Below are positions 1-63,745 of a stretch of DNA of 63,745 bases, piece after piece (position 1 is the first letter of the stretch; the number at the start of each line of letters is the position of its first letter). Below the pieces are notes generated by a model. That model had not been told where the DNA came from. It saw nothing but the letters and a program-made list of their open reading frames with translations, and did not search any database. The stretch is from Bryobacterales bacterium (GTDB lineage Bacteria > Acidobacteriota > Terriglobia > Bryobacterales > Bryobacteraceae), in contig JAOAPR010000106.1 of the NCBI GenBank assembly GCA_025463005.1, positions 1-63,745 on the forward strand. Direction: 5' to 3'. The position numbers and the translations under genes are program-made.

Positions 1-144
1 GCACGTGGGCCATTGAGGCATTTACGACGGACCAATGGGTGACCGTGCAACATACGCCACATCGTTACCCTTTTAGCGCAAGAGAAGTGACCGCCCCCTG
101 GGCAGGTGGATGAAACTTGGCGGATAAGACTGAGGAGAAGACCT

Positions 145-828
145 ATGAAACTAGCTAGTGTACTTACGATAGCGACGACCGCGGGTGCTCTACTGTTCGC
201 AGCCGATCAGGCTGTAGACAAGCGCATTCAAGATGCCACAGACACGTTTCGGGAGATCATGGACACCCCCGATAAGGGAATCCCGAAAGCCCTTCTCGAC
301 AAGGCGCGTTGTGTGTTGATCATACCCGGCATGAAAAAGGCCGCGGTCCTCGTCGGGGGAGCCTACGGCCGCGGATTCGCCACCTGCAGGAGAAACGAAG
401 GACCTTGGGGAGCGCCCGCGGCTATTCGTCTGGTCGGTGGAAGTTTTGGCCTTCAATTGGGGATCGAGTCCACGGACGTGATCATGCTGGTGATGAACGA
501 ATCTGGCTTCAAGAAGCTTTTGTCGGACAAGTTCACCATCGGTGCCGACGCCTCAGCTGCGGCTGGGCCGGTCGGCCGGTATACCGCTGCTGAAACCGAT
601 GCCTTGATGAAGGCGGAGATTCTCACGTGGTCCCGCGCTCGCGGCGTGTTCGCCGGAGTTTCCCTGAACGGTACTGTGGTGGAAAGTGACAAGAGCGAGA
701 ACGAAAAGCTCTATGGGAAGCCCCTAAGCAGTAAAGAGATCATCGAGGAGAAAACGGCGATCCCGCCGGCGGCCCGTCCGCTGATCTCGGTCCTGGACAA
801 GTACGCTCCGGCAGTCCGTAAGGGGTAG
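145..828 (+). CDS. SYLF-domain (Ysc84-type) lipid-binding exported protein
   Basis: A 227-residue protein with a short hydrophobic leader ending near LLFAA, then a SYLF/Ysc84 domain: an N-terminal helical stretch (DATDTFREIM), the glycine-rich GGAYGRG segment, the GGSFGLQLGIESTDVIMLVM core and a GADASAAAGPVG loop. SYLF domains bind phosphoinositide lipids in eukaryotes; the bacterial role is mostly unknown, and an envelope-associated lipid-binding role is inferred. The start at 145 is chosen over an upstream ATG at 106 because GAGGAGAAG lies just before it and the leader then begins cleanly. It is followed after 3 bases by a reductase gene, so the two are probably cotranscribed. Confidence 0.85.
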   Translation: MKLASVLTIATTAGALLFAADQAVDKRIQDATDTFREIMDTPDKGIPKALLDKARCVLIIPGMKKAAVLVGGAYGRGFATCRRNEGPWGAPAAIRLVGGSFGLQLGIESTDVIMLVMNESGFKKLLSDKFTIGADASAAAGPVGRYTAAETDALMKAEILTWSRARGVFAGVSLNGTVVESDKSENEKLYGKPLSSKEIIEEKTAIPPAARPLISVLDKYAPAVRKG

Positions 829-831
829 CAG

Positions 832-1842
832 ATGGCGGTCAAAGAAAAGAGAAAAACAGAAACGGTTCATGAAAAAGGTGCGAGCATCCCTGAAAAGATG
901 CGTGCCGCCGCGATCGACCGGTTTGGCGGACCGGAGGTGCTAACCATCCATACTCTGCCGGTGCCCGAGCTCGATACCGGCGAGGTGCTGATCGCGATCG
1001 ATACCGCAGGAGTTGGCGTATGGGATGCCGAAATGCGGGCAGGCTGGGTGCCGGACGGGCATCCAAAATTCCCGCTGGTCCTGGGAACGGACGGCTCGGG
1101 CACAGTCGTCGCCATGGGCTCGCATATTCGCCGGTTCAAGATCGGCGACAGCGTGTACTCGTACAGTTTCTACAACCCTAAGGGCGGTTTTTACGCGGAA
1201 TATGTGGCGGTGGAAGCGGAAAAAGTCGCTCCTGTTCCGCGCGGGCTCGAGTTGCGTGAAGCCGGCGCCATTCCGACTACCGGCCTCACCGCGATCCAGG
1301 GCATTGATGACGCGCTCAAGCTGAAAAGGGAAGAAACGGTCATTATCCACGGAGGTTCCGGCGGTGTGGGAACGCTTGCGATTCAATTCGCCAAGCTTCG
1401 AGAGGCGCGAGTTCTTGCAACAGCATCGGGGGCCGACGGCGTCGAGCTGGTTCGCAGCCTCGGCGCGGATGCGGCTGTCGACGGACGCGACGACGATATC
1501 GAAGCAGCGGCACGCTCCTTCGCACCCGAAGGCGTTGATGCCGTACTTGCCCTGGTCGGCGGCGAAGCGCTCGACCGTTGTGTCGCGACGATTCGGTCCG
1601 GAGGCCGGCTGGCCTATCCCAACGGAGTGGACCCCGAGCCGAAGAAACGCCCGGGAATCCGCGTGATTGCCTACGACGCGATCGCAAATGTTCGCGAGTT
1701 CGAGCATCTTGGCATGGCCATTGAGGCGGCAAAGCTGCGGGTTCCGATCGCAGCGACGTTCTCTCTAGGCGATGCGGCGCGGGCACACGAGCGCCTCGCG
1801 CAGGGGCACGTCCTGGGGAAAATTGTGCTTCGAACCGGCTAA
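832..1842 (+). CDS. Medium-chain dehydrogenase/reductase, NADPH:quinone reductase-like
   Basis: A 336-residue zinc-free MDR-family oxidoreductase. The N-terminal GroES-like half begins after a charged extension (KMRAAAIDRFGGPEVL is the usual family start) and contains LGTDGSGTV. The C-terminal Rossmann half has the nucleotide-binding motif HGGSGGVGTLAIQFAK. No structural-zinc cysteine cluster is seen, which fits quinone oxidoreductase/zeta-crystallin relatives. The substrate cannot be read from sequence. AAGGGG about 6 bases before the ATG at 832 supports this start, although a second methionine at residue 23 matches the usual family N-terminus. Confidence 0.9.
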   Translation: MAVKEKRKTETVHEKGASIPEKMRAAAIDRFGGPEVLTIHTLPVPELDTGEVLIAIDTAGVGVWDAEMRAGWVPDGHPKFPLVLGTDGSGTVVAMGSHIRRFKIGDSVYSYSFYNPKGGFYAEYVAVEAEKVAPVPRGLELREAGAIPTTGLTAIQGIDDALKLKREETVIIHGGSGGVGTLAIQFAKLREARVLATASGADGVELVRSLGADAAVDGRDDDIEAAARSFAPEGVDAVLALVGGEALDRCVATIRSGGRLAYPNGVDPEPKKRPGIRVIAYDAIANVREFEHLGMAIEAAKLRVPIAATFSLGDAARAHERLAQGHVLGKIVLRTG

Positions 1843-1846
1843 GCCG

Positions 1847-2506
1847 TCATCGAATTGCTGAACGCCGGCGTGCGCGGGTGCCGCCTTGGGAACCTTTCGA
1901 CGCGAGCTTTGTGGCCATACCTACCAGTCCCGCCACAGACCCGGCCTTCATCTTCCGCATGACGTTCGCGCGATGAAGCTTTACGGTGACCTCGCTAATC
2001 CCCAGCTCAGCAGCGATCTGCTTGTTCAGCCGGCCGTCACAGATCAAGTGCATCACCTGACGCTCCCGGCGCGTTAGCGAATCAAAGCGCTGGCGCAGCT
2101 CAATTTTCTCCAACCTCTCCCGGCGCGAAACTCGATCGCGACCCAGCGCCTGGTGGATCGCGTCGAGCAGATCCTCATCGCGGACGGGTTTGGTGAGAAG
2201 CTCCACCGCTCCGGCTTTCATTACCTGAACCGCCAGCGGAATGTCGCCATGACCGGTGATGAAAATGATCGGAAGATCAACGCCCATCTCCGTTAGCCTG
2301 CGTTGCAGATCGATTCCGCTCAATCCTGGCAGGCGGATGTCGAGCACCAGACACCCGGGAGTATCTCGAAAGTCGGTCTCCAGGAACTCGTCCGCCGACC
2401 CGAATGTAGCGACTTGGAAACCCACGGACCGGATCAGGCTACTCAACGCATCTCTGGTCGCCGGATCGTCGTCCACAACATATACGATCGTCCGTTCTTC
2501 TGTCAT
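1847..2506 (-). CDS. FixJ-like response regulator (REC + LuxR HTH)
   Basis: A 219-residue transcriptional regulator. The receiver domain (about 5-125) has the acidic pocket VDDDP, the phosphoacceptor Asp56 in VLDIRLPG and the conserved Lys in TKPV. The C-terminal LuxR/GerE helix-turn-helix (SLTRRERQVMHLI, then AAELGISEVTVKLHR) is typical of FixJ/TodT/StyR regulators. It overlaps the upstream histidine kinase by 4 bases, so it is almost certainly that kinase's partner. A basic tail (TRARRRSAIR) follows the HTH. Target genes are not evident. The 3' end faces the reductase gene, with only 4 bases between the stops. Confidence 0.93.
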   Translation of the reverse strand: MTEERTIVYVVDDDPATRDALSSLIRSVGFQVATFGSADEFLETDFRDTPGCLVLDIRLPGLSGIDLQRRLTEMGVDLPIIFITGHGDIPLAVQVMKAGAVELLTKPVRDEDLLDAIHQALGRDRVSRRERLEKIELRQRFDSLTRRERQVMHLICDGRLNKQIAAELGISEVTVKLHRANVMRKMKAGSVAGLVGMATKLASKGSQGGTRARRRSAIR

Positions 2507-4299
2507 TTCACGCGACGATCCTCCGCAGCCCGAAGGGAGAATAGGAAAGTTGCGCCAGGGCCGTCATTCGGTACGGCGGACAACCTTCCGCCATGAGCCT
2601 CGATGATCGAACGGCTGATCGATAACCCCATCCCCAAGCCATTAGATTTGCTGGTTACGAAAGGTTTGAAGATTTGCTCGGTGCGGCCGTGATCAAGGCC
2701 CACGCCGGAGTCGCGCACTTGAATGACAATCTGGTCCTTGCCATGATTCTGCGACGCTACGATAAGTTCCCGGGGCCCGTCGATCCTCATGGCCATGGAT
2801 TCGATGGCGTTCATGAACAGGTTTACCATCACCTGCTGCAACTGAACCAGATCTCCTTGCGCCTGACGGAGATCGGCTACCAGTTCCGTCTTCAGCACGA
2901 CCTTGTTCTGAAACAGAGGGTGCCTGAGCAGCGTCAGAACGTCCACGATGGCTTGATTCATGTCCAGCGGGATCATCCGCGGCGGACTCTTCCTCGCCAG
3001 GGAACGAATTCGGCCGATCACTTCGCTGGCGTGCGTGGCCTCCTGGATCATGCGCTTCACCGCCGCTCGAGCCTCGTCCAGGTTCGGCTTGGCTTTGTAT
3101 AGCCACCGCAGACATGCGTGGCCATCGGTCACCACGGCGCCGAGCGGCTGGTTGACTTCATGCGCAATAGAAGCGCTCAGTTCTCCCAAAGTCGTCAGTC
3201 GCGTTACGTGAGCCAACTCCGCCTGAGCATTTTGCAGGGCTTCTTCGGCTTGTCTCCGCCTCTCTTCCGCGCGCTTGCGCTCGGTGATGTCCTGAGCGAC
3301 CGCGACTGCCAATCGAGGCGTACCTGCGCCGGTTGAAATAAGAGAAACATAGACGCTGACCCAGATGAAGCCGCCATCCTTGCGGCGATAACGCTTCTCC
3401 ACCTGAAAGTACTGCCGTTTCCTGCTGAGCAGGTCCGAGCACGCGCTGACGTTCTCATCGCGATCTTCTTCATAGGTGATGTCAATGAAGGACAACGAAC
3501 GGAGCTCGTCCTCGGTGTAACCCAACATTTGCTGGAAGGCGGCATTCACGGCCTGGAACTGGCCACGAAGGTCGGTCACGGCGATACCAGCGGCCGAGTT
3601 TTCAAAGACCGCCCGCCATCGCGCCTCCGACTCGCGCAGCGCCTCCAGGCTCCGTTCCAGAGATTGTCGGCCGGCGGCGAGTTGCTCAGTCAGTTCCGTT
3701 AGATTCGTTACCGGCCTGTGGAACGCTTGCTCTGCCGTCGTCGCCCCCGTCGAACGCGAGCCCAGGTCACGAAGCAGCACGATGCGGCGCTCGCTAATAA
3801 TCTTTTCCGTAATTTCGTCGACCGTCGCCGCAACGCCGCCGATTCGGTTCGGCGCGGTCTCGTCCATCACCGGCCTATACCCAATCCTCCAGCGAGCCTC
3901 TTCCGCAAACCAGGGGCGCTGGACTTCCAGAAACATGTCTTCCGTCCATGTCGCCGCTCCGCTACGGAACGCATTTTCAATCGGCGGCCCGATAAAGTGC
4001 CAGTTCTCCGCCCAACACTCACCGGCAGGTTGACCCATCGATTTTGGATGCTTTGCTCCGAGGTAAGGCAGGAAGGCATCATTATAGAGTTGACAAAAGC
4101 TTGGCCCCCACCATAAGAGCATCGGAACACGATTGGCGAGAAGGTAGCTCACCATTGTTCGAAGGGTGGGCGACCACCATTCGACGGCGCCAATCGGTGT
4201 CTGCGACCATGCGATGGAGCGCATGAGCGCCCCCATCTCGCCCCCGCCGGCAAGACAGTCGGGAGAAGTTGCTCGGCCTGCAGCGGTCTGAGTTGTCAC
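2503..4299 (-). CDS. PAS-domain sensor histidine kinase, FixL-like
   Basis: A 598-residue soluble kinase with no membrane segment. An N-terminal PAS-like sensor (about 20-170, LLWWGPSFCQLYNDAF) is followed by a linker coiled coil, a PAS/PAC domain (about 222-345, ENSAAGIAVTDLRGQFQAVN) and a second coiled coil. The transmitter has the H-box LGELSASIAHEVNQPLGAV and an HATPase domain with N-box NLFMNAIESM, G1 DSGVGLD and G2 GLGMGLSIS. The HEVNQPL form of the H-box is typical of FixL/TodS-like kinases that pair with FixJ-type regulators, and the gene overlaps one by 4 bases. The ligand of the PAS domains is unknown; I did not identify a heme-binding signature. Confidence 0.92.
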   Translation of the reverse strand: MTTQTAAGRATSPDCLAGGGEMGALMRSIAWSQTPIGAVEWWSPTLRTMVSYLLANRVPMLLWWGPSFCQLYNDAFLPYLGAKHPKSMGQPAGECWAENWHFIGPPIENAFRSGAATWTEDMFLEVQRPWFAEEARWRIGYRPVMDETAPNRIGGVAATVDEITEKIISERRIVLLRDLGSRSTGATTAEQAFHRPVTNLTELTEQLAAGRQSLERSLEALRESEARWRAVFENSAAGIAVTDLRGQFQAVNAAFQQMLGYTEDELRSLSFIDITYEEDRDENVSACSDLLSRKRQYFQVEKRYRRKDGGFIWVSVYVSLISTGAGTPRLAVAVAQDITERKRAEERRRQAEEALQNAQAELAHVTRLTTLGELSASIAHEVNQPLGAVVTDGHACLRWLYKAKPNLDEARAAVKRMIQEATHASEVIGRIRSLARKSPPRMIPLDMNQAIVDVLTLLRHPLFQNKVVLKTELVADLRQAQGDLVQLQQVMVNLFMNAIESMAMRIDGPRELIVASQNHGKDQIVIQVRDSGVGLDHGRTEQIFKPFVTSKSNGLGMGLSISRSIIEAHGGRLSAVPNDGPGATFLFSLRAAEDRRVK

Positions 4300-4633
4300 G
4301 ATATGCTCCTTCGCGCTACTAGCTTTCGAACTTGAATAGTTGTGCTTCTACTAAGGAGCACTTCAGTTGCGGACGCAGTGGTCGATTCACCCGCCCGCCA
4401 GGAAGCAGGTCTGTTCCCGAATCGCAAAAGGAGCGTTCGGTAAAGCCTCAGGGTTGCGAAAACACGGCGGTGATTACATTCATATACTGTCCTTTGAAAA
4501 TAGCCCCGACCATTACCCACCGGTTCCTCTTGGCGCTCTGCACAAACGCTTTAGAAGAACGGAGTCCAGATTAGCCAAAGTTCCGTAGGCTTGCTAGCTC
4601 GTAAAAATACGCACTAGGGGTTTTACTAGCGGT
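4300..4633. other. Intergenic region between two two-component operons; no gene seen
   Basis: This 334-base gap holds the promoter region of the FixL/FixJ-like operon on the minus strand and the 3' end of the NarL-like regulator. Short open frames here lack start signals and protein-like composition. A CACTAGGGGTTTTAC stretch near 4608 resembles ACTAG-containing stretches in three other gaps of the window, near 18745, 23205 and 61545. No convincing terminator was found. Confidence 0.5.
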
Positions 4634-5275
4634 TTACGGGGAAACCATGCGGTGCTTGATGGCGTATTGGACCAGTTCAGCCACTGTATGCAGACCGAGA
4701 GATTCCATGGCGCGGTATCTATGGAATTCCACCGTTCTTGGGGATATCTGTAAAATTTCCGCGATTTCCTTGGTCGTCCGTCCCTCGGCGACCATTTGCA
4801 GCACTTCTCTCCGGCGGGGCGACAAGGTGCGCAGCGCATCAGGCGAACGCTGGTCGCGTCTGATTTGGGCCTCCAATGTGCCTTTATCGATGGCGGGAGT
4901 GACGAATGTACCACCTCGAAGCGCTTCTCGAATCGCCGTCACGATCTCGATCCCCGCCGAACTCTTCAAAACGTAGGCCGATCCGCCTGCCTGGAGGGCT
5001 TCCGATGCATACACCACATCCGGATGCATGCTGAGGAAAACGATCTTGGTTCGTTGGTTGGTGGCCCGAATTTGACGCGCGGCATCGATTCCGTTGAGGT
5101 GCGGCATCGAAACGTCGACCACGACCACGTCCGGTTTAAGCTTTTCTGTGGCCTTTACCAGCGCAAGCCCATCGGCTACCATGCCCACCACATCGAAGGC
5201 AGGTTCCAGAACGCGACGCAACCCTTCGACCACGATCGCGTGATCATCGGCCAGCAATACCGTCGTGCGTTTCAT
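4634..5275 (-). CDS. NarL-family response regulator (REC + LuxR HTH)
   Basis: A 213-residue regulator with a receiver domain (LLADDH acidic pocket, phosphoacceptor Asp54 in VVVDVSMPHLNG, and Lys in VLKSSAG) and a C-terminal LuxR HTH (LSPRRREVLQMVAEGRTTKE, then ILQISPRTVEFHR). The start at 5275 is preferred over a longer frame because ATGA overlaps the stop of the upstream kinase and the domain begins immediately. Its cognate sensor is presumably the upstream HisKA_3 kinase, giving a NarX/NarL-type pair. Confidence 0.93.
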   Translation of the reverse strand: MKRTTVLLADDHAIVVEGLRRVLEPAFDVVGMVADGLALVKATEKLKPDVVVVDVSMPHLNGIDAARQIRATNQRTKIVFLSMHPDVVYASEALQAGGSAYVLKSSAGIEIVTAIREALRGGTFVTPAIDKGTLEAQIRRDQRSPDALRTLSPRRREVLQMVAEGRTTKEIAEILQISPRTVEFHRYRAMESLGLHTVAELVQYAIKHRMVSP

Positions 5276-7776
5276 GATTCCTCGAGATGCAAGGGAACGC
5301 AAACTCTTACGAGCGTCCCCTTTCCCGGTTGCGATCGGATCGAAAACGTGCCGTTGACCAGCCGCACGCGTTCTTCCATGCTGATCAATCCCAATCCTCC
5401 TTTGCCTTGGATGCTATCGAGATCAAATCCTTCGCCGGCATCGGCTATCTCCATCGCGATCTCATCATGACTGCGATTCAAAGCCACGCGAACTTCCGTG
5501 GCTTCGGCGTGCTTGTTGATGTTTCGCAGACATTCCTGCGCAATCCGGTACAGGCACAACGAAATATCGTCAGGTACAGTCCGCGGAATGTTGTTGGGAG
5601 CGAATTCGGTGGGGATACCATACTGCTCGGAGAACGCGGCACATTGGTTCCTGAGCGCGGCCGCCAGCCCAAGATCGTCCAGGATCGCGGGGTGAAGGTG
5701 ATGGGAGATGCGATGAATGTCCTTCGCCAAAGTACCAATTTGCGAAGTAAAATCCAGAAGGCGGCCGCCCAGTTCCTGGGAAGATTCTTCGGTCCGGTGG
5801 GCGAGCGCCGCCATGTCCATCGCCAGCACCGCCAGTTTTTGGCTGAAACCATCGTGCAGCTCACGTGCCAGGTATTTGCTTTCCCTCTCCTGGACTTCGA
5901 TCAGTGTGGCCGTCAACGCCTGTAATTCCTGCTGGTACCGAAGCACGGCGGCTTCGCTCTGCTTACGCTCGATCAACTCCGCGGCATGCAACGCGTAAAG
6001 ATCGGTCAACCGCAAGTCGCGCTCCGATGGGCGATGAGGTTGACGGAAGTAAGTGGATATCATGCCGACAGGATCACCGCCACGGCTGAATAACGGCGTC
6101 GACTGCACAGCGCGATAGCCGGCGGAGGTTGCGATGTGGCGGTGTGGCGCAAACCCGGCATCGATCTGAACATCCTCTATGACTACCCGCGCTCGCTGAT
6201 GAAGCGCGCGGCCACAAGCGGGTGAAGTGTCGTGCACGGTCGCGAAATGGTCGAGAAAAACTTGTTGAAAGCCGTGCTGTGCAACGATTTCTAAAGCGCC
6301 AATTGCCGGGTTGTAGAGCTGAACTGTGCCCATATCCGCCCCCTGCAGGGCCATGGTGGCATTGAGAACCTCTTCCAGGAGCGGCTTGAGGTCGGTGCTT
6401 GACAGCAACCGTGTACTGAATTCGTGAAGCCGGGTCATCGCCGCCAGTTCGGCAGCCAATGCATCCTTCAAGGCTCCGGATTCTATCTCCGCGCGCTTGC
6501 GATCGGTCACGTCCATGGTGGCGCCCACAAATTCAATGAGCTCCCCGGAGTCACTCACTACCGGATGGCCGATCGTGTGAAGGTACCTTATGGAACCGTC
6601 CTGGAGTAAGATTCGATGCTCGGCCTCGAAGCTTGTCTTTTCAGACATGGCCTTTTCGAAAACGTGTCCTACCAGGGCGTTGTCCTCCGGATGAACGAAC
6701 ATTGAAATCGTGTCCATGGTGGGATGGAAGCCCTCCGGATCAAGGCCAAAAATCCGGAAGTTTTCCAGCGACCAGAAGATTTTTCCGGAGGCAACATTCC
6801 AGGCCCAGCTACCCACGTGACTGATTCTTTGCGCATCGGCCAAATTAGCTTCGCTACGTCGCAGTTCCTCTTGCGCCCGCTGGCGCTCGGCGATCTCCTG
6901 TCTCAGCTCGACGTTGGCTGCTGTAACTTCTCTCGTCCGCTCGGCGACGCGCGACTCTAATTCAGCGCGTGCCCTCTCCAGTCCCTCCTGAGTCTCTTTG
7001 CGCGCCGTGATGTCTTGCAATAACGCCACAAAGGATTCGACGGTGCCGTCCTCGCGACGCACGCCCTTCACGGATACAGTGGCGTAAAGTACCTGGCCGT
7101 CTTTGCAGACAAACCGTTTGTCCATGGAATAGGCGTCGCACTGTCCCGCCACCACACGCTCGAAGTTAGCGAGGTTTGCAGCCAGGTCGTCAGGATGGGT
7201 CAACTCCGCCCATGTCATTCCCAGCAGTTCGCTTCGCTCGTATCCCAACATCCTGCAGAGCTCGTCGTTGACCTCAATGCAGCACTTTTGGGGCGACGTG
7301 ATCGCTACCCCGATCAATCCCAGTTCTAAGTAACCCCGGAACCGTTCCTCACTGGCCCGTAAGGCCTCCTCCGCCTGCTTACGGGCGGTAATGTCGACCG
7401 TTGCGGTGACCACCTGGCAGACGTCGCCCTGTTCATTTCGAGAAAACGGCTTGCTGCGGCTCTCCAACCAAAGCCATCGGCCGTCGCGGTGGCGTACCCG
7501 ATATTCCATTTCGAATATCTCGTCGTCCGCCAACGCCCTCAATCGAGCCAGATTGTCTCTATAGCGGGAAATGTCATCAGGGTGCCACAGTGTGGAGAAG
7601 CGGTCCCCCATCTGCGCGATCTCGTGGCCGGTGTAACCCAGGAGATTCACGACATCAGAACTGATATAGACGTCGCGCTCGGCCACAAGGTCGAAGACGT
7701 TAATCACCACCGGCACGAGCGCGGCTATTTGCTCGACCAGATGCTGCTTATCCGCAAACCTCGAATACTCAGGCAC
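5272..7776 (-). CDS. Multi-PAS/GAF NarX-type sensor histidine kinase
   Basis: An 834-residue kinase starting at GTG. From the N-terminus it has a PAS/PAC domain (about 15-140), a second PAS/PAC (about 150-270), a coiled coil (ARAELESRVAERTREV), a third PAS (about 305-430), a GAF domain (about 450-600, ADMGTVQLYNPA), then a HisKA_3 dimerisation domain with the phosphoacceptor His in YLARELHDGFSQKLA and an HATPase domain (RIAQECLRNINKHAEA, GLGLISMEERV). HisKA_3 kinases pair with NarL-type regulators, and the regulator overlaps this stop by 4 bases. No transmembrane segment is visible, so sensing is probably cytoplasmic. The signal is unknown. Confidence 0.93.
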   Translation of the reverse strand: MPEYSRFADKQHLVEQIAALVPVVINVFDLVAERDVYISSDVVNLLGYTGHEIAQMGDRFSTLWHPDDISRYRDNLARLRALADDEIFEMEYRVRHRDGRWLWLESRSKPFSRNEQGDVCQVVTATVDITARKQAEEALRASEERFRGYLELGLIGVAITSPQKCCIEVNDELCRMLGYERSELLGMTWAELTHPDDLAANLANFERVVAGQCDAYSMDKRFVCKDGQVLYATVSVKGVRREDGTVESFVALLQDITARKETQEGLERARAELESRVAERTREVTAANVELRQEIAERQRAQEELRRSEANLADAQRISHVGSWAWNVASGKIFWSLENFRIFGLDPEGFHPTMDTISMFVHPEDNALVGHVFEKAMSEKTSFEAEHRILLQDGSIRYLHTIGHPVVSDSGELIEFVGATMDVTDRKRAEIESGALKDALAAELAAMTRLHEFSTRLLSSTDLKPLLEEVLNATMALQGADMGTVQLYNPAIGALEIVAQHGFQQVFLDHFATVHDTSPACGRALHQRARVVIEDVQIDAGFAPHRHIATSAGYRAVQSTPLFSRGGDPVGMISTYFRQPHRPSERDLRLTDLYALHAAELIERKQSEAAVLRYQQELQALTATLIEVQERESKYLARELHDGFSQKLAVLAMDMAALAHRTEESSQELGGRLLDFTSQIGTLAKDIHRISHHLHPAILDDLGLAAALRNQCAAFSEQYGIPTEFAPNNIPRTVPDDISLCLYRIAQECLRNINKHAEATEVRVALNRSHDEIAMEIADAGEGFDLDSIQGKGGLGLISMEERVRLVNGTFSIRSQPGKGTLVRVCVPLHLEES

Positions 7777-7916
7777 AGTACACCCTGCCTTAGGAATTGA
7801 CCCGTTTGCTCCGTCTGCATAGGAGCAGTCTCCCGACTCGACCTAGCATACCGGACCGTGGGCTCGCTAACCAGGGTTCCCCAGCCTGATGCGCCCGCAT
7901 TGAGTGCGCGGCGGAA

Positions 7917-9000
7917 CTACTCTACTGCGACGGTCGTATCTGGCTGGGTGCTGTGGCCGCCGATCTGGAGGCGTATCGGCACTGCCGCGCCGATCAGAGA
8001 ACCGTCCGGAACGCAGACGTTGATCTGCTGGGTCCCGGAGTATATCCGGGTGCGAGCCCGGCGAAGGTCACCTCAGCGGGGAGGCCTCCGATCGTGGCGG
8101 TGACCCCCGCGGCAAGCCAGGAATCCCGTCGGGTCCGGGAGGATTTGCCGCGCCGAAGCCGGTCCCGTACGAAGCCGGTCCCGTACACAATAAGGAACGA
8201 TCCGCGTTTCGCGGGGGCGGCGGCTCCATTGTGGGTGTAGTCCTGGTTCAGGACACCGGCCTGCCCGGTTCCAGATTGGTTGGCAGTGAATAGCGCCGGC
8301 GACGCGTCTACGATCTCGATCGTGGTTCCCAGCAGAAGATCGCCACCGCTCGAAAATGCAACGACGCGCTCGCTTTGGGTTGGCGGAACCACAAAGTTCA
8401 GCGTGGGACCGCTGTACAGGATCTCCGCGCTCTGTCCATCGATCAGAACGCGCGCAAGGGTGCAGCGCTGGGAAGACCGCGGAAGAAAAGAGTGAGGATT
8501 GTGTTCGGACCGAATGGTCCATTCTTCCAGCTCGCGCTGTTGACGAGAGCTCCGATCCCAGTCACCAGCGGTAATTCGGCCGAATCGACGCCGCCGATGT
8601 CCACCGCATAAGAATTGTTGCGGCGGTCGAGGGACAAGTTCCAGAACCCTGGTGCTGTAATGCCCGGCGGCGCAGTGAAGTTTCCCGCGTCGTCGTACAC
8701 GAATGGATCAGTCAGGTACGGTCCCAGTGGAGTGTTCTCCGACTCCGTCAAGACCACTTGATAGCTTCCCGCCGGCAGAGGCGCGGTGATGAAGGCATCC
8801 CAACACCAGGTGGTCACGGGATCCGCGGCGACTTGATCGCACCTCCGTCGCGATTGGTGGCAAGCAAAAGGCCGGCAGAATCGAAAAGCGAGAGCGAGGG
8901 GTCAAATCCGCCCGGTTCAATTCGCGCCGGTGTCGAATTGACACCGCCCGCGTAGGACCAGGTTCGTATGAGGACGGTCGCCGGCTGGACTAGAGTAAAT
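7917..9000 (-). pseudogene. Decayed exported protein: DVUA0089-like domain followed by TIGR03437-type C-terminal domain
   Basis: Read on the minus strand in several frames, this gives a near-complete acidobacterial exported-protein C-terminus. It starts with FTLVQPATVLIRTWSYAGG and DPSLSLFDSAGLLLAT, shifts frame near 8830 into TTWCWDAFITAPLPAGSYQV, continues to LVNSASWKNGPFGPNTIL, shifts near 8450 into ARVLIDGQSAEILYSGPTL and FVVPPTQSERVV, then GSFLIVYGTGF. A 16-base tandem duplication, a further shift near 8105 and another near 8045 follow before the typical ending QQINVCVPDG and IRLQIGG, which stops at 7917. At least four frame disruptions make it non-functional. No full-length N-terminus was found. 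The fragments of 124-149 codons here are pieces of this gene, not separate genes. Confidence 0.85.
8155..8186. repeat. 16-base exact tandem duplication inside the pseudogene
   Basis: The 16-base unit GAAGCCGGTCCCGTAC occurs at 8155-8170 and again, with no gap, at 8171-8186. On the minus strand it doubles the codons around VYGTGF and shifts the frame by one. Removing one copy restores GTGFGAANPPGPDG, a sensible continuation, so the duplication is likely one of the inactivating mutations. Confidence 0.9.
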
Positions 9001-9254
9001 GTAAACTGCCTCCGCTGCAGATCGGCGGTGGAGTCGACCCAATTTACAGTGTTTCTGAATGGCGTCGCGATCCTAGGAGCTACCTATGGTTCGGGAGCCG
9101 GCACTCAGCAAAACAGCGGGCAGGTCATCATCGCAATCATCGCGGGGGATGTCATCGAAATTACACTTCCGCAGCGGCAGGTGGACTCCAGACGTTGGCC
9201 GGAGGCTCGCAAACAAACGCGAACGCTTCCGTCCTCATTGAGAAAGTGAATTGA
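8990..9254 (+). pseudogene. Fragment of a BclA-like C-terminal (collagen-associated) exported domain
   Basis: On the plus strand 9020-9160 reads AVESTQFTVFLNGVAILGA, TYGSGAGTQQNSG and IIAGDVIEI. After a frameshift near 9160 it continues as YTSAAAGGLQTLAGGSQTN and ANASVLIEKVN, ending at a TGA at 9252-9254. This pattern matches the C-terminal globular domain attached to collagen-like or exosporium BclA/BclB proteins. The upstream collagen-like part is missing and the fragment runs directly into the oppositely oriented TIGR03437-type pseudogene. It is broken by the frameshift and by 5' truncation. The family assignment is from memory of the motif. Confidence 0.7.
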
Positions 9255-9339
9255 GACTGAGGCGCACTATTCTCCAAGGGGTACGGGAAGAATCTCCCCT
9301 TAGAACGAACTTTACAGCCTCGAAAGACGTCTAAATTAC

Positions 9340-9588
9340 GTGAGCTCTGGAAAAATCGAAGAAAATACGCACTCCGAGCGCCTTCGAAAGGATTACAAGG
9401 GAGCCTTCGACGAGTGGGCATTGCAAATAAGCCGCCTGCAGGCGATTACCTCGGACAGCACCGACATGAAGGAAGCAGAAGAGCGCGCTGCCGCTGCGGA
9501 GATCGCATACCGTGACTCTCGCGACCGGCTCACGGACGATATGGGATGGACTCCCCCCACCCTGAGTGAGCCCGATCCGAACGAGTAA
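9340..9588 (+). CDS. Small hypothetical protein, helical
   Basis: An 82-residue protein from a GTG at 9340. It is strongly charged and helix-rich (HSERLRKDYKGAFDEWALQI, then MKEAEERAAAAEIAYRDSRD), with no signal peptide or membrane segment. Its middle alternates acidic and basic residues as in a short coiled coil. I recognise no named domain. No strong ribosome binding site precedes the GTG, so the start is uncertain. It sits between the pseudogene region and the RRM gene, on the same strand as the latter. Confidence 0.65.
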   Translation: MSSGKIEENTHSERLRKDYKGAFDEWALQISRLQAITSDSTDMKEAEERAAAAEIAYRDSRDRLTDDMGWTPPTLSEPDPNE

Positions 9589-9727
9589 TCATCCCAGTTT
9601 TTTACGCTGTTCGCCGCCCCCACGTGCTACAGTTAAGTCTAGGCAAGTTAGGCATCGTCGCATTAGTCCGGTCCGCCGCCCTCGTCCGATCCTGCCCCGA
9701 TTCACCAACCATAGAGTAAAGGACCAA

Positions 9728-10024
9728 ATGAAGAATATTTTTGTAGGAAACCTCAATTTCGGTGCTACCGAAGGTGCGGTTCGATCTCTGTTCGAGGCGT
9801 ACGGAACCGTCGACCGCGTCAGCATCGTTACCGACCGTGATACCGGTCAGGCGAGAGGGTTCGGATTTGTTGAGATGAGCGTCAACGCGGATGCGGATCG
9901 CGCCATCTCGGAACTGAATGGCAGGGAACTCGATGGCAGAGCGTTGAACGTCAACGAAGCCCATCCGAAAACCGATCGCGGAGCCGGCGGCGGCGGCGGC
10001 CAACGTCGCGACAAACGCTGGTAG
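9728..10024 (+). CDS. RNA-binding protein with a single RRM domain
   Basis: A 98-residue bacterial RRM protein. RNP2 is IFVGNL (residues 4-9) and RNP1 is ARGFGFVEM (about 42-50), with the aromatic residues needed for RNA stacking present. A flexible glycine/arginine tail (GAGGGGGQRRDKRW) follows. Such proteins in cyanobacteria and other phyla act as RNA chaperones and are often cold-induced; that role is inferred here. The start at 9728 is set by the domain boundary, since upstream in-frame codons give proline/arginine-rich non-domain sequence. Two stop codons occur in tandem (TAG TAA), followed by a strong hairpin. Confidence 0.93.
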   Translation: MKNIFVGNLNFGATEGAVRSLFEAYGTVDRVSIVTDRDTGQARGFGFVEMSVNADADRAISELNGRELDGRALNVNEAHPKTDRGAGGGGGQRRDKRW

Positions 10025-10062
10025 TAATTTGATCGCCTGGTTTTAACCGAACTGGTTCTAAC

Positions 10063-10115
10063 CGAAAAGAGAGAGGCGTTGGCGGGCAGGTTGCCGCCGC
10101 GCCTCTTTTCGTTTT
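10063..10115 (+). terminator. Rho-independent terminator after the RRM gene
   Basis: A long hairpin has arms CGAAAAGAG/AGAGGCG (10063 onward, with a small bulge) and CGCCTCTTTTCG (ending 10111), an inner GGCGG/CCGCC stem and a trailing TTTT. It lies about 40 bases after the RRM stop and before the convergent minus-strand gene, so it probably serves both sides. Confidence 0.75.
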
Positions 10116-10138
10116 AGGGCCGAAAGCGTTTTACTGGC

Positions 10139-10378
10139 TCAAGCCCCGAGCGCGGTCCGCAAGGTCATATTGCCGGGATTTTCCCGCTCAAAAGCCGACA
10201 GCGCAACCCTGAGAGGCGAGGTCCGGATCGAACTATCCCGCCACTGTGCCGTAACAGGCAGCTCGCTGTGATCGATTTCCTTCCAGGTTTCACCGTCCAG
10301 TCGGCGCTGGTCGATGCGGGCCACATTATCTTCGATGCGAATGCGAAGATCTTGCGTTTCAAAAGTCACGTTGTCCAT
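10139..10378 (-). CDS. Small hypothetical protein downstream of helicase
   Basis: A 79-residue cytoplasmic protein (starts MDNVTFETQDLRIRIED). The sequence suggests a beta-rich N-terminus and a short amphipathic C-terminal helix. No motif is recognised. GGGAGAATGAA precedes the ATG at a good distance. It lies 36 bases downstream of the DEAD-box helicase on the same strand and is probably cotranscribed with it, which hints at an RNA-related or stress role but does not show one. Confidence 0.7.
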   Translation of the reverse strand: MDNVTFETQDLRIRIEDNVARIDQRRLDGETWKEIDHSELPVTAQWRDSSIRTSPLRVALSAFERENPGNMTLRTALGA

Positions 10379-10414
10379 ATTTCATTCTCCCACTTATGTA
10401 TCCCGCGCGGCCTG

Positions 10415-11668
10415 TCAGCGTTTTCTGCGAGAGGCTTTACCCCTGGGAGCAAAGCTGCGAACAGCGCGCGTGCGCGGCTCACGCTCGCTAAACCGGATCG
10501 AGGGTCCTTGGCTGGCGCGCGCCGGCTCCTGTTCCAGTCCTGACGGCACTGGCCGACGGGTCAACTGGAGGTCCAGCAATTGCTCGATCTTGCGGATCTC
10601 GCCGCGCTCGCTGCGGGTGCTGAACGTGGACGCCGTACCGCGCAGCCCTGCCCTGCCCGTCCGGCCCACCCGATGAATGAAATCCTCCGGCACTTGCGGC
10701 AGATCGTAATTAACCACGTGCGCGATTCCTTCGACGTGAACCCCGCGTGCGGCGACGTCGGTAGCGACCAAAACGCGATAGCTGCCTTCCTGGAACCCGC
10801 GCAGTGCCATGTTGCGCTGCGATTGCGTGCGGTCTCCGTGAATAGCCGCTGCCTTCGAGCCGCTGCGAGCCAGCTTTTTGGCCAGGCGATCGGCACCGTG
10901 TTTAGTACGGGCGAACACCAGGAACGAGCCATGCTCATCCTGGAGCATCTTTTCGAGGAGACCAAGCTTGCGGTCCTGTTCGACCTCGTAAACGTGCAAG
11001 TCGATTTGCTCAGCCGGTTTCGTGGTGGAACCGACCGCGATGCGGACCGGATTCTTGAGATGCGCTTGAATCAAAGGGGCCACGGAAGATTCGATGGTCG
11101 CCGAACAAAACACGGTCTGTCGCGTGCCGGGCAGGACCGCCAGAATTCTTTTGATCGTGGGAAGGAAGCCCATATCCAGCATCCTGTCCGCTTCATCCAG
11201 GATCAAAATGTGCGCCGAGCCCAGTTTTACGAGCTTGCGCTCGAGGAAATCGGAAAGCCGCCCGGGCGTGGCGATCACCACCTGCGCGCCTCTGCGAATC
11301 GCGTTCAACTGCGTTTGTTCATTCAGGCCGCCGACGACGACAGCGGACCGGATTCCTGTTCCGGCGGCGAGCTGCGCGAAAGCCTGATTGATTTGTATCG
11401 CGAGCTCTCGCGTGGGAGTCAGAATCAGTGCGCTCACGCCGGCTGGGGTGCTTTGATCGGCGAGCCGGTCTTTCTCCAGCTTATGAAGCAGCGGAAGGAG
11501 GAAGGCAAGGGTCTTACCCGTGCCGGTTTGCGCCGTGATCACAAGATCGTGGCCGGCAAGTTGTTGGGGAATGGCCATGGTTTGCACCGGGGTCGGCTGG
11601 ACGAATCCATGCTGGGCCAGGTTGCTCTGCAAGGTGGTGGAAAGGGGGAAATTGGAAAAGGTATTCAT
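10415..11668 (-). CDS. rhlE: DEAD-box ATP-dependent RNA helicase, RhlE type
   Basis: A 417-residue RNA helicase with all family motifs in order: Q motif (PTPVQTMAIP), Walker A AQTGTGKT, PTRELAIQI, the DEAD box in ILDEADRMLDMGF, SAT, FARTKHGADRL, VATDVAARG and HRVGRTGRAG. The compact two-RecA core with a short basic tail (PRTRAVRSFAPRGKASRRKR) fits the RhlE/CshA-like group that remodels ribosomal or mRNA structure. The exact subgroup is not proven. A frame of 364 codons on the opposite strand is a shadow of this gene. The neighbouring RRM gene suggests a shared RNA-metabolism theme. Confidence 0.93.
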   Translation of the reverse strand: MNTFSNFPLSTTLQSNLAQHGFVQPTPVQTMAIPQQLAGHDLVITAQTGTGKTLAFLLPLLHKLEKDRLADQSTPAGVSALILTPTRELAIQINQAFAQLAAGTGIRSAVVVGGLNEQTQLNAIRRGAQVVIATPGRLSDFLERKLVKLGSAHILILDEADRMLDMGFLPTIKRILAVLPGTRQTVFCSATIESSVAPLIQAHLKNPVRIAVGSTTKPAEQIDLHVYEVEQDRKLGLLEKMLQDEHGSFLVFARTKHGADRLAKKLARSGSKAAAIHGDRTQSQRNMALRGFQEGSYRVLVATDVAARGVHVEGIAHVVNYDLPQVPEDFIHRVGRTGRAGLRGTASTFSTRSERGEIRKIEQLLDLQLTRRPVPSGLEQEPARASQGPSIRFSEREPRTRAVRSFAPRGKASRRKR

Positions 11669-11813
11669 TCTTAGTTTTAGAGCGGGAATCAGCGAGCCAG
11701 GCAGGAGCGTGCACCAACAGGCGGGCGCGGTTTGACTTCCGATATGTTCTAGTATAGCATTTACAACCTAACCCCGTGGAATTTGGGGCGTCTGCTATTC
11801 TAGGTAAACAAAC

Positions 11814-12020
11814 ATGCAAGATCGCCATCCCACACTTTCTTCCTACCACTTCAAACGGGCCAAGACGGACGGCCTTATAGAGGTGCTCAACGAGGGTTCC
11901 TACGTCATGGCCGAATACAGCGAGCGTACCGGCGTAGTGAAATGGCAGCGTGTCGTGCTTGCCACTCAAAAGGAAAAAATCGAGAAGTGGCTTTGCGATC
12001 ACTACCCGGCCCGCTCCTAG
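11814..12020 (+). CDS. Small hypothetical protein, 68 residues
   Basis: A 68-residue basic protein (starts MQDRHPTLSSYHFKRAKTDG) with balanced composition, including EYSERTGVVKWQRVV and EKIEKWLCDH. It has no signal peptide and no recognised domain. It lies alone between the divergent helicase gene and the convergent XRE regulator. AGGTAAACA upstream of the ATG may serve as a weak ribosome binding site. I judge it real because of its protein-like composition and clean start. Confidence 0.62.
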   Translation: MQDRHPTLSSYHFKRAKTDGLIEVLNEGSYVMAEYSERTGVVKWQRVVLATQKEKIEKWLCDHYPARS

Positions 12021-12054
12021 CTACTTCGCCGGCCGGCCATATAGGTCTACGCAT

Positions 12055-12939
12055 TCAACCTGCGGCTCGCGGTTCTGTAGGTAGCGGCGCGGGGAAATGC
12101 AGCGGATCTCTCAGGTTTTGCAGCTCCCGGTAGTAATACAGCGGAGCGGGCCGGCGGTCCTTGAACTTCAGCGTCTTTAGGAATTCGATTTCGTCTTCGG
12201 TGGCGTCGCCGCTCATGGATTTGTCCCTGAGGAACTGCTCGAAGGCTGGTTCTATGGCGAATGCGCGCTGGGGCTCCTGTTCCGCAAACTCAAAGCGCTT
12301 CACGCTTCCGGGCGCCAGCCGGTTGTTCAGGACCACTTCTATGCCAAACGTCTTCACGTCGATATCCCAGGAATCGATCATCGGATCGAGAAACGATACG
12401 CAATTTTCAAGCGAAACATTGAATACATCGGTATCGAGAAACTCCAGAGTCGCCACTCGCATCTGTTCATAGCTGCGGCCGCTGAGTTCACCCATCAACC
12501 GGAGCCACTCCTCGTTTCGCAATTCCTCTTTGGCCACTCCCTGGGCCACGTCCAGAAGCTTTTGTGTGATTAGCCGCTCGAATTCACCAAAAGGCTCTTT
12601 TTCAAAAATCCTGCGTACTTCTTTGCGCTTCTCCGGTTCGCACTTGCGAAGGACTAATTCGCGGCATTCTTTGAACAGAGGCCTGGGTGGCTCCGTAACG
12701 CGCTTCTTCAAGTCCTCCTGCCGCTGAAAGTCCGCCAGCTTAGACAGTTCTCCCGCGGGGAGCTTCAGGAATTCGCTCATCCGGTCGTACAGGTCCGTAC
12801 GTCCCGGCGCGGGCGGCGCCTTCTTTCGCGTCAAGAGCTGCGAGATATAGGATTCGGTGACCTGAGCAGCCGCAGCCAAGTCTTTCTGATCCAGCGCCAG
12901 TTCGTTTAAACGGTGCCGAATCAATAGGGAAACGTCCAT
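12055..12939 (-). CDS. XRE-family helix-turn-helix regulator with large C-terminal domain
   Basis: A 294-residue protein. Residues 1-60 form a Cro/CI-type HTH (LALDQKDLAAAAQVTESYIS is the recognition region). The C-terminal 230 residues, rich in charged helices, match no domain I know and could sense a ligand or bind a partner. A 9-base inverted repeat lies just upstream of its ATG, in the gap shared with a divergent promoter, so autoregulation and control of the plus-strand small-gene run are plausible. No toxin-like partner is adjacent. Confidence 0.85.
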   Translation of the reverse strand: MDVSLLIRHRLNELALDQKDLAAAAQVTESYISQLLTRKKAPPAPGRTDLYDRMSEFLKLPAGELSKLADFQRQEDLKKRVTEPPRPLFKECRELVLRKCEPEKRKEVRRIFEKEPFGEFERLITQKLLDVAQGVAKEELRNEEWLRLMGELSGRSYEQMRVATLEFLDTDVFNVSLENCVSFLDPMIDSWDIDVKTFGIEVVLNNRLAPGSVKRFEFAEQEPQRAFAIEPAFEQFLRDKSMSGDATEDEIEFLKTLKFKDRRPAPLYYYRELQNLRDPLHFPAPLPTEPRAAG

Positions 12940-12950
12940 TGGAAGCTCCA

Positions 12951-12976
12951 GTAGTTCACTGTTACGGGTAAACTAC
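12951..12976. promoter_or_regulatory. Candidate operator: 9-base inverted repeat before the XRE gene
   Basis: GTAGTTCAC at 12951-12959 and GTAAACTAC at 12968-12976 form an inverted repeat with one mismatch and an 8-base spacer, ending 12 bases from the XRE start codon. Size and position fit a dimeric HTH regulator controlling its own gene. Binding is inferred only. Confidence 0.45.
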
Positions 12977-13001
12977 AGGCCCTATTATGCCACCACGGAA
13001 C

Positions 13002-13030
13002 TTGACAAGCAATAGAACTTAACCTAAAAT
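13002..13030 (+). promoter_or_regulatory. Sigma-70-type promoter for the 13.1 kb small genes
   Basis: TTGACA (13002-13007), a 17-base spacer and TAAAAT (13025-13030) form a near-consensus promoter 48 bases before the ATG at 13078. The opposite strand of the same gap offers a weaker divergent pair (TTGCTT, 17 bases, CATAAT) for the XRE gene, so the two promoters may overlap. Confidence 0.6.
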
Positions 13031-13077
13031 TGTTAATAGGCGAAGCCCGTCAGCGCACGCCACAAGAGAGGTTGCTC

Positions 13078-13317
13078 ATGCTCGAATCCCATCAAACATC
13101 TACGGGGACCGGATACACGACGACGGTTGCTTTGCTGGCCGTAGCCTTCGTCTTCATTCCGGCCGTATTGTTCGTCTCGCGCCCATTTGGATATGGATTC
13201 GCTTCGTTGGCGATCGCCTGTAGCGTTCTGTGTGTGGCCTTGGCCCGGATGAACTGGAAGAGATCGTCGAATCTCACCATACCTTCGATCGCGAGCCAGA
13301 GAGTGGTTGCCAAATGA
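13078..13317 (+). CDS. Small two-helix membrane protein
   Basis: A 79-residue protein with two hydrophobic segments (TVALLAVAFVFIPAVLFVS and FASLAIACSVLCVALA) and a short polar tail. No family is recognised. The ATG at 13078 is preferred over an upstream start at 13030 because GAGAGG precedes it and the sequence before it is not protein-like. Its stop overlaps the next gene's ATG by 4 bases (ATGA), so the two are translationally coupled. Confidence 0.75.
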   Translation: MLESHQTSTGTGYTTTVALLAVAFVFIPAVLFVSRPFGYGFASLAIACSVLCVALARMNWKRSSNLTIPSIASQRVVAK

Positions 13318-13994
13318 CCCCCGCTCGTTTCGGATCAATCGCAATTCTGTGCGGCGTTCTGGGGACCTCCGTACTCTTCGCCGGAGATTTATCGAGCTAT
13401 CGCGGCCTGAAGCTTGGCATGAACCTCGCCGCGGCGGCCAAACAGGCGGGAACGAGACCTGCGGACGCGAAAATCGTCCACCAGCGCCCGGCCGTGATTC
13501 AGGAAATGAACTGGGAGCTTCGTTCAGCCCTCCAGGTGAATCCAAAGCCGGATCCCGTGAGAGACGGATTGCTGTCCTTCTTTAATGGCGAGCTCTTTCG
13601 CATCATCGTCACGTACGATCGCTACAAAGTTGAGGGAATGACGGCGGACGACATGATCCAGGCCATCTCCGCCACCTACGGAACCGCCACCATGCCGACA
13701 GCCGAGATCGCATATCACTCCAATTACGGCGAGGTCGCACCCGTCATCGCGCGCTGGGAAGACGCTGAGAGTTCCTACGACCTGGTCCGCACCGGAGATC
13801 GAGCCAGCTTTGCCATGATCCTGTATTCGAAGCGGCTGGATGCCCTGGCGCAGGCGGCGATCGTCGAGTCGGCCCGCTTGGATGCGCAGGAGGCGCCGCA
13901 GCGGGAAATCGAAAGGCAGAAAAAACGAGACTCGGACGAGCGTATCGTTCTAGACAAGGCACGATCGGTGAACAGGCCGAATTTCCGTCCCTGA
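13314..13994 (+). CDS. Exported hypothetical protein
   Basis: A 226-residue protein with a signal peptide (IAILCGVLGTSVLFAGD). The mature part opens with SSYRGLKLGMNLAAAAKQAG, a repeated pattern in exported proteins that measure or bind small effectors, and ends in a charged helix (APQREIERQKKRDSDERIVL). No catalytic motif is recognised. It is coupled to the upstream membrane protein by an ATGA overlap, which suggests they act together at the envelope. Confidence 0.78.
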   Translation: MTPARFGSIAILCGVLGTSVLFAGDLSSYRGLKLGMNLAAAAKQAGTRPADAKIVHQRPAVIQEMNWELRSALQVNPKPDPVRDGLLSFFNGELFRIIVTYDRYKVEGMTADDMIQAISATYGTATMPTAEIAYHSNYGEVAPVIARWEDAESSYDLVRTGDRASFAMILYSKRLDALAQAAIVESARLDAQEAPQREIERQKKRDSDERIVLDKARSVNRPNFRP

Positions 13995-14003
13995 GGGCGC
14001 CGA

Positions 14004-14231
14004 ATGACACTCATCAGTGTGAAATTCAGCACGCAGGAAATCGAGCTGTTAAGCAGCCTGGCCTCGGATCAGCTATTCCGCAGAGAGTTCATCGATCCCA
14101 GGCTTCCCGGCCACAGATCGAACCCCGCGGAGTTGAACCTGGGGAAAAAGCTGGTCGAACGCCTGCGCTTGACGGCAGACAAGGTGAAGCGCGCCCCCAT
14201 GCCGAAGAGAAACGGGACTCATGCCGTTTAA
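14004..14231 (+). CDS. Small hypothetical protein, 75 residues
   Basis: A 75-residue basic protein (starts MTLISVKFSTQEIELLSSLA). The N-terminal half looks like two short helices and the C-terminal half is lysine/arginine-rich (LRLTADKVKRAPMPKRN). No known domain. It begins 9 bases after the preceding stop and overlaps the following gene by 11 bases, as expected for tightly packed small genes. Confidence 0.6.
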   Translation: MTLISVKFSTQEIELLSSLASDQLFRREFIDPRLPGHRSNPAELNLGKKLVERLRLTADKVKRAPMPKRNGTHAV

Positions 14232-14523
14232 CCAGTTTATTCCGCGGACCTTCACTGCGGAGTCGGTCCACATGTACGCACCGATTACCTCCGGGGTCTA
14301 TGGAATATCGAACTCGCAGGAGTGGATATACATCGGCGAAACCGACAATATCCAGAGCTCGTTACTGACTCACTTGCAGAGCCTTCACACGTCGCTCATG
14401 AAACGGGAGCCGACAGGATTTGTCTTTGAAGTATGCGACCAAGCGCATAGATCGTCCCGGCAGGATCGCCTGGTCAGCGAATACGACCCCGCATGTAACC
14501 GGCAGTCTTCACGGCACTTGTGA
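14221..14523 (+). CDS. Degenerate GIY-YIG-like small protein
   Basis: A 100-residue protein with a GIY-YIG-type core: SGVYGIS (residues 24-30) and IYIGETDNI (36-44), spaced as in the nuclease superfamily, then an HLQ element and a possible acidic position in LVSEYDP. The arginine usually found just after YIG in active nucleases is replaced (NIQSSLLTHL), so catalysis is doubtful. It may be a binding-only relative. It overlaps both neighbours slightly. Confidence in coding is fair; confidence in the fold call is moderate. Confidence 0.6.
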   Translation: MPFNQFIPRTFTAESVHMYAPITSGVYGISNSQEWIYIGETDNIQSSLLTHLQSLHTSLMKREPTGFVFEVCDQAHRSSRQDRLVSEYDPACNRQSSRHL

Positions 14524-14549
14524 TGGCGGAAAGCATTAGAAGGAGCGAA

Positions 14550-14963
14550 ATGATGCAGTTCATTCTTACCGGATTCACGCAGGATATGGCATTTCGCGTG
14601 TTTGCATTTGAACGCATGGGCCTCGACCGGGTACGGACCAAATACGCCGTCAAGGCCGATCTTGCGCTGGTTCGAAGATACGGCATTCAGGTGCAGGAGC
14701 TGCCGTTATTGTGCCGGAATCTTCTGGCGCGCTGTGACGAGAGCCAGGAGAATCACACCCTGACCTTCACCGAAGATGATATGTGTCTGCACGCAAAGGA
14801 TCGCGCGGCCGCCAAAGAATCGGCCGCACAGAAGAGAAAGCCGCCACGCAGGCCGGCCAGTGAAAACGTCGGAGCCGCATGGCGCGGCCACCACCCGCTC
14901 CAGACAGCCCGACCAGTCTTAAAGCAAGGTATCGATGGACAAGCGATTATTGAAGCGACATAA
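14550..14963 (+). CDS. Hypothetical protein with helical N-terminus and basic tail
   Basis: A 137-residue protein. An ordered N-terminal half (FILTGFTQDMAFRVFAFERM, then TKYAVKADLALVRRYGIQVQ) precedes a basic low-complexity tail (KRKPPRRPASENV). AAGGAG at 14540-14545 sets the start at the ATG pair 14550/14553; an earlier GTG at 14520 that overlaps the previous stop is also possible. No domain is recognised. It overlaps the next gene by 29 bases. Confidence 0.68.
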   Translation: MMQFILTGFTQDMAFRVFAFERMGLDRVRTKYAVKADLALVRRYGIQVQELPLLCRNLLARCDESQENHTLTFTEDDMCLHAKDRAAAKESAAQKRKPPRRPASENVGAAWRGHHPLQTARPVLKQGIDGQAIIEAT

Positions 14964-15168
14964 ACGCCAGGTTTCGCGCGCGAAAGAGAACGTACGCCTT
15001 TCAGCGCCTGACTTGCGCACGCCGGAACAGATCAAGGCTGCCCGGGAAGCCAGCCGTCCCGCCCAGGGCGCCACCAAGGGACCCAATGTGCAGGGATCAG
15101 CGGCATCATTCCGCAATAGGGCCGCCACAGGGACCGGGTCGGCGGCGAAAACCGGACTTTCCGACTGA
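14935..15168 (+). CDS. Small basic hypothetical protein
   Basis: A 77-residue very basic protein (MDKRLLKRHKRQVSRAKENV at the start, then a proline/alanine/glycine-rich disordered tail). It could bind nucleic acid, but that is inferred only from charge. GCAAGGTA lies just before the ATG, inside the end of the previous gene. Its reading frame is distinct from and overlaps that of the upstream gene. Confidence 0.62.
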   Translation: MDKRLLKRHKRQVSRAKENVRLSAPDLRTPEQIKAAREASRPAQGATKGPNVQGSAASFRNRAATGTGSAAKTGLSD

Positions 15169-15189
15169 AGAATCGAGCTAAGGTAGACT

Positions 15190-15360
15190 ATGTTTCAGGC
15201 GCGATGTCCAAACTGCAGATCTGTTGATTTCAGGGGTGTCGGCCTCCGGAACGCCATGGAGAGAGCCGTCCAGTGGCTCCTCTCACCCTACCGCTGCTCT
15301 CTGTGCGGTCGCCACTTCTTCCTGTTCCGATGGCTCGCCCCGCTCGAAGGAACGTCCTAA
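15190..15360 (+). CDS. 56-residue zinc-ribbon protein
   Basis: A short frame from ATG at 15190 to TAA at 15358-15360. It encodes a CPNC knuckle at residues 6-9 (MFQARCPNC start) and a second knuckle CSLC near residue 38 (YRCSLCGRHFFLFRW), a Cys4 zinc-ribbon layout with conserved aromatic residues after it. AGGT precedes the ATG by a few bases. It ends the small-gene run and overlaps the stop of the convergent transporter by 4 bases. Function is unknown; such mini-ribbons usually bind nucleic acid or protein. Confidence 0.7.
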   Translation: MFQARCPNCRSVDFRGVGLRNAMERAVQWLLSPYRCSLCGRHFFLFRWLAPLEGTS

Positions 15361-16649
15361 CCCTCCGGCTGCGTCGGCACCGCCACCTCAGGCAGGATTC
15401 CGAGCTCTCGATAGATAGGCCGGATCACGCTGCGAATCTCGGGAAGCTTCGAGTAGAACCACGCCGCCCCGGCCAGGCAGATCGCGCCCGCGCCGGTCAT
15501 GGTTGCCGGCGCGCCGATTCGGGCTGCTACCGCCCCCGCCAGTAAGCTGCCGATCGGACTCATCCCCAGGATCGCCAGCGTGTAAAAGGACATTACGCGC
15601 CCGCGCTTATCGTCCGGCACGATGGTTTGCAGGATCGTATTGCTGGCCGCCATTTGCTGCATCATGCCGAATCCGGTGACTGCCATCAGCAGCAGCGACA
15701 GCCACAGCGACCGCGAAATGCCCAGCACCACCAGCCCGCCTCCGAACAGCGCGGCGCTCGTGGCGATTCTCTTCCCCAAACCGATCACGCTTTGCCGCAT
15801 AGCCAGGCCAATGGCGCTGATCAGCGCACCCACGCCCGACATCCCCACCAGGAATCCCAGGGTGTGCGCTCCGCCGTGCAGGATATTGACCGCCACCACC
15901 GGCATCAGCACCGTGTACGGCATCCCGATGACGCTCACCAATCCGAGCAGCAGCAGAATCGACCGGATGGCCGGCGACTCCACCACGTACTTCCATCCTT
16001 CCGCCAGCTCCTGCAGCGCGCTTTTCTGCGCGACCCGCGGAGGCGCCGGCTCGACTTTCATCGCCAGTAGCGAGTAGATCACGGCGATATAGCTGAGCCC
16101 GTCGATCAGAAAACAAACGCCGGCACCCGCGCTCGCGATGATCACGCCCGCGATAGCCGGCCCCACCAACCGGGCTCCGTTCACCATGGAGGAGTTCAGA
16201 GCGATCGCGTTTCCCAGATCGGCGCGGTCTTCGATCATCTCGACCACGAACGCCTGCCGTGCCGGCATGTCGAAGGCGTTGATCAATCCCTGCATGAACG
16301 TGAGGCCGATCACCCACCACAGATTGATCGACCCGGTGAATGCCAAGGCGGCCAGTCCTAGCGATTGGATCATGGCCAGGACCTGCGTGATCACCAGGAC
16401 GCGATGGCGGTTCCAGCGGTCCAGCCACACGCCCGCTATGGGTGTCACGAAGAACGCCGGGATCTGGCCCACGAAGCTGGTGAGTCCCAGCAGGAAGGCG
16501 GAATCGGTGAGCTGGTAGACGATCCAACTGGTGGCGAGCCGGGTCATCCACGTGCCGATGAGAGAAACACTCTGGCCCGCGAAGAATAGCCGGTAGTTGC
16601 GAGATCGCAGGGCGCGCAAGCTGCGGCCCCACGCGTTGGTGGCTGCCAT
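15357..16649 (-). CDS. MFS transporter, EntS/transmembrane secretion effector type
   Basis: A 430-residue membrane protein with about 12 hydrophobic segments. The N-terminus SLRALRSRNYRLFFAGQSVS, followed by GTWMTRLATSWIVYQLT, is characteristic of the MFS_3 (EntS-like) group. Mid-protein it has MPARQAFVVEMI and LVGPAIAGVIIA. Relatives export siderophores, antibiotics or other small molecules; the substrate here is unknown. No biosynthetic gene cluster is adjacent. Confidence 0.9.
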   Translation of the reverse strand: MAATNAWGRSLRALRSRNYRLFFAGQSVSLIGTWMTRLATSWIVYQLTDSAFLLGLTSFVGQIPAFFVTPIAGVWLDRWNRHRVLVITQVLAMIQSLGLAALAFTGSINLWWVIGLTFMQGLINAFDMPARQAFVVEMIEDRADLGNAIALNSSMVNGARLVGPAIAGVIIASAGAGVCFLIDGLSYIAVIYSLLAMKVEPAPPRVAQKSALQELAEGWKYVVESPAIRSILLLLGLVSVIGMPYTVLMPVVAVNILHGGAHTLGFLVGMSGVGALISAIGLAMRQSVIGLGKRIATSAALFGGGLVVLGISRSLWLSLLLMAVTGFGMMQQMAASNTILQTIVPDDKRGRVMSFYTLAILGMSPIGSLLAGAVAARIGAPATMTGAGAICLAGAAWFYSKLPEIRSVIRPIYRELGILPEVAVPTQPEG

Positions 16650-16741
16650 CCCGACAACTTGATTCTAGCGTTCCGGCAGCGTTACAGCCTAACTCGGTCC
16701 GTGGGCGTGACAGTCCTACGGTCGTATTCGGCGTGCGGACT

Positions 16742-17644
16742 TCAAGGCTTAGACAAGGCGGATTCGGGCGCTCCTGCGCGAATCACTTTGGCTTGCTCCT
16801 CCGCATGGATCGCGGCGTTTTCCGAAGCATCTTCCGTCAAGTTCGGCCGCAAGGCGTGGATTGCCTGGCCAAGAGATTGCCCTGCGGTCACCCGGTCCTT
16901 CAGATCAGCGAAAGGAAGGGTGAGATTCTTAGCGGCTTCCAAGGTCGCGATGAACTGACCTTCGTTCTTGAAACCCGCCGCCGCGTTTTGCAATGTGCTG
17001 CCCGGCGGAAGCAGAGTCTGCAAGCGAGAAGCCAGCGCCGTGTTCGATGCCAGTCGCGTGACGAACCCGCCCGGCTTTCCGGCGGATTCGGACTGCTCCA
17101 GGTCCCGCTCGGCCTGACGGTCGGCGAGCTTGGTATTGTTCTTGACGGTTTTGTCATCCAGATTCGGACGCAGTTCCTGGATTGCCTTCCCCAACGAGAC
17201 CGGATTTGTTCCGGTCATCTTCGCCTTAAGCTGGTCGAAAGGAATATTCAGGTTGTGGGCCACGTGCAGCGCTGCGACGAACTGGCCCTGGTTGCGGAAA
17301 CCCGTGGCGGCTCCTGCCAAAGTGGTGCCCGCCGGGAGCAGTGGCTTAAGTTGCGTTGATAAACCGACATTTTGCGAGACCCGTAGAGAAACGTCAGCGG
17401 AAGTTCCCCCTCCTCCATTCGCCGCGTTGTTCCCATCCCCGTGATTTCCGTCGTTGTGATTAGCGCTGTTTCCAGATTTCCCGCCGGGCTGCGAAACCGG
17501 GCTGTTGACAGCGCCCGCCGCGGTGCCGGCAACCGATCCTCCCGCTCGTCCAACGCCCCCGCCTTGTCCGCGTTGGGCCCATACCGGAATCGCGAGCGCG
17601 ATCGTAGTTCCTATTACGGCGGTTCGAACGAATGTATGTCTCAT
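16742..17644 (-). CDS. Exported protein with an internally duplicated helical domain
   Basis: A 300-residue protein with a signal peptide (VIGTTIALAIPVWAQ), a long Gly/Asn/His-rich low-complexity stretch (about 25-80), and two copies of one domain of about 70 residues: near 88-162 and 198-269. Shared pieces include LLPAGTTLAGAATGFRNQGQ versus LLPPGSTLQNAAAGFKNEGQ, and AIQELRPNL versus AIHALRPNL. No family is recognised. The start at 17644 is set by AGGAGGAACTTAC before the ATG; a longer frame to 17821 reads into the next gene. The linker between copies is charged and helical. Confidence 0.8.
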   Translation of the reverse strand: MRHTFVRTAVIGTTIALAIPVWAQRGQGGGVGRAGGSVAGTAAGAVNSPVSQPGGKSGNSANHNDGNHGDGNNAANGGGGTSADVSLRVSQNVGLSTQLKPLLPAGTTLAGAATGFRNQGQFVAALHVAHNLNIPFDQLKAKMTGTNPVSLGKAIQELRPNLDDKTVKNNTKLADRQAERDLEQSESAGKPGGFVTRLASNTALASRLQTLLPPGSTLQNAAAGFKNEGQFIATLEAAKNLTLPFADLKDRVTAGQSLGQAIHALRPNLTEDASENAAIHAEEQAKVIRAGAPESALSKP

Positions 17645-17685
17645 GTAAGTTCCTCCTATTCTTAACTCCCCTAAACGACGGACCT

Positions 17686-18558
17686 TCAAAGGCCCCCGAT
17701 CCCCAAGCTGTGCCGGATCCGGAATCCTACTCCGAAGAACACAGTGTCCAGCCTGTATTGCGTACTGCGCGTATAGCCCGCATAAACATTGAACGAAGGC
17801 CGCACGCCGACCGTCGCCCAAGTCGAAAACCCGTGATCGCGCGCGATATCAGCCGTCCCCGTGGTAGTGCTCTGCGTTTCAAACACCTGCTTCAGCAGGC
17901 CGCGCGCGGCGCCCGGAACTGCTGCGGCTAGCGGGCCGCGTTTGGTCACCACCCGGCTTGTTACGGTTTGCTGTCCGCTCGGCTGGATCAGGTAAGCGGA
18001 TCCACCCACATTCATCCACCGCGCCAGCCGGTAACGCGCGCCGCCTTGTACGTGGGTCACAAGACCATAGCTCGTATATGGGCGCACGAAAAACTGAGTG
18101 TCCGATACGGCGTTTGCGATTCCAACTTCGCCGAAAGGAGTCAGGGATCCGAAACTGCGCTCGAAATAATTGCTCCAGTCGACTGTGGCGTGTCCCGTCG
18201 AAAGACCTTTATCGCGGTCGCCCGTCGGTGCCGTCCCGGTGACGGTCGAAACATAGTTCACAACCCGGTTGGGCCGCGCGAATCGGAGTTCGCTGAACAC
18301 GTTCCCCACGCCATTGAACGAACTGGTTCCGTTGGAAGCTTGCGTGGAACTGGAAGGATTGACGAAATAATAGGGAACCCCAAGGCTGAGCGACCAGTGC
18401 CGCGTGAGCAGGTACCCCGCGGAGGTATCCAAACGCGTGACGCTCCCGAGAGAATTCACGCTGCCCTGGACGCGTCCTTCGAACGTGAAGCGCCCCGACT
18501 CTTGTGCGATCAGGCCGGGCGCCGTTATACACACTACGACTGCAATGGATCGAAGCAT
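17686..18558 (-). CDS. Probable outer-membrane beta-barrel protein
   Basis: A 290-residue protein with a signal peptide (SIAVVVCITAPGLIAQ) and alternating aromatic/polar strands throughout (RFTFEGRVQGSVNSLGSVTR, HWSLSLGVPYYFV, FNVYAGYTRSTQYRLDTVFF), ending in a strand-like tail. The pattern suggests a transporter-like or structural barrel. The start at 18558 follows AGGGGAC; the longer frame to 18633 lacks a leader at its start. It lies 41 bases upstream of the duplicated exported protein, and the two probably form an envelope operon. Confidence 0.72.
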   Translation of the reverse strand: MLRSIAVVVCITAPGLIAQESGRFTFEGRVQGSVNSLGSVTRLDTSAGYLLTRHWSLSLGVPYYFVNPSSSTQASNGTSSFNGVGNVFSELRFARPNRVVNYVSTVTGTAPTGDRDKGLSTGHATVDWSNYFERSFGSLTPFGEVGIANAVSDTQFFVRPYTSYGLVTHVQGGARYRLARWMNVGGSAYLIQPSGQQTVTSRVVTKRGPLAAAVPGAARGLLKQVFETQSTTTGTADIARDHGFSTWATVGVRPSFNVYAGYTRSTQYRLDTVFFGVGFRIRHSLGIGGL

Positions 18559-18833
18559 GTGTCCCCTAAATGTCCTTTCCCCAAAAGAACTCTGTTGACG
18601 CGGGAATGCTGTGGAAAGCACGCTGCGTGCCAAGTCGACCGCGCATCACAAACACTGATAACGCGTCGTGTTTTTAGCTGCGTGCCGCTACGCCAGGTGC
18701 AGCTTAGGCATTTTTTTCCACTGGTACTGTGTAACTCTGATCTAGGTACTAGCCCTTATACGGGGATCGGTTGACTGCCTCTCAGGCCCCGTAAACCAGC
18801 CCCGCCTTGTGACACACTTAAGAAAACAACCCA

Positions 18834-19268
18834 ATGCTGACCTGGTGGATGTGGATGATCCTCGGGCTCGTGCTGCTGGCGTGCGAAATGATCACGCCCG
18901 GCATGTTCTATTTCATGTTCCTGGGGATCTCCGGACTGCTGACCGGCCTGGTGGCATTTCTTGTTCCCGATCTGCCCGCTTGGGCTGCGTGGCTGCTGTT
19001 CTCCGTTTTTTCGCTGATTTCAGTGGGATTTTTTCGCAAACCGCTGATGGAAAAACTGCAGCTTTCTGGAAAGCACGGCCACAAGGTGGATTCGCTCATC
19101 GGCGAGACAGCCCTCGCGCTCGAGGACATTCCCCCCGGTGCAATCGGCAAAGTAGAACTGCGCGGCGCCGCCTGGACCGCACGCAATGCCGGAGACCAGC
19201 CGATCCATCGTAACGAACGTCCCAAGGTCGAGCGGGTCGAAGGGCTCACGTTGTACATTCGGATTTAA
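18834..19268 (+). CDS. NfeD family membrane protein
   Basis: A 144-residue NfeD-like protein with two to three N-terminal transmembrane helices (WMWMILGLVLLACEMITPG, then FYFMFLGISGLLTGLVAFLV and AWAAWLLFSVFSLIS) and a C-terminal soluble OB-fold domain with the typical SLIGETALALEDI and GKVELRGAAWTARN. NfeD proteins partner with SPFH/stomatin proteins in membrane-domain scaffolds. The next gene, 41 bases on, is such an SPFH protein. Confidence 0.92.
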   Translation: MLTWWMWMILGLVLLACEMITPGMFYFMFLGISGLLTGLVAFLVPDLPAWAAWLLFSVFSLISVGFFRKPLMEKLQLSGKHGHKVDSLIGETALALEDIPPGAIGKVELRGAAWTARNAGDQPIHRNERPKVERVEGLTLYIRI

Positions 19269-19309
19269 TAACGACACGGAAACAATAATCCGAACAAAGG
19301 GAGACTTGC

Positions 19310-20284
19310 ATGGATCCTCTGATTCTTGTCGCGGTGTTTCTGGCGCTGCTGATCATCATCGTCCTGGTGAAGACGGCGGTGGTGGTTCCGCAGCAGAACG
19401 CGTTCGTAGTCGAGCGACTGGGGACCTACAGTGGAACGCTGGGCGCCGGATTCCATTTGTTGACACCATTTGTGGACGTGATCCGTTATCGTCACTCGCT
19501 CAAGGAGCAGACCTACGATATCCCCGAGCAGGTCTGTATCACCCGCGACAATGTTCAGGTGGGCGTGGACGGAGTCCTGTATTTAAAGGTGCTGAATCCC
19601 GAACGGGCGTCATATGGAATTACCGACTATCGATTCGCAATTGTCCAGCTTTGCCAGACAACATTACGCAGCGAAATTGGCAAAATCGACTTGGATAAGA
19701 CCTTCGAGGAACGAGCCACCATCAATACCCAGGTGGTTACCGAAGTCGACAAGGCTTCCGAAGCGTGGGGCGTAAAGGTGCTGCGCTACGAGATCAAGAA
19801 CATCACGCCGCCGCAAGACATTCTGGCAGCTATGGAAAAGCAGATGCGCGCCGAACGCGAGAAGCGCGCCATCGTCCTCACCTCGGAAGGCGTCCGCGAT
19901 GCCGCCATCAACAAGGCCGAGGGCGAAAAACAGCAGGTGATCAAGGCATCCGAAGCTCGCAAACAACAGCAGATCAATGAGGCCGAAGGCCAGGGCTCGG
20001 CCATCATGACCGTCGCCAACGCCACCGGATCGGGCATCCGGCAGGTGGCCGAAGCCATCCTGGCTCCGGGCGGCTTCGAAGCCGTGCAACTGCGGGTTGC
20101 CGAGCAGTACATCAATCAATTCGGAAACCTTGCCAAGCAGGGAAACACTCTGATCGTTCCGGCTAATTTGACCGACATTGCCAGCATGATCGGAGCGGCG
20201 ATGAACGTCATCCGGGCTGGCCAGCCTGGTCCGAGCCGGCCTCCGCAGCCGCCTCCACCACCCCCACCCGTGCCGCGGGCGTAG
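19310..20284 (+). CDS. qmcA: SPFH/Band 7 (stomatin, QmcA-like) membrane scaffold protein
   Basis: A 324-residue protein with one N-terminal transmembrane helix (LILVAVFLALLIIIVLVKTA), then the Band 7 core (VVPQQNAFVVERLGTY, ITRDNVQVGVDGVLYLKV) and a long coiled coil (MEKQMRAEREKRAIVLTSEG, then KAEGEKQQVIKASEARKQQQ). It ends in a proline-rich tail (PPQPPPPPPPVPRA). GGGAG precedes the ATG at 19310. Together with the upstream NfeD gene it forms the usual NfeD-stomatin pair that organises membrane microdomains. The qmcA symbol is by family only. Confidence 0.92.
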   Translation: MDPLILVAVFLALLIIIVLVKTAVVVPQQNAFVVERLGTYSGTLGAGFHLLTPFVDVIRYRHSLKEQTYDIPEQVCITRDNVQVGVDGVLYLKVLNPERASYGITDYRFAIVQLCQTTLRSEIGKIDLDKTFEERATINTQVVTEVDKASEAWGVKVLRYEIKNITPPQDILAAMEKQMRAEREKRAIVLTSEGVRDAAINKAEGEKQQVIKASEARKQQQINEAEGQGSAIMTVANATGSGIRQVAEAILAPGGFEAVQLRVAEQYINQFGNLAKQGNTLIVPANLTDIASMIGAAMNVIRAGQPGPSRPPQPPPPPPPVPRA

Positions 20285-20434
20285 AGTATTTACCTTAACT
20301 GCAGTACTAAAGAAAGACTGTACGTAAGCGCAATAACCAATTGCCCTGCGCGCTAATTGACCTGAAGATTGAACAAGACGGTCACCTCCCCCGCGCTCTG
20401 CTTTCAGCCACAAGTGAACCGTTAAGGTCAAACT

Positions 20435-23191
20435 ATGGCCACGTCGCCGCCGCGCGAAGTACGGACGAGTGTCCCGCCAAAACAGTGGCTTGGCGCACTG
20501 CTGTCCCAGGACGACGATGGCCTGTTTAGCGGTTCCGCTCTTCGAAGACTTCCTTACGCCGCGGTAGCAGTTCCTCTATTTCTTGCCCATCTCGCTTTGT
20601 CGCAACTGGGCTGGTTATTGCTTTCGGGTAATACTCTTACGCCCGTGTGGCCTGCCGCCGGACTGGACCTGATGGCCCTGCTGGTGTTCGGACCCCGCTT
20701 CTGGCCTGTGCTGTTCGCTGCCTACTTCGTGACGACCTCCGGAAGGTCGGTATCGTGGGCGCCGGCTCTGGGGATGGCCTTCGCGGATACCTTGCGGGCC
20801 TTGGCGAGTCTATGGCTCTTCACAGCCATCTCGAAGCACAGAAAGTTCCTGGGGCATTTTGAGGAAGTCGCAGCGATTGCAGGAACCGCCATGCTGTCGC
20901 CGATGGCGTCGGCCATCGTCGGGACCGGAATCCTGATTTTAGGCGGTCGGTTCCCTGCCAACCAATGGGGCGTGGTTTCAAGCCGATGGTGGATCGGGGA
21001 CACCCTGGGCTTGCTTATCGTAACGCCGGCCCTGCTTGGGTTTGGCAAGTGTGCCGCAGGCTTGGTTCCATTTTGCGATCGAAAAGTGATCGGCAAAACG
21101 GTGCTGCTGGCCGCCGCCGTAGCGGCCGTATGTTATTTTATCTTTTTCCGCCCCGAAGCCTCGTATCTGCTCTTCTCTGTGTTCCTGTTAATCCTGGTTT
21201 CAGCCGCCTGGGCAGGATCTCCCGCGGCCCGCGTAAGCTCGCTGGTGATCGCGTCGGCCGCGGTGTGGGCCACGCACATCGGCGTGGGAGTGTTTGCAGG
21301 CGACACGGTCCGGGAAAATCTCCAGAACCTCAACCTGTTTCTTGCGGCCGTATCGCTGACCGGTCTCGCCGTGGGTGCCTTCCGGACCTCCGGCAGCCTG
21401 TTGCTGCCGGGTGGCGTCCTGGTGGCGGGATGGGTATTGAGCGGATGGCTCTACGCGTCTCTCGATCGGGAGCGTGTGAGCTACGATCAGGCCCGCATGG
21501 ATAAAGTCGTCACCGCTGTCGAGAGCCGCATTCGAGGCCGTCTGACGACCTACGAAGATGTCCTGCGCGGCGCCGGCGGATTCATCGCCGCCTCGCGAAT
21601 TCCAAATCCCCCCGACTGGGAAATCTACGTCAATCGTCTGGGATTATTGGAGCGTTATCCAGGAACGGAAGTGGTTTCGGTGATTCGTCCCGTCATGCCC
21701 ACCGAGTTGGAGACTTTCACGGCAATGCAGCGCCGTACCGGCTCACCGGAATTTACGGTCCGGCCCTTGCCGATAGCGGGTCGGGGCACTGAACCTGACG
21801 GCCCCTACTTCGTCATAGTTTGCGCCCAACCCTCCAGCGTCGCAGCGAGAGCGCTGGGAACGGATGTGGCCGTGGATCCTCGGCGGCGCGCGGCCGCGGA
21901 GAAGGCGCGCGATTCCGGTGCGGCCACGTTGACCAGGCTCACCACTCTGGTTCGTAGCGGTGGGAACGCCTTGCAGCTTTTCGTTCCCGTCTACGCTACT
22001 GGGGCGGCAGTCTCAACCAAGGCGGAACGTCAAACAGCCCTGATAGCTTGGGTAACGGTGGTCTTCAGCACCGACGCGCTCTTCCAGTCATCGCTCGCCG
22101 GCATGGAAAATCAGATCGCCCTCCAAGCATTCGATGACGGTATCGGTCCTGGAAACCTCATGTTCTCCTCGGATGAGGGGCTCCCTCTCAACCGGCAATA
22201 CGAGCGGACCACCAGACTGGAACTGGACGGAAGCACTTGGACCTTGGCCTGGAATCCTACGCCCAAGTTCCCATATCTGAGTAAGACTCCCTCCGCATGG
22301 GCCGCCGGATGCACCGCGCTCTTGTCATTGCTGCTGGCAGGACTGGTCGTGAATCTCCACTCCACCGGGCAGCGCGCCTTCGCCCTGGCTGAGGAGCGAA
22401 CGCGTGAGCTGGCCAAGGCTCTGCACGCCGCCGATGCCGCCAATCGATCCAAGTCGGAGTTCCTCGCCAACATGAGCCATGAGATCCGCACGCCTATGAA
22501 CGGCGTCCTGGGAATGATCAGCCTGGTGCTTGATGGCGATCTCAATGACGAGCAGCGGGAGTTCGCCCGAACCGCCCATAGCGCGGGGGAATCTCTGCTG
22601 AGGGTACTCAACGACGTCCTGGATTTCTCCAAGCTCGAAGCAGGACGGATGCCCATCGAGACGCGGCCATTCGACCTCGGCACGATAGCAACCAACGTGA
22701 TCGACCTGCTTACCCCGCAGGCCGCGGAAAAGGGTATCGAGCTGGCGCTGCGCTGGTCGCCCCAAAATCCCCGCGCGCTGATGGGCGACGCCGGCCGGCT
22801 CCGCCAGGTGCTCCTCAACCTTGCAGGCAACGCGGTGAAATTCACCTCCCACGGGAGAGTCACCCTCGGTGTCGACTGCCCCGAGTGCAAAGCCGGCAAA
22901 GCCCGTATTCGATTCGAGGTCGACGATACCGGCATCGGCATCGCCAAAGACGTGCAGCAGCAGCTCTTCCAGAAATTCACCCAGGCCGACGCCTCCATCA
23001 CCCGCCGTTTCGGCGGTACGGGTTTGGGACTCGCGATCAGCAAGGAATTGGTTCAGCTCATGGGCGGCGATTTGGGGCTAAGAAGCACCCCCGGCGAGGG
23101 TTCCACGTTCTGGTTCGAACTTTGGCTTCCTGTGGTCCAGCCAACAGTCGCTAGCGCAGCGGGTGAAAAGGGTGTTTTGACGATATCGTAA
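20435..23191 (+). CDS. MASE1-CHASE sensor histidine kinase
   Basis: A 918-residue membrane kinase. The N-terminal MASE1 domain (about 45-330) has eight or so transmembrane helices and the [18 protein letters not shown] motif. A CHASE-type extracytoplasmic domain follows (about 355-610, [20 protein letters not shown]), then one more helix, a coiled coil, HisKA with the H-box [18 protein letters not shown], and HATPase with N-box [17 protein letters not shown] and GTGLGLAIS. No receiver domain or adjacent regulator is present, so its partner is elsewhere. CHASE domains often bind cytokinin-like small ligands; the ligand here is unknown. Confidence 0.92.
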
Positions 23192-23236
23192 GGCCGACCC
23201 AAACACTAGCCCCTCATATACTTGCAGCCGCTGACG

Positions 23237-23245
23237 TGATATACT
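23237..23245 (+). promoter_or_regulatory. Extended -10 promoter element before the DUF1549/1553 gene
   Basis: TG at 23237-23238, one base, then TATACT at 23240-23245 forms an extended -10 element 25 bases before the ATG at 23270. No good -35 box is at the usual distance, as expected for extended -10 promoters. Confidence 0.4.
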
Positions 23246-23269
23246 TCTCGGCGTAAATCAGGAGGTGTG

Positions 23270-25537
23270 ATGCGCCAGGTATCCGCCGCGCTCCTCGGCT
23301 TGGCCCTAACGGCAGGGATTGTTTACACTGCCGAATCTGATGTCTTCACTCCCGCTCAGCGCAGTTTCTGGGCGTTTCAAACGGTGAAGAAATCGCCCGT
23401 CCCCGTGGTCAAGAACCAGCAATGGGTCAAGACTCCGATCGACTCGTTCGTGCTGGCGAAGCTCGAAGAGGCGGGCATCCAGCCCAACGCACCCGCCGAC
23501 CGGCTCACTCTGCTGCGGCGCGCCACTATCGACATGACGGGGCTGCCGCCGACGCAGGAAGAGATCCAACAATTTCTGAGCGACAAATCGCCCAACGCCT
23601 GGGAAAAAGTGGTGGACCGTCTGCTCGCCTCGCCCGCGTATGGCGAGCGCTGGGCGCGCCACTGGCTGGACGTCGCGCGCTACGCCGACAGCAACGGCTT
23701 CAAGGCGGATGAAACGCGTCCCAACATCTGGCGCTATCGCGACTACGTGATCGACGCATTCAATCAGGACAAGCCCTACGACCGCTTTATTCGCGAACAA
23801 ATCGCCGGCGACGAGCTGTATCCCGGCGATCCCGACGCGCTGGTCGCGATGGGTTTCAATCGCCATTGGATCGATGAGACCAACGCCGCAGCTCTGTTCA
23901 CCCGCCGTCAGGAAACGCTCGACGACATGACCACCGCGACCGGCGAGGCTTTCCTGGGCCTCACTTTCGGCTGCGCGCGCTGCCACAACCACAAGTTCGA
24001 TCCTATTCTGCAGAAGGATTACTATCGCCTGCAGTCGTTCTTCGCCAACACCAGCTTTGGTGACGGTCCGCTTCCCTTGAAGGACCCCACGCAGCGCCAG
24101 AAGTATGACGCGCAGAAGGCGCTATGGGACGAAAAAACCAAAGACATCCGCGCCGAGATGAACAAGATCCTGGAACCGCTGCGGGCCGCCAAGCTCGAGA
24201 GCGGCGCTCACACATTCGAGGAGCAAGTGAAAGAAGCCATCCGTATGGATCCCTCCAAGCGCGATCCATGGCAGGCGATGCTCTATCACACGGCCGAGCC
24301 GCGTGTGACCTTCGATGAGGAGCCGGATGCGCGCACGCTGCGCAGCCTCAAGGGCGATGACGGGAAGCGCTACTCGGAGCTGAAGAAGCAGCTCGCCGAA
24401 TTCGATTCGCTCAGGCCCGCCAAGCTGCCGGAAGGCCAGTTCATGGTCGATATCGGACCCAAGGCGCCGCCCACGTATGTACTGAGAGGCGGCAACTTCG
24501 ACTTGAAGGGTGAGGAAGTCCAGCCCGGTTTCCTGTCGATCCTGGATCCGACCGACGCCAAGGTCGCCCCGCTCCCCAACTCTACCGGCCGGCGCACTGC
24601 TTTGGCCGCATGGCTTACCGACCCCAAGAATCCGCTGGTCGCGCGTGTGATGGTGAATCGCATCTGGCACTATCATTTCGGAAAGGGCATCGTCGCGACG
24701 CCCGGCGATTTCGGCCGCATGGGATCCCGTCCGACGCATCCCGAGCTGCTGGATTACCTGAGCGCGAACTTCGTCGAGAACGGCTGGAGCATCAAGAAAC
24801 TCCACCGCCAGATTCTGCTGTCCAACACCTATCAGCAGTCCTCCGACCTGCAAGCCAAGGCCGCCGAGGCTGATCCCGACAACAAGCTGCTGTGGCGCTG
24901 GTCGCGCCGGCGCATGGAAGCCGAAGCCATTCGCGATTCCATGCTGTTCACCAGCGGGCTGCTGAATCCGCAAATGGGCGGCCCGGGAGTTTTCCCGCCA
25001 GTTCCCGCCGGCACATTGTCCGATCTCTCGGCCACCGCAGCCGCGGGCGGCTGGAAGACCGAGAAGGATGTGGCCCAGACCAATCGCCGCAGCGTGTACA
25101 TCTTCGTGCGGCGCAATCTGCGCTATCCCATGCTCCAGGAATTCGATTCGGCCAATACCTTCGAGAGCTGCGATTTCCGCAAGAACACCGTCACGCCATC
25201 GCAATCGCTGGATCTGCTGAATAATGATCTGATCCTGCAATGGGCGCAGTCGCTGGCTGGACGCGTGTTGAACGACAGCGGGCTGACGCCAGATGCGCAG
25301 ATTGAGCGGACGTTCAAGCTCACCTACGGACGCGCGCCTTCCGCTGCAGAGCAAAAACTCGCGGCGGATTTCCTGACCCGGCAGATGCCGATCATGTCGC
25401 AGCGCCTGGCGGACGCGAAAACCAAGCCGCCCTTGCCTGCGAACATGCCCGCGGGAGCGGATCCGGTGCGCGCAGCCGCATTGGTCGACCTGTCTCAAAT
25501 GCTGCTCGATTCGAACGAGTTCCTGTACATCAATTAA
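23270..25537 (+). CDS. DUF1549/DUF1553 planctomycete/acidobacterial exported protein
   Basis: A 755-residue protein with a signal peptide (ALLGLALTAGIVYTAE), then DUF1549 (about 40-260: DSFVLAKLEEAGIQPNA, RRATIDMTGLPPTQEEI, YADSNGFKADETRPNIWRYR) and DUF1553 (about 440-720: PLVARVMVNRIWHYHFGKGI, STLSNTY-like QILLSNTYQQSS). A CxxCH (CARCH) occurs at the end of DUF1549, as in many relatives. No N-terminal cytochrome domain is present. Homologues are always paired with DUF1501 and are thought to process polysaccharides or other polymers; the activity is unproven. AGGAGG sits just before the start. The DUF1501 gene follows 10 bases on. Confidence 0.92.
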   Translation: MRQVSAALLGLALTAGIVYTAESDVFTPAQRSFWAFQTVKKSPVPVVKNQQWVKTPIDSFVLAKLEEAGIQPNAPADRLTLLRRATIDMTGLPPTQEEIQQFLSDKSPNAWEKVVDRLLASPAYGERWARHWLDVARYADSNGFKADETRPNIWRYRDYVIDAFNQDKPYDRFIREQIAGDELYPGDPDALVAMGFNRHWIDETNAAALFTRRQETLDDMTTATGEAFLGLTFGCARCHNHKFDPILQKDYYRLQSFFANTSFGDGPLPLKDPTQRQKYDAQKALWDEKTKDIRAEMNKILEPLRAAKLESGAHTFEEQVKEAIRMDPSKRDPWQAMLYHTAEPRVTFDEEPDARTLRSLKGDDGKRYSELKKQLAEFDSLRPAKLPEGQFMVDIGPKAPPTYVLRGGNFDLKGEEVQPGFLSILDPTDAKVAPLPNSTGRRTALAAWLTDPKNPLVARVMVNRIWHYHFGKGIVATPGDFGRMGSRPTHPELLDYLSANFVENGWSIKKLHRQILLSNTYQQSSDLQAKAAEADPDNKLLWRWSRRRMEAEAIRDSMLFTSGLLNPQMGGPGVFPPVPAGTLSDLSATAAAGGWKTEKDVAQTNRRSVYIFVRRNLRYPMLQEFDSANTFESCDFRKNTVTPSQSLDLLNNDLILQWAQSLAGRVLNDSGLTPDAQIERTFKLTYGRAPSAAEQKLAADFLTRQMPIMSQRLADAKTKPPLPANMPAGADPVRAAALVDLSQMLLDSNEFLYIN

Positions 25538-25547
25538 GGAGACGACC

Positions 25548-27011
25548 ATGGCTGATCCAATGCTCAACAAGCTCAAGCATCACTGGAACGTCTCCAACCG
25601 GCGCGAATTCTTCACGCAGGCCGGCAGCGGACTCGCCGGAATCGCCCTGGCCGCCATGCTGGCCGAGGACGGCTACGCCGCGGGGGTCGATCCTCTTGCA
25701 CCCAAAAAGCCCCACGTCGCTCCGCGAGCCAAGAACGTGATCTGGTGTTTCATGGAAGGCGGGCCCAGCCAGGTGGATCTGTTCGATCCCAAGCCTTTGC
25801 TCGACAAGATGGCGTTGCAGCCCGTTCCGCCGTCGTTTCATCCCGAGACCCTGCTGACCGCGCAGGGCGCCAAGCCCAGCGACGGTCTCTTCCCTGCCCG
25901 GCGACCGTTCAAGCAATATGGCCAGAGCGGCCTGTGGGTCTCCGACTGGCTCCCTTACATCTCCCAGCACGTGGACGATCTGGCGGTGATCCGATCCTGC
26001 CAATCCGACGCCGTAAATCACGTCGGCGGCGTGTGCCAGATGAACACGGGATCGATCCTGGCCGGGCGCCCTTCGCTGGGAGCGTGGCTGACCTACGGAC
26101 TTGGCACCGCGCAGAAGAATCTGCCGACCTTCGTGGTCATGCAGGACGATAAAGAGATCCTGGGCGCGGTGCAGAACTACGGTTCGGGGTTCTTGCCTGC
26201 GACCTATCAGGGCACGCTGTTCCGGCAAGGCGATACGCCCATCCTCAACTTGAAGCCGCCCGCCGGAACTACCGATGAGCAGCAGCGCAGCAAGATCGAT
26301 CTGCTGCAGAAACTGAACGAATTTTTCGGTCGCAATAAAGAAGACGATACCGAGCTCGACGCGCGCACCCGTTCGTATGAGCTGGCCTACCAGATGCAGT
26401 CCTCCGCACCCGAAGCGGTCGACCTCAGCAAAGAGAGCGACGCTACAAAAGCACTGTACGGCATGGACGAGAAAGAGACCGCCGTCTACGGCGCGAACTG
26501 CCTGATGGCTCGCCGCCTGGTCGAGCGCGGCGTTCGCTTCGTCGAAGTCTACAGCGGCTCCGGCTCAGGCTGGGACGCGCACCAGGACGTCAACAACAAT
26601 CACACTAAGTGGTGCAAGGCTTCCGATAAGCCCGTGGCTGGCCTGCTGGCAGATCTGAAAGCCCGCGGGATGTTGGAAGACACGCTGGTGGTGTGGGGCG
26701 GCGAATTCGGCCGCACCCCGTTCGCCCAAATCACGGCCGGACAGACCCCGGAAAAATACGGCCGCGATCACAATCCATGGGGCTTCACCATGTGGATGGC
26801 GGGCGGCGGCGTCAAGGGCGGCCAGACCATAGGCACCACCGACGAGATCGGTCTAAGGGCCGTCGACGAGCCCCATCACGTTTGGGATATCCACGCTTCG
26901 ATCCTCTATCTGCTCGGTCTCGATCATCTGAAGACCACCTACATGCATAACGGCCGCGCCGAGCGGCCCACCGTCACCGGCGGGAACCTGATCACGAAAC
27001 TGTGGGCGTGA
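25548..27011 (+). CDS. DUF1501 protein with twin-arginine signal
   Basis: A 487-residue alkaline-phosphatase-fold DUF1501 protein. The N-terminus carries a Tat signal (NRREFFTQAGSGLAGIALAA). Core motifs include KNVIWCFMEGGPSQVDLFDP (metal-site strand), WDAHQDVNNNH and VVWGGEFGRTPF, then GRDHNPWGFTMWMAGGGV. These match the sulfatase/phosphatase-like superfamily. It is cotranscribed with DUF1549/1553 (10 bases) and overlaps the next gene by 4 bases. Its substrate is unknown; a role in breaking down sulfated or phosphorylated polymers is often proposed for the family. Confidence 0.93.
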   Translation: MADPMLNKLKHHWNVSNRREFFTQAGSGLAGIALAAMLAEDGYAAGVDPLAPKKPHVAPRAKNVIWCFMEGGPSQVDLFDPKPLLDKMALQPVPPSFHPETLLTAQGAKPSDGLFPARRPFKQYGQSGLWVSDWLPYISQHVDDLAVIRSCQSDAVNHVGGVCQMNTGSILAGRPSLGAWLTYGLGTAQKNLPTFVVMQDDKEILGAVQNYGSGFLPATYQGTLFRQGDTPILNLKPPAGTTDEQQRSKIDLLQKLNEFFGRNKEDDTELDARTRSYELAYQMQSSAPEAVDLSKESDATKALYGMDEKETAVYGANCLMARRLVERGVRFVEVYSGSGSGWDAHQDVNNNHTKWCKASDKPVAGLLADLKARGMLEDTLVVWGGEFGRTPFAQITAGQTPEKYGRDHNPWGFTMWMAGGGVKGGQTIGTTDEIGLRAVDEPHHVWDIHASILYLLGLDHLKTTYMHNGRAERPTVTGGNLITKLWA

Positions 27012-27454
27012 AATCCCTCGGACTGGTTCTCTTTTCAATAGCGGCGGCGGGACAATCGCCTCCAGGGGCGCTTCCCGACGGGCCCGGGAAGGACCTGGTC
27101 GAAGCCGTCTGCGGTGCCTGCCATGAACCCACTCGCGTCGCGACCCAGCACTTTTCTAAGACGGAGTGGCAGTCGAAAGTCCTTGAGATGCTTCAGGAAG
27201 ATCCGGACGTCACCCAGCAGGAGAGGGACCGGATCGTCGACTACCTGGCTAACAACTTTCGCCCAAAAATCAATGTAAACAAAGCGCCGGCCAAGGATCT
27301 GGCGGAGGCATTGGAGCTCTCGGCCAAGGACGCGGACGCCATCGCTCGTTACCGCGAAAAAAATGGTAACTTCAAAACGATAGAGGATTTAAAGAAGGTC
27401 CCCGGCCTGGATGCGGCTAAAATCGAGGTCCACCGGGAACGTTTGGATTTTTGA
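27008..27454 (+). CDS. Exported c-type cytochrome fused to a helix-hairpin-helix domain
   Basis: A 148-residue protein from a GTG that overlaps the DUF1501 stop (GTGA). After a signal peptide (LGLVLFSIAAAG) comes one heme-binding site, CGACH, in a small cytochrome-like segment (about 25-85). The C-terminal 60 residues are a ComEA-type HhH module: NVNKAPAKDLAEALELS, AIARYREKNGNFKTIEDLKK and VPGLDAAKI. HhH modules usually bind DNA; fusion with a periplasmic heme domain is unusual. An earlier GTG at 27002 is possible. Confidence 0.85.
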   Translation: MKSLGLVLFSIAAAGQSPPGALPDGPGKDLVEAVCGACHEPTRVATQHFSKTEWQSKVLEMLQEDPDVTQQERDRIVDYLANNFRPKINVNKAPAKDLAEALELSAKDADAIARYREKNGNFKTIEDLKKVPGLDAAKIEVHRERLDF

Positions 27455-27515
27455 CCCGTTGACACGGTCAAGCTGTTGAGAGTACTCTAGTTCGAAGTCT
27501 TTGGAGGCGTTAATA

Positions 27516-27932
27516 ATGAGAGCTAAATTAGGCGTTCTGATAGCGGCGACTCTGTTGGTGGCTGCCGTGCCGATCCTGGCGCACCATTCGATCGCGGCGG
27601 AATTTGACTCGACCAAGACAGTGACTGTGACGGGTACCGTCACGAAGCTGGACTGGATGAACCCCCACATCTGGGTCTATCTTGATGCGAAAGACGCAAG
27701 CGGCAAGATCACCAAGTGGCAGTTCGAGGGTGGTCCTCCGAACTCGCTCAGAAGGAACGGCTGGACCAAGGATGCCTTGAAAGAGGGTGATATGGTCACC
27801 GTCGAGGCGATTCGCGCCAAGGACCCCGTGAACGCCCAGGGCGTGTACATCGGCAACGCCCGAAACGTTACCCTGCCTGGCGGCAAGAAGGTCTTCAGCG
27901 GATCCGCTGAGGATGGCGGCAAGCAGCAATAA
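27516..27932 (+). CDS. DUF6152 exported protein
   Basis: A 138-residue protein with a signal peptide (GVLIAATLLVAAVPILAHHS) and the DUF6152 pattern: AHHSIAAEFD, VTGTVTKLDWMNPHIW, EGGPPNSLRRNGW. The structure is predicted to be a small beta-barrel. Such genes are very common in acidobacteria, often near exported oxidoreductases; function is unknown. GGAGG precedes the ATG at 27516; an upstream TTG at 27501 is less likely. It may be the last gene of the DUF1549 operon (61-base gap). Confidence 0.87.
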   Translation: MRAKLGVLIAATLLVAAVPILAHHSIAAEFDSTKTVTVTGTVTKLDWMNPHIWVYLDAKDASGKITKWQFEGGPPNSLRRNGWTKDALKEGDMVTVEAIRAKDPVNAQGVYIGNARNVTLPGGKKVFSGSAEDGGKQQ

Positions 27933-27944
27933 GCTCGGCCCGCT

Positions 27945-28580
27945 CTAAGCCTTTAGGTGGGCGGGATTGCTTCGCGGGCGCTGTTTCTGTACGCCTTCAA
28001 AGATTTCGTTGAAGTCGCGGAACAGCGCCTTGTAGTTTTCGGGGTCGCGATATTCCTTCTTCTGGTAGCCCTCCCGCAGCTCATCCAGCTCGTCCACGCG
28101 GGCCCAACCCTCGGGCAGCGCGTAAGCGTAATAAGGATACTGCGGCGGGACATTGCGGGCTAACACTACATTGATCTTCCGTCCCCGTTTGCGGGCGGCA
28201 TACACGCGATGAATGCCGTCGTTGATCAGCAAAACCTTGCTGCCGTCGCGTTCGACCGATTCCTCGATCACCGGGGGCAGAAACGGGATGGGCGCATCGA
28301 GATCCGGATCGGTTCCATGGGGCCAGAACAACAGCGCGCCGCGTAACGCGAAAATGTCGATTCCGCGCAGCTCGAACGCGTCCGCCACGTCCAGAATCGC
28401 CTGAACTCCTTCTTGCAGCACATAGCGCTGCGCCGGGGTGAGCGCCTCGGGATCGGCTTCCAGGATTTCGAGCGTTGCGTCTTTGTACACCTCCGCGCGA
28501 TCGAACCCGCGCAAGCGAGTGCGTTTCAAGCGGCTCAACAGGTCGGCTTCGGTCAGCAGGTCATACTTGATAATTTGCAT
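27945..28580 (-). CDS. ParB/sulfiredoxin-like protein
   Basis: A 211-residue cytoplasmic protein. Its central motif INDGIHRVYAARKRGRKI (about 122-139) resembles the DGxHR core of the ParB N-terminal/sulfiredoxin fold that binds nucleotides, including the free-serine kinases SerK and SbnI. No helix-turn-helix of chromosome-partition ParB is seen. The N-terminus is helical and acidic. It is the third gene of a packed operon behind a HAD hydrolase (3 bases) and a thymidylate-synthase-like gene, so a nucleotide- or phosphoryl-transfer role is a reasonable guess, not shown. Confidence 0.65.
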   Translation of the reverse strand: MQIIKYDLLTEADLLSRLKRTRLRGFDRAEVYKDATLEILEADPEALTPAQRYVLQEGVQAILDVADAFELRGIDIFALRGALLFWPHGTDPDLDAPIPFLPPVIEESVERDGSKVLLINDGIHRVYAARKRGRKINVVLARNVPPQYPYYAYALPEGWARVDELDELREGYQKKEYRDPENYKALFRDFNEIFEGVQKQRPRSNPAHLKA

Positions 28581-28583
28581 TGT

Positions 28584-29261
28584 TTAATAAACGTGGCTTA
28601 GTAATTTGGACGGTTCCAATTCCGCGATCGAAGCGAGCGTGAGGTCGGGCGGCGGCGCGTCTCCATTCATCACGTCAATCAAGTCGGCCTTCTCCTTCTC
28701 GGGACGGTGCAGAACCCACACGGTGCGCATCCCCAGCTCGATGGCCGGCCGAATATCGTTCTTGTAAGTATCGCCTACCATGACGGCGTCTTCCGCGCGA
28801 GCTTCCACGGCGCGAAGAGCCAGTTGGAAAAACGCCGGATCCGGTTTCATCAGGCCGGTTTGAAACGAAAGAAACTGAGGCTGGTGCTCGGCTTCTTCCG
28901 GAAACTCCTGCCGGAAGTGTTCGTAGAACGGAGGCCAGATATTCGATAGGTATGCTCTGGGGATCCCGCCCGACTTGAGCTTTTCGATTAGCTCCCGCGC
29001 GCCGGGCAGAACATAGGCTTCCTGAAGCTGGGCGTTCCAGAGGGCCGTGCACGCCTCCAGCGCGCGATCGTGATCCACGTGCAGCCGGTTGACGATCGTG
29101 TTCGCCAGTTGCTCCGGATCGCGCGCGGGCGAGCGAAATAACAGGCGCTCCAGTTCAGGGACCGCCTGCGGGCCGAGCCCCAGAGTCTCCGAGAGCCGCC
29201 GGGCGGGACCAAACGGAGGACCGTCGATCAGCGTAGAGCCAATATCGAAGAACACGATCAA
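28584..29261 (-). CDS. HAD-superfamily hydrolase
   Basis: A 225-residue HAD protein. Motif I is FFDIGSTLIDG, with the nucleophile Asp6 present, but the second aspartate of the usual DxDxT is a glycine (DxGxT). Motif II is AYLSNIW, motif III is the Lys in TGLMKPDP and motif IV is VMVGDTYKNDI. The cap is helical (type 1). DxGxT forms occur in some HAD families and may have weaker phosphatase activity or different chemistry. The ATG overlaps the upstream stop by 4 bases, so it is coupled to the thymidylate-synthase-like gene. Confidence 0.9.
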   Translation of the reverse strand: MIVFFDIGSTLIDGPPFGPARRLSETLGLGPQAVPELERLLFRSPARDPEQLANTIVNRLHVDHDRALEACTALWNAQLQEAYVLPGARELIEKLKSGGIPRAYLSNIWPPFYEHFRQEFPEEAEHQPQFLSFQTGLMKPDPAFFQLALRAVEARAEDAVMVGDTYKNDIRPAIELGMRTVWVLHRPEKEKADLIDVMNGDAPPPDLTLASIAELEPSKLLSHVY

Positions 29262-30778
29262 GAAGACTTTTCCTGGGCGGCCTTTTCCTGAGAACGCGCC
29301 GCCTTCATTTCAAATTCCTTGCGCGCCACTTCGCGGCCCAAATAGAGCGCGTGTGCGATCTCCGACAGCGCCACGTCGCGCGCCAGTTGCCGCTCGATCT
29401 CTTCCGCGCTCTTGCCGCGATATTCGCCGATCTTCATGCCGTTGTAGGAGTGCTCGACCACGATCTCCCACGTCGCCCGGTCGAACGTAGTCGTGAACGC
29501 GCCGTTCGGATCCATCCGCGGCCCAAGCTTGCCTGTGGCCGGATCGTGCACTTCGTCGGATTCCTTGCTGGTGGCGATCTTCCGAGCTTTTTCGAGCGAA
29601 GAAACGTCGATGCTGATGGAGTGGCTGAACACGGTCAGCGGACCGGGCTCCATGCCAGCCTTCTCCGCGACAAATCGTTGAATCGCAATCAGCCCGTAGA
29701 CGTTCTCCGGCCAGGCCTCCATCGCGTTGTGCGAACGAAACGTCGCCGTCAGTGTCAGCTTCCCCTCAAATTTCCTGAAAAACGCCGACACGAAGCACGG
29801 AGTATCGGTGCCCTCCGGCAAATCGCGAGTGTTGTCCCACAGCGCGATGTAGGCGTGTCGCGATTCGGGCTTATCTTTCAGCCGCTGCGCGGTGATTTCC
29901 AAAGAATCGACGAGTTTTCCGTCCCGCCGGAAGTATCCGCGCAAACGGTTGCCGTAGGTATAGCCCAGATCAGGCGGCTTTTCGGGATCGAGAATGCGCC
30001 GCTGATAACCCTGAAACTTCTGCAGACTGAATCCGTACTGCTGCAGAATTTCGTCGGGCTCCTCTTGAGGATTTTCGATGATCGCTTTGATGTTCTGCAG
30101 CTCGACACGCCCCTCGGGCCCGCTCTTCTTCGCAACCATGTTGCGATGACCGAAGCGGAACAGGCGAAATATCAGCTCCGACCACGCCTCCATCGGCGTG
30201 TCGCGCACGATCGTGTGGCTGCGCGGCTCGGTGGGAAATCGCGTAACCGTCGGCTCGGGAATCGGCGGAGGCTCGATACGCGCAAGATCCCCAGCCTCCA
30301 CTGGGGGCAGGCCATCAAAGAAAGCCTTCAAACCCGCCTTTGTCGCCGGATCACCCACGTCTCCCAGCACGGTGAATTGCGGAATCTGTAAGAAGTTCTG
30401 CGGCTGCACGCAGCCGTCAATAGTGCGCGGAGTATTGCGAATCCGGAACGCCTTGGCTCCCAGGAACTCCACTTCTTCCAGACCATGCTCGAAGAAATTC
30501 AGTATCCACTCTCGCGAGCCCGAAAGATTCTTGCCTACGATTACGATGTGCCGGATCTGCGGATTCCACAGCAGGTTCCGCAGCATCTGCGGAAGGCCGT
30601 TTCCATAGAGGTTGGCAATAGGCCCAATCCGCGACGACTCGGGCGACAAATCGACGCCGGCCTCCTCCAGGATCTGGTATGCGGATTCTACTTTGGACCA
30701 GAGCGTGGTGATTGCGACATCGCCCTCGGAGTTAACGATCTTCAGGCGGTCCTGGTAGTAGAGAGCCTCAAACTTCAC
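29258..30778 (-). CDS. Divergent thymidylate-synthase-fold protein with extra N-terminal domain
   Basis: A 506-residue protein. Residues about 1-165 form an extra domain (IGPIANLYGNGLPQMLRN, then RHIVIVGKNLSGSREW), resembling the DUF4346-type domain seen on some TS-like proteins. Residues about 200-400 follow the thymidylate synthase plan: GYTYGNRLRGY (cf. TS GPVYG), ESRHAYIALWDN (SRR loop), the nucleophile Cys328 in DTPCFVSAFF, RSHNAMEAWPENVYGL (348-362), and FSHSISID. The residue after the cysteine is Phe rather than His, and the RSxD aspartate is Asn351, so it probably modifies a nucleotide other than simple dUMP. Downstream HAD and ParB-like genes share its operon. The TS relationship is an unaided motif call. 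Confidence 0.7.
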   Translation of the reverse strand: MKFEALYYQDRLKIVNSEGDVAITTLWSKVESAYQILEEAGVDLSPESSRIGPIANLYGNGLPQMLRNLLWNPQIRHIVIVGKNLSGSREWILNFFEHGLEEVEFLGAKAFRIRNTPRTIDGCVQPQNFLQIPQFTVLGDVGDPATKAGLKAFFDGLPPVEAGDLARIEPPPIPEPTVTRFPTEPRSHTIVRDTPMEAWSELIFRLFRFGHRNMVAKKSGPEGRVELQNIKAIIENPQEEPDEILQQYGFSLQKFQGYQRRILDPEKPPDLGYTYGNRLRGYFRRDGKLVDSLEITAQRLKDKPESRHAYIALWDNTRDLPEGTDTPCFVSAFFRKFEGKLTLTATFRSHNAMEAWPENVYGLIAIQRFVAEKAGMEPGPLTVFSHSISIDVSSLEKARKIATSKESDEVHDPATGKLGPRMDPNGAFTTTFDRATWEIVVEHSYNGMKIGEYRGKSAEEIERQLARDVALSEIAHALYLGREVARKEFEMKAARSQEKAAQEKSS

Positions 30779-30796
30779 GAAACGCTATCGTACCAT

Positions 30797-31699
30797 CTAG
30801 GCTCCCGCGCGAGTAATTTGCGACGGATCAGCGCCCACGCGTCCGGTCATATCCTTGGCTGTCGCAGCGGCGAGCTGAAAGTCGAACTTGATGCTCGGCA
30901 GCGTCGGGATCGGCGACGCCGAATCCTTCTCGTTAACCTTCGTAACCAGCGATTCGGTCACGCCGAACACCGTATCCGAATCGACATGCTCGTCATCTGC
31001 CAGGTAGAGCGCGGTTACAACTTCGCGATAGCCAGGCGCGCCGACGATAAAGTGAATATGCGCGGGCCGATAGCCGTGACGCTTTTGAGCGCGAATCATG
31101 TCGCCCACAGGTCCATCCATGGGGATCATGTAGCCGAGCGGCGCAACCGTACGCAGGTAGTAACGGCCGTCGCTATCGGTATGGAAGTGGCCGCGCAAGT
31201 CCATCTCAGATGGATCGTGTTTTTGCAGATCGTAATTGCCGGTTTCATCCGGCTGCCATACCTCGACCGAAGCATTCGGAACACCCTTCCCCGCCCTATC
31301 CGTAACGCGTCCGTAGAGGACGACTTCCAGGCCATTGCTCGGTTTAGTGACAATCGAATCTCCCAGCTTCATGGGCGGAGAATCCTGCCGGTAGAATGGC
31401 CCCACCAAACTGCTCTTGGTCCCGGCTTCGGTTGCGCGCTTGTCGTGCAGCGAGTTGATCAGCGAGCTCATCCCCAGCGTGTCCGAGAGCAGGATGAATT
31501 CCTGTCGAAATGCCGTGCACTTCTGGCCGACGGCGGTCAGGAACTTGATGCCTTCCAGCCATTCTTCCGGCGTGAGATCCGCCTCGCGCGCCCAGGCGTG
31601 CAGGTGCCTTACCAGAGGCTCCATGATTTGCTTCAGCCGGGGATTCGGCGTGGACGCCATGTGTTCAATGGCCGCATCGGTAATGGGGTTTTCGTCCAT
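30797..31699 (-). CDS. Intradiol ring-cleavage dioxygenase, hydroxyquinol/catechol 1,2-type
   Basis: A 300-residue Fe(III) dioxygenase. An N-terminal helical domain (about 20-110, WLEGIKFLTAVGQKC) is typical of catechol/hydroxyquinol 1,2-dioxygenases and absent from protocatechuate enzymes. The catalytic beta core has the ligand tyrosines in GNYDLQKHD and GRYYLRTVAP and the two histidines in YRPAHIHFIV. It should cleave an ortho-dihydroxy ring between the hydroxyls; hydroxyquinol is a guess from VGPFYRQDSPP-type sequence. It is part of an aromatic-degradation neighbourhood with an O-demethylase and an extradiol dioxygenase. Confidence 0.9.
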   Translation of the reverse strand: MDENPITDAAIEHMASTPNPRLKQIMEPLVRHLHAWAREADLTPEEWLEGIKFLTAVGQKCTAFRQEFILLSDTLGMSSLINSLHDKRATEAGTKSSLVGPFYRQDSPPMKLGDSIVTKPSNGLEVVLYGRVTDRAGKGVPNASVEVWQPDETGNYDLQKHDPSEMDLRGHFHTDSDGRYYLRTVAPLGYMIPMDGPVGDMIRAQKRHGYRPAHIHFIVGAPGYREVVTALYLADDEHVDSDTVFGVTESLVTKVNEKDSASPIPTLPSIKFDFQLAAATAKDMTGRVGADPSQITRAGA

Positions 31700-31740
31700 C
31701 GCGCGTAGCCTTTGTTTTGGTTACCTCGTATCCAACTAGT

Positions 31741-32790
31741 CTATTCGGGTTTGCTCTTCTGCAGCGGCCACATCTTGAAGAATTCCGCGAAGAAGATCAG
31801 GAACGGGAAGGTTATGCCGAGCAGCGCCGTCGCCAACCAGATCTCGAAATCGTTGGTGGGCGGGCCCGGCTTGAGAACGCCGGTCACCGTGGACGCGAGC
31901 GCGCCATACATCTTCGCCAGCAGGACTCCGATGACCAGGGCGGCCACGCAGTTCAAGACACCCTTCAAGGGCTGGGTGAACTTGGCGAATAGCGAATTGT
32001 GCAGCATATTCAGCACCACGATGGTTCCAAAGATGAACGGGATAGGCCCAGATATGAGGAATATCATCGGATCCATGCCCATCGTATTAACGCCGATGTA
32101 GTACGCAAGAGAACCCAGCACCAGCGCCAGCAGCGTCCACACGATGCCGAGCACAGGCTGCTTCATCACGGCCGGCGACGATGTAAACGGCCACAAATCG
32201 AAGTGCAGCATTACAAACAGGAACGTGAGCGCAGTTACGTAGAACACCTGCGCATTGACGCCGTTGAACATTCCATGTGGATCGAGACTGGCGCGATACC
32301 ACGGGGCGCCTTGCATGAAGCTGAAATCGAAAAACAAGCGGAATAGCAGGTAGTTAATGATGTAGACCGCCGCCAGCATCGCCAAGCCGGCTCCCACCGG
32401 ACTCTTGATCAGGGTTGTGAACGGCCATCCTCCAAACATGATGGCCATCCAGAACGTGACCACTACCGAAACGATGCCGAACAAGACCAAAATCGGAATA
32501 GGCGGACCAATGCCGCCGCCGACGTACTCGTGAAGAATCGCCCCCACGATCAGACCTACAACGATATTCACCAGCACCAGCAGAATCCCCTTCAAAGGCT
32601 GGGGCTGAGAGCTGACGAAGCCCGGATTGGCGCCCCACGTTACGCCGATGACGATTTCCATCGGAATTATGGACGCCATAACGAAGATAACCCAACTGCC
32701 GAAGGTCGGGAAATCGAACAGGGAAATGACGCCCAGTGAGACCGCGATAATCAGGACGGTGGCGACAATTCCGAGCGCGGGCTGCTTCAT
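31741..32790 (-). CDS. Polytopic membrane protein with internal duplication
   Basis: A 349-residue protein with about ten hydrophobic segments and almost no soluble domain. Two halves repeat: MKQPALGIV opens the protein and MKQPVLGIV recurs near residue 212; QPLKGILLVLVN near 63 recurs as QPLKGVLNCVAA near 280; WPF/WPL motifs end both halves. No transporter family is recognised. Its place beside the aromatic-ring genes suggests transport or membrane anchoring for that pathway, which is inference. The ribosome binding site (AGGAGG) is good. Confidence 0.8.
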   Translation of the reverse strand: MKQPALGIVATVLIIAVSLGVISLFDFPTFGSWVIFVMASIIPMEIVIGVTWGANPGFVSSQPQPLKGILLVLVNIVVGLIVGAILHEYVGGGIGPPIPILVLFGIVSVVVTFWMAIMFGGWPFTTLIKSPVGAGLAMLAAVYIINYLLFRLFFDFSFMQGAPWYRASLDPHGMFNGVNAQVFYVTALTFLFVMLHFDLWPFTSSPAVMKQPVLGIVWTLLALVLGSLAYYIGVNTMGMDPMIFLISGPIPFIFGTIVVLNMLHNSLFAKFTQPLKGVLNCVAALVIGVLLAKMYGALASTVTGVLKPGPPTNDFEIWLATALLGITFPFLIFFAEFFKMWPLQKSKPE

Positions 32791-32847
32791 TCAGTCCTCC
32801 TACGTGGGAAGTGAGTCGAGCTACTATATCACAACGCCAGTGGCGGA

Positions 32848-33831
32848 CTACGCGGCAACCGGCCGTCGATGCCACGCCCAGGCCGTCTCGACGATTCGCT
32901 CGATGTCGCGGAATTCAGCGCTCCATCCGAGCACACGTTTGGCCATGGAGGGATCCGCGACCAGCTCCGGCGGATCGCCCGCACGGCGCGGACGAAGCAC
33001 GTGCGGAACCTCGCGGCCGCTGGCTGCCTTCACGGCCCGCACCACGTCCAGCACGGATTGGCCGACACCGGTGCCCAGATTGAGCGCGGTGGATTCGCCG
33101 CCTTCACGCAAATAGTCGAGCGCGAGAATGTGCGCGCGGCCCAGATCGAAAACGTGAATATAATCCCGAATCGCGGTTCCATCCGGAGTCGGATAGTCCG
33201 TTCCGTAGACCTCGAGCTGCGGCCTTTTGCCCAGAACGGCTTCGATCGCGGCGGGGATCAGATGAGTTTCCGGATCGTGCACCTCGCCGATTTCACCCTC
33301 GGGATCGGCGCCCGCGGCGTTAAAATACCGGGGCGCCACCCACTTCAAGCCATGCGCGATCCCGTCCCAGTGCAGCATGCGTTCGACGACCAGCTTGGTT
33401 TCGCCGTAAGGATTGACGGGTTTCTTCGATTCCGATTCGGTGATCGGAATCGTCTCGGGATTTCCATACACCGCGCAACTAGAGGAGAACACGATGTTCT
33501 TCGCGCCGCCTGCGATCAAAGCGTCCACGAAGTGAATCGTTTTGCCCACGTTCTCGCGAAAGTACTTGCCGGGATTCTGGTACGATTCGCCGACCTGCGC
33601 CTTGGCGGCGAAATCGATTACGTCGGTGATCCCATGCTGGCGAACGATTTTCTGCACCAGCTCACCGTTCTCGATGTCGCCGACGTACAGCGGCCCGAAC
33701 TTGGCCGCCCAGCGATGGCCGGTGCTTAAATCGTCCAGGACCACCGGCTCGCGTCCTGCCTGCTTGAGCAGTTTACAAGTGTGACTTCCGATGTAACCGG
33801 CGCCGCCGGCTACCAAGACTGGACCTGTCAA
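32848..33831 (-). CDS. galE: UDP-glucose 4-epimerase
   Basis: A 327-residue extended-SDR epimerase. NAD is bound through GGAGYIGSHTCKLL (residues 9-22). The catalytic serine is in SSSCAVYG and the Tyr-Lys pair is in NPYGETKLVVERM. GTDYPTPDGTAIRDYIHVFD and ALNLGTGVGQSVLDV are GalE signatures. It interconverts UDP-glucose and UDP-galactose for cell-envelope sugars. It is slightly short for the family but complete. It does not obviously belong to the aromatic cluster around it. Confidence 0.94.
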   Translation of the reverse strand: MTGPVLVAGGAGYIGSHTCKLLKQAGREPVVLDDLSTGHRWAAKFGPLYVGDIENGELVQKIVRQHGITDVIDFAAKAQVGESYQNPGKYFRENVGKTIHFVDALIAGGAKNIVFSSSCAVYGNPETIPITESESKKPVNPYGETKLVVERMLHWDGIAHGLKWVAPRYFNAAGADPEGEIGEVHDPETHLIPAAIEAVLGKRPQLEVYGTDYPTPDGTAIRDYIHVFDLGRAHILALDYLREGGESTALNLGTGVGQSVLDVVRAVKAASGREVPHVLRPRRAGDPPELVADPSMAKRVLGWSAEFRDIERIVETAWAWHRRPVAA

Positions 33832-33886
33832 TTCGCTAGCACCTTACGCCACTTATCATACTAGCGAAGTGGCGCCCTCACACGAC

Positions 33887-35353
<1,467 letters not shown>

Positions 35354-35377
35354 TTAACACGGCGATCGAAATGGTCA

Positions 35378-36361
35378 CTAGGTTGATTCCGGGCCGCTGC
35401 CGGGAACGCCCGGAACCGCCGGGGTGCCGTAAATATGGAACGATTCGATGGTTTTGAGTCCCCACGCCTGCCCCTTTTTGCGCTCGGCCTCGGTCCAGCG
35501 AATGGGCTTCCAGTCGGGCGCTAGAATCAGGCGCGCACCGGCGTTTGCGATCTCCACGCGGTTCCCTCCAGGTTCGTAAACGTACAGGAAAAACGTCTGC
35601 TGAATCGCGTGCTTGTGCGGGCCGGTCTCGATCTTGACTCCGTTCTCCAGGAAAATGTCGGCGGCGAGCAACACTTCCTCGCGGCTGTTGACCGCATAAG
35701 TCACGTGATGGAAGCGGCCCTTGGTCCCTGTAGCGTCCCGCGTGTAGGCGAAGTCGTAGCTCTTGTTGGTGCAGGTCATCCACATGGCGGCCTCGACTCC
35801 GGTGTCCAGGACGATCTGCTCGGTCAGTCGGAAGCCCAGGTAGTTTTCGAAGAACTCGCGATTCGCTTTTATATCGACAGCCAGGCCGTTCCAGTGATCC
35901 AGGCGGCGGACATTGCAGCCGCGCGCGGGAAAGCGCTGGGCCTGATTTTTGAGCGCGGGCCGCAGGTTCGCCGGCGCCTGATACCACTGGGTTTCGTAGT
36001 ACAGCTCGATCCTGTGACCATCGGGATCCTGGCACACGAAGGCTGGACCGTGACACATGTCGCCGTCGTTCCAGCCGATCGCGAATTCGGTGCCCTTGAG
36101 CGCCTCGACGCGCCGTTCAAGCGCTTTCTGGCTCCGCGCGCGAAGCCCCATGTGGCCCATTCCCGGCTCTTTGGCGGCAGTGAGCTTGAGCGTGTGGCGC
36201 TCATAATCGTCCCACGCGCGCAAGTACACCGAGTCGCCTTCGCGACCGCTTTCGGTCATCCCCATGATGTCGATAAAGAAGCGCAAGCTCTCTTCGGGCT
36301 TCGGCGTGAGAAGCTCCAGATGCCCCAGATGAGCGATGTCTGTAATCGGTTCGTTTTGCAT
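35378..36361 (-). CDS. Extradiol catechol 2,3-dioxygenase (VOC family)
   Basis: A 327-residue two-domain VOC enzyme. The N-terminal domain (about 10-120) and C-terminal domain (about 145-290) each have the beta-alpha-beta fold. Iron ligands are predicted in RLDHWNGLAVD (His), FHHVTYAV (His) and GNRVEIAN (Glu). Type I extradiol dioxygenases cleave next to the two hydroxyls. It is 78 bases upstream of the O-demethylase on the same strand, so demethylation of a methoxyaromatic followed by ring opening is a likely sequence. Confidence 0.88.
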   Translation of the reverse strand: MQNEPITDIAHLGHLELLTPKPEESLRFFIDIMGMTESGREGDSVYLRAWDDYERHTLKLTAAKEPGMGHMGLRARSQKALERRVEALKGTEFAIGWNDGDMCHGPAFVCQDPDGHRIELYYETQWYQAPANLRPALKNQAQRFPARGCNVRRLDHWNGLAVDIKANREFFENYLGFRLTEQIVLDTGVEAAMWMTCTNKSYDFAYTRDATGTKGRFHHVTYAVNSREEVLLAADIFLENGVKIETGPHKHAIQQTFFLYVYEPGGNRVEIANAGARLILAPDWKPIRWTEAERKKGQAWGLKTIESFHIYGTPAVPGVPGSGPEST

Positions 36362-36402
36362 TTGAAGAGAAAGTATACCGCGCTGTGGCGCATGCCACGG
36401 AT

Positions 36403-36660
36403 TCAGAGTAAGTGAGCTGGTGTAGCGCGTGGTTTCCAGTTCCGCTGCATCCGCAGCCGCACGTTTACCTCTTCGAGCGATCCGAAAAACCCGACGAACG
36501 AGCCATGTAGATGGGACGGCCGACGGCGTGAACCCCGGAAGTCCCGATGCCGGAACTGATCCGTCGCTGCGATCACGGCGCAGCCCATGGGGCGGTATTC
36601 ATGGGTGCCCTGGGCCCACGCCAGACCATTCTCGGCGTCAATCCACACAGCGAACCCCAT
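36403..36660 (-). CDS. Small hypothetical protein upstream of extradiol dioxygenase
   Basis: An 85-residue frame (starts MGFAVWIDAENGLAWAQGTH) with protein-like composition in its first half and an arginine-rich second half (RGSRRRPSHLH). It would be the first gene of the minus-strand aromatic operon, 41 bases before the dioxygenase. No homology is recognised, and a shadow frame exists on the plus strand, so coding status is uncertain. Confidence 0.45.
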   Translation of the reverse strand: MGFAVWIDAENGLAWAQGTHEYRPMGCAVIAATDQFRHRDFRGSRRRPSHLHGSFVGFFGSLEEVNVRLRMQRNWKPRATPAHLL

Positions 36661-36700
36661 GTGATATTATGGGCCGCGCGCGAACAATAAGAAAAGACAT

Positions 36701-37120
36701 ATGACAATCCCAACCCGGCTCGCATTCCTGACAGCAGTAGCGGTTTCCTTCGCCGCAGGACACGTTGCCGCACAATCGCTCGACTTCGCGACGTACCGCG
36801 CGAAAGTGGAGCCGATCTTCCTCAAGAAGCGCGAGGGCCACGCCCGCTGCGTGGTTTGCCATGCGGGGGCCGGGAATGCCTTCCGCCTGCAGCCGCTGGC
36901 GCAGGGCGCGACCGCATGGACCGAAGAACAGTCGCGGCAGAACTTCGACGCCGTTTCTAAATTGGTGAACTCGGCGAATCCGCTGTCCAGCCCGATTCTG
37001 AAACACCCTCTGGCGCACGAAGCCGGCGGCGACGAATTCCATAGCGGCGGCCGTCAATTCACGGCGCAAACCGATCCCGACTGGAAAGCTATCGCGGACT
37101 GGGCTCGCGGCGCGAAATAG
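36701..37120 (+). CDS. Exported single-heme cytochrome-like protein
   Basis: A 139-residue protein with a signal peptide (AFLTAVAVSFAAGHVAAQ) and one CVVCH heme site near residue 51, after an acidic-basic stretch FLKKREGHARCVVCHAGAG. Similar proteins in acidobacteria are annotated as cytochrome c or planctomycete-type cytochrome domains (VEPIFLKKR is the PSD1-type start). The rest (PLSSPILKHPLAHEAGGDEF) is typical of this group. It is divergent from the aromatic operon and followed by a nucleotidase gene. Confidence 0.82.
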   Translation: MTIPTRLAFLTAVAVSFAAGHVAAQSLDFATYRAKVEPIFLKKREGHARCVVCHAGAGNAFRLQPLAQGATAWTEEQSRQNFDAVSKLVNSANPLSSPILKHPLAHEAGGDEFHSGGRQFTAQTDPDWKAIADWARGAK

Positions 37121-37160
37121 CCTGGCGGCACCCCTGCGCGCCGTAAGGCGATAATTAGAA

Positions 37161-38492
37161 TTGCTCCTTCGTCGCCGAACATTCCTTGCTCTATCTCTGC
37201 TCCTGCTCGCCGGTTGCCGGCAGAGCACCACCCACGAGCTCACGATTCTGCACTTCAACGACTTCCATGACCGGCTGCTCCCCGATGCCGATGGCCGGGG
37301 AGGCGTCGCGCACTTAGCCACCTTGCTCAAGCGGGAACGCGCCGCGGCCAGCGCATCGCTCACGCTGCACGCCGGCGATCTGGTGCAGGGCACGCCGGTC
37401 AGCACGCTGTTCGAAGGTCTACCGGATTACGAGATCGCCAACAGCCTGGGCATCGACGTCAACTGTCTTGGCAACCACGAATTTGACTACGGCTGGTGGA
37501 GAATCCGCGACTTCATGCAGATCGCGAATTTCCCCACGGTCGGCGCAAACGCCGTGGACGCCTCCGGAAATCGGCTGGTCAATCCTCCCTACGTCATTCG
37601 CGACGCCGGGGGCATGCGGGTCGCGGTGATTGGCGCGCTGCTCGAAGATATCCTGAATTCGACGACTCTCGATCGGCTGGGCCCATATCATGCCGCGCCG
37701 ACGGTCGAAACATTGCGTCCCATCGTGGCCGAGGCGAAACAGCGAGCCGACATGGTAATCGTGCTGGCGCACCTGGAAAGAACGGAGGCCGAATCGATCT
37801 TGCGCGCGCTGCCCGACGTGAGCGTGGTGGTGATCGGTCACGAACACACGCCCGCGAAGCCACTCGAGGTCGACGGGAGGTTCGTGGTCCACGCGGAAGG
37901 CTACGGCCGCGAGGTCGGTCGCCTGGTGCTGCGCTATGACACCGCGACCCGGCGGATCACCTCCCATGAATGGACCGCGCTACCGGTGGATGACAGCGAG
38001 TATCCTGCCGATCCTGGGGTGCAGGCGCAGGTCGACAGGTGGGAAGCGAAAGTGTCCGCCGTGGTCGATGTTCCCATCGGCAGCTCGACGAAGAAATTGT
38101 CGCGACCCGAGGTCAAGGAGTTGATGGAACGCGCGATGCAGGACCGCTTTCCCTCCGATCTCGCCTTCACCAACGTCAGCGGTGTGCGCGACACGCTTCC
38201 CGAGGGCCAACTGCTGGCCCGCCATGTATGGAATGTGATGCCGTTCGACAACCGCGTGGTCATCGCCGAAGTTCCGGGCGATCAATTGATGACGCTGGAA
38301 GATCCCTCGCGGCCGGTGAAGGTCGCGGGGACTGCCAAGCTCGATCCTAAGCGGACCTATCGCTTAGTCACTACCGACTTTATGGCTTCGAGCTGGCGGG
38401 ATCGCGGCTCCAAATTCCGCGTCACGGATCAAGGCGTGCTGCTGCGCGATGTGCTGATCGATTGGATCAAGCAGAAAAAGGCAATTCCCTAG
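37161..38492 (+). CDS. Lipoprotein 5'-nucleotidase/metallophosphatase, UshA-like
   Basis: A 443-residue protein from TTG 37161. It has a lipoprotein signal (LLLLAGC lipobox), then the metallophosphatase core: HFNDFHD, GDLVQGTPVS, GNHEFDYGW, VLAHLE and VIGHEHT, which supply the dinuclear metal site. The C-terminal 5'-nucleotidase domain (about 300-440) holds TNVSGVRDTLPEGQL and VWNVMPFDNRVV. It likely dephosphorylates nucleotides at the cell surface. It is shorter than typical UshA (about 550). The TTG start has no clear ribosome binding site but no alternative start precedes the signal peptide. Confidence 0.87.
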   Translation: MLLRRRTFLALSLLLLAGCRQSTTHELTILHFNDFHDRLLPDADGRGGVAHLATLLKRERAAASASLTLHAGDLVQGTPVSTLFEGLPDYEIANSLGIDVNCLGNHEFDYGWWRIRDFMQIANFPTVGANAVDASGNRLVNPPYVIRDAGGMRVAVIGALLEDILNSTTLDRLGPYHAAPTVETLRPIVAEAKQRADMVIVLAHLERTEAESILRALPDVSVVVIGHEHTPAKPLEVDGRFVVHAEGYGREVGRLVLRYDTATRRITSHEWTALPVDDSEYPADPGVQAQVDRWEAKVSAVVDVPIGSSTKKLSRPEVKELMERAMQDRFPSDLAFTNVSGVRDTLPEGQLLARHVWNVMPFDNRVVIAEVPGDQLMTLEDPSRPVKVAGTAKLDPKRTYRLVTTDFMASSWRDRGSKFRVTDQGVLLRDVLIDWIKQKKAIP

Positions 38493-38519
38493 CGTCGGCC
38501 ACGCGCTGCCGCTCGTGGT

Positions 38520-39614
38520 TCAGGCTTCCCAGATATCGGTCAGCACGCGCTGGAAATTGCCGCCCAGAATCAGCTTGATATCGTCTTTGGAGTACTTCCG
38601 GCGAACCAGTCCCTCGGTCAGGTCGAAAACTTTCCGGGCGTACTGTATGCCATCCAGGTCGCTCTTCTTTTTAGGCGCGATCGCCATATCGCGACCATCC
38701 AGGTCGACGTCGGTTCCCAGGCCGACATGCTCCACGCCGGCAAGTTTCGCCAGGTGATCGATGTGATCGAGCGCGTTCTCGATCGTAACGGAACTACCTG
38801 TCCCCACAAACAAGCGCACCAGAGTGACGCCCATGACGCCGCCCTTCTCCGCCAGTTTGCGAATGGCCGCGTCGGTCTTGCAGCGGGCGCTGCGCGGGAC
38901 CAACGCCCGGCAATTCGAGTGAGTCACCAACACGGGCTTCGTCGATGCCTCGATTACGTCCAGCGTCGTGCGGTCCCCGCAGTGCGAGATATCGGCCGCC
39001 ATGCCAAGTTGGTTCATACGTGCGAGCACCTGCTCGCCATACGGGGTCAGACCTTTATCCGCCGGATCGTTGGAGCCGCCTCCCAAAGGATTGTCGTGAT
39101 AGGTGAGCTGCGAAACCCGTTGTCCCAGCTTGTAGAAAGCATTGACGTCGTCGACGGTCCGAAAATGATTTGAATTCTGCTGGCCGACGATGATCGCGAT
39201 TTTCCCCTCGGCCTTGGCGCGCGGCACGTCCTCCGGACAACATACGCGAATGAAGTACTCAGGATGCGCGTCGATAAAGGCGTCCCAACCGTTGATATCC
39301 GCCGATGACTGGGCGTAGATGTCGCCCTCGACGTATCCGACCGCCGGGTGGAAGACGGTGATGCCCGAATCTTTGAGGCGCTGAAAATCGGCTGGGAGGA
39401 AGCTCTTCGGCTTGGCTTGCCAGGTCGCCAGTTTCTTGAAATCCAGCGTAAGCAGGCCCAGCATGTCGATCACGGTGGATTCGCGCACCAGGTCCACGGT
39501 GAGTGACGAGTACTGGTCTAGACTTCCGGCACAAAGAGCGAAGCGGCCACGGTTGATGAAGGGCGCGCCAAGGATACACGCTCCGCCGCACAAAAATGAC
39601 CTACGGGAAAGCAC
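38520..39614 (-). CDS. Membrane dipeptidase (peptidase M19) with twin-arginine signal
   Basis: A 364-residue renal-dipeptidase-family zinc enzyme. The Tat-type N-terminus SRRSFLCGGACILG is followed by DMLGLLTLDFK, then metal/active-site segments YHDNPLGGGSNDPADKGLT, DISHCGDRTTLDVIEAS, VLVTHSNCRAL and HVGLGTDVDLDG. It hydrolyses dipeptides, some with D-residues. The start is placed at a GTG at 39614 because the twin-arginine motif then begins at residue 4; a TTG at 39671 would add 19 residues that are not leader-like. Confidence 0.88.
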   Translation of the reverse strand: MLSRRSFLCGGACILGAPFINRGRFALCAGSLDQYSSLTVDLVRESTVIDMLGLLTLDFKKLATWQAKPKSFLPADFQRLKDSGITVFHPAVGYVEGDIYAQSSADINGWDAFIDAHPEYFIRVCCPEDVPRAKAEGKIAIIVGQQNSNHFRTVDDVNAFYKLGQRVSQLTYHDNPLGGGSNDPADKGLTPYGEQVLARMNQLGMAADISHCGDRTTLDVIEASTKPVLVTHSNCRALVPRSARCKTDAAIRKLAEKGGVMGVTLVRLFVGTGSSVTIENALDHIDHLAKLAGVEHVGLGTDVDLDGRDMAIAPKKKSDLDGIQYARKVFDLTEGLVRRKYSKDDIKLILGGNFQRVLTDIWEA

Positions 39615-39689
39615 TTTAGACCAAACGGAAGGGTTAGGATAGCACACCTCCGGATGCGGGCGGTGGCTCAATTGGACCCGCGGGGTCGT

Positions 39690-40040
39690 TCAGCTCTGCT
39701 GGAAAAATGCCTGATCGATCTTGGCGGCCAGTATGAAGTCGCTCTCGGTGAGGCCGTTGATCTTGTGGGTATAGATGATGGCCTGCACGCGGCCCCAGGC
39801 CAGGCACAAGTCGGGATGATGACCTTCGGCCTCGGCTAGAACACCTACGCGGTTCACAAAATCGAGCCCGGTCTTGAAGTCGGGGAAGAGGAAAAACTTT
39901 TCGATGTGGTGCTCATCCACTACGCGCCAATCGGGGAGCTGCCACTTCAACCTTTCGAGCGCTTCTCCCGTGAGCGGAGGAATTCCTCCGCGGCACGGCA
40001 CGCAATGCCGGGAAGCTAGCTCAGATCCGCCCATATCCAT
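39690..40040 (-). CDS. Pterin-4a-carbinolamine dehydratase
   Basis: A 116-residue PCD/DCoH family protein. The signature EGHHPDLCLAWGRV (catalytic histidines) and the flanking DFKTGLDFVNRVGVLAEA and YTHKINGLTESDF are complete. It recycles the pterin cofactor of aromatic amino acid hydroxylases and also serves molybdopterin or folate pathways. An N-terminal extension (CVPCRGGIPPL) is common in bacteria. It overlaps the Rieske gene by 25 bases and is the last gene of a three-gene operon with a Dps-like protein. Confidence 0.93.
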   Translation of the reverse strand: MDMGGSELASRHCVPCRGGIPPLTGEALERLKWQLPDWRVVDEHHIEKFFLFPDFKTGLDFVNRVGVLAEAEGHHPDLCLAWGRVQAIIYTHKINGLTESDFILAAKIDQAFFQQS

Positions 40041-40360
40041 CCGTCCTCTATCTTAACGGGGAACACTTTCAGCGGCCGAAGCTGCGTCTGGAGCCGCGGC
40101 AAATCCGGGGGATAGACGTTGCGCGGAAAATGATTCTCGCCGGTACGGACGTCGTACTGGAAATGGTGGAACGGGCAGTCGATCAGGTGGTCCCAGAGGA
40201 TCGCCCCTTCCAGGGGATTGTTGCGATGCGGGCAGATCCCGGTGAGCGCGTAGATCCCGCCATCGTAATTGGCCAGGATCACCGGACGCCCCTCCGGACA
40301 CACGTATTTCGTTTGCCCAGGCGGAATTTCTTCCACCCGGGCCAGTTTCACAAACGCCAC
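40016..40360 (-). CDS. Rieske [2Fe-2S] ferredoxin-like protein
   Basis: A 114-residue single-domain Rieske protein, the size of NirD/BphF-type ferredoxins. Cluster ligands are in CPHRNNPLEGAI (Cys-x-His) and CPFHHFQYD (Cys-x2-His). It carries electrons to an oxygenase or reductase; no oxygenase large subunit is adjacent, so the partner is unknown. It sits 12 bases after the Dps-like ferritin gene and overlaps the pterin dehydratase. Confidence 0.92.
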   Translation of the reverse strand: MAFVKLARVEEIPPGQTKYVCPEGRPVILANYDGGIYALTGICPHRNNPLEGAILWDHLIDCPFHHFQYDVRTGENHFPRNVYPPDLPRLQTQLRPLKVFPVKIEDGWIWADLS

Positions 40361-40372
40361 GGTTTAATGTGA

Positions 40373-40939
40373 TCAGCCGATATCGGCGGTCATGAACTTG
40401 CGCACGTGGGGCGATGCGCCTGGCGCGCCGCGGCGGAAGTGACCCGAAGGTCCTTCGCCCATGAACTCGGAGAACCACGCCTCATGCTCGATCTCCTCGT
40501 GCAGAATTGCGAGCGCGATCTCGTAGGTGCGGTGATCCTTGCCGAAGGTCATTCCGCAGATTTCGTTGTAGGTGCGGATGGCGCAGCGCTCGGCTTCCAC
40601 CAGGACGTTGAGCATCTGCTTCATGTCGCGCGGATCGCTCGGCAAATAGGCATCCGGGCAGCCCGCCACGTCAGCGAAGCCGCGGATATCGCGAGGCAGG
40701 GCGCCGCCCAGCTCGTAGATGCGGGGCGTCAGCGCCTCGAAGTGATTGCGGTCTTCGATGCGGGCGTCCTCGATAATTTCCTTCAATCCTTCGCCGTCGA
40801 ATCCGATCGAATTGACGCGAAGAATCGTGTAGTAGTAGAAAGTGGTGAATTCGGCCGATGCCGCGCGAATCAATTTGTCGAGCAGGACGTCCACATTGAC
40901 GCCGGCCTGCTCAACTACCTGTCGTGCAACTTTTCCCAT
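40373..40939 (-). CDS. Dps-like (DPSL/thioferritin-type) ferritin
   Basis: A 188-residue ferritin-like four-helix protein. Di-iron ligand candidates lie in [16 protein letters not shown] (Glu30), [12 protein letters not shown] (Glu62, His66), [13 protein letters not shown] and [10 protein letters not shown] (Glu149, His152). Cys94, Cys119 and Cys128 ([21 protein letters not shown]) match the thiol cluster that distinguishes DPSL/thioferritins of Sulfolobus and Pyrococcus from ordinary Dps. These cages store iron and consume peroxide. It heads an operon with a Rieske protein and a pterin dehydratase. Resemblance to archaeal DPSL is from memory. Confidence 0.85.
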
Positions 40940-41015
40940 TGCTGTACCTCTCCTGCTGGGCTACTTCCGACCTCAATTATAGTGAAACTTCCTGGCGGAA
41001 TCGCGATATGAAAGG

Positions 41016-41354
41016 GTGCACGGGTTCGCCGAACAAGCTCAAAATCTGCTAGATGCGGCGCTGGCTGCGATCGAGCGGGGGGAAAGCTGTCAGGAGATGA
41101 CGGTTTTGATCGGCCGCGATGGCGGAATCCAGCTTTGCGCGGATTCGGACTGGCCGCTCGATTCCCTGATGCTCGACCGCGGCGCGCGTACCGGCTATCG
41201 TGTGTCGCCACGCAGGGGTTCGGTGCGGGTTGAGGGTCGGGAGGGTTTGCGACGATGCGTGCTGGAAGGCACAACATGGCGGGCCGGGCATGCCCGGCCC
41301 CTACGAAACGGGTTGGGTGGTAGGGGCGAGGCATGCCTCGCCCACCGTAGATAG
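41016..41354 (+). CDS. Small hypothetical protein with a C-terminus extended through REP-like palindromes
   Basis: A 112-residue frame from GTG 41016. The first 85 residues are protein-like (FAEQAQNLLDAALAAIERGE, MTVLIGRDGGIQLCADSDWP, RTGYRVSPRRGSVRVEGREG, ending about CVLEG). The last 27 (WRAGHARPLRNGLGGRGE, ACLAHRR) are encoded by two 20-base palindromes and their flanks, so a repeat insertion probably removed the native stop. The start is uncertain because only GAAAGG lies close before it. No domain is recognised. Confidence 0.6.
   Translation: MHGFAEQAQNLLDAALAAIERGESCQEMTVLIGRDGGIQLCADSDWPLDSLMLDRGARTGYRVSPRRGSVRVEGREGLRRCVLEGTTWRAGHARPLRNGLGGRGEACLAHRR
41281..41343. repeat. Pair of perfect 20-base REP-like palindromes
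   Basis: GGGCCGGGCATGCCCGGCCC at 41281-41300 and GGGCGAGGCATGCCTCGCCC at 41324-41343 are each perfect 20-base palindromes around a GCATGC centre, 43 bases apart. Flanking pieces (CCCCTAC, GTAGGGGC) also mirror each other. The look is that of REP/BIME elements. They occupy the 3' end of the 41016 gene and may also terminate the methyltransferase transcript opposite. Confidence 0.75.
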
Positions 41355-41355
41355 G

Positions 41356-42108
41356 CTACTTCCGCGCCGTGAGGCTGCGCCCCGGCACGCACCATAGGAA
41401 CGTCGTCTTCGATAGCTCCACATCCTTGGCGCCCAACGTACGCAGCACTTCAGCGTACTCGCCAGTGCGGAAGAGATCGAAGATCGCGAGCTTTCCACCG
41501 GGCTTCAGCACGCGATACATTTCGCGGACGGCCTGAGCGCGGGCGTCCTGTTCGGGAATGTTGTGCAGCGCCAGGTTGGAAACGACGACGTCGTAGTGAT
41601 TATCAGGATAGACCAGCTTCTGCGCGTCGCCGTTCTCGATGCGCACCTTTTCGGCGACGCCCTCCAACTTGGCGTTTGCCTTGGCCGCGTCGGGTGAGTT
41701 CCCGGAAAGATCGAGCGGGCTCCAGACGTCGATGCCAGTGACCTTTCCATTCTTCAGGCGCTTGGCTGCACCGATCGCCAGCAGCCCCCGTCCGCAGCCC
41801 ACGTCCAGCACGCGCTCATCGCCGCGTAGTCCCAGCGAATCGAGCATCTGGTCGCGCAGCCGCAGTTTCGCGACGCGGCTCGACCACACCATCACCGCTC
41901 CCGTCGCCAGGAAAAACAGTGCGATCAGCGCCAGAACGCCGCACATGCGCAAGGCCGGCCCAGGATACTCGGAACGGTTCACGATGTACATCACCAGCGC
42001 GATCGCCAGGGTCCAGGCGCCCCGGCTGAACATACTGCGGACGATGCGCGGCGCGTCGAGGCCGTAGTCGGGCTGTCCACTCGCGGTTGCCGCGACCGCA
42101 GCTGCCAT
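41356..42108 (-). CDS. Membrane-anchored class I SAM methyltransferase
   Basis: A 250-residue protein. Residues 30-80 hold two hydrophobic helices (RGAWTLAIALVMYIVNRS and VLALIALFFLATGAVMVW). The rest is a class I methyltransferase with VLDVGCGRGLLAIGAAKRL (SAM site), VTGIDVWS, IENGDAQKL, YDVVVSNLALHNI and VLKPGGKLAIFD. Its substrate is unknown; a lipid or quinone would fit the membrane anchor. It is immediately downstream of topA on the same strand with start and stop sharing one base. Confidence 0.88.
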   Translation of the reverse strand: MAAAVAATASGQPDYGLDAPRIVRSMFSRGAWTLAIALVMYIVNRSEYPGPALRMCGVLALIALFFLATGAVMVWSSRVAKLRLRDQMLDSLGLRGDERVLDVGCGRGLLAIGAAKRLKNGKVTGIDVWSPLDLSGNSPDAAKANAKLEGVAEKVRIENGDAQKLVYPDNHYDVVVSNLALHNIPEQDARAQAVREMYRVLKPGGKLAIFDLFRTGEYAEVLRTLGAKDVELSKTTFLWCVPGRSLTARK

Positions 42109-44546
42109 CAGGCCTGAACCTCCACCGGAGTCTCAGCAGGAGTCTGCGGGGGAAGCGGCTTCTTGAATTTGCACTCTCCGTTAGGACACTGCGCGAAGGC
42201 GCCGGCCTTCAGGAATTTTTCGATCAGGTAGCTGCCGCCACACTCCGGGCATTTTTCCGGAAGGGGCTTGCCCCACGCCACGAAATCGCAATCCGGATAA
42301 CGGTTGCAGCCGTAGAAGGTCTTCCCGCGCTTGGAGCGCCGCTCGATGATTTCACCTTCCGAGCAGTTGGGGCACTTCACGCCGATGGTTTTCTGCTTGA
42401 CGTACTTGCAGGTAGGGTAATTGCTGCACGCGACGAACTCGCCGAAGCGCCCGAATTTCTTGACCAGTTTATTGCCGCACTGCGGGCAAGGCTCGTCGAG
42501 CGGAACATCCTGCGGTTTCTGGCCCGCGCCCAGTTGCTTGGTGGTCTTGCAATCGGGATAACCCGAGCACGCCAGAAATTGTCCGAAGCGGCCCTTCTTG
42601 AGCACCATCGGGCGGCCGCAGTTGTCGCAGTATTCCTGCTCATCCTGCTCGGTCACGCCTTCCTGCTGGAGCTCGCGCGTGTTGGTGCAATCCGGATACC
42701 CTGTGCAGGCGACGAACTTGCCGTGGCGGCCCCACTTAATGACCATGGGCTTGCCGCACTTCTCGCAAATCTGGTCGGTGGGCTCCTCCATGCGCTTGAT
42801 GTCGGTCATGTGGCGCTCGGCGTGTTTCAGGTCCTTCTGAAACCGCTCGTAGAACTCGCTCATGGAGATGTGCCAGTCGATCTTGCCGGCCTCAATATCG
42901 TCGAGCTCGGCCTCCATGCGAGCGGTGTATTTCACGTCGAACAGATTATCGAAGCTTTCGAGCAGCAGGTCGGTCACAACCATGCCGAGCTCGGTGGGGA
43001 AGAATTTGCCGCCATCCCTGCGGACGTACTCGCGCTCCTGGATAGTCGAAAGAATAGACGCGTAGGTAGAAGGACGGCCCACGCCGTCGGCTTCGAGCTC
43101 CTTCACCAGCGTAGCTTCGGTGAAACGCGGGGGTGGCTCGGTGAAATGCTGTTCGGGCAGGATGGAACGGAACTTCAGCACCTCCCCTTGGGTAACGGCC
43201 GGGAGCTTGTTCTTCAGCTCCTCATCGTCTTCATCTTTTTCGTCCTTACCTTCCTGATAAACCTTGAGGAAGCCGTCGAACTTGGGAACGCTGCCGGTGG
43301 CGCGGAACAGATACGCGGCGCCGTCCTTGCCCTTGGCGTCCACGTCGATGGTGGTCTGGTCGAACACCGCGGGCGTCATCTGCGACGCCACGAAGCGCAT
43401 CCAGATCAGCCGGTACAGCTTCATCTCGTCTTCGGGCAGAAACTTCTCGACGCTTTCGGGCGTACGCGCCGCAGAGGTCGGACGGATGGCCTCGTGGGCA
43501 TCCTGCGCGTCCTTCTTGCTCTTGTAAACATTGGGCGCTGCGGGGCGGTATTCGGCACCCCAGCGGTCGGCGATCACGCCGCGGACTTCATCCAGGGCGT
43601 CATTCGACACGCGGGTCGAGTCGGTACGCATGTAGGTGATCAGACCCACCGCGCCTTCTTCCTTGCCCAGCTCGATACCTTCGTAGAGCTTCTGCGCCAG
43701 CATCATGGTGCGCTTCACGCTAAAGCGAAGCTTGCGCGCAGCTTCCTGCTGCAACGTGGACGTGATGAAGGGGGGCACCGGGTTGCGGCGCTTTTCCTTG
43801 TTGACGACCGAGCGAACGATGTAGTCGACGCCGTCCACCGCCGCGACGATCGCCTGAGCCGTTGCATCATTCGGAATCTCGACGTTTTCGTTGTTCTTCT
43901 TGGCCAGATGCGCCGTGAGCTGCGGAGGCTTCTTGGCTGCCAGGTTTACGTCGATGGTCCAGTACTCTCTGGTCTGGAACGCCTTGATCTCGCGCTCGCG
44001 ATCGACGATCAGCCGCAGGGCAACCGTCTGTACTCGGCCCGCGGAAAGCCCTCGCCGGACTTTATCCCAGAGGAGCGGTGAAATCTTGTAGCCCACCAGC
44101 CGGTCCAGCACGCGCCGGGCCTGCTGGGCGTCCACCAGGTGCAGATTGACGGCCGTGGGCTTCTCGAACGCTTTCTGAATCGCGTTCTTGGTGATCTCGT
44201 TGAACATCACCCGGAAAATCTTGGGGCTGTTTTTTCCGTTCTTGCCGTCCTTCAGTTCCTCCTGGAGGTGGTAGCAAATCGCTTCCCCCTCGCGGTCCGG
44301 GTCAGCCGCCAGATAGATGTTGTCGGAGCCCTTGGCGGCCGCCTTGAGCTCTGCGATCAGCTTCTTCTTGCCTTCGATAACTTCGTAGACGGGCGTGAAG
44401 TCGTTGTCCACGTCCACCGACAGATTCTTCTTGGGGAGGTCCTTAACGTGGCCCAGGGAGGCCTTGACCGTATAGTTCTTCCCCAGGTACTTGCCGATGG
44501 TTTTCGCCTTCGCCGGGGATTCGACGATGACGAGGTTTTTTGCCAT
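42108..44546 (-). CDS. topA: DNA topoisomerase I
   Basis: An 812-residue type IA topoisomerase. The TOPRIM domain starts at NLVIVESPAKAKTIGKYLG and has LAADPDREGEAI with catalytic acidic residues. The catalytic tyrosine is Tyr305 in LITYMRTDST. The C-terminus carries at least four Cys4 zinc-ribbon repeats (CEKCGKPM, CDNCGRPMVLKKGRFGQF, CPQCGNKL, CPNCSEG, CPECGGS). It relaxes negative supercoils. The opposite strand of this gene contains a 664-codon open frame that is a codon-bias shadow. Confidence 0.96.
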   Translation of the reverse strand: MAKNLVIVESPAKAKTIGKYLGKNYTVKASLGHVKDLPKKNLSVDVDNDFTPVYEVIEGKKKLIAELKAAAKGSDNIYLAADPDREGEAICYHLQEELKDGKNGKNSPKIFRVMFNEITKNAIQKAFEKPTAVNLHLVDAQQARRVLDRLVGYKISPLLWDKVRRGLSAGRVQTVALRLIVDREREIKAFQTREYWTIDVNLAAKKPPQLTAHLAKKNNENVEIPNDATAQAIVAAVDGVDYIVRSVVNKEKRRNPVPPFITSTLQQEAARKLRFSVKRTMMLAQKLYEGIELGKEEGAVGLITYMRTDSTRVSNDALDEVRGVIADRWGAEYRPAAPNVYKSKKDAQDAHEAIRPTSAARTPESVEKFLPEDEMKLYRLIWMRFVASQMTPAVFDQTTIDVDAKGKDGAAYLFRATGSVPKFDGFLKVYQEGKDEKDEDDEELKNKLPAVTQGEVLKFRSILPEQHFTEPPPRFTEATLVKELEADGVGRPSTYASILSTIQEREYVRRDGGKFFPTELGMVVTDLLLESFDNLFDVKYTARMEAELDDIEAGKIDWHISMSEFYERFQKDLKHAERHMTDIKRMEEPTDQICEKCGKPMVIKWGRHGKFVACTGYPDCTNTRELQQEGVTEQDEQEYCDNCGRPMVLKKGRFGQFLACSGYPDCKTTKQLGAGQKPQDVPLDEPCPQCGNKLVKKFGRFGEFVACSNYPTCKYVKQKTIGVKCPNCSEGEIIERRSKRGKTFYGCNRYPDCDFVAWGKPLPEKCPECGGSYLIEKFLKAGAFAQCPNGECKFKKPLPPQTPAETPVEVQA

Positions 44547-44652
44547 AGATGACGTCAGCTTTCTTTAGAACAACATGCCCTACACAACTTCGGCCGTAAA
44601 CAACCGAAATCTTACCATGACCACGACCGCCGGCTCGTTCCAGCGCGCAACT

Positions 44653-45852
44653 TCAATCAGCCCATACCTTTATGAAGCTCTTTCCGGGAAGCTGCCGAAC
44701 CAGACCGGCCAATTCAAGCTCAAATAAGGCCGCAATGATCTCCGAAGGGGAGGTGCCTGCGAGGGTTTCCACCAGGAAGTCCAGGGTGATGGGCGCGTCC
44801 GGTTTCAACTGATTGAGGAGAGCCCGGCCCGTTCCACCCGCTCCGAAGGTTAAGGATGATTGTATCGGATCTTTCGATTCATTTCCACCGTTATCCTTCA
44901 GATTCAATTGGTTACGGCACCGGTCCACCAGCCTCCGACGATCGTCTGCCTGGAGTTCCACCACCACGTCATTCCATTCCTGGACCAGCTTGGCGCCCTG
45001 TTTGATCAGCAGGTTGGGGCCCCAACTCATCTTCGAAGTGATATTTCCGGGCACGGCGAAGACCTCGCGGTTCTGCTCGGCGGCTAGCTTGGCGGTGATC
45101 GCGGATCCCGAATATTCGCCGCCTTCGATTACCAGGACGCCGACGCTCATGCCGGCGATGATTCGATTCCGGATGGGGAAGTTCTGCGGATAGGGCGGAG
45201 TGGCCATGGGAAACTCAGACACAATCAGTCCATCCCGGCCGATCTGCTCGGCCAGCTTGCGGTTTTCCGCCGGATAGACCTCGTCGACGCCGCAGCCGAA
45301 CACGGCTATGGTGCCCCCGCCCGCCTCGAGCCCTACTTCAAGCGCTGCGCGGTGAGCCGCCGTATCGATCCCGCGCGCCATCCCGCTGGCAATGGCCAAC
45401 CCCGCCATGGTCAGGTCCTTGGCCAGACGGGCTGCAACGGCGGTTCCGTAGGCGCTGGGGCGCCGGGTGCCCACGATCCCGAGCGTTAACTCCCCCAGCA
45501 GCTCCACGCGCCCGCGGGCGAACAGCAGTGCTGGCGGATCGAAAATCTCCTTGAGCCGGGCAGGATAGCGCGGATCGGTCAGCGGGACCACCTCCGCGCC
45601 AGCCTCGGCCAGCTTCTGCTGTTGCGTCACGGCATCGTCGAAAGCGCAACCGCTGGCGATACTCTGGGCCAGACCTTGCGATAATCCGGCGGCCTCCAGC
45701 TCGGAGCGCGAGGCGCGGAACACCGCTTGCGGCGTCTTAAACATATTGATCAACTGGATCGCGGTACGCGTTCCCAGGCCCGGCGTCATACGGAGGGCGA
45801 GCCAGTGCAGTTCGGTCTCGCGAGTCAGTAGGCCGGGCATGGGAACGGTCAC
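44653..45852 (-). CDS. dprA: DNA-processing protein DprA
   Basis: A 399-residue DprA/Smf protein. An N-terminal helix-hairpin region (LALRMTPGLGTRTAIQLINM) leads into the Rossmann domain with GIVGTRRPSAYGTAVAARLA, SGMARGIDTAAHRAAL, VFGCGVDEVYPAENRKLAEQ, SEFPMATPPYPQNFPIRNRI and EGGEYSGSAITAKLAAEQNR. A C-terminal winged helix follows (TLDFLVETLAGTSPSEIIAA). It loads RecA on incoming DNA during transformation. It is 107 bases upstream of topA on the same strand, the common order in many phyla. Confidence 0.95.
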   Translation of the reverse strand: MTVPMPGLLTRETELHWLALRMTPGLGTRTAIQLINMFKTPQAVFRASRSELEAAGLSQGLAQSIASGCAFDDAVTQQQKLAEAGAEVVPLTDPRYPARLKEIFDPPALLFARGRVELLGELTLGIVGTRRPSAYGTAVAARLAKDLTMAGLAIASGMARGIDTAAHRAALEVGLEAGGGTIAVFGCGVDEVYPAENRKLAEQIGRDGLIVSEFPMATPPYPQNFPIRNRIIAGMSVGVLVIEGGEYSGSAITAKLAAEQNREVFAVPGNITSKMSWGPNLLIKQGAKLVQEWNDVVVELQADDRRRLVDRCRNQLNLKDNGGNESKDPIQSSLTFGAGGTGRALLNQLKPDAPITLDFLVETLAGTSPSEIIAALFELELAGLVRQLPGKSFIKVWAD

Positions 45853-45916
45853 CTACATTTGTGGCCCGGCCCGCCCCGAATTCTCACCAGCGGTCGGATC
45901 GGGTACGCTGAAAGTT

Positions 45917-46348
45917 ATGTCACAACCAACCTATGACGATGCCAACCTGCTCCTGCGGCTGTACGAGCTGCGGAGGGAACCCAAGATGCGCGACGCCCGC
46001 AACTGGTTCTTCGGAAACTTCCGCTGCAAGACCATGGCGGAGTTCAGCCAGCTCTGCCCTCCCGGGTCCGAGCCCAACGCTTACTTCCGCCAATGTGCCA
46101 GTTACTGGGATATGGCCGGATCCTTCGTCAATTCGGGCGTACTGAACCCCGATCTGTTCTTCGCCAACACGCGGGAGATCCTTTTCGTCTGGGAACGAGT
46201 GAAGCCGATTATCGGCGAGGTCCGAGCCGCCTACAAGGACCCGAATTACCTCGGGAATCTCGAAAAAGCCGGAAAAGCCGCTGCGGACTGGGTGTCCAAA
46301 ACCAGCGGCGAGGAAGCTTATAAAGCGTTCACGGCTCGAGTTGGCTAG
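45917..46348 (+). CDS. Conserved hypothetical protein, DUF4760-like
   Basis: A 143-residue helical protein (starts MSQPTYDDANLLLRLYELRR; then RDARNWFFGNFRCKTMAEF and REILFVWERVKPIIGEVRAA). It resembles DUF4760-type acidobacterial proteins, but I am not certain. The start at 45917 is preferred over a longer frame that reads back into dprA. The next gene follows 9 bases on. Confidence 0.72.
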   Translation: MSQPTYDDANLLLRLYELRREPKMRDARNWFFGNFRCKTMAEFSQLCPPGSEPNAYFRQCASYWDMAGSFVNSGVLNPDLFFANTREILFVWERVKPIIGEVRAAYKDPNYLGNLEKAGKAAADWVSKTSGEEAYKAFTARVG

Positions 46349-46357
46349 GCAGTTAAG

Positions 46358-46618
46358 ATGAGGCGCGAGCCGGACCACTTCGGCGAACAGGAGCTGGCGC
46401 TTATCTACATTGCGAAACGTCTCAAAGACGCGTTGCGTCTGGAGAACGTGCTGACCGACGCCGGGCTCGATTACCTGGTCGAGCCCGACAAGTATTCGGG
46501 CGGCATCATCTTCCAATCCGAACGGGTCGGAGCGTTCTTCTACGTCGCACCGGGCGATGAGGTCGCTGCAAAAGAAACACTGACGCGGAGTGGGTTCAAG
46601 CCCTACGCGCTGGAGTAA
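46358..46618 (+). CDS. DUF2007-like small signal-transducing protein
   Basis: An 86-residue protein (LIYIAKRLKDALRLENVLTD, AGLDYLVEPDKYSGG, FFYVAPGDEVAAKETLTRSG). The pattern of a short alpha/beta ferredoxin-like fold with IYIAxxxxDAxxxExxL matches the DUF2007 group. Its role is unknown. It ends at the base before the convergent gene's stop, so the two genes touch end to end. Confidence 0.7.
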   Translation: MRREPDHFGEQELALIYIAKRLKDALRLENVLTDAGLDYLVEPDKYSGGIIFQSERVGAFFYVAPGDEVAAKETLTRSGFKPYALE

Positions 46619-49600
46619 CTACTGGATTGTTGCGGTGACGGTATTGGTGGCTCTGCCGTCGAAACTGAGCACGACGCCCACTTCGCCGCGTCCCGCCAGC
46701 GATCTCGGTAAAGGTCCAACGTTGACGACATCGAGCCCCTGGTACTGCGTGACTGGGGCGAAGGCAGAGACTGGAACGCTCACGCCGCCCACAGTCGCGG
46801 TGGCGGTACCGGCGGCACGAAAACCCGTCCCGTAGAGCGACAGGTAAACCTGATCGCTCGGCAAACCGAGATCGACCGCGACCGGATTACGGCTGGTCGG
46901 ATCAAACAGAAAACCCGTTGTCTGTGTTCCGTCGCCAGCCACACGGACGAAGAGTCCGGCAGCCACACCCGATCCGCTAGACTTGGCGCTGTACAGGCCG
47001 GGGGAAAGGTGGTCGATTTGGAGCGTCCCCGAGAGGGTGGCACCGGTGGAAGTCGTAAGTTTGATCGTAGCGGCGCCCAGCGCCGTGTTCGACGGCACCA
47101 GAAACCCTATGGACGTTTGCGCCACGAAGTAAATTGGCGACAGGAGCTTCTGTCCCTGGCTGTCGGTAATCTCAACGCTAACTCCGGAGAGCGTGGTGGG
47201 CCAGGGTCCGTTGGGGGCAACGACAAGGCTGGGCGCGATGCCTGTAGCCTCCACGAACGCGATCATATCCGGAGCAACCGGCACACCGGCCACGAAGCTG
47301 GCGGAGCTCCTGGTCGAAATCTGAGGGGTAGGGGCCGGTGGCGGCGGGGCGGAACTGCCCGTCGGGTCCGCGGATCCAGTGCTCGATGTGGCCGGCGGCG
47401 GCGTCTGGACGTCGGGATTCGTGACCGGGATCGTCACGATATTGCTGGTATAGATGTTCTGCGAGATGGTGAGCTGTGTCAACGGACTTGCCGGGGTTCC
47501 CAGGCCAAGCGATAGCCGTACTTCGTAGACTCCGACCATCCCCGGAGCCAGGTTCGCCGAGATCACGTTGGCGGTTGACCCACCTGCCAGGGACGATACG
47601 AATTGTCGCGGGTCATTCAGGGTCGGTCCGCTATACTTAACGCCGGTGTTCTCGGCCTGCGTCGCCTCGGCCGGCTCGATCGTTCCCAAACCGGTTCCGT
47701 AGACCAGAATTGTTTCGCCAGGCACGGCCGGATTGGCCTGCGTCACGGGACTGCCCGCACGGTTGGCGCAACATAACGTAGTGCTCAGGTTGGTCAGGAT
47801 CAAAAACAGGTTAGCGTTGTCGCCTTTATCCGTAGTCGCGCCAAACGTGATTCCATTGCCTGCCGGTCCCGGGACTTTGGCGCGCAATTGAATCCGGTGG
47901 AACGCCGGTTCCGGCACCGCTACCACTTCTTCGTCAGGATTCGCGTTAATCAGGGCCACCAGGGCGTCGCGCACCGTGGTAAGCGTGTCGGACGCTTGAA
48001 CGGTGTAACTGTACGACCGGTCGCCGATGGTGATGGTGCCGATGTCTCCCGCCTCAATGCTGCCGTCCACGGTAATGGTGCCGGTGGCGTTGCTGGAAGT
48101 GTGATACGCAATGGCCGCGCGCGGCTCATCGCCCTCAAAGGCGAAGATCCCCGGATTTGACTGGTCCAGGGGGACGGCGATCGCGGTGGTGGCCACCACT
48201 CGCCCGTCGGCATGCTGGATGCGCGCGTAGCAACTGATATTGTTGGAATCCAGAAACTCGAAGGGCATCTGCCCATTGATCTGGGTGGGCGATACAAACA
48301 GCAATGGAGACCGGTTACCGTCGCAATATAGCTGCACGCCTCCCAGATCAAGCGGCAAGTGATCCTGACTCAGATCGGCCGATGCAGCGGCGTCAGCCAA
48401 GTCGTGCCCTAACAGGGTCACCAGAGTGCCGGGAGCGATAATGGCGGCGTTCTGACCGCCCTGGAGGTTAGCCCCGCTGGCGGTGATGGTAAAGGTCGCG
48501 TTGGTCGATCCGCTCACCGCGAGGGTAATGTTGTTGCCATCCGTCCCCGGCGTGCGCGCGACCAGCTTGACCACGTTCAAAATTGGCTCGAACTTCGCGA
48601 AGACCGCCGGGTCGCCGGTGCCGGAGTTGATGGACGCCGCCAATCCGATCATGGCCGTTTGCAGTGTGTCGTCCTTGACCATGGTGTAGTCGTGTTCAAC
48701 GGCGGTACCTGAAGACCCGGTGATGGTCGCCTTCACGATGTCTCCGGCGGTGATGGTTCCGCCTAGCGTAAGCGAGCCCAGCGCGAAAACCTCGCGGCTG
48801 GCGGCGTTACGGACGCCATTGATCGGAACCAGCGGCTCCCCGGCCGTGAACACCAGAACGCGGCGATTGGCGGGATCCGTCACGTACAGATTGGTCCCAT
48901 CCCATGCCAGCCCCGTTGGCGTTGGCGTGATATCTGCCGCTGACTGCCGCAGAAGCGGATGGAAAAGATCGGTCGAGCTCGAAACCACGCTGGCGTTTTC
49001 GTCGGGCTGTCCCAGAATCGCATCGGGGGCCGCCGCGTTCTGCGTGGGAATCGTGTTGTAGATCAGGACGCGATCGTTGCCGCCGTCGGCGATGAACAGG
49101 CGCGTGCCGTCGGAGAGCGCGAAGCGCGGGAAATCCATGGTCTTGCCGCAACGCGCGGGATACGTCGGATTATTACTGGAGTCGGTGCCGTTTGAAGGGC
49201 ACAGATCCTTGGAGTCGTTCGCGATCCCGGTATCGAAGTCCTTCTGCCCGACGACAACGTCGGCCGCCTGCTGGTTTGCGGTCGGAATCGAGTTCCAGAT
49301 CAGCACGCGATTGTTGCCCAGATCGGCTACGTACAGCCGGGTCCCGTCGCTTGAAACAGACACCGGATTCAGCAGCGTGTTGGCGTGAGCGTCAGTATTC
49401 CCTTTGGTCAGGTCCGGCTGGACCGCGACGTTGAAATTCGCCTGTCCCAGCACGACGTCGGCCGCCTGCCGGTTCTGCGTGGGGATCGAATTCCAGATGA
49501 GGACGCGATGATTCTGAGTGTCGGCAACGAACAGCTTGCCATTCTGAACCCACACGCCTTGCGGACCGCGGAAGCTCTTGTTGTCAACGACCACTTGCGA

Positions 49601-50137
49601 GCCCTGCAGGACCGTATTGAAATCAGGCTGGCCGAGCTCGATGTCCGCGGGCTGGCCGTTCACCGTGGGAATCGATTTCCAGATCAGCACGCGATTGTTG
49701 GCGGTATCCGCCACTGCCAGGACCTTTCCATCGCTAGCGAGGGCGGTTGGAAGACGCATGCCGCTCTGCGTAATGTTAAAGTCCGAGCTGGTGAAATCCG
49801 ATTGGCCCAACACCACGCTGGCTTGGCCGACGCACACAGCGCAGCGCGCAAGGTACGGCTGAATAGGATCAAGCGGCCCTGGAAATTGCTGCGTATTAAA
49901 CAGCAGAACGCGGTTGTTCAGCGGCGTGAGGCCGGTGCGGTTCGAATCGGCGACGAACAGCGTGCCATTCGCAAAAGCCACCCCGCCCACTCCGCCCAGC
50001 AGCGTATCCGACGCACCCGGTAGTTGGTCCGTGAAGGTGCGCTGGCCTACAACGAGGCGCGCGCCCTGACCAGTGACAAAATCGGCGGCCAGGCCCACAC
50101 AGGCACACAGTGAAATAAGGGCACAGGTTTTGAGCAT
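46619..50137 (-). CDS. Large exported NHL-repeat and TIGR03437-domain protein
   Basis: A 1172-residue exported protein. After a signal peptide (LKTCALISLCACVGLAAD) come about six NHL-type beta-propeller repeats (NNRVLLFNT, VLIWKSIPTVNGQPADIELG, VLIWNSIPTQNRQAADVVLG and more). A TIGR03437-type module follows, interrupted by two related inserts (TITAGDIVKATITGS and SIEAGDIGTITIGDRSYSYT); then a proline/alanine linker (SSTGSADPTGSSAPPPPAPT) and a second TIGR03437-type module (FRAAGTATATVGGVSVPV). The start at 50137 is chosen because the leader begins there. Binding to polysaccharide or surface is inferred only from domain type. Confidence 0.88.
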   Translation of the reverse strand: MLKTCALISLCACVGLAADFVTGQGARLVVGQRTFTDQLPGASDTLLGGVGGVAFANGTLFVADSNRTGLTPLNNRVLLFNTQQFPGPLDPIQPYLARCAVCVGQASVVLGQSDFTSSDFNITQSGMRLPTALASDGKVLAVADTANNRVLIWKSIPTVNGQPADIELGQPDFNTVLQGSQVVVDNKSFRGPQGVWVQNGKLFVADTQNHRVLIWNSIPTQNRQAADVVLGQANFNVAVQPDLTKGNTDAHANTLLNPVSVSSDGTRLYVADLGNNRVLIWNSIPTANQQAADVVVGQKDFDTGIANDSKDLCPSNGTDSSNNPTYPARCGKTMDFPRFALSDGTRLFIADGGNDRVLIYNTIPTQNAAAPDAILGQPDENASVVSSSTDLFHPLLRQSAADITPTPTGLAWDGTNLYVTDPANRRVLVFTAGEPLVPINGVRNAASREVFALGSLTLGGTITAGDIVKATITGSSGTAVEHDYTMVKDDTLQTAMIGLAASINSGTGDPAVFAKFEPILNVVKLVARTPGTDGNNITLAVSGSTNATFTITASGANLQGGQNAAIIAPGTLVTLLGHDLADAAASADLSQDHLPLDLGGVQLYCDGNRSPLLFVSPTQINGQMPFEFLDSNNISCYARIQHADGRVVATTAIAVPLDQSNPGIFAFEGDEPRAAIAYHTSSNATGTITVDGSIEAGDIGTITIGDRSYSYTVQASDTLTTVRDALVALINANPDEEVVAVPEPAFHRIQLRAKVPGPAGNGITFGATTDKGDNANLFLILTNLSTTLCCANRAGSPVTQANPAVPGETILVYGTGLGTIEPAEATQAENTGVKYSGPTLNDPRQFVSSLAGGSTANVISANLAPGMVGVYEVRLSLGLGTPASPLTQLTISQNIYTSNIVTIPVTNPDVQTPPPATSSTGSADPTGSSAPPPPAPTPQISTRSSASFVAGVPVAPDMIAFVEATGIAPSLVVAPNGPWPTTLSGVSVEITDSQGQKLLSPIYFVAQTSIGFLVPSNTALGAATIKLTTSTGATLSGTLQIDHLSPGLYSAKSSGSGVAAGLFVRVAGDGTQTTGFLFDPTSRNPVAVDLGLPSDQVYLSLYGTGFRAAGTATATVGGVSVPVSAFAPVTQYQGLDVVNVGPLPRSLAGRGEVGVVLSFDGRATNTVTATIQ

Positions 50138-50245
50138 TCTAAATGAGGGACAAGCGGGTGTTTTCTCAGTATAACAATCTAAGGGACGCGTGCCACGGAA
50201 AGCACGTTTCGGGCCAATAAGCACATGCGAATCAGAGCATCGCGT

Positions 50246-51166
50246 TCAATACGCCTTACGGCCGGGGGCGCACGAAATATCGGCCAGAGCGCAGCGGGTG
50301 TGTTCGAACTGAATGGTGGTGTGATAGATCGCGAAACGCTCCTGCAGCACGCAGTTGACGTCCCGCAGAATCGACTCGCTGGCGGAGGGCGGCACGTCTT
50401 CGATCAGCACGTGGCAGCTCAACGCGCGATCTTCCGTGCCCAGATTCCAGATGTGGAGGTCGTGCACCTCGATCACTCCGGAAACGCCCAGAATGCCGGA
50501 GGTGACTTCGGCCAGCCGCAAGCCTTTCGGCAACCCCTCCAGCAGAATGTTGAGCGAGTCCTTGAAGATGTCCCAAGCGGTCCACACAATCACCAGCGAA
50601 ATCACAATCGAAAGGATCGGATCGATCGCCAGCCAGCCCGTGTAGTGGATGATCACCGCGCCCACGATGATGCCGACGCAACTGGCGGCATCGCCCATCT
50701 GATGGATCCACGCAGCGCGGAGGTTGAGGTCGTGGCTATGCCCGCCGATGCTCCACGCAATCGCAAGGTTCACCAGGATACCGAGCGCGGCGACCCACAG
50801 CATGGTCTTTTCCGACACAGGTTGCGGGTTCAGCAGGCGCTGATAGCTCTCCCACAGCAAGGCGCCCGAGAGGACCACCAGCAGCAGCGCGTTCAGAAAC
50901 GCCGCCAGCACACCGGTGCGCTGATAACCGAAAGTTCTGACATGGTCGCCGGGCCGGGCGGCCCAGTAGTAACCGGCTGCCGCCAGGGCCAGCCCGAAGG
51001 CATCGGTGAAGTTATGGCCCGCGTCGGAGAGGAGTGCCAGGCTGCCGGACCGTAAGCCCGCCAGAGCTTCCACCACGACGAATACAAGGGTGACCAGCAG
51101 CGAGACCAGCAGGATCCTGCCGGTCGCCTTACCGCCGTGAGAATGTAGATGGAAATGGGCACCCAT
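50246..51166 (-). CDS. Cation diffusion facilitator metal exporter
   Basis: A 306-residue CDF protein of the CzcD/ZitB type with about six transmembrane helices. Metal-site motifs are LLSDAGHNFTDAFGL in helix 2 and IHQMGDAASCVGI in helix 5 (HxxxD each). The C-terminal cytoplasmic ferredoxin-like domain has SGVIEVHDLHIWNL. It exports zinc or a similar divalent cation in exchange for protons. A short histidine-rich N-terminus (HFHLHSHGG) may deliver metal. Confidence 0.93.
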   Translation of the reverse strand: MGAHFHLHSHGGKATGRILLVSLLVTLVFVVVEALAGLRSGSLALLSDAGHNFTDAFGLALAAAGYYWAARPGDHVRTFGYQRTGVLAAFLNALLLVVLSGALLWESYQRLLNPQPVSEKTMLWVAALGILVNLAIAWSIGGHSHDLNLRAAWIHQMGDAASCVGIIVGAVIIHYTGWLAIDPILSIVISLVIVWTAWDIFKDSLNILLEGLPKGLRLAEVTSGILGVSGVIEVHDLHIWNLGTEDRALSCHVLIEDVPPSASESILRDVNCVLQERFAIYHTTIQFEHTRCALADISCAPGRKAY

Positions 51167-51320
51167 CCAACATTCATCGTAACGCGGTTCGAAACTCAGG
51201 CTGCCCGGCGATCCAGAACGCTCAGGTTTTGAACCTTCCTGCGCGCGCGCAACCGCTCGATGACTCTCGCGGCCCGGAAAGGCGATCTACAGAGCCGCGA
51301 CAGTAATGGAGCGATGCTGG

Positions 51321-54029
51321 CTACTGCTTCACCAGCGCCTCGACCGCTTCCAGTTCCTTGCCGGCCTCCGCCCACTTGCCTTGCGCCGAGAGAGCCCGAT
51401 AGCGGTCCAGATGGCCGCGGATGCTTTCAATGCGCGTGTCGGTTCCTTCGGGTGTAGGCACCGGTGACGGAGCGGCACGCGACACATTTTGCTGAGGTGG
51501 TGGGGGCGTTCCCCGCTGCAGCGCGGCGAGCTGTGCCAGCGCTTCCTGGTACGTGTCGGCGTAGACCAGCTGGTTGCCGGCCGCGAGCACCACTTTTTCG
51601 AGCTGCGGCATGCGAGCCTGCGCGGCCTGTATGTAGATGGGCGCCACGAACAGAAACGTGTTGTCGATGGGAAGCACCAGAATCTGCGAGCGCAGCACCT
51701 GCGAGCCCTGCTGGTTCCACAGCGACAGGTCTTTCGAGATCACGGGATTCTGATTTATCAGAGCCTCAATCTGCAACGGTCCCGGAATGATTTCCTGCTT
51801 GGGCAACTGCAGGAAAACGATCTCGCCGAGATGCTCGCCGTCGCAGCGCGCCGCCATCAGCCCAATCAGGTTCTGTTTGTTGTGCGGCGTGAACGGGATC
51901 GTGAGCAGGAATTCCGGTTGGCTCTCGCCGGGCAAGGTAGCGACCATGTAGGTGGGTGTGACGGGTTGCGGGTTGCCGGCCTGGCCGTTGGTGAACGTGG
52001 CCACATCCCACAGATCGGCGCGATTGTAGAAAGAATCCGGCACGCGCATGTGATAGGTACGGTAGAGCTCGGCCTGCACTCGGAACAGAAGCTCCGGGAA
52101 GCGCGTGTGCCGCCGAAGGTCGGCAGGCATCTCCGCCGCCGGCGTCAACAGTCCCGGGAACAGCCGCTCGTACGCCAGGATCAATGGATCCTGATCGTCA
52201 AACAGATACAGTTTCACGTCGCCGTGATATGCATCCACGGTGGCCTTGACCGAGTTGCGGATGTAATTGTACTCGCCCTCGCCCGTCGACCGGATCGGCC
52301 GCGCGTAGGGATGCGCTTCGCTCAGCGTATAGCCGTCAATGATCCAGACCAGTCGCCCATCGTCGCCGATGACCAGGTAGGCGTCCGGATCCCAGGTGAT
52401 GAAAGGAGCCAGAGTGGTGAGCCGCTCGCGGATGCCGCGCCGGATCATCATGCGGCTTTCGGGCGTAAAGGCATCTGACAGCACAATGTTCGGGTCTCCG
52501 AACGCCAGGGCCGAGGCCAGCCGCACACCCATCGAGCCAGCCGGTATTCCGCCGTGCCCCTCGTAGCGCGTGTGCACCTCTTCGGAGCCCGATGGATAGT
52601 TGAACTCCGGTTGCGTGGTCCGCACGAACACCGGATCGCGGGATTCTTCGCCGTAGTAAATTTCCGGACGGGTCACCTTCAAACTGGGAGTCAGAACTTC
52701 GACCGGAGCATTGCGGATCAGCAGTTCCGGAAGCCCGCTGGGAGTAATGCGGCTGGCTTCGGCCAACGCCAGGCCGTAGCCATGGGTGTAGATCGTATGG
52801 GCGATCACCCAGCGGTTCTGGGCATCGCCTAACTGCGTCAGATCCAGCTCCCGCGGGGCCAACAATACCTGCCTCATCTGGCCGTCGATCTGGTAGCGAT
52901 CGACGTCCGTTTCGCCGTATGCGTACGGCCGGAGCGGCTGGCTCTGGCTGAGCGTGTCATGAAAAGCGCGCCAGTCCCACAGCCGGACGTTATCCAGCAT
53001 GGAGGCGTTGCGCGTGAAATTGATGGGCGCTTCCTTGCGCGCCGGGAATTCGGCCTCGCGCGCGCGCCGGTTCAGGCCGTAAGCAGCTCGCGTCGCTTCA
53101 ATGTGACGCTCGATGAAGGGCCGCTGCAGCGCCAGCTCATTCGGACGAACTTGGAGCGCATTGACTGCCGGGGGAATCACCACGTCCGCCACCAGCACCA
53201 AGGCGCAGGCCATCGCCAGCTTGCGACGTCCGGCGAGCACCAACACCGCCGCCAGTACCGCCGCAAGAGCCTTCGCCGTTTGCAGAGGCAGCCCAAGGTG
53301 TTGCTGGACGTAATCGACGCCGGTCATCAGCTCGCCATGATCGGTGTACAGCAGCTCATAGCGGCCCAGCCAGAAATATGCCGCCAGCCCCACCAGGAAA
53401 AACGCCAGCAGCACTTTGAACATTCCGGTTTCGAGCCGACCCAGGCGGCGCATGTCGTCCCAGTTAAGCTGTCCGGACGCCCATAGCTCGGGAAAGCGCA
53501 GCCTGACCTGCCAGACGCGTGCGGTGACGTAGTAGACGACTGCTCCGGCTGCCGCGCAGACTTCGAGGAACCCGGTCAACTGCGTGTAGAACGGAAGCTC
53601 GAAGAAATAGAACACCAGCGAGCGGCCGAAAACCGGATCTCGCCACGGCGACTCAATCCCGCGCCCCCCGATAAATCGCGCGACGACCCAGCCGTCGATG
53701 GACGCGGCGGCCAGGACCAGCGAAACCAGCAGGATCGCCCCAGCGACCAGCAAGTTGTAGCGGCCGCCCCGGCGGAGGCCGGCGCCCGCGTACCTTATGC
53801 CGCCAAGGTGCGCGACCCACAGGACCAGCGCGAGGATCAGCCATTGCAGAAAGTCCGGAACGTAGCGGTACAGCCACATCCGACGCCAGGTTTCCACCTG
53901 GCCCATTTCACCCCACCATTTGTAATCGATCAGAAGGGAAAACAGGGATCGCCCGAAGATCAGCAGCAGGACAAGGGCGGCGAAGAACAAAACCAGCCCG
54001 GATCGGCGGGAATACGGGCGCGCGGACAC
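51321..54029 (-). CDS. UPF0182 family membrane protein
   Basis: A 902-residue UPF0182 protein. The first 300 residues carry about seven transmembrane helices (LVLFFAALVLLLIFGRSLF onward); the large soluble part includes IDGYTLSEAHPYARPI, YNYIRNSVKATVDAYHGDV and LPKQEIIPGPLQIEALINQN, hallmarks of the family. The C-terminus is a coiled coil after a proline linker. Function is unknown across all phyla that carry it. Confidence 0.93.
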   Translation of the reverse strand: MSARPYSRRSGLVLFFAALVLLLIFGRSLFSLLIDYKWWGEMGQVETWRRMWLYRYVPDFLQWLILALVLWVAHLGGIRYAGAGLRRGGRYNLLVAGAILLVSLVLAAASIDGWVVARFIGGRGIESPWRDPVFGRSLVFYFFELPFYTQLTGFLEVCAAAGAVVYYVTARVWQVRLRFPELWASGQLNWDDMRRLGRLETGMFKVLLAFFLVGLAAYFWLGRYELLYTDHGELMTGVDYVQQHLGLPLQTAKALAAVLAAVLVLAGRRKLAMACALVLVADVVIPPAVNALQVRPNELALQRPFIERHIEATRAAYGLNRRAREAEFPARKEAPINFTRNASMLDNVRLWDWRAFHDTLSQSQPLRPYAYGETDVDRYQIDGQMRQVLLAPRELDLTQLGDAQNRWVIAHTIYTHGYGLALAEASRITPSGLPELLIRNAPVEVLTPSLKVTRPEIYYGEESRDPVFVRTTQPEFNYPSGSEEVHTRYEGHGGIPAGSMGVRLASALAFGDPNIVLSDAFTPESRMMIRRGIRERLTTLAPFITWDPDAYLVIGDDGRLVWIIDGYTLSEAHPYARPIRSTGEGEYNYIRNSVKATVDAYHGDVKLYLFDDQDPLILAYERLFPGLLTPAAEMPADLRRHTRFPELLFRVQAELYRTYHMRVPDSFYNRADLWDVATFTNGQAGNPQPVTPTYMVATLPGESQPEFLLTIPFTPHNKQNLIGLMAARCDGEHLGEIVFLQLPKQEIIPGPLQIEALINQNPVISKDLSLWNQQGSQVLRSQILVLPIDNTFLFVAPIYIQAAQARMPQLEKVVLAAGNQLVYADTYQEALAQLAALQRGTPPPPQQNVSRAAPSPVPTPEGTDTRIESIRGHLDRYRALSAQGKWAEAGKELEAVEALVKQ

Positions 54030-54087
54030 GGTAGTATCAGCGTAGCCCAGATTGGAGGCCAGCGTTGCTCAGATTTTGAGTGATGCC

Positions 54088-55056
54088 TTACAGCAGGCGG
54101 AAGTTGACTTCGATGTTGGCGGAAACCGGGACCGCCTTGCCGTCCTTCAGCCCGGGCTTGAAGCGCCACTTCTGCACCGCTTCGATGGCCTTTTGGTCCA
54201 GGCCCAGCCCCAGCGAACGAACGACCTTGATTTCCTGCGGGACGCCGTTTTCGTCCACCACGAGCTGCAGCAGCACCGCTCCCTGCCACTTGGCTTTGCG
54301 GGCTTCTTCGGAATATTCGGGCTCTGGCCGGAAAATCGGAACGGGGGCGCTGACGCCTCCGCCGATCCTATAAGCTCCGCCGCCAAATCCGCCGCCGCTG
54401 CCCGGACCTACGCCAGGTCCTTTGCCGGAGCCGATTCCACTGCCGATTCCATTGCCGGCCGAGGGAATTCCGAGCTTGCCCAGCGGATCGCCGTAATTCG
54501 ACGCAGTAATATTGGGGAGCTCAGGAGCGATGATGGTCGGGTTCACAGTCAGCTTCGGATCTTCCACCGTGCGGATAGGGGGAGTGAACACCTTGGGAGC
54601 CACTTTAGGAAGCTGACCCTTGGTTGCTTCCAATTTCTGGGGGCTGCCGCCGCCGCCTTTGGACTGATCGGGTTTCGGCTTGGGCTGATACGCTTTCAAG
54701 TCCGGCGCGAACAATACCACGGCGTCTTTCATCGCCTTTTGCACCGGCTTCAGAGTGCCGACGAATAACAGCAGCGCTACAACTGCGACGTGGATAATCA
54801 CGGAGGAGATCCCTGCCGTGGTTTCATGGCCCCCGTACAGGCCCTTCAAACTTTCAATTGGTACCGGCTTGGAAGTGACTTCCAGCGGCGGCAATTTGGG
54901 AGGATTAATGAGATCTTTGATGCCCTGGCCAATGCTCTTGTACCAGGGAAGTTCAATCGAAGCAGGCACCAGCAAGTGCTGCAGGTGTATATCGGGGTCC
55001 TCAGGCGGTATTCCGCCGCCGCTATTGGCCCGTTCTTCTGGAAGCTGCTCTGACAC
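54088..55056 (-). CDS. TonB-family energy-transducing protein
   Basis: A 322-residue protein. One transmembrane helix near residue 125 (GISSVIIHVAVVALLLFVGT) is followed by a proline/glycine-rich spacer (ASNYGDPLGKLGIPSAGNGI onward) and the TonB C-terminal domain (KWQGAVLLQLVVDENGVPQE, LDQKAIEAVQKWRFKPGLKD). The TonB-dependent receptor contact lies in the last 90 residues. It has an unusually long cytoplasmic N-terminal region (IDLYLQHLLVPASIELPW-type sequence) before the helix. Partner ExbB/ExbD genes are not in the window. Confidence 0.9.
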   Translation of the reverse strand: MSEQLPEERANSGGGIPPEDPDIHLQHLLVPASIELPWYKSIGQGIKDLINPPKLPPLEVTSKPVPIESLKGLYGGHETTAGISSVIIHVAVVALLLFVGTLKPVQKAMKDAVVLFAPDLKAYQPKPKPDQSKGGGGSPQKLEATKGQLPKVAPKVFTPPIRTVEDPKLTVNPTIIAPELPNITASNYGDPLGKLGIPSAGNGIGSGIGSGKGPGVGPGSGGGFGGGAYRIGGGVSAPVPIFRPEPEYSEEARKAKWQGAVLLQLVVDENGVPQEIKVVRSLGLGLDQKAIEAVQKWRFKPGLKDGKAVPVSANIEVNFRLL

Positions 55057-55175
55057 GTTCGCTCTCGTGCGCCCGCAAAGCCGGGTCGCTAATATGACGT
55101 TCGCAGCCGGGCCGGGGTTTCAGTTTTTGGAACTTTCGCCCACTCGCTCCAGCCCTGTTTCGAGTCTATCACAGG

Positions 55176-55847
55176 CTAATCGAAAGATACTCCTATAGAC
55201 TCGGGCCCTATGGATTCTGGAACGGCGAGAAAATTCGAGATATACGCCCACATCGGCTCCACGACATCCGTGAGCTCATGCCCGGATTCCATAAGGACCA
55301 ACCTGACACCGGGATGACGAGCCGCGTAAGCTGTGGAAATCGCGGCAGGTACGACGTTATCGCGCAATCCATGGAAGATTAAAGCGGGCTGGGCGAACTC
55401 CGGTTCGTCCTCATATTGGGCAGCGTCTTCTACAAAATGATAATTCAGGCGGCGTTCCCGCCCCTCGCCGTAGTGAAAAACGGGCGCGGACCCTTCGTGT
55501 TGCCAGCGCTCCCAATCTTCTTTCGAATAGCGCTCCCGCCAGCGCCGCGAAAACTGGAAAGCGGGCGCAAGTAGTACCAGCCGCTCGATTTGAGACGGAT
55601 GACGAGCCGCGTAGAGCGCCGCCAGATATCCACCCAGGCTTGAACCCATCAGGATCGCCCGCTGTTCGCCCACGGCCCGTTCGATTACGCCGAGCTGCCC
55701 GGTAATCGTAAGATCTTCGAATCGGCCTTCGTCCAGTTGGGGAATCTCTACCTGAATGCCGCGTTCAGCGAACTTGCGGCGAAAAAACTGCGCTTTGCTC
55801 GAGAGCGGGCTCGATGCGAAGCCGTGAAGATACACGACCGGCGTCAT
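55176..55847 (-). CDS. YqiA-like alpha/beta hydrolase
   Basis: A 223-residue hydrolase of the UPF0227/YqiA type. It starts VVYLHGFASSP (oxyanion region) and has the nucleophile elbow LMGSSLGGYLAAL; the acid is probably in GLRDNVVP and the histidine in ESGHELTDVV. It is a likely esterase with unknown substrate. Its ATG overlaps the stop of the next upstream gene by 4 bases, so the two are coupled. Confidence 0.88.
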   Translation of the reverse strand: MTPVVYLHGFASSPLSSKAQFFRRKFAERGIQVEIPQLDEGRFEDLTITGQLGVIERAVGEQRAILMGSSLGGYLAALYAARHPSQIERLVLLAPAFQFSRRWRERYSKEDWERWQHEGSAPVFHYGEGRERRLNYHFVEDAAQYEDEPEFAQPALIFHGLRDNVVPAAISTAYAARHPGVRLVLMESGHELTDVVEPMWAYISNFLAVPESIGPESIGVSFD

Positions 55848-56725
55848 TTGGTCTGGAACTTGATTTCGCTGGCGGCGTCGAACTTGCGGAAATCGGCGTA
55901 GCTGAACTTATTCTCCGCGACGACTTTGCCGGCGCGCAGCTCGCGGTGCTCGGTCCAGAAAGGTAGTAGCGCGCCGTAGGGCGACATGGTGTAATCCACC
56001 GAGGCCTCTTCGCGGATATCGTCTTGACTAGTTGCCAGAGTGACTCGTACCGGAACGAAGTTGTTCTCGCGCACCCACACTTCCCCGGCGATCCGGAGCT
56101 TTCGCGCTGCCTCTCCCTGTCGGGCGTCGATGACCGTGAGTCCTTCCGGACCATCGATCTGCTGGTAGCCGAAAACGAGCAAATGCGCGTTCCCCTGATT
56201 CTCCACGCGGCGATAGGTGAACTCGTAATGCAGAACGTCGCCGGAAGTGAACAATAGCAGGAGCTGCCCGAAATCCGTCACAGCGCCCACCAAACCGTAT
56301 TTCTCGAACTGTTCCAGCAGCTCCTTTTTCCGTTTGTCGTCGGCGGCAGTGACGATCGCGGCGAGCTCCTGCTGCGCTTTCTTGCTGTCCTGCACCGTGC
56401 GCCCGTCGACGGAAGTCACGCGGCGCAGCTCGTGCATCGCCCCGCCCTCGCCGGCAAACGATGCAAAGCTGTATTCGGACAGAATGTGCCGTTCCTGCCA
56501 AACGGGTTGCTGAGGATTCTGTGCACTGGCCCCCACGCGGATGCGGAATCCTCCCTTGGGCGGCTTCACCGCGCGCTGGAATAGCGTTTCCTGGCCCACC
56601 ACGTTTGGCGCAAGCTTCCGAAACGCGTCCGCCTCGCGGCTCAGGCTCGCGACCAGTTGCTGCGTGTGGTCATCGGCTTTGAGCGCACAACAAAACGCTG
56701 CGAGCAGAATCCACATTCGCCACAT
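55844..56725 (-). CDS. Exported hypothetical protein
   Basis: A 293-residue protein with a signal peptide (ILLAAFCCALKAD). The mature part includes EYSFASFAGEGGAMHELRRV, LLFTSGDVLHYEFTYRRVEN and a C-terminal beta-rich half (VDYTMSPYGALLPFWTEHRE) resembling outer-membrane lipoprotein-sorting or LolB-like folds, which is only a suggestion. Similar exported proteins are common in acidobacteria. It is coupled to the downstream hydrolase. Confidence 0.75.
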   Translation of the reverse strand: MWRMWILLAAFCCALKADDHTQQLVASLSREADAFRKLAPNVVGQETLFQRAVKPPKGGFRIRVGASAQNPQQPVWQERHILSEYSFASFAGEGGAMHELRRVTSVDGRTVQDSKKAQQELAAIVTAADDKRKKELLEQFEKYGLVGAVTDFGQLLLLFTSGDVLHYEFTYRRVENQGNAHLLVFGYQQIDGPEGLTVIDARQGEAARKLRIAGEVWVRENNFVPVRVTLATSQDDIREEASVDYTMSPYGALLPFWTEHRELRAGKVVAENKFSYADFRKFDAASEIKFQTK

Positions 56726-56775
56726 ACCTTGAGGATATCGGCTTCTGTTAGCATGAGTGTTACCCCCTTCCGATC

Positions 56776-57288
56776 ATGATTCGCAGTTTCCGAGGCAATA
56801 AGCCCAGAATCGCCGACTCCGCCTACGTTGACCCCGGCGCTCACGTCATTGGCGACGTCGAGATCGGCGAGCGCTCGAGCATTTGGCCCGCCGTGGTACT
56901 CCGCGGGGACATTGAGCCGATTCGCGTGGGAGCAGAAACGAACATCCAGGACGGGACAGTAATTCACACCGACAAAGGCTTTCCGGCCATCATCGGCGAC
57001 CGCGTGAGTGTCGGCCACGCCGCCGTTCTGCATGGCTGCACGATAGAAGAAGACAGCCTGATCGGAATGGGCGCGCGGGTGCTGAACGGCGCAAGAATCG
57101 GTCGTGGAGCGGTGGTGGCCGCCGGTGCGCTGGTTCCCGAGGGCATGGAAGTGCCGCCCGACATGCTGGTGATGGGCACGCCCGCCAAGCCGCGTCGTCC
57201 GGTGAGCGCGGAAGAGAAGATTCGTTTTCAGAAGGGCGTCGCGGGATACGCCGAGCGCGCGAAGCAGTATAAGGAAGACGCGGAATGA
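56776..57288 (+). CDS. Gamma-class carbonic anhydrase family protein
   Basis: A 170-residue left-handed beta-helix protein with hexapeptide repeats (AHVIGDVEIGERSSIWPAVV onward). The zinc-binding histidines are in GTVIHTDKG and SVGHAAVLHG, the usual YrdA/CaiE arrangement. It likely hydrates CO2 or acts as a related acyltransferase; carbonic anhydrase activity is not certain for the YrdA branch. The C-terminal helix (VAGYAERAKQYKEDAE) packs against the trimer. Confidence 0.92.
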   Translation: MIRSFRGNKPRIADSAYVDPGAHVIGDVEIGERSSIWPAVVLRGDIEPIRVGAETNIQDGTVIHTDKGFPAIIGDRVSVGHAAVLHGCTIEEDSLIGMGARVLNGARIGRGAVVAAGALVPEGMEVPPDMLVMGTPAKPRRPVSAEEKIRFQKGVAGYAERAKQYKEDAE

Positions 57289-57310
57289 GCTGCGCATCGC
57301 TGTTTAAAAA

Positions 57311-57379
57311 GGGGACAGACCGCTCTGTGTCCACGCCCAGGCTTGCGCGCCAAATCAGGAGCGTTCGGGCGGGGACAGA
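57311..57379. repeat. GGGGACAGA direct repeats with a hairpin
   Basis: GGGGACAGA occurs at 57311-57319 and 57371-57379, and the first copy opens a near-perfect hairpin (GGACAGA, CCGC loop, TCTGTGTCC; 57313-57332). The pattern looks like a REP-type relic between the carbonic anhydrase gene and hisS. The second copy sits just before the hisS ATG and may supply its ribosome binding site. Confidence 0.55.
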
Positions 57380-57387
57380 GTAGAAAT

Positions 57388-58638
57388 ATGATTCGGGCGG
57401 TCAAAGGCACCCGCGACATTCTTCCGCCCGCCAGCGCCGCGTGGAATCACGTGGAGAACGTGGCGCGCGAAGTGTTCCGCACTTACAACTACCAGGAAAT
57501 CCGCACGCCGCTGTTCGAAGAGACCGCGCTGTTCGCCCGAGGCGTAGGCGAAGACACCGATATCGTCGGCAAGGAAATGTACACCTGGGAGGATCGGGAC
57601 GGCAGCTCCCTCACGCTCCGCCCCGAAGCGACTGCTTCAGTAATGCGCGCGTATATCGAGCATCGCCTGGACCAGGTTCCCGGCGTCAAAAAACTCTACT
57701 ACATGGGTCCGATGTTCCGTCGCGAGCGCCCGCAGAAGGGCCGCTACCGCCAGTTTTATCAGATCGGCGCCGAAGCCATCGGCTCGGAATCGCCGGTAGT
57801 GGATGCGGAAGTGATCGAGATGGTGGTGGAACTGCTGCGCCGCGCGGGAATGGAAGGTTTCCATCTGCTCATCAATTCTGTGGGCGATTCCCATTGCCGG
57901 CCGGCGTATCTTGCGCTGCTGCGGGAAAAACTCGCCGAGGTCGCGCCGAAATTGTGCAGCGATTGCCAGCGCCGCGCGGTCACGAATCCTCTGCGCGTGC
58001 TCGACTGCAAGGTCCCAGAAGACCAGGGGTATATCAATGAGTTGCCTTCGATCCTCGATCATCTCGACGACGCATGCCGCGAGCACTTCGCAACCGTACG
58101 CGCTCATCTGGATGCCCGCGGCATCGCCTATGAAGTGCGCCCAAGGCTCGTGCGCGGCCTGGATTACTACATGCGCACGACGTTCGAGATCACTCATGGG
58201 TCACTGGGAGCCCAGAACTCGGTTCTGGGCGGAGGACGCTATGACGGACTGGCGGAAGCGATCGGCTCCAAGGTTCCCGCGCCCGGCATCGGCTTCTCGA
58301 TCGGTGAGGACCGCCTGGTGATGATCCTTGAAGAATCGCATCCGGACCGCTTCAAGCCCGCGGTGGACGTCTTCCTCGCGCCGTTGGGCGAAGCCGCCGA
58401 ACAGCACGCCGGCGCGCTCGCGGCCGAGCTCCGCTCGCAGGGTTTTTCCGTCGAGCGCTCCGCGGACCGGAAGCTGAAGCGGGCTTTAGAGGTCGCCAAC
58501 AAGACCGGCGCGCGTTACACGCTGATCCTGGGTGATGATGAAGTCAGCACCGGAACATATTCGCTAAAGGACATGGCGTCGGGCGAGCAAGTGAAGCTAC
58601 AACGCTCCGAGCTCGCGGCGCGGATTAAATCTAATTAG
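57388..58638 (+). CDS. hisS: Histidyl-tRNA synthetase
   Basis: A 416-residue class II synthetase. Motif 1 is in the N-terminal RAVKGTRDILPP region, motif 2 in YMGPMFRRERPQKGRYRQFY, the histidine A/B boxes are RGLDYYMRTTFEI and GGGRYDGL, and motif 3 is GIGFSIGEDRLVM. The C-terminal anticodon domain follows (VDVFLAPLGEAAEQHAGALA). It charges tRNA-His. The start at 57388 matches the family; a longer frame to 57343 would run through a repeat. The aspS gene follows after 5 bases. Confidence 0.96.
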   Translation: MIRAVKGTRDILPPASAAWNHVENVAREVFRTYNYQEIRTPLFEETALFARGVGEDTDIVGKEMYTWEDRDGSSLTLRPEATASVMRAYIEHRLDQVPGVKKLYYMGPMFRRERPQKGRYRQFYQIGAEAIGSESPVVDAEVIEMVVELLRRAGMEGFHLLINSVGDSHCRPAYLALLREKLAEVAPKLCSDCQRRAVTNPLRVLDCKVPEDQGYINELPSILDHLDDACREHFATVRAHLDARGIAYEVRPRLVRGLDYYMRTTFEITHGSLGAQNSVLGGGRYDGLAEAIGSKVPAPGIGFSIGEDRLVMILEESHPDRFKPAVDVFLAPLGEAAEQHAGALAAELRSQGFSVERSADRKLKRALEVANKTGARYTLILGDDEVSTGTYSLKDMASGEQVKLQRSELAARIKSN

Positions 58639-58643
58639 AAAAC

Positions 58644-60422
58644 ATGGAACAAGTACCTCTCGACTTTTTAGGCGAGTTGCGCCGCACCCACACCTGCGGG
58701 GAGCTTCGCGCAGCGGATGCCGGCAAGCGCGTGATATTGATGGGCTGGGTGCATCGCCGCCGCGACCTGGGCGGCGTCCTGTTTATTCACCTCCGCGACC
58801 GCGAAGGCGTCACCCAGCTCGTCTTCCGCGGCGATGGCGATAATCCCGTGCATGCCAAAGCGGAACTGCTTGCGTCTGAATACGTGATTGCGGTGGAAGG
58901 CCTGGTCGAACGCCGCGCACCGGAGACCGTTAATGCGGCGATCGAGACCGGCGAGGTGGAGGTCGTCGTCGAGAAACTCTGGATTCTGAACGAATCGCGC
59001 ACCCCGCCGTTCCCGATGGAAGAGACGGTCGATGTAAAGGAAGACGCGCGCCTGAAGTACCGCTACGTCGACCTGCGCCGGCCGCACATGCAGCGAAACA
59101 TTATCCTGCGCTCGCAGATCACGTTCGCCGTGCGCGAGGTCCTGACAAAGATGGGGTTCCTTGAGATCGAGACGCCGTTCATGACGCGCTCGACACCGGA
59201 AGGCGCGCGCGATTACCTGGTTCCCAGCCGCGTCAATCCCGGGAAATTCTATGCCCTGCCCCAATCGCCGCAGATCTTTAAGCAGCTCTTGATGGTGTCG
59301 GGCTTCGACAAGTACTTCCAGATCGTTCGCTGCTTTCGGGATGAGGATCTGCGCGCCGACCGCCAGCCCGAATTCACGCAAATCGACTTGGAGATGTCCT
59401 TTCCGCAGCAGGAACGCATCTACGAAGTGATCGAGCCGCTGATCGGCGCGGCGTGCCGCGTGGCTGGATACGAGGTACCGGCGACCTTCCCGCGGCTGAC
59501 CTATTCCGAAGCGATGCGCTCCTATGGCAGCGACAAGCCTGACCTGCGCATTCCGCCGTTCCACCCGGTCGAAGATCTGTTTCCCGGCGCCGGACTAACG
59601 GCCGAAGGGCTGCCGCTGGTGGCCATTCGTATTCCGAAGGTGGGCCAGATCAGCCGTAAGGAGCGCGACGAGCTCAAGGCGTACGGCCAGGAGCGCGGGC
59701 TGCGCGTGTATGACGATCCCAAGCGTCTGGATCGGGATTTCCCCGAACCGATGAGCGCGGTGCGCTCACGAACGGGCGCCGCCGAGGAAGATTTGTTGCT
59801 CCTTGCAGGCTGGGGAGGAGAACCGAAAGGCCAGAGGCCGGAAGAGACCGTTCTGATGGCTTGCGGGCAGCTTCGCCTGTTCGCTGCACAGAAGTACAAT
59901 GATCGGCACCAGCTTCTCGACCCGAAGAACTTCCAGTTCCTATGGGTGGTGGATTTCCCGATGTTCGAGTGGGATGAGGAAGAAAAGCGCTGGAATGCAG
60001 CGCATCATCCGTTCACGTCCGTACACGACGAGGATCTCGAAAAGCTGACCACGGACCCTGCGCGCTGCCGCGCCAAGTCCTACGACCTGGTTCTGAATGG
60101 GACCGAGCTAGGATCCGGCTCGATTCGTATCCATCGCCAGGATGTGCAGTCGAAAGTGTTTTCGGCCCTGAGCTTTAGTGAAGAAGAGGCCCGCAAGCGT
60201 TTCGGATTTCTGCTCGAAGCTCTGGAATACGGCGCTCCGCCGCATGGCGGGATCGCGCTCGGGCTCGACCGGCTGGTGATGATCCTGGCTGGCGAAACGT
60301 CGATTCGCGAGGTGATTCCCTTCCCCAAGACGGCCAAGGGCACGGATCTGATGTGCGACGCTCCGAGCGAAGTTCCCGAGCGGCAACTGCGGGAGTTGGG
60401 GATCAGTATCAGGAAGTCTTGA
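58644..60422 (+). CDS. aspS: Aspartyl-tRNA synthetase, bacterial type
   Basis: A 592-residue class IIb synthetase with an N-terminal OB-fold (GKRVILMGWVHRRRDLGG), motif 1 region (FMTRSTPEGARDYLVPSRVN), motif 2 (RCFRDEDLRADRQPEFTQID), a bacterial GAD insertion (about 290-410) and motif 3 (GLDRLVMILAGETSIREVIP). It charges tRNA-Asp, and in some lineages tRNA-Asn too, which this sequence alone cannot settle. Its last 14 bases overlap the convergent membrane-protein gene. Confidence 0.96.
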   Translation: MEQVPLDFLGELRRTHTCGELRAADAGKRVILMGWVHRRRDLGGVLFIHLRDREGVTQLVFRGDGDNPVHAKAELLASEYVIAVEGLVERRAPETVNAAIETGEVEVVVEKLWILNESRTPPFPMEETVDVKEDARLKYRYVDLRRPHMQRNIILRSQITFAVREVLTKMGFLEIETPFMTRSTPEGARDYLVPSRVNPGKFYALPQSPQIFKQLLMVSGFDKYFQIVRCFRDEDLRADRQPEFTQIDLEMSFPQQERIYEVIEPLIGAACRVAGYEVPATFPRLTYSEAMRSYGSDKPDLRIPPFHPVEDLFPGAGLTAEGLPLVAIRIPKVGQISRKERDELKAYGQERGLRVYDDPKRLDRDFPEPMSAVRSRTGAAEEDLLLLAGWGGEPKGQRPEETVLMACGQLRLFAAQKYNDRHQLLDPKNFQFLWVVDFPMFEWDEEEKRWNAAHHPFTSVHDEDLEKLTTDPARCRAKSYDLVLNGTELGSGSIRIHRQDVQSKVFSALSFSEEEARKRFGFLLEALEYGAPPHGGIALGLDRLVMILAGETSIREVIPFPKTAKGTDLMCDAPSEVPERQLRELGISIRKS

Positions 60423-61095
60423 GCACGGGTTGCGGGGCCGGCTGTACCTGTCCGGGCCGAAACGCCCAGCACCAGATCAGCGCGCCCGCGACGATGGTCA
60501 ACCGGGCCGCGAGATCCGCGATCTCGCGAGCGCTTCCTCCGCTTTCCGTAAGCTGCCGAAGGCCCAATAGAACGGCAGTGGCCGCTACCCGCGCGCCCAG
60601 ACCTGCGGTGACGATCAGCAGTTGCTTATCCCGCTTCTTGCTCCCCAGGAGCGCCGTCCATAAGGCGAGATTCATGATCGCGGCGCCGAAGTTCAGGATC
60701 TGATCCGTTCCGTTCAACCAGCGCGTGCCGAAGAACGGGCCCCCCAAAACCACGAACGGAAGTACAAGGATGCATAGCGAAACTATGCCCACCAGACGTG
60801 ACATCATGCCACGGAGGAGAGTGCCTTCCATGGCCTGGTAAATCAGCATGACCACCAGCAGAAACAGGAGCAGGTCTACAACAATGGCATCGGTCCAAAA
60901 GACCATTTTGTATTGCGGGCTCGCGTACCCGTATTGGCGAAGCACTAAACCGTCCAGGACTGTTTGCACGGTCTGGGCGAGGCAATATGCAAAGATTAGA
61001 AAAAACCGTCGAAAGGGGCCACGGATGAGGAGGAAAAGGAGGACTAATTGAAGAAAAACGCCACTAACTCCGATTACATCGGAGAATAAGCTCAT
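60409..61095 (-). CDS. Hypothetical membrane protein, about seven helices
   Basis: A 228-residue protein with about seven hydrophobic helices (FLQLVLLFLLIRGPFRRFFL, DAIVVDLLLFLLVVMLIYQA, GIVSLCILVLPFVVLGG and more). It resembles a family of acidobacterial membrane proteins that often occur in several copies, but I recognise no named domain. It lies just downstream of the three-repeat exported peptide gene on the same strand (48 bases), so the two may be cotranscribed. Confidence 0.78.
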   Translation of the reverse strand: MSLFSDVIGVSGVFLQLVLLFLLIRGPFRRFFLIFAYCLAQTVQTVLDGLVLRQYGYASPQYKMVFWTDAIVVDLLLFLLVVMLIYQAMEGTLLRGMMSRLVGIVSLCILVLPFVVLGGPFFGTRWLNGTDQILNFGAAIMNLALWTALLGSKKRDKQLLIVTAGLGARVAATAVLLGLRQLTESGGSAREIADLAARLTIVAGALIWCWAFRPGQVQPAPQPVLKTS

Positions 61096-61143
61096 GCCCA
61101 GCCCCCCTTAGCCCGCGGGAGGCTGGACACAGGCGAAGGAAAA

Positions 61144-61437
61144 TTAAACCAACCGCAAGTTACCACCCGACGGCGGATCATCTGGCGGGAACGGCCACGG
61201 ACCGATGTGCACGCCACTTGCGATGTTGCCGCCCGACGGCGGATCATCCGGCGGGAACGGCCACGGACCAATGTGAACGCCGCTCGCGATGTTGCCGCCA
61301 GACGGCGGATCATCCGGCGGGAACGGCCACGGACCGATGTGGACGCCTCCATACGTTGCGGCACTCAAAGTGAGCGCCAAAACAATTACTGCGGAAATTG
61401 TAGCACAGAGTGCAAACGAACTCCGAAGTTTTCTCAT
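61144..61437 (-). CDS. Small exported protein made of three 22-residue repeats
   Basis: A 97-residue protein. Residues 1-27 form a signal peptide (CATISAVIVLALTLSA). The remainder is three near-identical copies of a unit starting GVHIGPWPFPPDDPPSGG, the last one 19 residues long, then LRLV. The mature product is thus about 70 residues, rich in Pro, Gly and Asp with one His and one Trp per repeat. The start at 61437 follows GGTGGAAAGG; a longer frame lacks a leader. Function is unknown. The repeated unit invites comparison with multi-core precursor peptides or a structural surface peptide. Confidence 0.72.
   Translation of the reverse strand: MRKLRSSFALCATISAVIVLALTLSAATYGGVHIGPWPFPPDDPPSGGNIASGVHIGPWPFPPDDPPSGGNIASGVHIGPWPFPPDDPPSGGNLRLV
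61159..61347. repeat. Three tandem 66-base coding repeats
   Basis: A 66-base unit (22 codons) is repeated with period 66, shown by GACGGCGG at 61169, 61235 and 61301 on the plus strand. Units are 61282-61347, 61216-61281 and a shortened 61159-61215. Copies differ by a few, mostly silent, bases. The frame is kept throughout, so the number of repeats can change without breaking the protein. Confidence 0.9.
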
Positions 61438-61631
61438 TCGTACCTTTCCACCCAGAATGGTCCTTATTGAGAAGAACCACCTAGACCTATCGCTAAGAGT
61501 TTCCACTTAATATTAGGGAGTACTTAGGTTTAGGTCAATAGGGGATTTCCCTAGTACTAGGCCATGCCAAGGTACTACTCTAACGGGAACGGGCTTGTGG
61601 CACGAACAGTTAGGTGATGATTTTAAGGGGC

Positions 61632-61925
61632 TTAAGAGGAACGGCGGAAGAGCCGAAACACTTCCGCGCATGCGACGTAGATGTTCACCAGGCCCAACCC
61701 CGTGATCGCCCCGCGGAAGTACGGATCATCCCAGACGTTCTCAAGCGCCGGAATCCATCCGGAGAAGTAATTCAGGCTCCAGATATCCACCCACGGGAAA
61801 ACGGTCAGGAAGAGGCCGATTTCAAAGGTAAAGATTGCAAAGCACAGGCGAAGCAGGCGCGGAGTTCGGGTGGACCGCCGGGCTCCGCTGGCGGTGGGGA
61901 CGGAAGGTTCCGGCGTCAGGGACAT
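61632..61925 (-). CDS. Small membrane protein downstream of rnhB
   Basis: A 97-residue protein with a polar N-terminus (MSLTPEPSVPTASGARRSTR) and two hydrophobic segments (LCFAIFTFEIGLFLTVFPWV and AITGLGLVNIYVACAEVFRL) flanking WSLNYFSGWIPALENVWDDP. It starts at ATG 61925, 10 bases inside the end of rnhB, so it is coupled to it. A longer open frame reaching 62249 reads through rnhB in another frame and is not used. Family unknown. Confidence 0.72.
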   Translation of the reverse strand: MSLTPEPSVPTASGARRSTRTPRLLRLCFAIFTFEIGLFLTVFPWVDIWSLNYFSGWIPALENVWDDPYFRGAITGLGLVNIYVACAEVFRLFRRSS

Positions 61926-62575
61926 GCGAACAGTTCGCCTTGTTGGGGGATAGGATAGCCAGCCCACGACTCGTAGCGGCTCAAGTTTCGTACCGGCTCG
62001 AAGCTGAACCGGTGCAAGGTAGTAGGGCCCAGCCGCTCGAGCGCGGCCAGATGCTCCGGCGTGCCGTAGCCCTTGTTGTCCTTGAATCCGTACTCGGGAA
62101 ACACCGCATCCCACGCGTCCAGGGCAGTATCGCGGGCGACCTTGGCCAAAATAGACGCGGCGGCGATGGAGAAACACAGGGCGTCGCCGTGGATCAGCGC
62201 CCTTTGAGGGACGGCCAGGTCCAGCCTCACCGCGTCCACCAGGAGGCAATCGCAGGGCGCGGGCAATTGTTCCACGGCGCGGCGCATGGCTAGACGCGCG
62301 GCCTCAAGAATGTTCCAGTGATCGATTTCGAAGGCGTCGGCGGCCGCCACCGCCCAGGCCCGGGCGCGCTCCCGGATTCGTCCTGCCAGGATCTCCCGGC
62401 GCTCGGGTGCAAGCTGCTTGCTATCGTCCAGCCCGCGAATCGGTTTTTCAGGATCGAGGATCACGGCAGCGGCGAATACCGGGCCGAACAGCGCCCCGCG
62501 GCCGGCTTCGTCCAACCCCGCAATGGCCCTGTAGCCAGCACGCCGGAGGTCGCGTTCATGACGGCTGGTCGGCAT
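61916..62575 (-). CDS. rnhB: Ribonuclease HII
   Basis: A 219-residue RNase HII. The first catalytic carboxylates are in AGLDEAGRGALFGPVFAAAV, and the rest of the site in LLVDAVRLDLAV (Asp) and ASILAKVARDTALDA. It nicks RNA in RNA-DNA hybrids and removes single ribonucleotides from DNA. It follows rplS after 19 bases, the frequent trmD-rplS-rnhB order. Confidence 0.95.
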   Translation of the reverse strand: MPTSRHERDLRRAGYRAIAGLDEAGRGALFGPVFAAAVILDPEKPIRGLDDSKQLAPERREILAGRIRERARAWAVAAADAFEIDHWNILEAARLAMRRAVEQLPAPCDCLLVDAVRLDLAVPQRALIHGDALCFSIAAASILAKVARDTALDAWDAVFPEYGFKDNKGYGTPEHLAALERLGPTTLHRFSFEPVRNLSRYESWAGYPIPQQGELFACP

Positions 62576-62594
62576 GCGGTCCGCCCGGAAGCGC

Positions 62595-62945
62595 TCAGGA
62601 TTCGCGTTCCCGCAAGCGGGCGGCTTTGCCTTTCAGGCCTCGCAGGTAATACAGTTTTGCGCGCCGGACTCGCCCGGTGCGCACCACGTCAATGTGATCG
62701 ACTACGGGCGCATGCAGCGGGAAGATACGCTCGACACCCTGGCCAAAGCTAACCTTGCGAACCGTGATGGTCTCACCCAGCCCTTTGTTATTGCGCGCGA
62801 TCAGGGTGCCTTCGAACGCCTGCAACCGTTCCTTGTCGCCTTCCTTGATCTTTACGTGCACGCGGAGGGTGTCACCGGGCCGAAACTCGGGATGGCCGCT
62901 CCTGAGGTTGCGGGTCGTGATCTTCGTCAGCACTGCGTTGTCCAT
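62595..62945 (-). CDS. rplS: 50S ribosomal protein L19
   Basis: A 116-residue L19 with the family pattern [60 protein letters not shown] and [17 protein letters not shown]. It sits at the 30S-50S interface. The start at 62945 is set by AAGGGA upstream; six extra in-frame codons before it are not conserved. Confidence 0.96.
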
Positions 62946-62996
62946 AGTCAGATTTCCCTTCAATATCGTTATCGACAGGCGATCAGATGGCCTGTC

Positions 62997-63719
62997 CTAA
63001 ATTCTTAACAAATCCGGCCGCTGCCGCGCAGTTTTTTCACGCGCCGTTTTCCGCCGCCACTGCCGGATCTCCTCGTGATTCCCGCCCAGCAGCACTTCCG
63101 GCGCCTTCCAGCCGCGGAATTCAGCCGGCCGGGTATATTGCGGGCAGTCCAACAGCCCGTCTTCCCCGAACGACTCATACAACGCCGAATCCCGATTTCC
63201 CAACACGCCTTCCTTCAGCCGGGCCACCACGTCGATCACCATGGCCGCGGCCAGCTCACCGCCGCTCAGCACGAAATCGCCAACCGAGATTTCTTCATCG
63301 GCCAGATACTCGGCTACCCGCTCATCCACGCCCTCGTATCGGCCGCAGATCAGCAACAACTCACTCAAACCCGCAAATTCGCGGGCCACCCCCTGGTCGA
63401 ACTTCCGGCCCTGGGCCGAGAGCAGGACCACTTTTCTCTGCTGCGTCGTTCTCTCCTGCTCCACTCTCGTGCCAGCGGTTCCCGCCCGATCGGGCCAGAC
63501 CGATTCCACCGCTTCAAAAATCGGACCCGCCTTCAGGACCATGCCTTCGCCGCCGCCGAACGGCCGGTCATCCACTGTCCTGTGCCGATCCTCGGTCCAG
63601 GTCCTCAAGTCTTGCACCCGGATCTGGATCAAGCCGGCCCGCTGCGCCCGTTCGATCACCCCATGTTCAAATGGCCCGCGGAAGAACTCGGGAAAAATCG
63701 TCAGAACATGGAACGTCAT
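62997..63719 (-). CDS. trmD: tRNA (guanine37-N1)-methyltransferase
   Basis: A 240-residue SPOUT methyltransferase. It begins TFHVLTIFPEFFRGPFEHGV and has DDRPFGGGEGMVLKAGPIFE, LLICGRYEGVDERVAEYLAD and SVGDFVLSGGELAAAMVIDV, the knotted SAM site and catalytic region. It methylates G37 of several tRNAs to prevent frameshifting. It overlaps the end of rimM by 4 bases. Confidence 0.96.
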   Translation of the reverse strand: MTFHVLTIFPEFFRGPFEHGVIERAQRAGLIQIRVQDLRTWTEDRHRTVDDRPFGGGEGMVLKAGPIFEAVESVWPDRAGTAGTRVEQERTTQQRKVVLLSAQGRKFDQGVAREFAGLSELLLICGRYEGVDERVAEYLADEEISVGDFVLSGGELAAAMVIDVVARLKEGVLGNRDSALYESFGEDGLLDCPQYTRPAEFRGWKAPEVLLGGNHEEIRQWRRKTAREKTARQRPDLLRI

Positions 63720-63745
63720 AACTCGGTCAGCCCTTCGGGCAATTC
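63716..63745 (-). CDS. rimM: 3' end of rimM (partial, cut by window edge)
   Basis: The last nine codons and stop of an upstream gene read ELPEGLTEL followed by TGA that overlaps the trmD ATG (ATGA). This ending and position match the 16S rRNA processing factor RimM. Only the C-terminal tip is present, so the call rests on context and the LPEGL ending. Confidence 0.7.
   Translation of the reverse strand, partial: ELPEGLTEL

Follow-up and report, generated by a model that had tools for sequence, protein, structure and literature searches.

Cells depend on thymidylate synthesis, which is also a target of drugs and is carried out by two known enzymes, ThyA and ThyX. ThyA (PF00303, TIGR03284) is accompanied by the dihydrofolate reductase FolA. 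A methanogen-type thymidylate synthase (TS) is described by TIGR03283, a model of 201 positions. The fold of sulfiredoxin, SerK and SbnI, nucleoside triphosphate-dependent proteins related to ParB, is common to one protein of the locus reported here. A survey of ParB/sulfiredoxin-fold proteins appears to link none of them to TS, and its main text holds no "thymi-" word (PMC12704722). Literature searches revealed no paper describing a unit of TS, HAD hydrolase and ParB-CE protein.

Gene Organization

The window, i.e., the whole stretch of DNA that was analyzed, comprises 63,745 nucleotides of contig JAOAPR010000106.1 from a Bryobacterales bacterium. Three open reading frames were found on its minus strand at positions 27945–30778, in the order TS-like protein, HAD hydrolase and ParB-CE protein. 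According to ORF calls and Pfam/NCBIfam searches, the first gene (29258–30778, minus strand, GTG start) encodes a TS-like protein of 506 amino acids fused to MtrA-like and DUF4346 domains, and the second (28584–29261, minus strand, TTG start) a HAD-family hydrolase of 225 amino acids. The third gene (27945–28580, minus strand, ATG start) encodes a ParB/sulfiredoxin-fold protein of 211 amino acids (ORF call and Pfam). The HAD and TS genes share 4 bases (TTGA, at the TS stop), and a gap of 3 bases separates the HAD gene from the ParB-CE gene. The tight packing noted in a preliminary description of this DNA was thus borne out.

Domain Structure of the Fused TS

The preliminary description had proposed a TS-fold protein with an extra domain. 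The TS fold stood, and two extra domains were found instead of one. Residues 1–165 (30284–30778, minus strand) form an MtrA-like Rossmann-type domain, detected with profile A8 against the PDB. The TS domain extends over about residues 188–404 of the AlphaFold2 model (29567–30217, minus strand) and was recognized by PF00303, TIGR03283 and Foldseek hits to TS. Residues 422–494 (29297–29515, minus strand) correspond to PterinBD-DUF4346 (PF14251), with 55.1 bits against a gathering cut-off of 29.6 and a match in 16/16 relatives.

PF00303 matched residues 269–399 with 47.5 bits (gathering cut-off 24.3) and was found in all 16 relatives at E up to 0.1. The match begins at profile position 88; consequently, the N-terminal third of a classic TS is unrecognizable by sequence. 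The best NCBIfam match was the methanogen-type TS, likewise matched by 16/16 relatives. It spans residues 196–390 and stayed below the equivalog cut-off (115.8 versus 174.55 bits), and the TIGR03283 model lacks the MtrA-like and DUF4346 parts. The protein was also far below the cut-off of the ThyA equivalog TIGR03284 (35.2 versus 108.35 bits). Nevertheless, the fused protein aligns with TS at the motif residues Cys, Arg and Asn. Cys328, Arg348, Asn359 and Trp314 are invariant in 16/16 fused proteins by column count. In HMMER alignments Cys328 (codon 29795–29797, minus strand) coincided with the Pro-Cys cysteine of TS and Asn359 with its TS counterpart; we take these positions to be the catalytic Cys and the uracil-binding Asn of TS, respectively.

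The N-terminal domain is a remote relative of MtrA (PF04208), the cobalamin subunit of the methanogen methyltransferase. Profile A8 matched the MtrA structures 8q3v (E 3.4e-4) and 5laa (E 2.8e-3), and Tyr58 and Ser88 of the domain are invariant in 16/16 proteins. The 506-amino acid protein itself reached 14.4 bits with PF04208 (E 0.031), below the gathering score of 25, and 3/16 relatives were matched at E up to 0.1. His84, reported as the cobalamin (cobalt) ligand of MtrA (PMC4915002), falls in an MtrA insertion relative to the fused family and has no counterpart there. MtrA-type methyl-cobalamin chemistry via this domain was therefore rejected. The NCBIfam MtrA model NF002128 (390 positions) matches the DUF4346 part of the fused TS. 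A designed protein, 8g8i, scored E 2.5e-3 with profile A8, between the two MtrA structures.

The HAD and ParB-CE Proteins

The HAD protein matched PF00702 with 50.4 bits (gathering cut-off 26.4). The motif I nucleophile Asp6 was present in 12/12 rows from the order and from DPANN and CPR. A second Asp of motif I (DxD) is usual in HAD phosphatases. Asp occupies this position in 4/4 DPANN/CPR rows, and the motif reads D-x-G (Asp6, Gly8), not D-x-D, in 8/8 Bryobacterales rows. The HAD of the window remained below the NCBIfam cut-offs for pyrimidine 5'-nucleotidases (YjjG, PynA, TIGR01993) and showed no PF06941 match in Pfam. Its CPR counterpart exceeded the cut-off of PF06941, the NT5C deoxy-pyrimidine nucleotidase family (36.8 versus 24.8). 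The HAD protein of the window may be a nucleotidase.

The 211-amino acid protein belongs to Pfam family Parb-CE (PF24392, 114.8 bits versus a gathering cut-off of 23). Its AlphaFold2 model (pLDDT 82.2) gave no Foldseek match at E under 0.001; the best match was human sulfiredoxin (1xw3, E 1.2e-3), and SbnI was a weak one (E 0.18). Structure prediction, suggested earlier as a check, thus matched the TS protein to TS structures and ParB-CE to sulfiredoxin. Conservation columns revealed a nucleotide-binding-type motif, NDGIHR (28206–28223, minus strand), in which N, D, G, H and R are invariant in 12/12 ParB-CE rows, archaea included. This NDGxHR motif is presumably of the kind seen in the ParB/sulfiredoxin fold. 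ParB-CE may act as an NTP-dependent kinase or as a switch.

Distribution in the Order and Exclusivity with ThyX

Genome samples of the order (150 genomes) and of the phylum (247 genomes) were searched. A full-length fused TS was present in 8/150 genomes of the order, and HAD and ParB-CE adjoin it in the same gene order in all eight. Four of these loci (L063, L065, L066 and L067) contain the trio without any match to the neighboring genes of the window (E 1e-5, stretches of 4.9–17 kb). The trio is therefore no chance grouping.

None of the 8 carriers possesses ThyX (PF02511), a family unrelated to the fused TS, versus 134 of the 142 other genomes of the order sample. Within the genus ThyX is missing from 7/7 carriers and present in 9/9 non-carriers. 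Fisher tests of this exclusivity gave 2.4e-9 for the order and 8.7e-5 for the genus with genomes treated as independent, and these values overstate independence because the genomes are related. In the genome of the window (96% complete) PF00303 matched the 506-amino acid protein and no other, and ThyX gave no match. Both ThyX and PF00303 are unmatched in 7/150 genomes of the order, so the lack of a match carries little weight by itself. In the phylum sample ThyX was found in 177/247 and PF00303 in 76/247 genomes; at least one was present in 243 and both in 10, the overlap being obtained by comparing the two row lists.

A single clade of the 8 carriers was rejected (p-AU 7.5e-5) by an AU test framed after the first tree had been seen. 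The fused TS was probably acquired at least twice in the family, both times in the absence of ThyX. Within the stretches compared, replacement at the thyX site was rejected. The ThyX regions of nine congeners (4.8–19 kb) shared no gene with the trio regions (E 1e-20, >45% identity) and matched no gene of the window at E 1e-20; since genes were defined here as the longest ORFs that do not overlap, a gene could be missed through a wrongly called frame. The weak PF00303 matches L004, L005, L006, L013 and L018, from other families of the phylum, were rejected as members of this unit; they represent a separate family of 279–294 amino acids, and their loci of 3.4–3.6 kb contained no ParB-CE or HAD match.

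FolA (DHFR_1, PF00186) was matched in none of the 8 carriers. The profile matched only 4/150 genomes of the order, two of them above its cut-off; carriers of the fused TS are thus not alone in lacking a FolA match. A full-length canonical ThyA occurs in a single genome of the order sample (G278), where a DHFR gene comes directly after it. The control genomes of M. jannaschii and M. acetivorans, which represent kin of the methanogen-type TS, also showed a PF00303 match and no PF00186 match.

Occurrence outside the Order

The order TS-HAD-ParB recurs in 3/3 DPANN loci. With this and the 8/8 carriers of the order, conservation of the trio in relatives, also outside the genus, on which the preliminary description had staked its proposal, was confirmed. 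A CPR locus combines a dCMP-deaminase-family gene, a nucleotidase-family HAD, ParB-CE and TS, and in a Woesearchaeota locus NrdR and ribonucleotide reductase neighbor the unit. These neighbors support a place of the unit in deoxynucleotide metabolism; the three enzymes may, as initially proposed, act in sequence. Outside the order, 6/6 cellular carriers searched had no PF00303 match besides the fused protein. Three gammaproteobacterial loci (L075–L077) and phage locus L082 showed neither a HAD nor a ParB-CE match near TS; both proteins are seemingly dispensable for the TS step there.

A single-protein viral scan found no relative. Profile scans recovered few phage relatives, namely L082 (51%), the distant L090 (36%) and short TS-only proteins (L084–L086). 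Recent prophage cargo was therefore rejected as the source. One search of phage records for ParB-CE gave none; ParB-CE is present in phage records L088 and L089, which lack a PF00303 match, and on phage contig L090 one cupin-like gene lies between ParB-CE and TS on their strand. A defence system was also rejected, as none of the three proteins had a PADLOC match at E 0.01.

Proposed Function

We consider it quite probable that the locus is a horizontally acquired thymidylate-synthesis cassette standing in for ThyX, with enzyme activities that we infer. Because of the exclusivity with ThyX, whose cellular role it probably shares, and because no other TS-family protein was found in the genome, the 506-amino acid protein is most likely the thymidylate synthase of the cell, forming dTMP from dUMP. 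The possibility raised initially, that it might prove to be the ordinary thymidylate synthase of the organism, would thus hold for the cellular role only. Architecture, partners and the missing FolA match differ from ThyA systems, and the fused TS is no ordinary thymidylate synthase.

By analogy to ThyA, Cys328 would attack dUMP, Asn359 would hold the uracil, and methylene-tetrahydrofolate would provide the one-carbon unit. The MtrA-like and DUF4346 domains may hold and pass on the pterin cofactor without MtrA-style cobalamin binding. In view of the missing FolA match, dihydrofolate would be reduced by an enzyme that escaped recognition, or the fused domains would make FolA needless. The HAD protein as a deoxypyrimidine 5'-nucleotidase and ParB-CE as an NTP-dependent kinase or nucleotide-sensing switch could jointly modulate dUMP/dTMP levels around the synthase.

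More tentatively, and with less than even confidence, the cassette may be a third class of thymidylate synthesis beside ThyA with FolA and ThyX. Such a class would consist of a TS fold with built-in pterin-handling domains that works independently of FolA and operates alongside a nucleotidase and a kinase or switch of ParB fold setting the dUMP/dTMP pool. It would have spread as a cassette among Bacteria, DPANN archaea and phages and be able to replace ThyX. The genomes with this third architecture offer no other TS-family candidate and no FolA match, and the protein is accompanied by HAD and ParB-CE. The unit makes testable how a ThyA-fold enzyme runs without FolA, which roles MtrA-like and DUF4346 domains have outside methanogenesis, and how a ParB-fold protein that is not engaged in DNA segregation contributes to nucleotide metabolism. 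Presence/absence calls for thymidylate synthesis in DPANN and CPR genomes would have to be corrected.

Other explanations were weighed against the cassette. HAD and ParB-CE could be a separate pair of neighbors, e.g., with a ParB-fold switch of another process, that operon inheritance keeps beside the TS without any role in thymidylate metabolism. The phage records with ParB-CE and no PF00303 match, and TS without nearby partners in L075–L077 and L082, are consistent with this. However, among genomes without the fused TS, 9 congeners and 2 family members were tested and none had a ParB-CE match, and the pair again accompanies TS in all three DPANN loci as well as in the CPR locus, where the HAD is of another family; on contig L090 ParB-CE again lies near TS. 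We regard a separate pair as unlikely. Even less probable is a life by thymidine salvage, in which the trio would have been gained and ThyX lost in unrelated or only loosely linked events. Species without TS are reported to exist and to carry tdk (PMC5954106). Against salvage stand the exclusivity, seen in acquisitions that probably happened twice independently and in 7 versus 9 congeners, the carrier genome sizes of 4.1–7.4 Mb, and the fused TS as sole PF00303 match in unrelated lineages.

The suggestion of the preliminary description that the TS-like protein makes a modified pyrimidine was not supported. It would be a hydroxymethylase of dUMP, dCMP or CMP, as known from phages and MilA, whose product is processed by HAD and ParB-CE. 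Indeed, the lowest rmsd among the 50 Foldseek matches listed belonged to the MilA CMP hydroxymethylase (5jnh, 3.1 Å), distant tblastn matches included Bordetella phage proteins annotated as thymidylate synthase/deoxyuridylate hydroxymethyltransferase, and no residue separating methylation from hydroxymethylation was placed by sequence. Yet with the ThyX exclusivity in the order and neither ThyX nor a further TS match in the genome, cells would be left without dTMP synthesis, which makes a hydroxymethylase improbable, though less so than salvage. The dCMP and CMP hydroxymethylases have Asp or another non-Asn residue at the base-recognition position; Asn359, presumably of the uracil type, is invariant in 16/16 proteins and argues against these two substrates. 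The PDB titles among the Foldseek matches include a TS N229D mutant with dCMP.

Architecture of the fused thymidylate synthase-like protein

The preliminary description placed three minus-strand genes in close succession, the first two overlapping by 4 bases and the last two 3 bases apart, and the open reading frames were indeed found in this arrangement. The TS-like protein (29258-30778, minus strand) matched the thymidylate synthase (TS) family PF00303 with 47.5 bits and PF14251 (PterinBD-DUF4346) with 55.1 bits. It is followed by a HAD hydrolase (28584-29261, minus strand; PF00702) and a ParB-like protein (27945-28580, minus strand; Parb-CE, PF24392, 114.8 bits). Residues 14-108 of the TS-like protein gave a weak MtrA match of 14.4 bits, below the cut-off. 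The top NCBIfam match of the TS domain was the methanogen-type synthase TIGR03283 (115.8 bits, cut-off 174.55). A GCV_T-family gene (33887-35299, minus strand) and a catechol-type dioxygenase (30797-31699, minus strand) lie upstream, the latter 18 bases from the TS gene. The dioxygenase also adjoins the unit at loci L061, L062 and L064, not at L063, L065, L066 and L067.

Cys328, Arg307, Trp314, Arg348, Asn359 and Tyr361 were invariant in all 16 fused proteins. In HMMER alignments the cysteine of the fused protein falls on the TS Pro-Cys motif and its asparagine on the conserved TS Asn; presumably both have the roles known from that enzyme. The AlphaFold2 model of the fused protein had a mean pLDDT of 78.9 and a pTM of 0.47, because of which its domain packing is unreliable. 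Foldseek assigned the middle domain to TS; among the 50 matches listed the CMP hydroxymethylase MilA had the lowest rmsd. A profile of the N-domain retrieved the MtrA structures 8q3v (E 3.4e-4) and 5laa (E 2.8e-3) from the PDB. Since a designed protein scored between them (E 2.5e-3), the kinship to MtrA is remote. His84 of MtrA, named as cobalt ligand in PMC4915002, is located in an MtrA insertion which is absent from the fused-protein family. The ParB-CE model (pLDDT 82.2, pTM 0.81) was closest to sulfiredoxin (E 1.2e-3), and its NDG-x-HR motif was conserved in 12 of 12 proteins.

Distribution of the fused protein and ThyX

The genome that contains the window is 96% complete; its sole PF00303 match was the TS-like protein, and it gave no match to the unrelated alternative synthase ThyX. 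Among 150 Bryobacterales genomes the full-length fused protein occurred in eight, namely 7 of the 16 from the window's genus and G364 from another genus. The fused reading frame of genome G304 is open to its own stop, although the search row reports TGA. Partial matches were obtained in three more genomes: G278, which has a canonical ThyA, G368 and G377. ThyX was present in 134 of the 150 genomes, in none of the eight carriers versus 134 of the 142 others. The eight non-carriers without a ThyX match (completeness 74-93%) comprised G278 with its ThyA and seven with neither family. The genus itself was split: seven genomes carried the fused protein and lacked ThyX, nine carried ThyX and lacked the fused protein. 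Fisher tests, which treat these related genomes as independent, gave 2.4e-9 for the order and 8.7e-5 for the genus. In a phylum sample of 247 genomes the full-length fused protein occurred in two, both from the window's genus. ThyX matched 177 and PF00303 76 of them; since 10 had both, by cross-reading of two row lists, 243 of the 247 possess at least one of the two. A review (PMC5954106) counts ThyX in 6 of 6 Acidobacteria and ThyA in none. On this genomic evidence the fused protein is most likely the thymidylate synthase of the cell. It most likely represents a new architecture, encoded in a conserved, mobile operon; no printed description of the unit was found in the open-licence PMC literature.

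The ThyX of the nine congeners (L099-L107) is a tandem-domain protein with reading frames of 473-629 amino acids, two weak Thy1 matches each and an RHR motif in all nine. The one scored, from L104, fell below the TIGR02170 cut-off and hit no sequence in the PDB at E 0.1. We infer ThyX activity for these unusual proteins. By eye, the L104 neighbours look like a dUTPase and a dCTP deaminase. Over the stretches compared, no gene was common to the trio regions and the ThyX regions of the nine congeners.

A second divergent, TIGR03283-like TS family of 279-294 amino acids was observed at L004, L005, L006, L013 and L018; the L005 member scored below the TIGR03283 cut-off. In the corresponding genomes (G122, G180, G085, G113 and G037, all of one genus) nothing else matched PF00303, and ThyX was also unmatched. 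A sixth genome from this genus, G196, combines a member of the family with ThyX.

No dihydrofolate reductase FolA (DHFR_1, PF00186) was matched in any of the eight carriers. PF00186 matched 4 of the 150 genomes of the order, two of them above the cut-off, including G278, where the reductase gene directly follows thyA. Nearly all ThyX genomes likewise lacked a match. A TS-fold enzyme has thus come into genomes in which FolA is unmatched, and it seems to work there. The carriers resemble methanogens, whose TS are the nearest TS relatives: the control genomes of M. jannaschii and M. acetivorans matched PF00303 and not PF00186. The carriers may use a reductase other than FolA.

Spread and independent acquisition

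A profile search of genome contigs with the alignment of the eight fused proteins of the order yielded 14 loci. Seven matched genomes already found (L068-L072, L074, L081); L081 is titled Bordetella parapertussis, but its protein matches that of G187 from the window's genus, and it is apparently a mis-titled MAG. The seven new loci come from one Zambryskibacteria record (CPR, L073), three gammaproteobacterial records (L075-L077) and, among L078-L080, two records of Pacearchaeota and one of Woesearchaeota. The fused protein was the only PF00303 match in the six new records searched (L073, L075, L076 and L078-L080; completeness not given). The Thiomargarita-titled L077 (8001-9662, plus strand) carries three near-identical repeats inserted between N-domain and TS domain. 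Viral contigs contained a phage relative at 51% (L082) and a distant one at 36% (L090). A 668-residue reading frame after the phage-borne TS (L082:6779-8785, plus strand) resembles ribonucleotide reductase by eye; at E 0.001 it matched no Pfam family.

In a tree of 16 proteins the seven proteins of the genus grouped together (92/94) beside the CPR protein (90/90), and G364 stood outside this group, its exact place not being fixed. With the long-branched L090 added (17 rows), G364 joined the gammaproteobacterial and phage L082 proteins (91/85). A single clade of all eight Bryobacterales proteins, a taxonomic constraint framed only after the 17-row tree had been seen, was rejected on the 16-protein tree (p-AU 7.5e-5). 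The rejection makes two or more entries of the cassette into the family probable, with ThyX missing each time. In G273 (L064:7327-8868, minus strand) identity to the window proteins is 90% for HAD and 87% for ParB-CE, but only 77% for the TS, whose C-terminal tail differs. Either faster change or local gene exchange could account for the low TS identity.

HAD and ParB-CE as partners

The trio was conserved within the order: HAD and ParB-CE stood beside the fused TS in all eight carriers, with HAD in between (window included). ParB-CE was matched in 8 of 8 carriers versus none of 11 non-carriers searched (nine congeners, G368 and G377). At L063, L065, L066 and L067, two of them short contigs, none of the genes that flank the trio in the window was matched (E 1e-5, within the stretches compared). 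All three DPANN loci kept the order TS, HAD, ParB-CE, with a 4-base HAD/ParB-CE overlap and both partners confirmed by Pfam; in Woesearchaeota the unit is followed by NrdR and the two subunits of ribonucleotide reductase. The CPR order is a dCMP/cytidine-deaminase-family gene, HAD, ParB-CE and TS, with FolD about 4.5 kb away. At L075-L077 and L082 a tblastn search (E 1e-3) that used the window proteins as queries found neither partner in the stretches covered; the same search also missed the CPR HAD. Present in order, DPANN and CPR loci and unmatched in these four, the partners are thus frequent beside the fused TS, yet seemingly not obligatory.

Among the HADs scanned (window, L079 from DPANN, CPR) only that of CPR, which belongs to another HAD family, passed a nucleotidase cut-off, that of the deoxy-pyrimidine 5'-nucleotidase family NT5C. 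The top model of the other two was the uncharacterised TIGR02253, below the cut-off; pyrimidine nucleotidase models ranked lower and also below theirs (YjjG and PynA for the window, TIGR01993 for L079). Motif I reads D-x-G in the window HAD and D-x-D in the DPANN and CPR ones. Given this motif and the single HAD above a cut-off, the chances that the window HAD is a nucleotidase appear about even, judged from sequence.

ParB-CE and TS also lie close together on phage contig L090, in company with a cupin-like gene (below the Pfam cut-off). Phage contigs L088 (5995-6582) and L089 (6001-6603) encode ParB-CE without a PF00303 match in their records of 67.5 and 70.7 kb.
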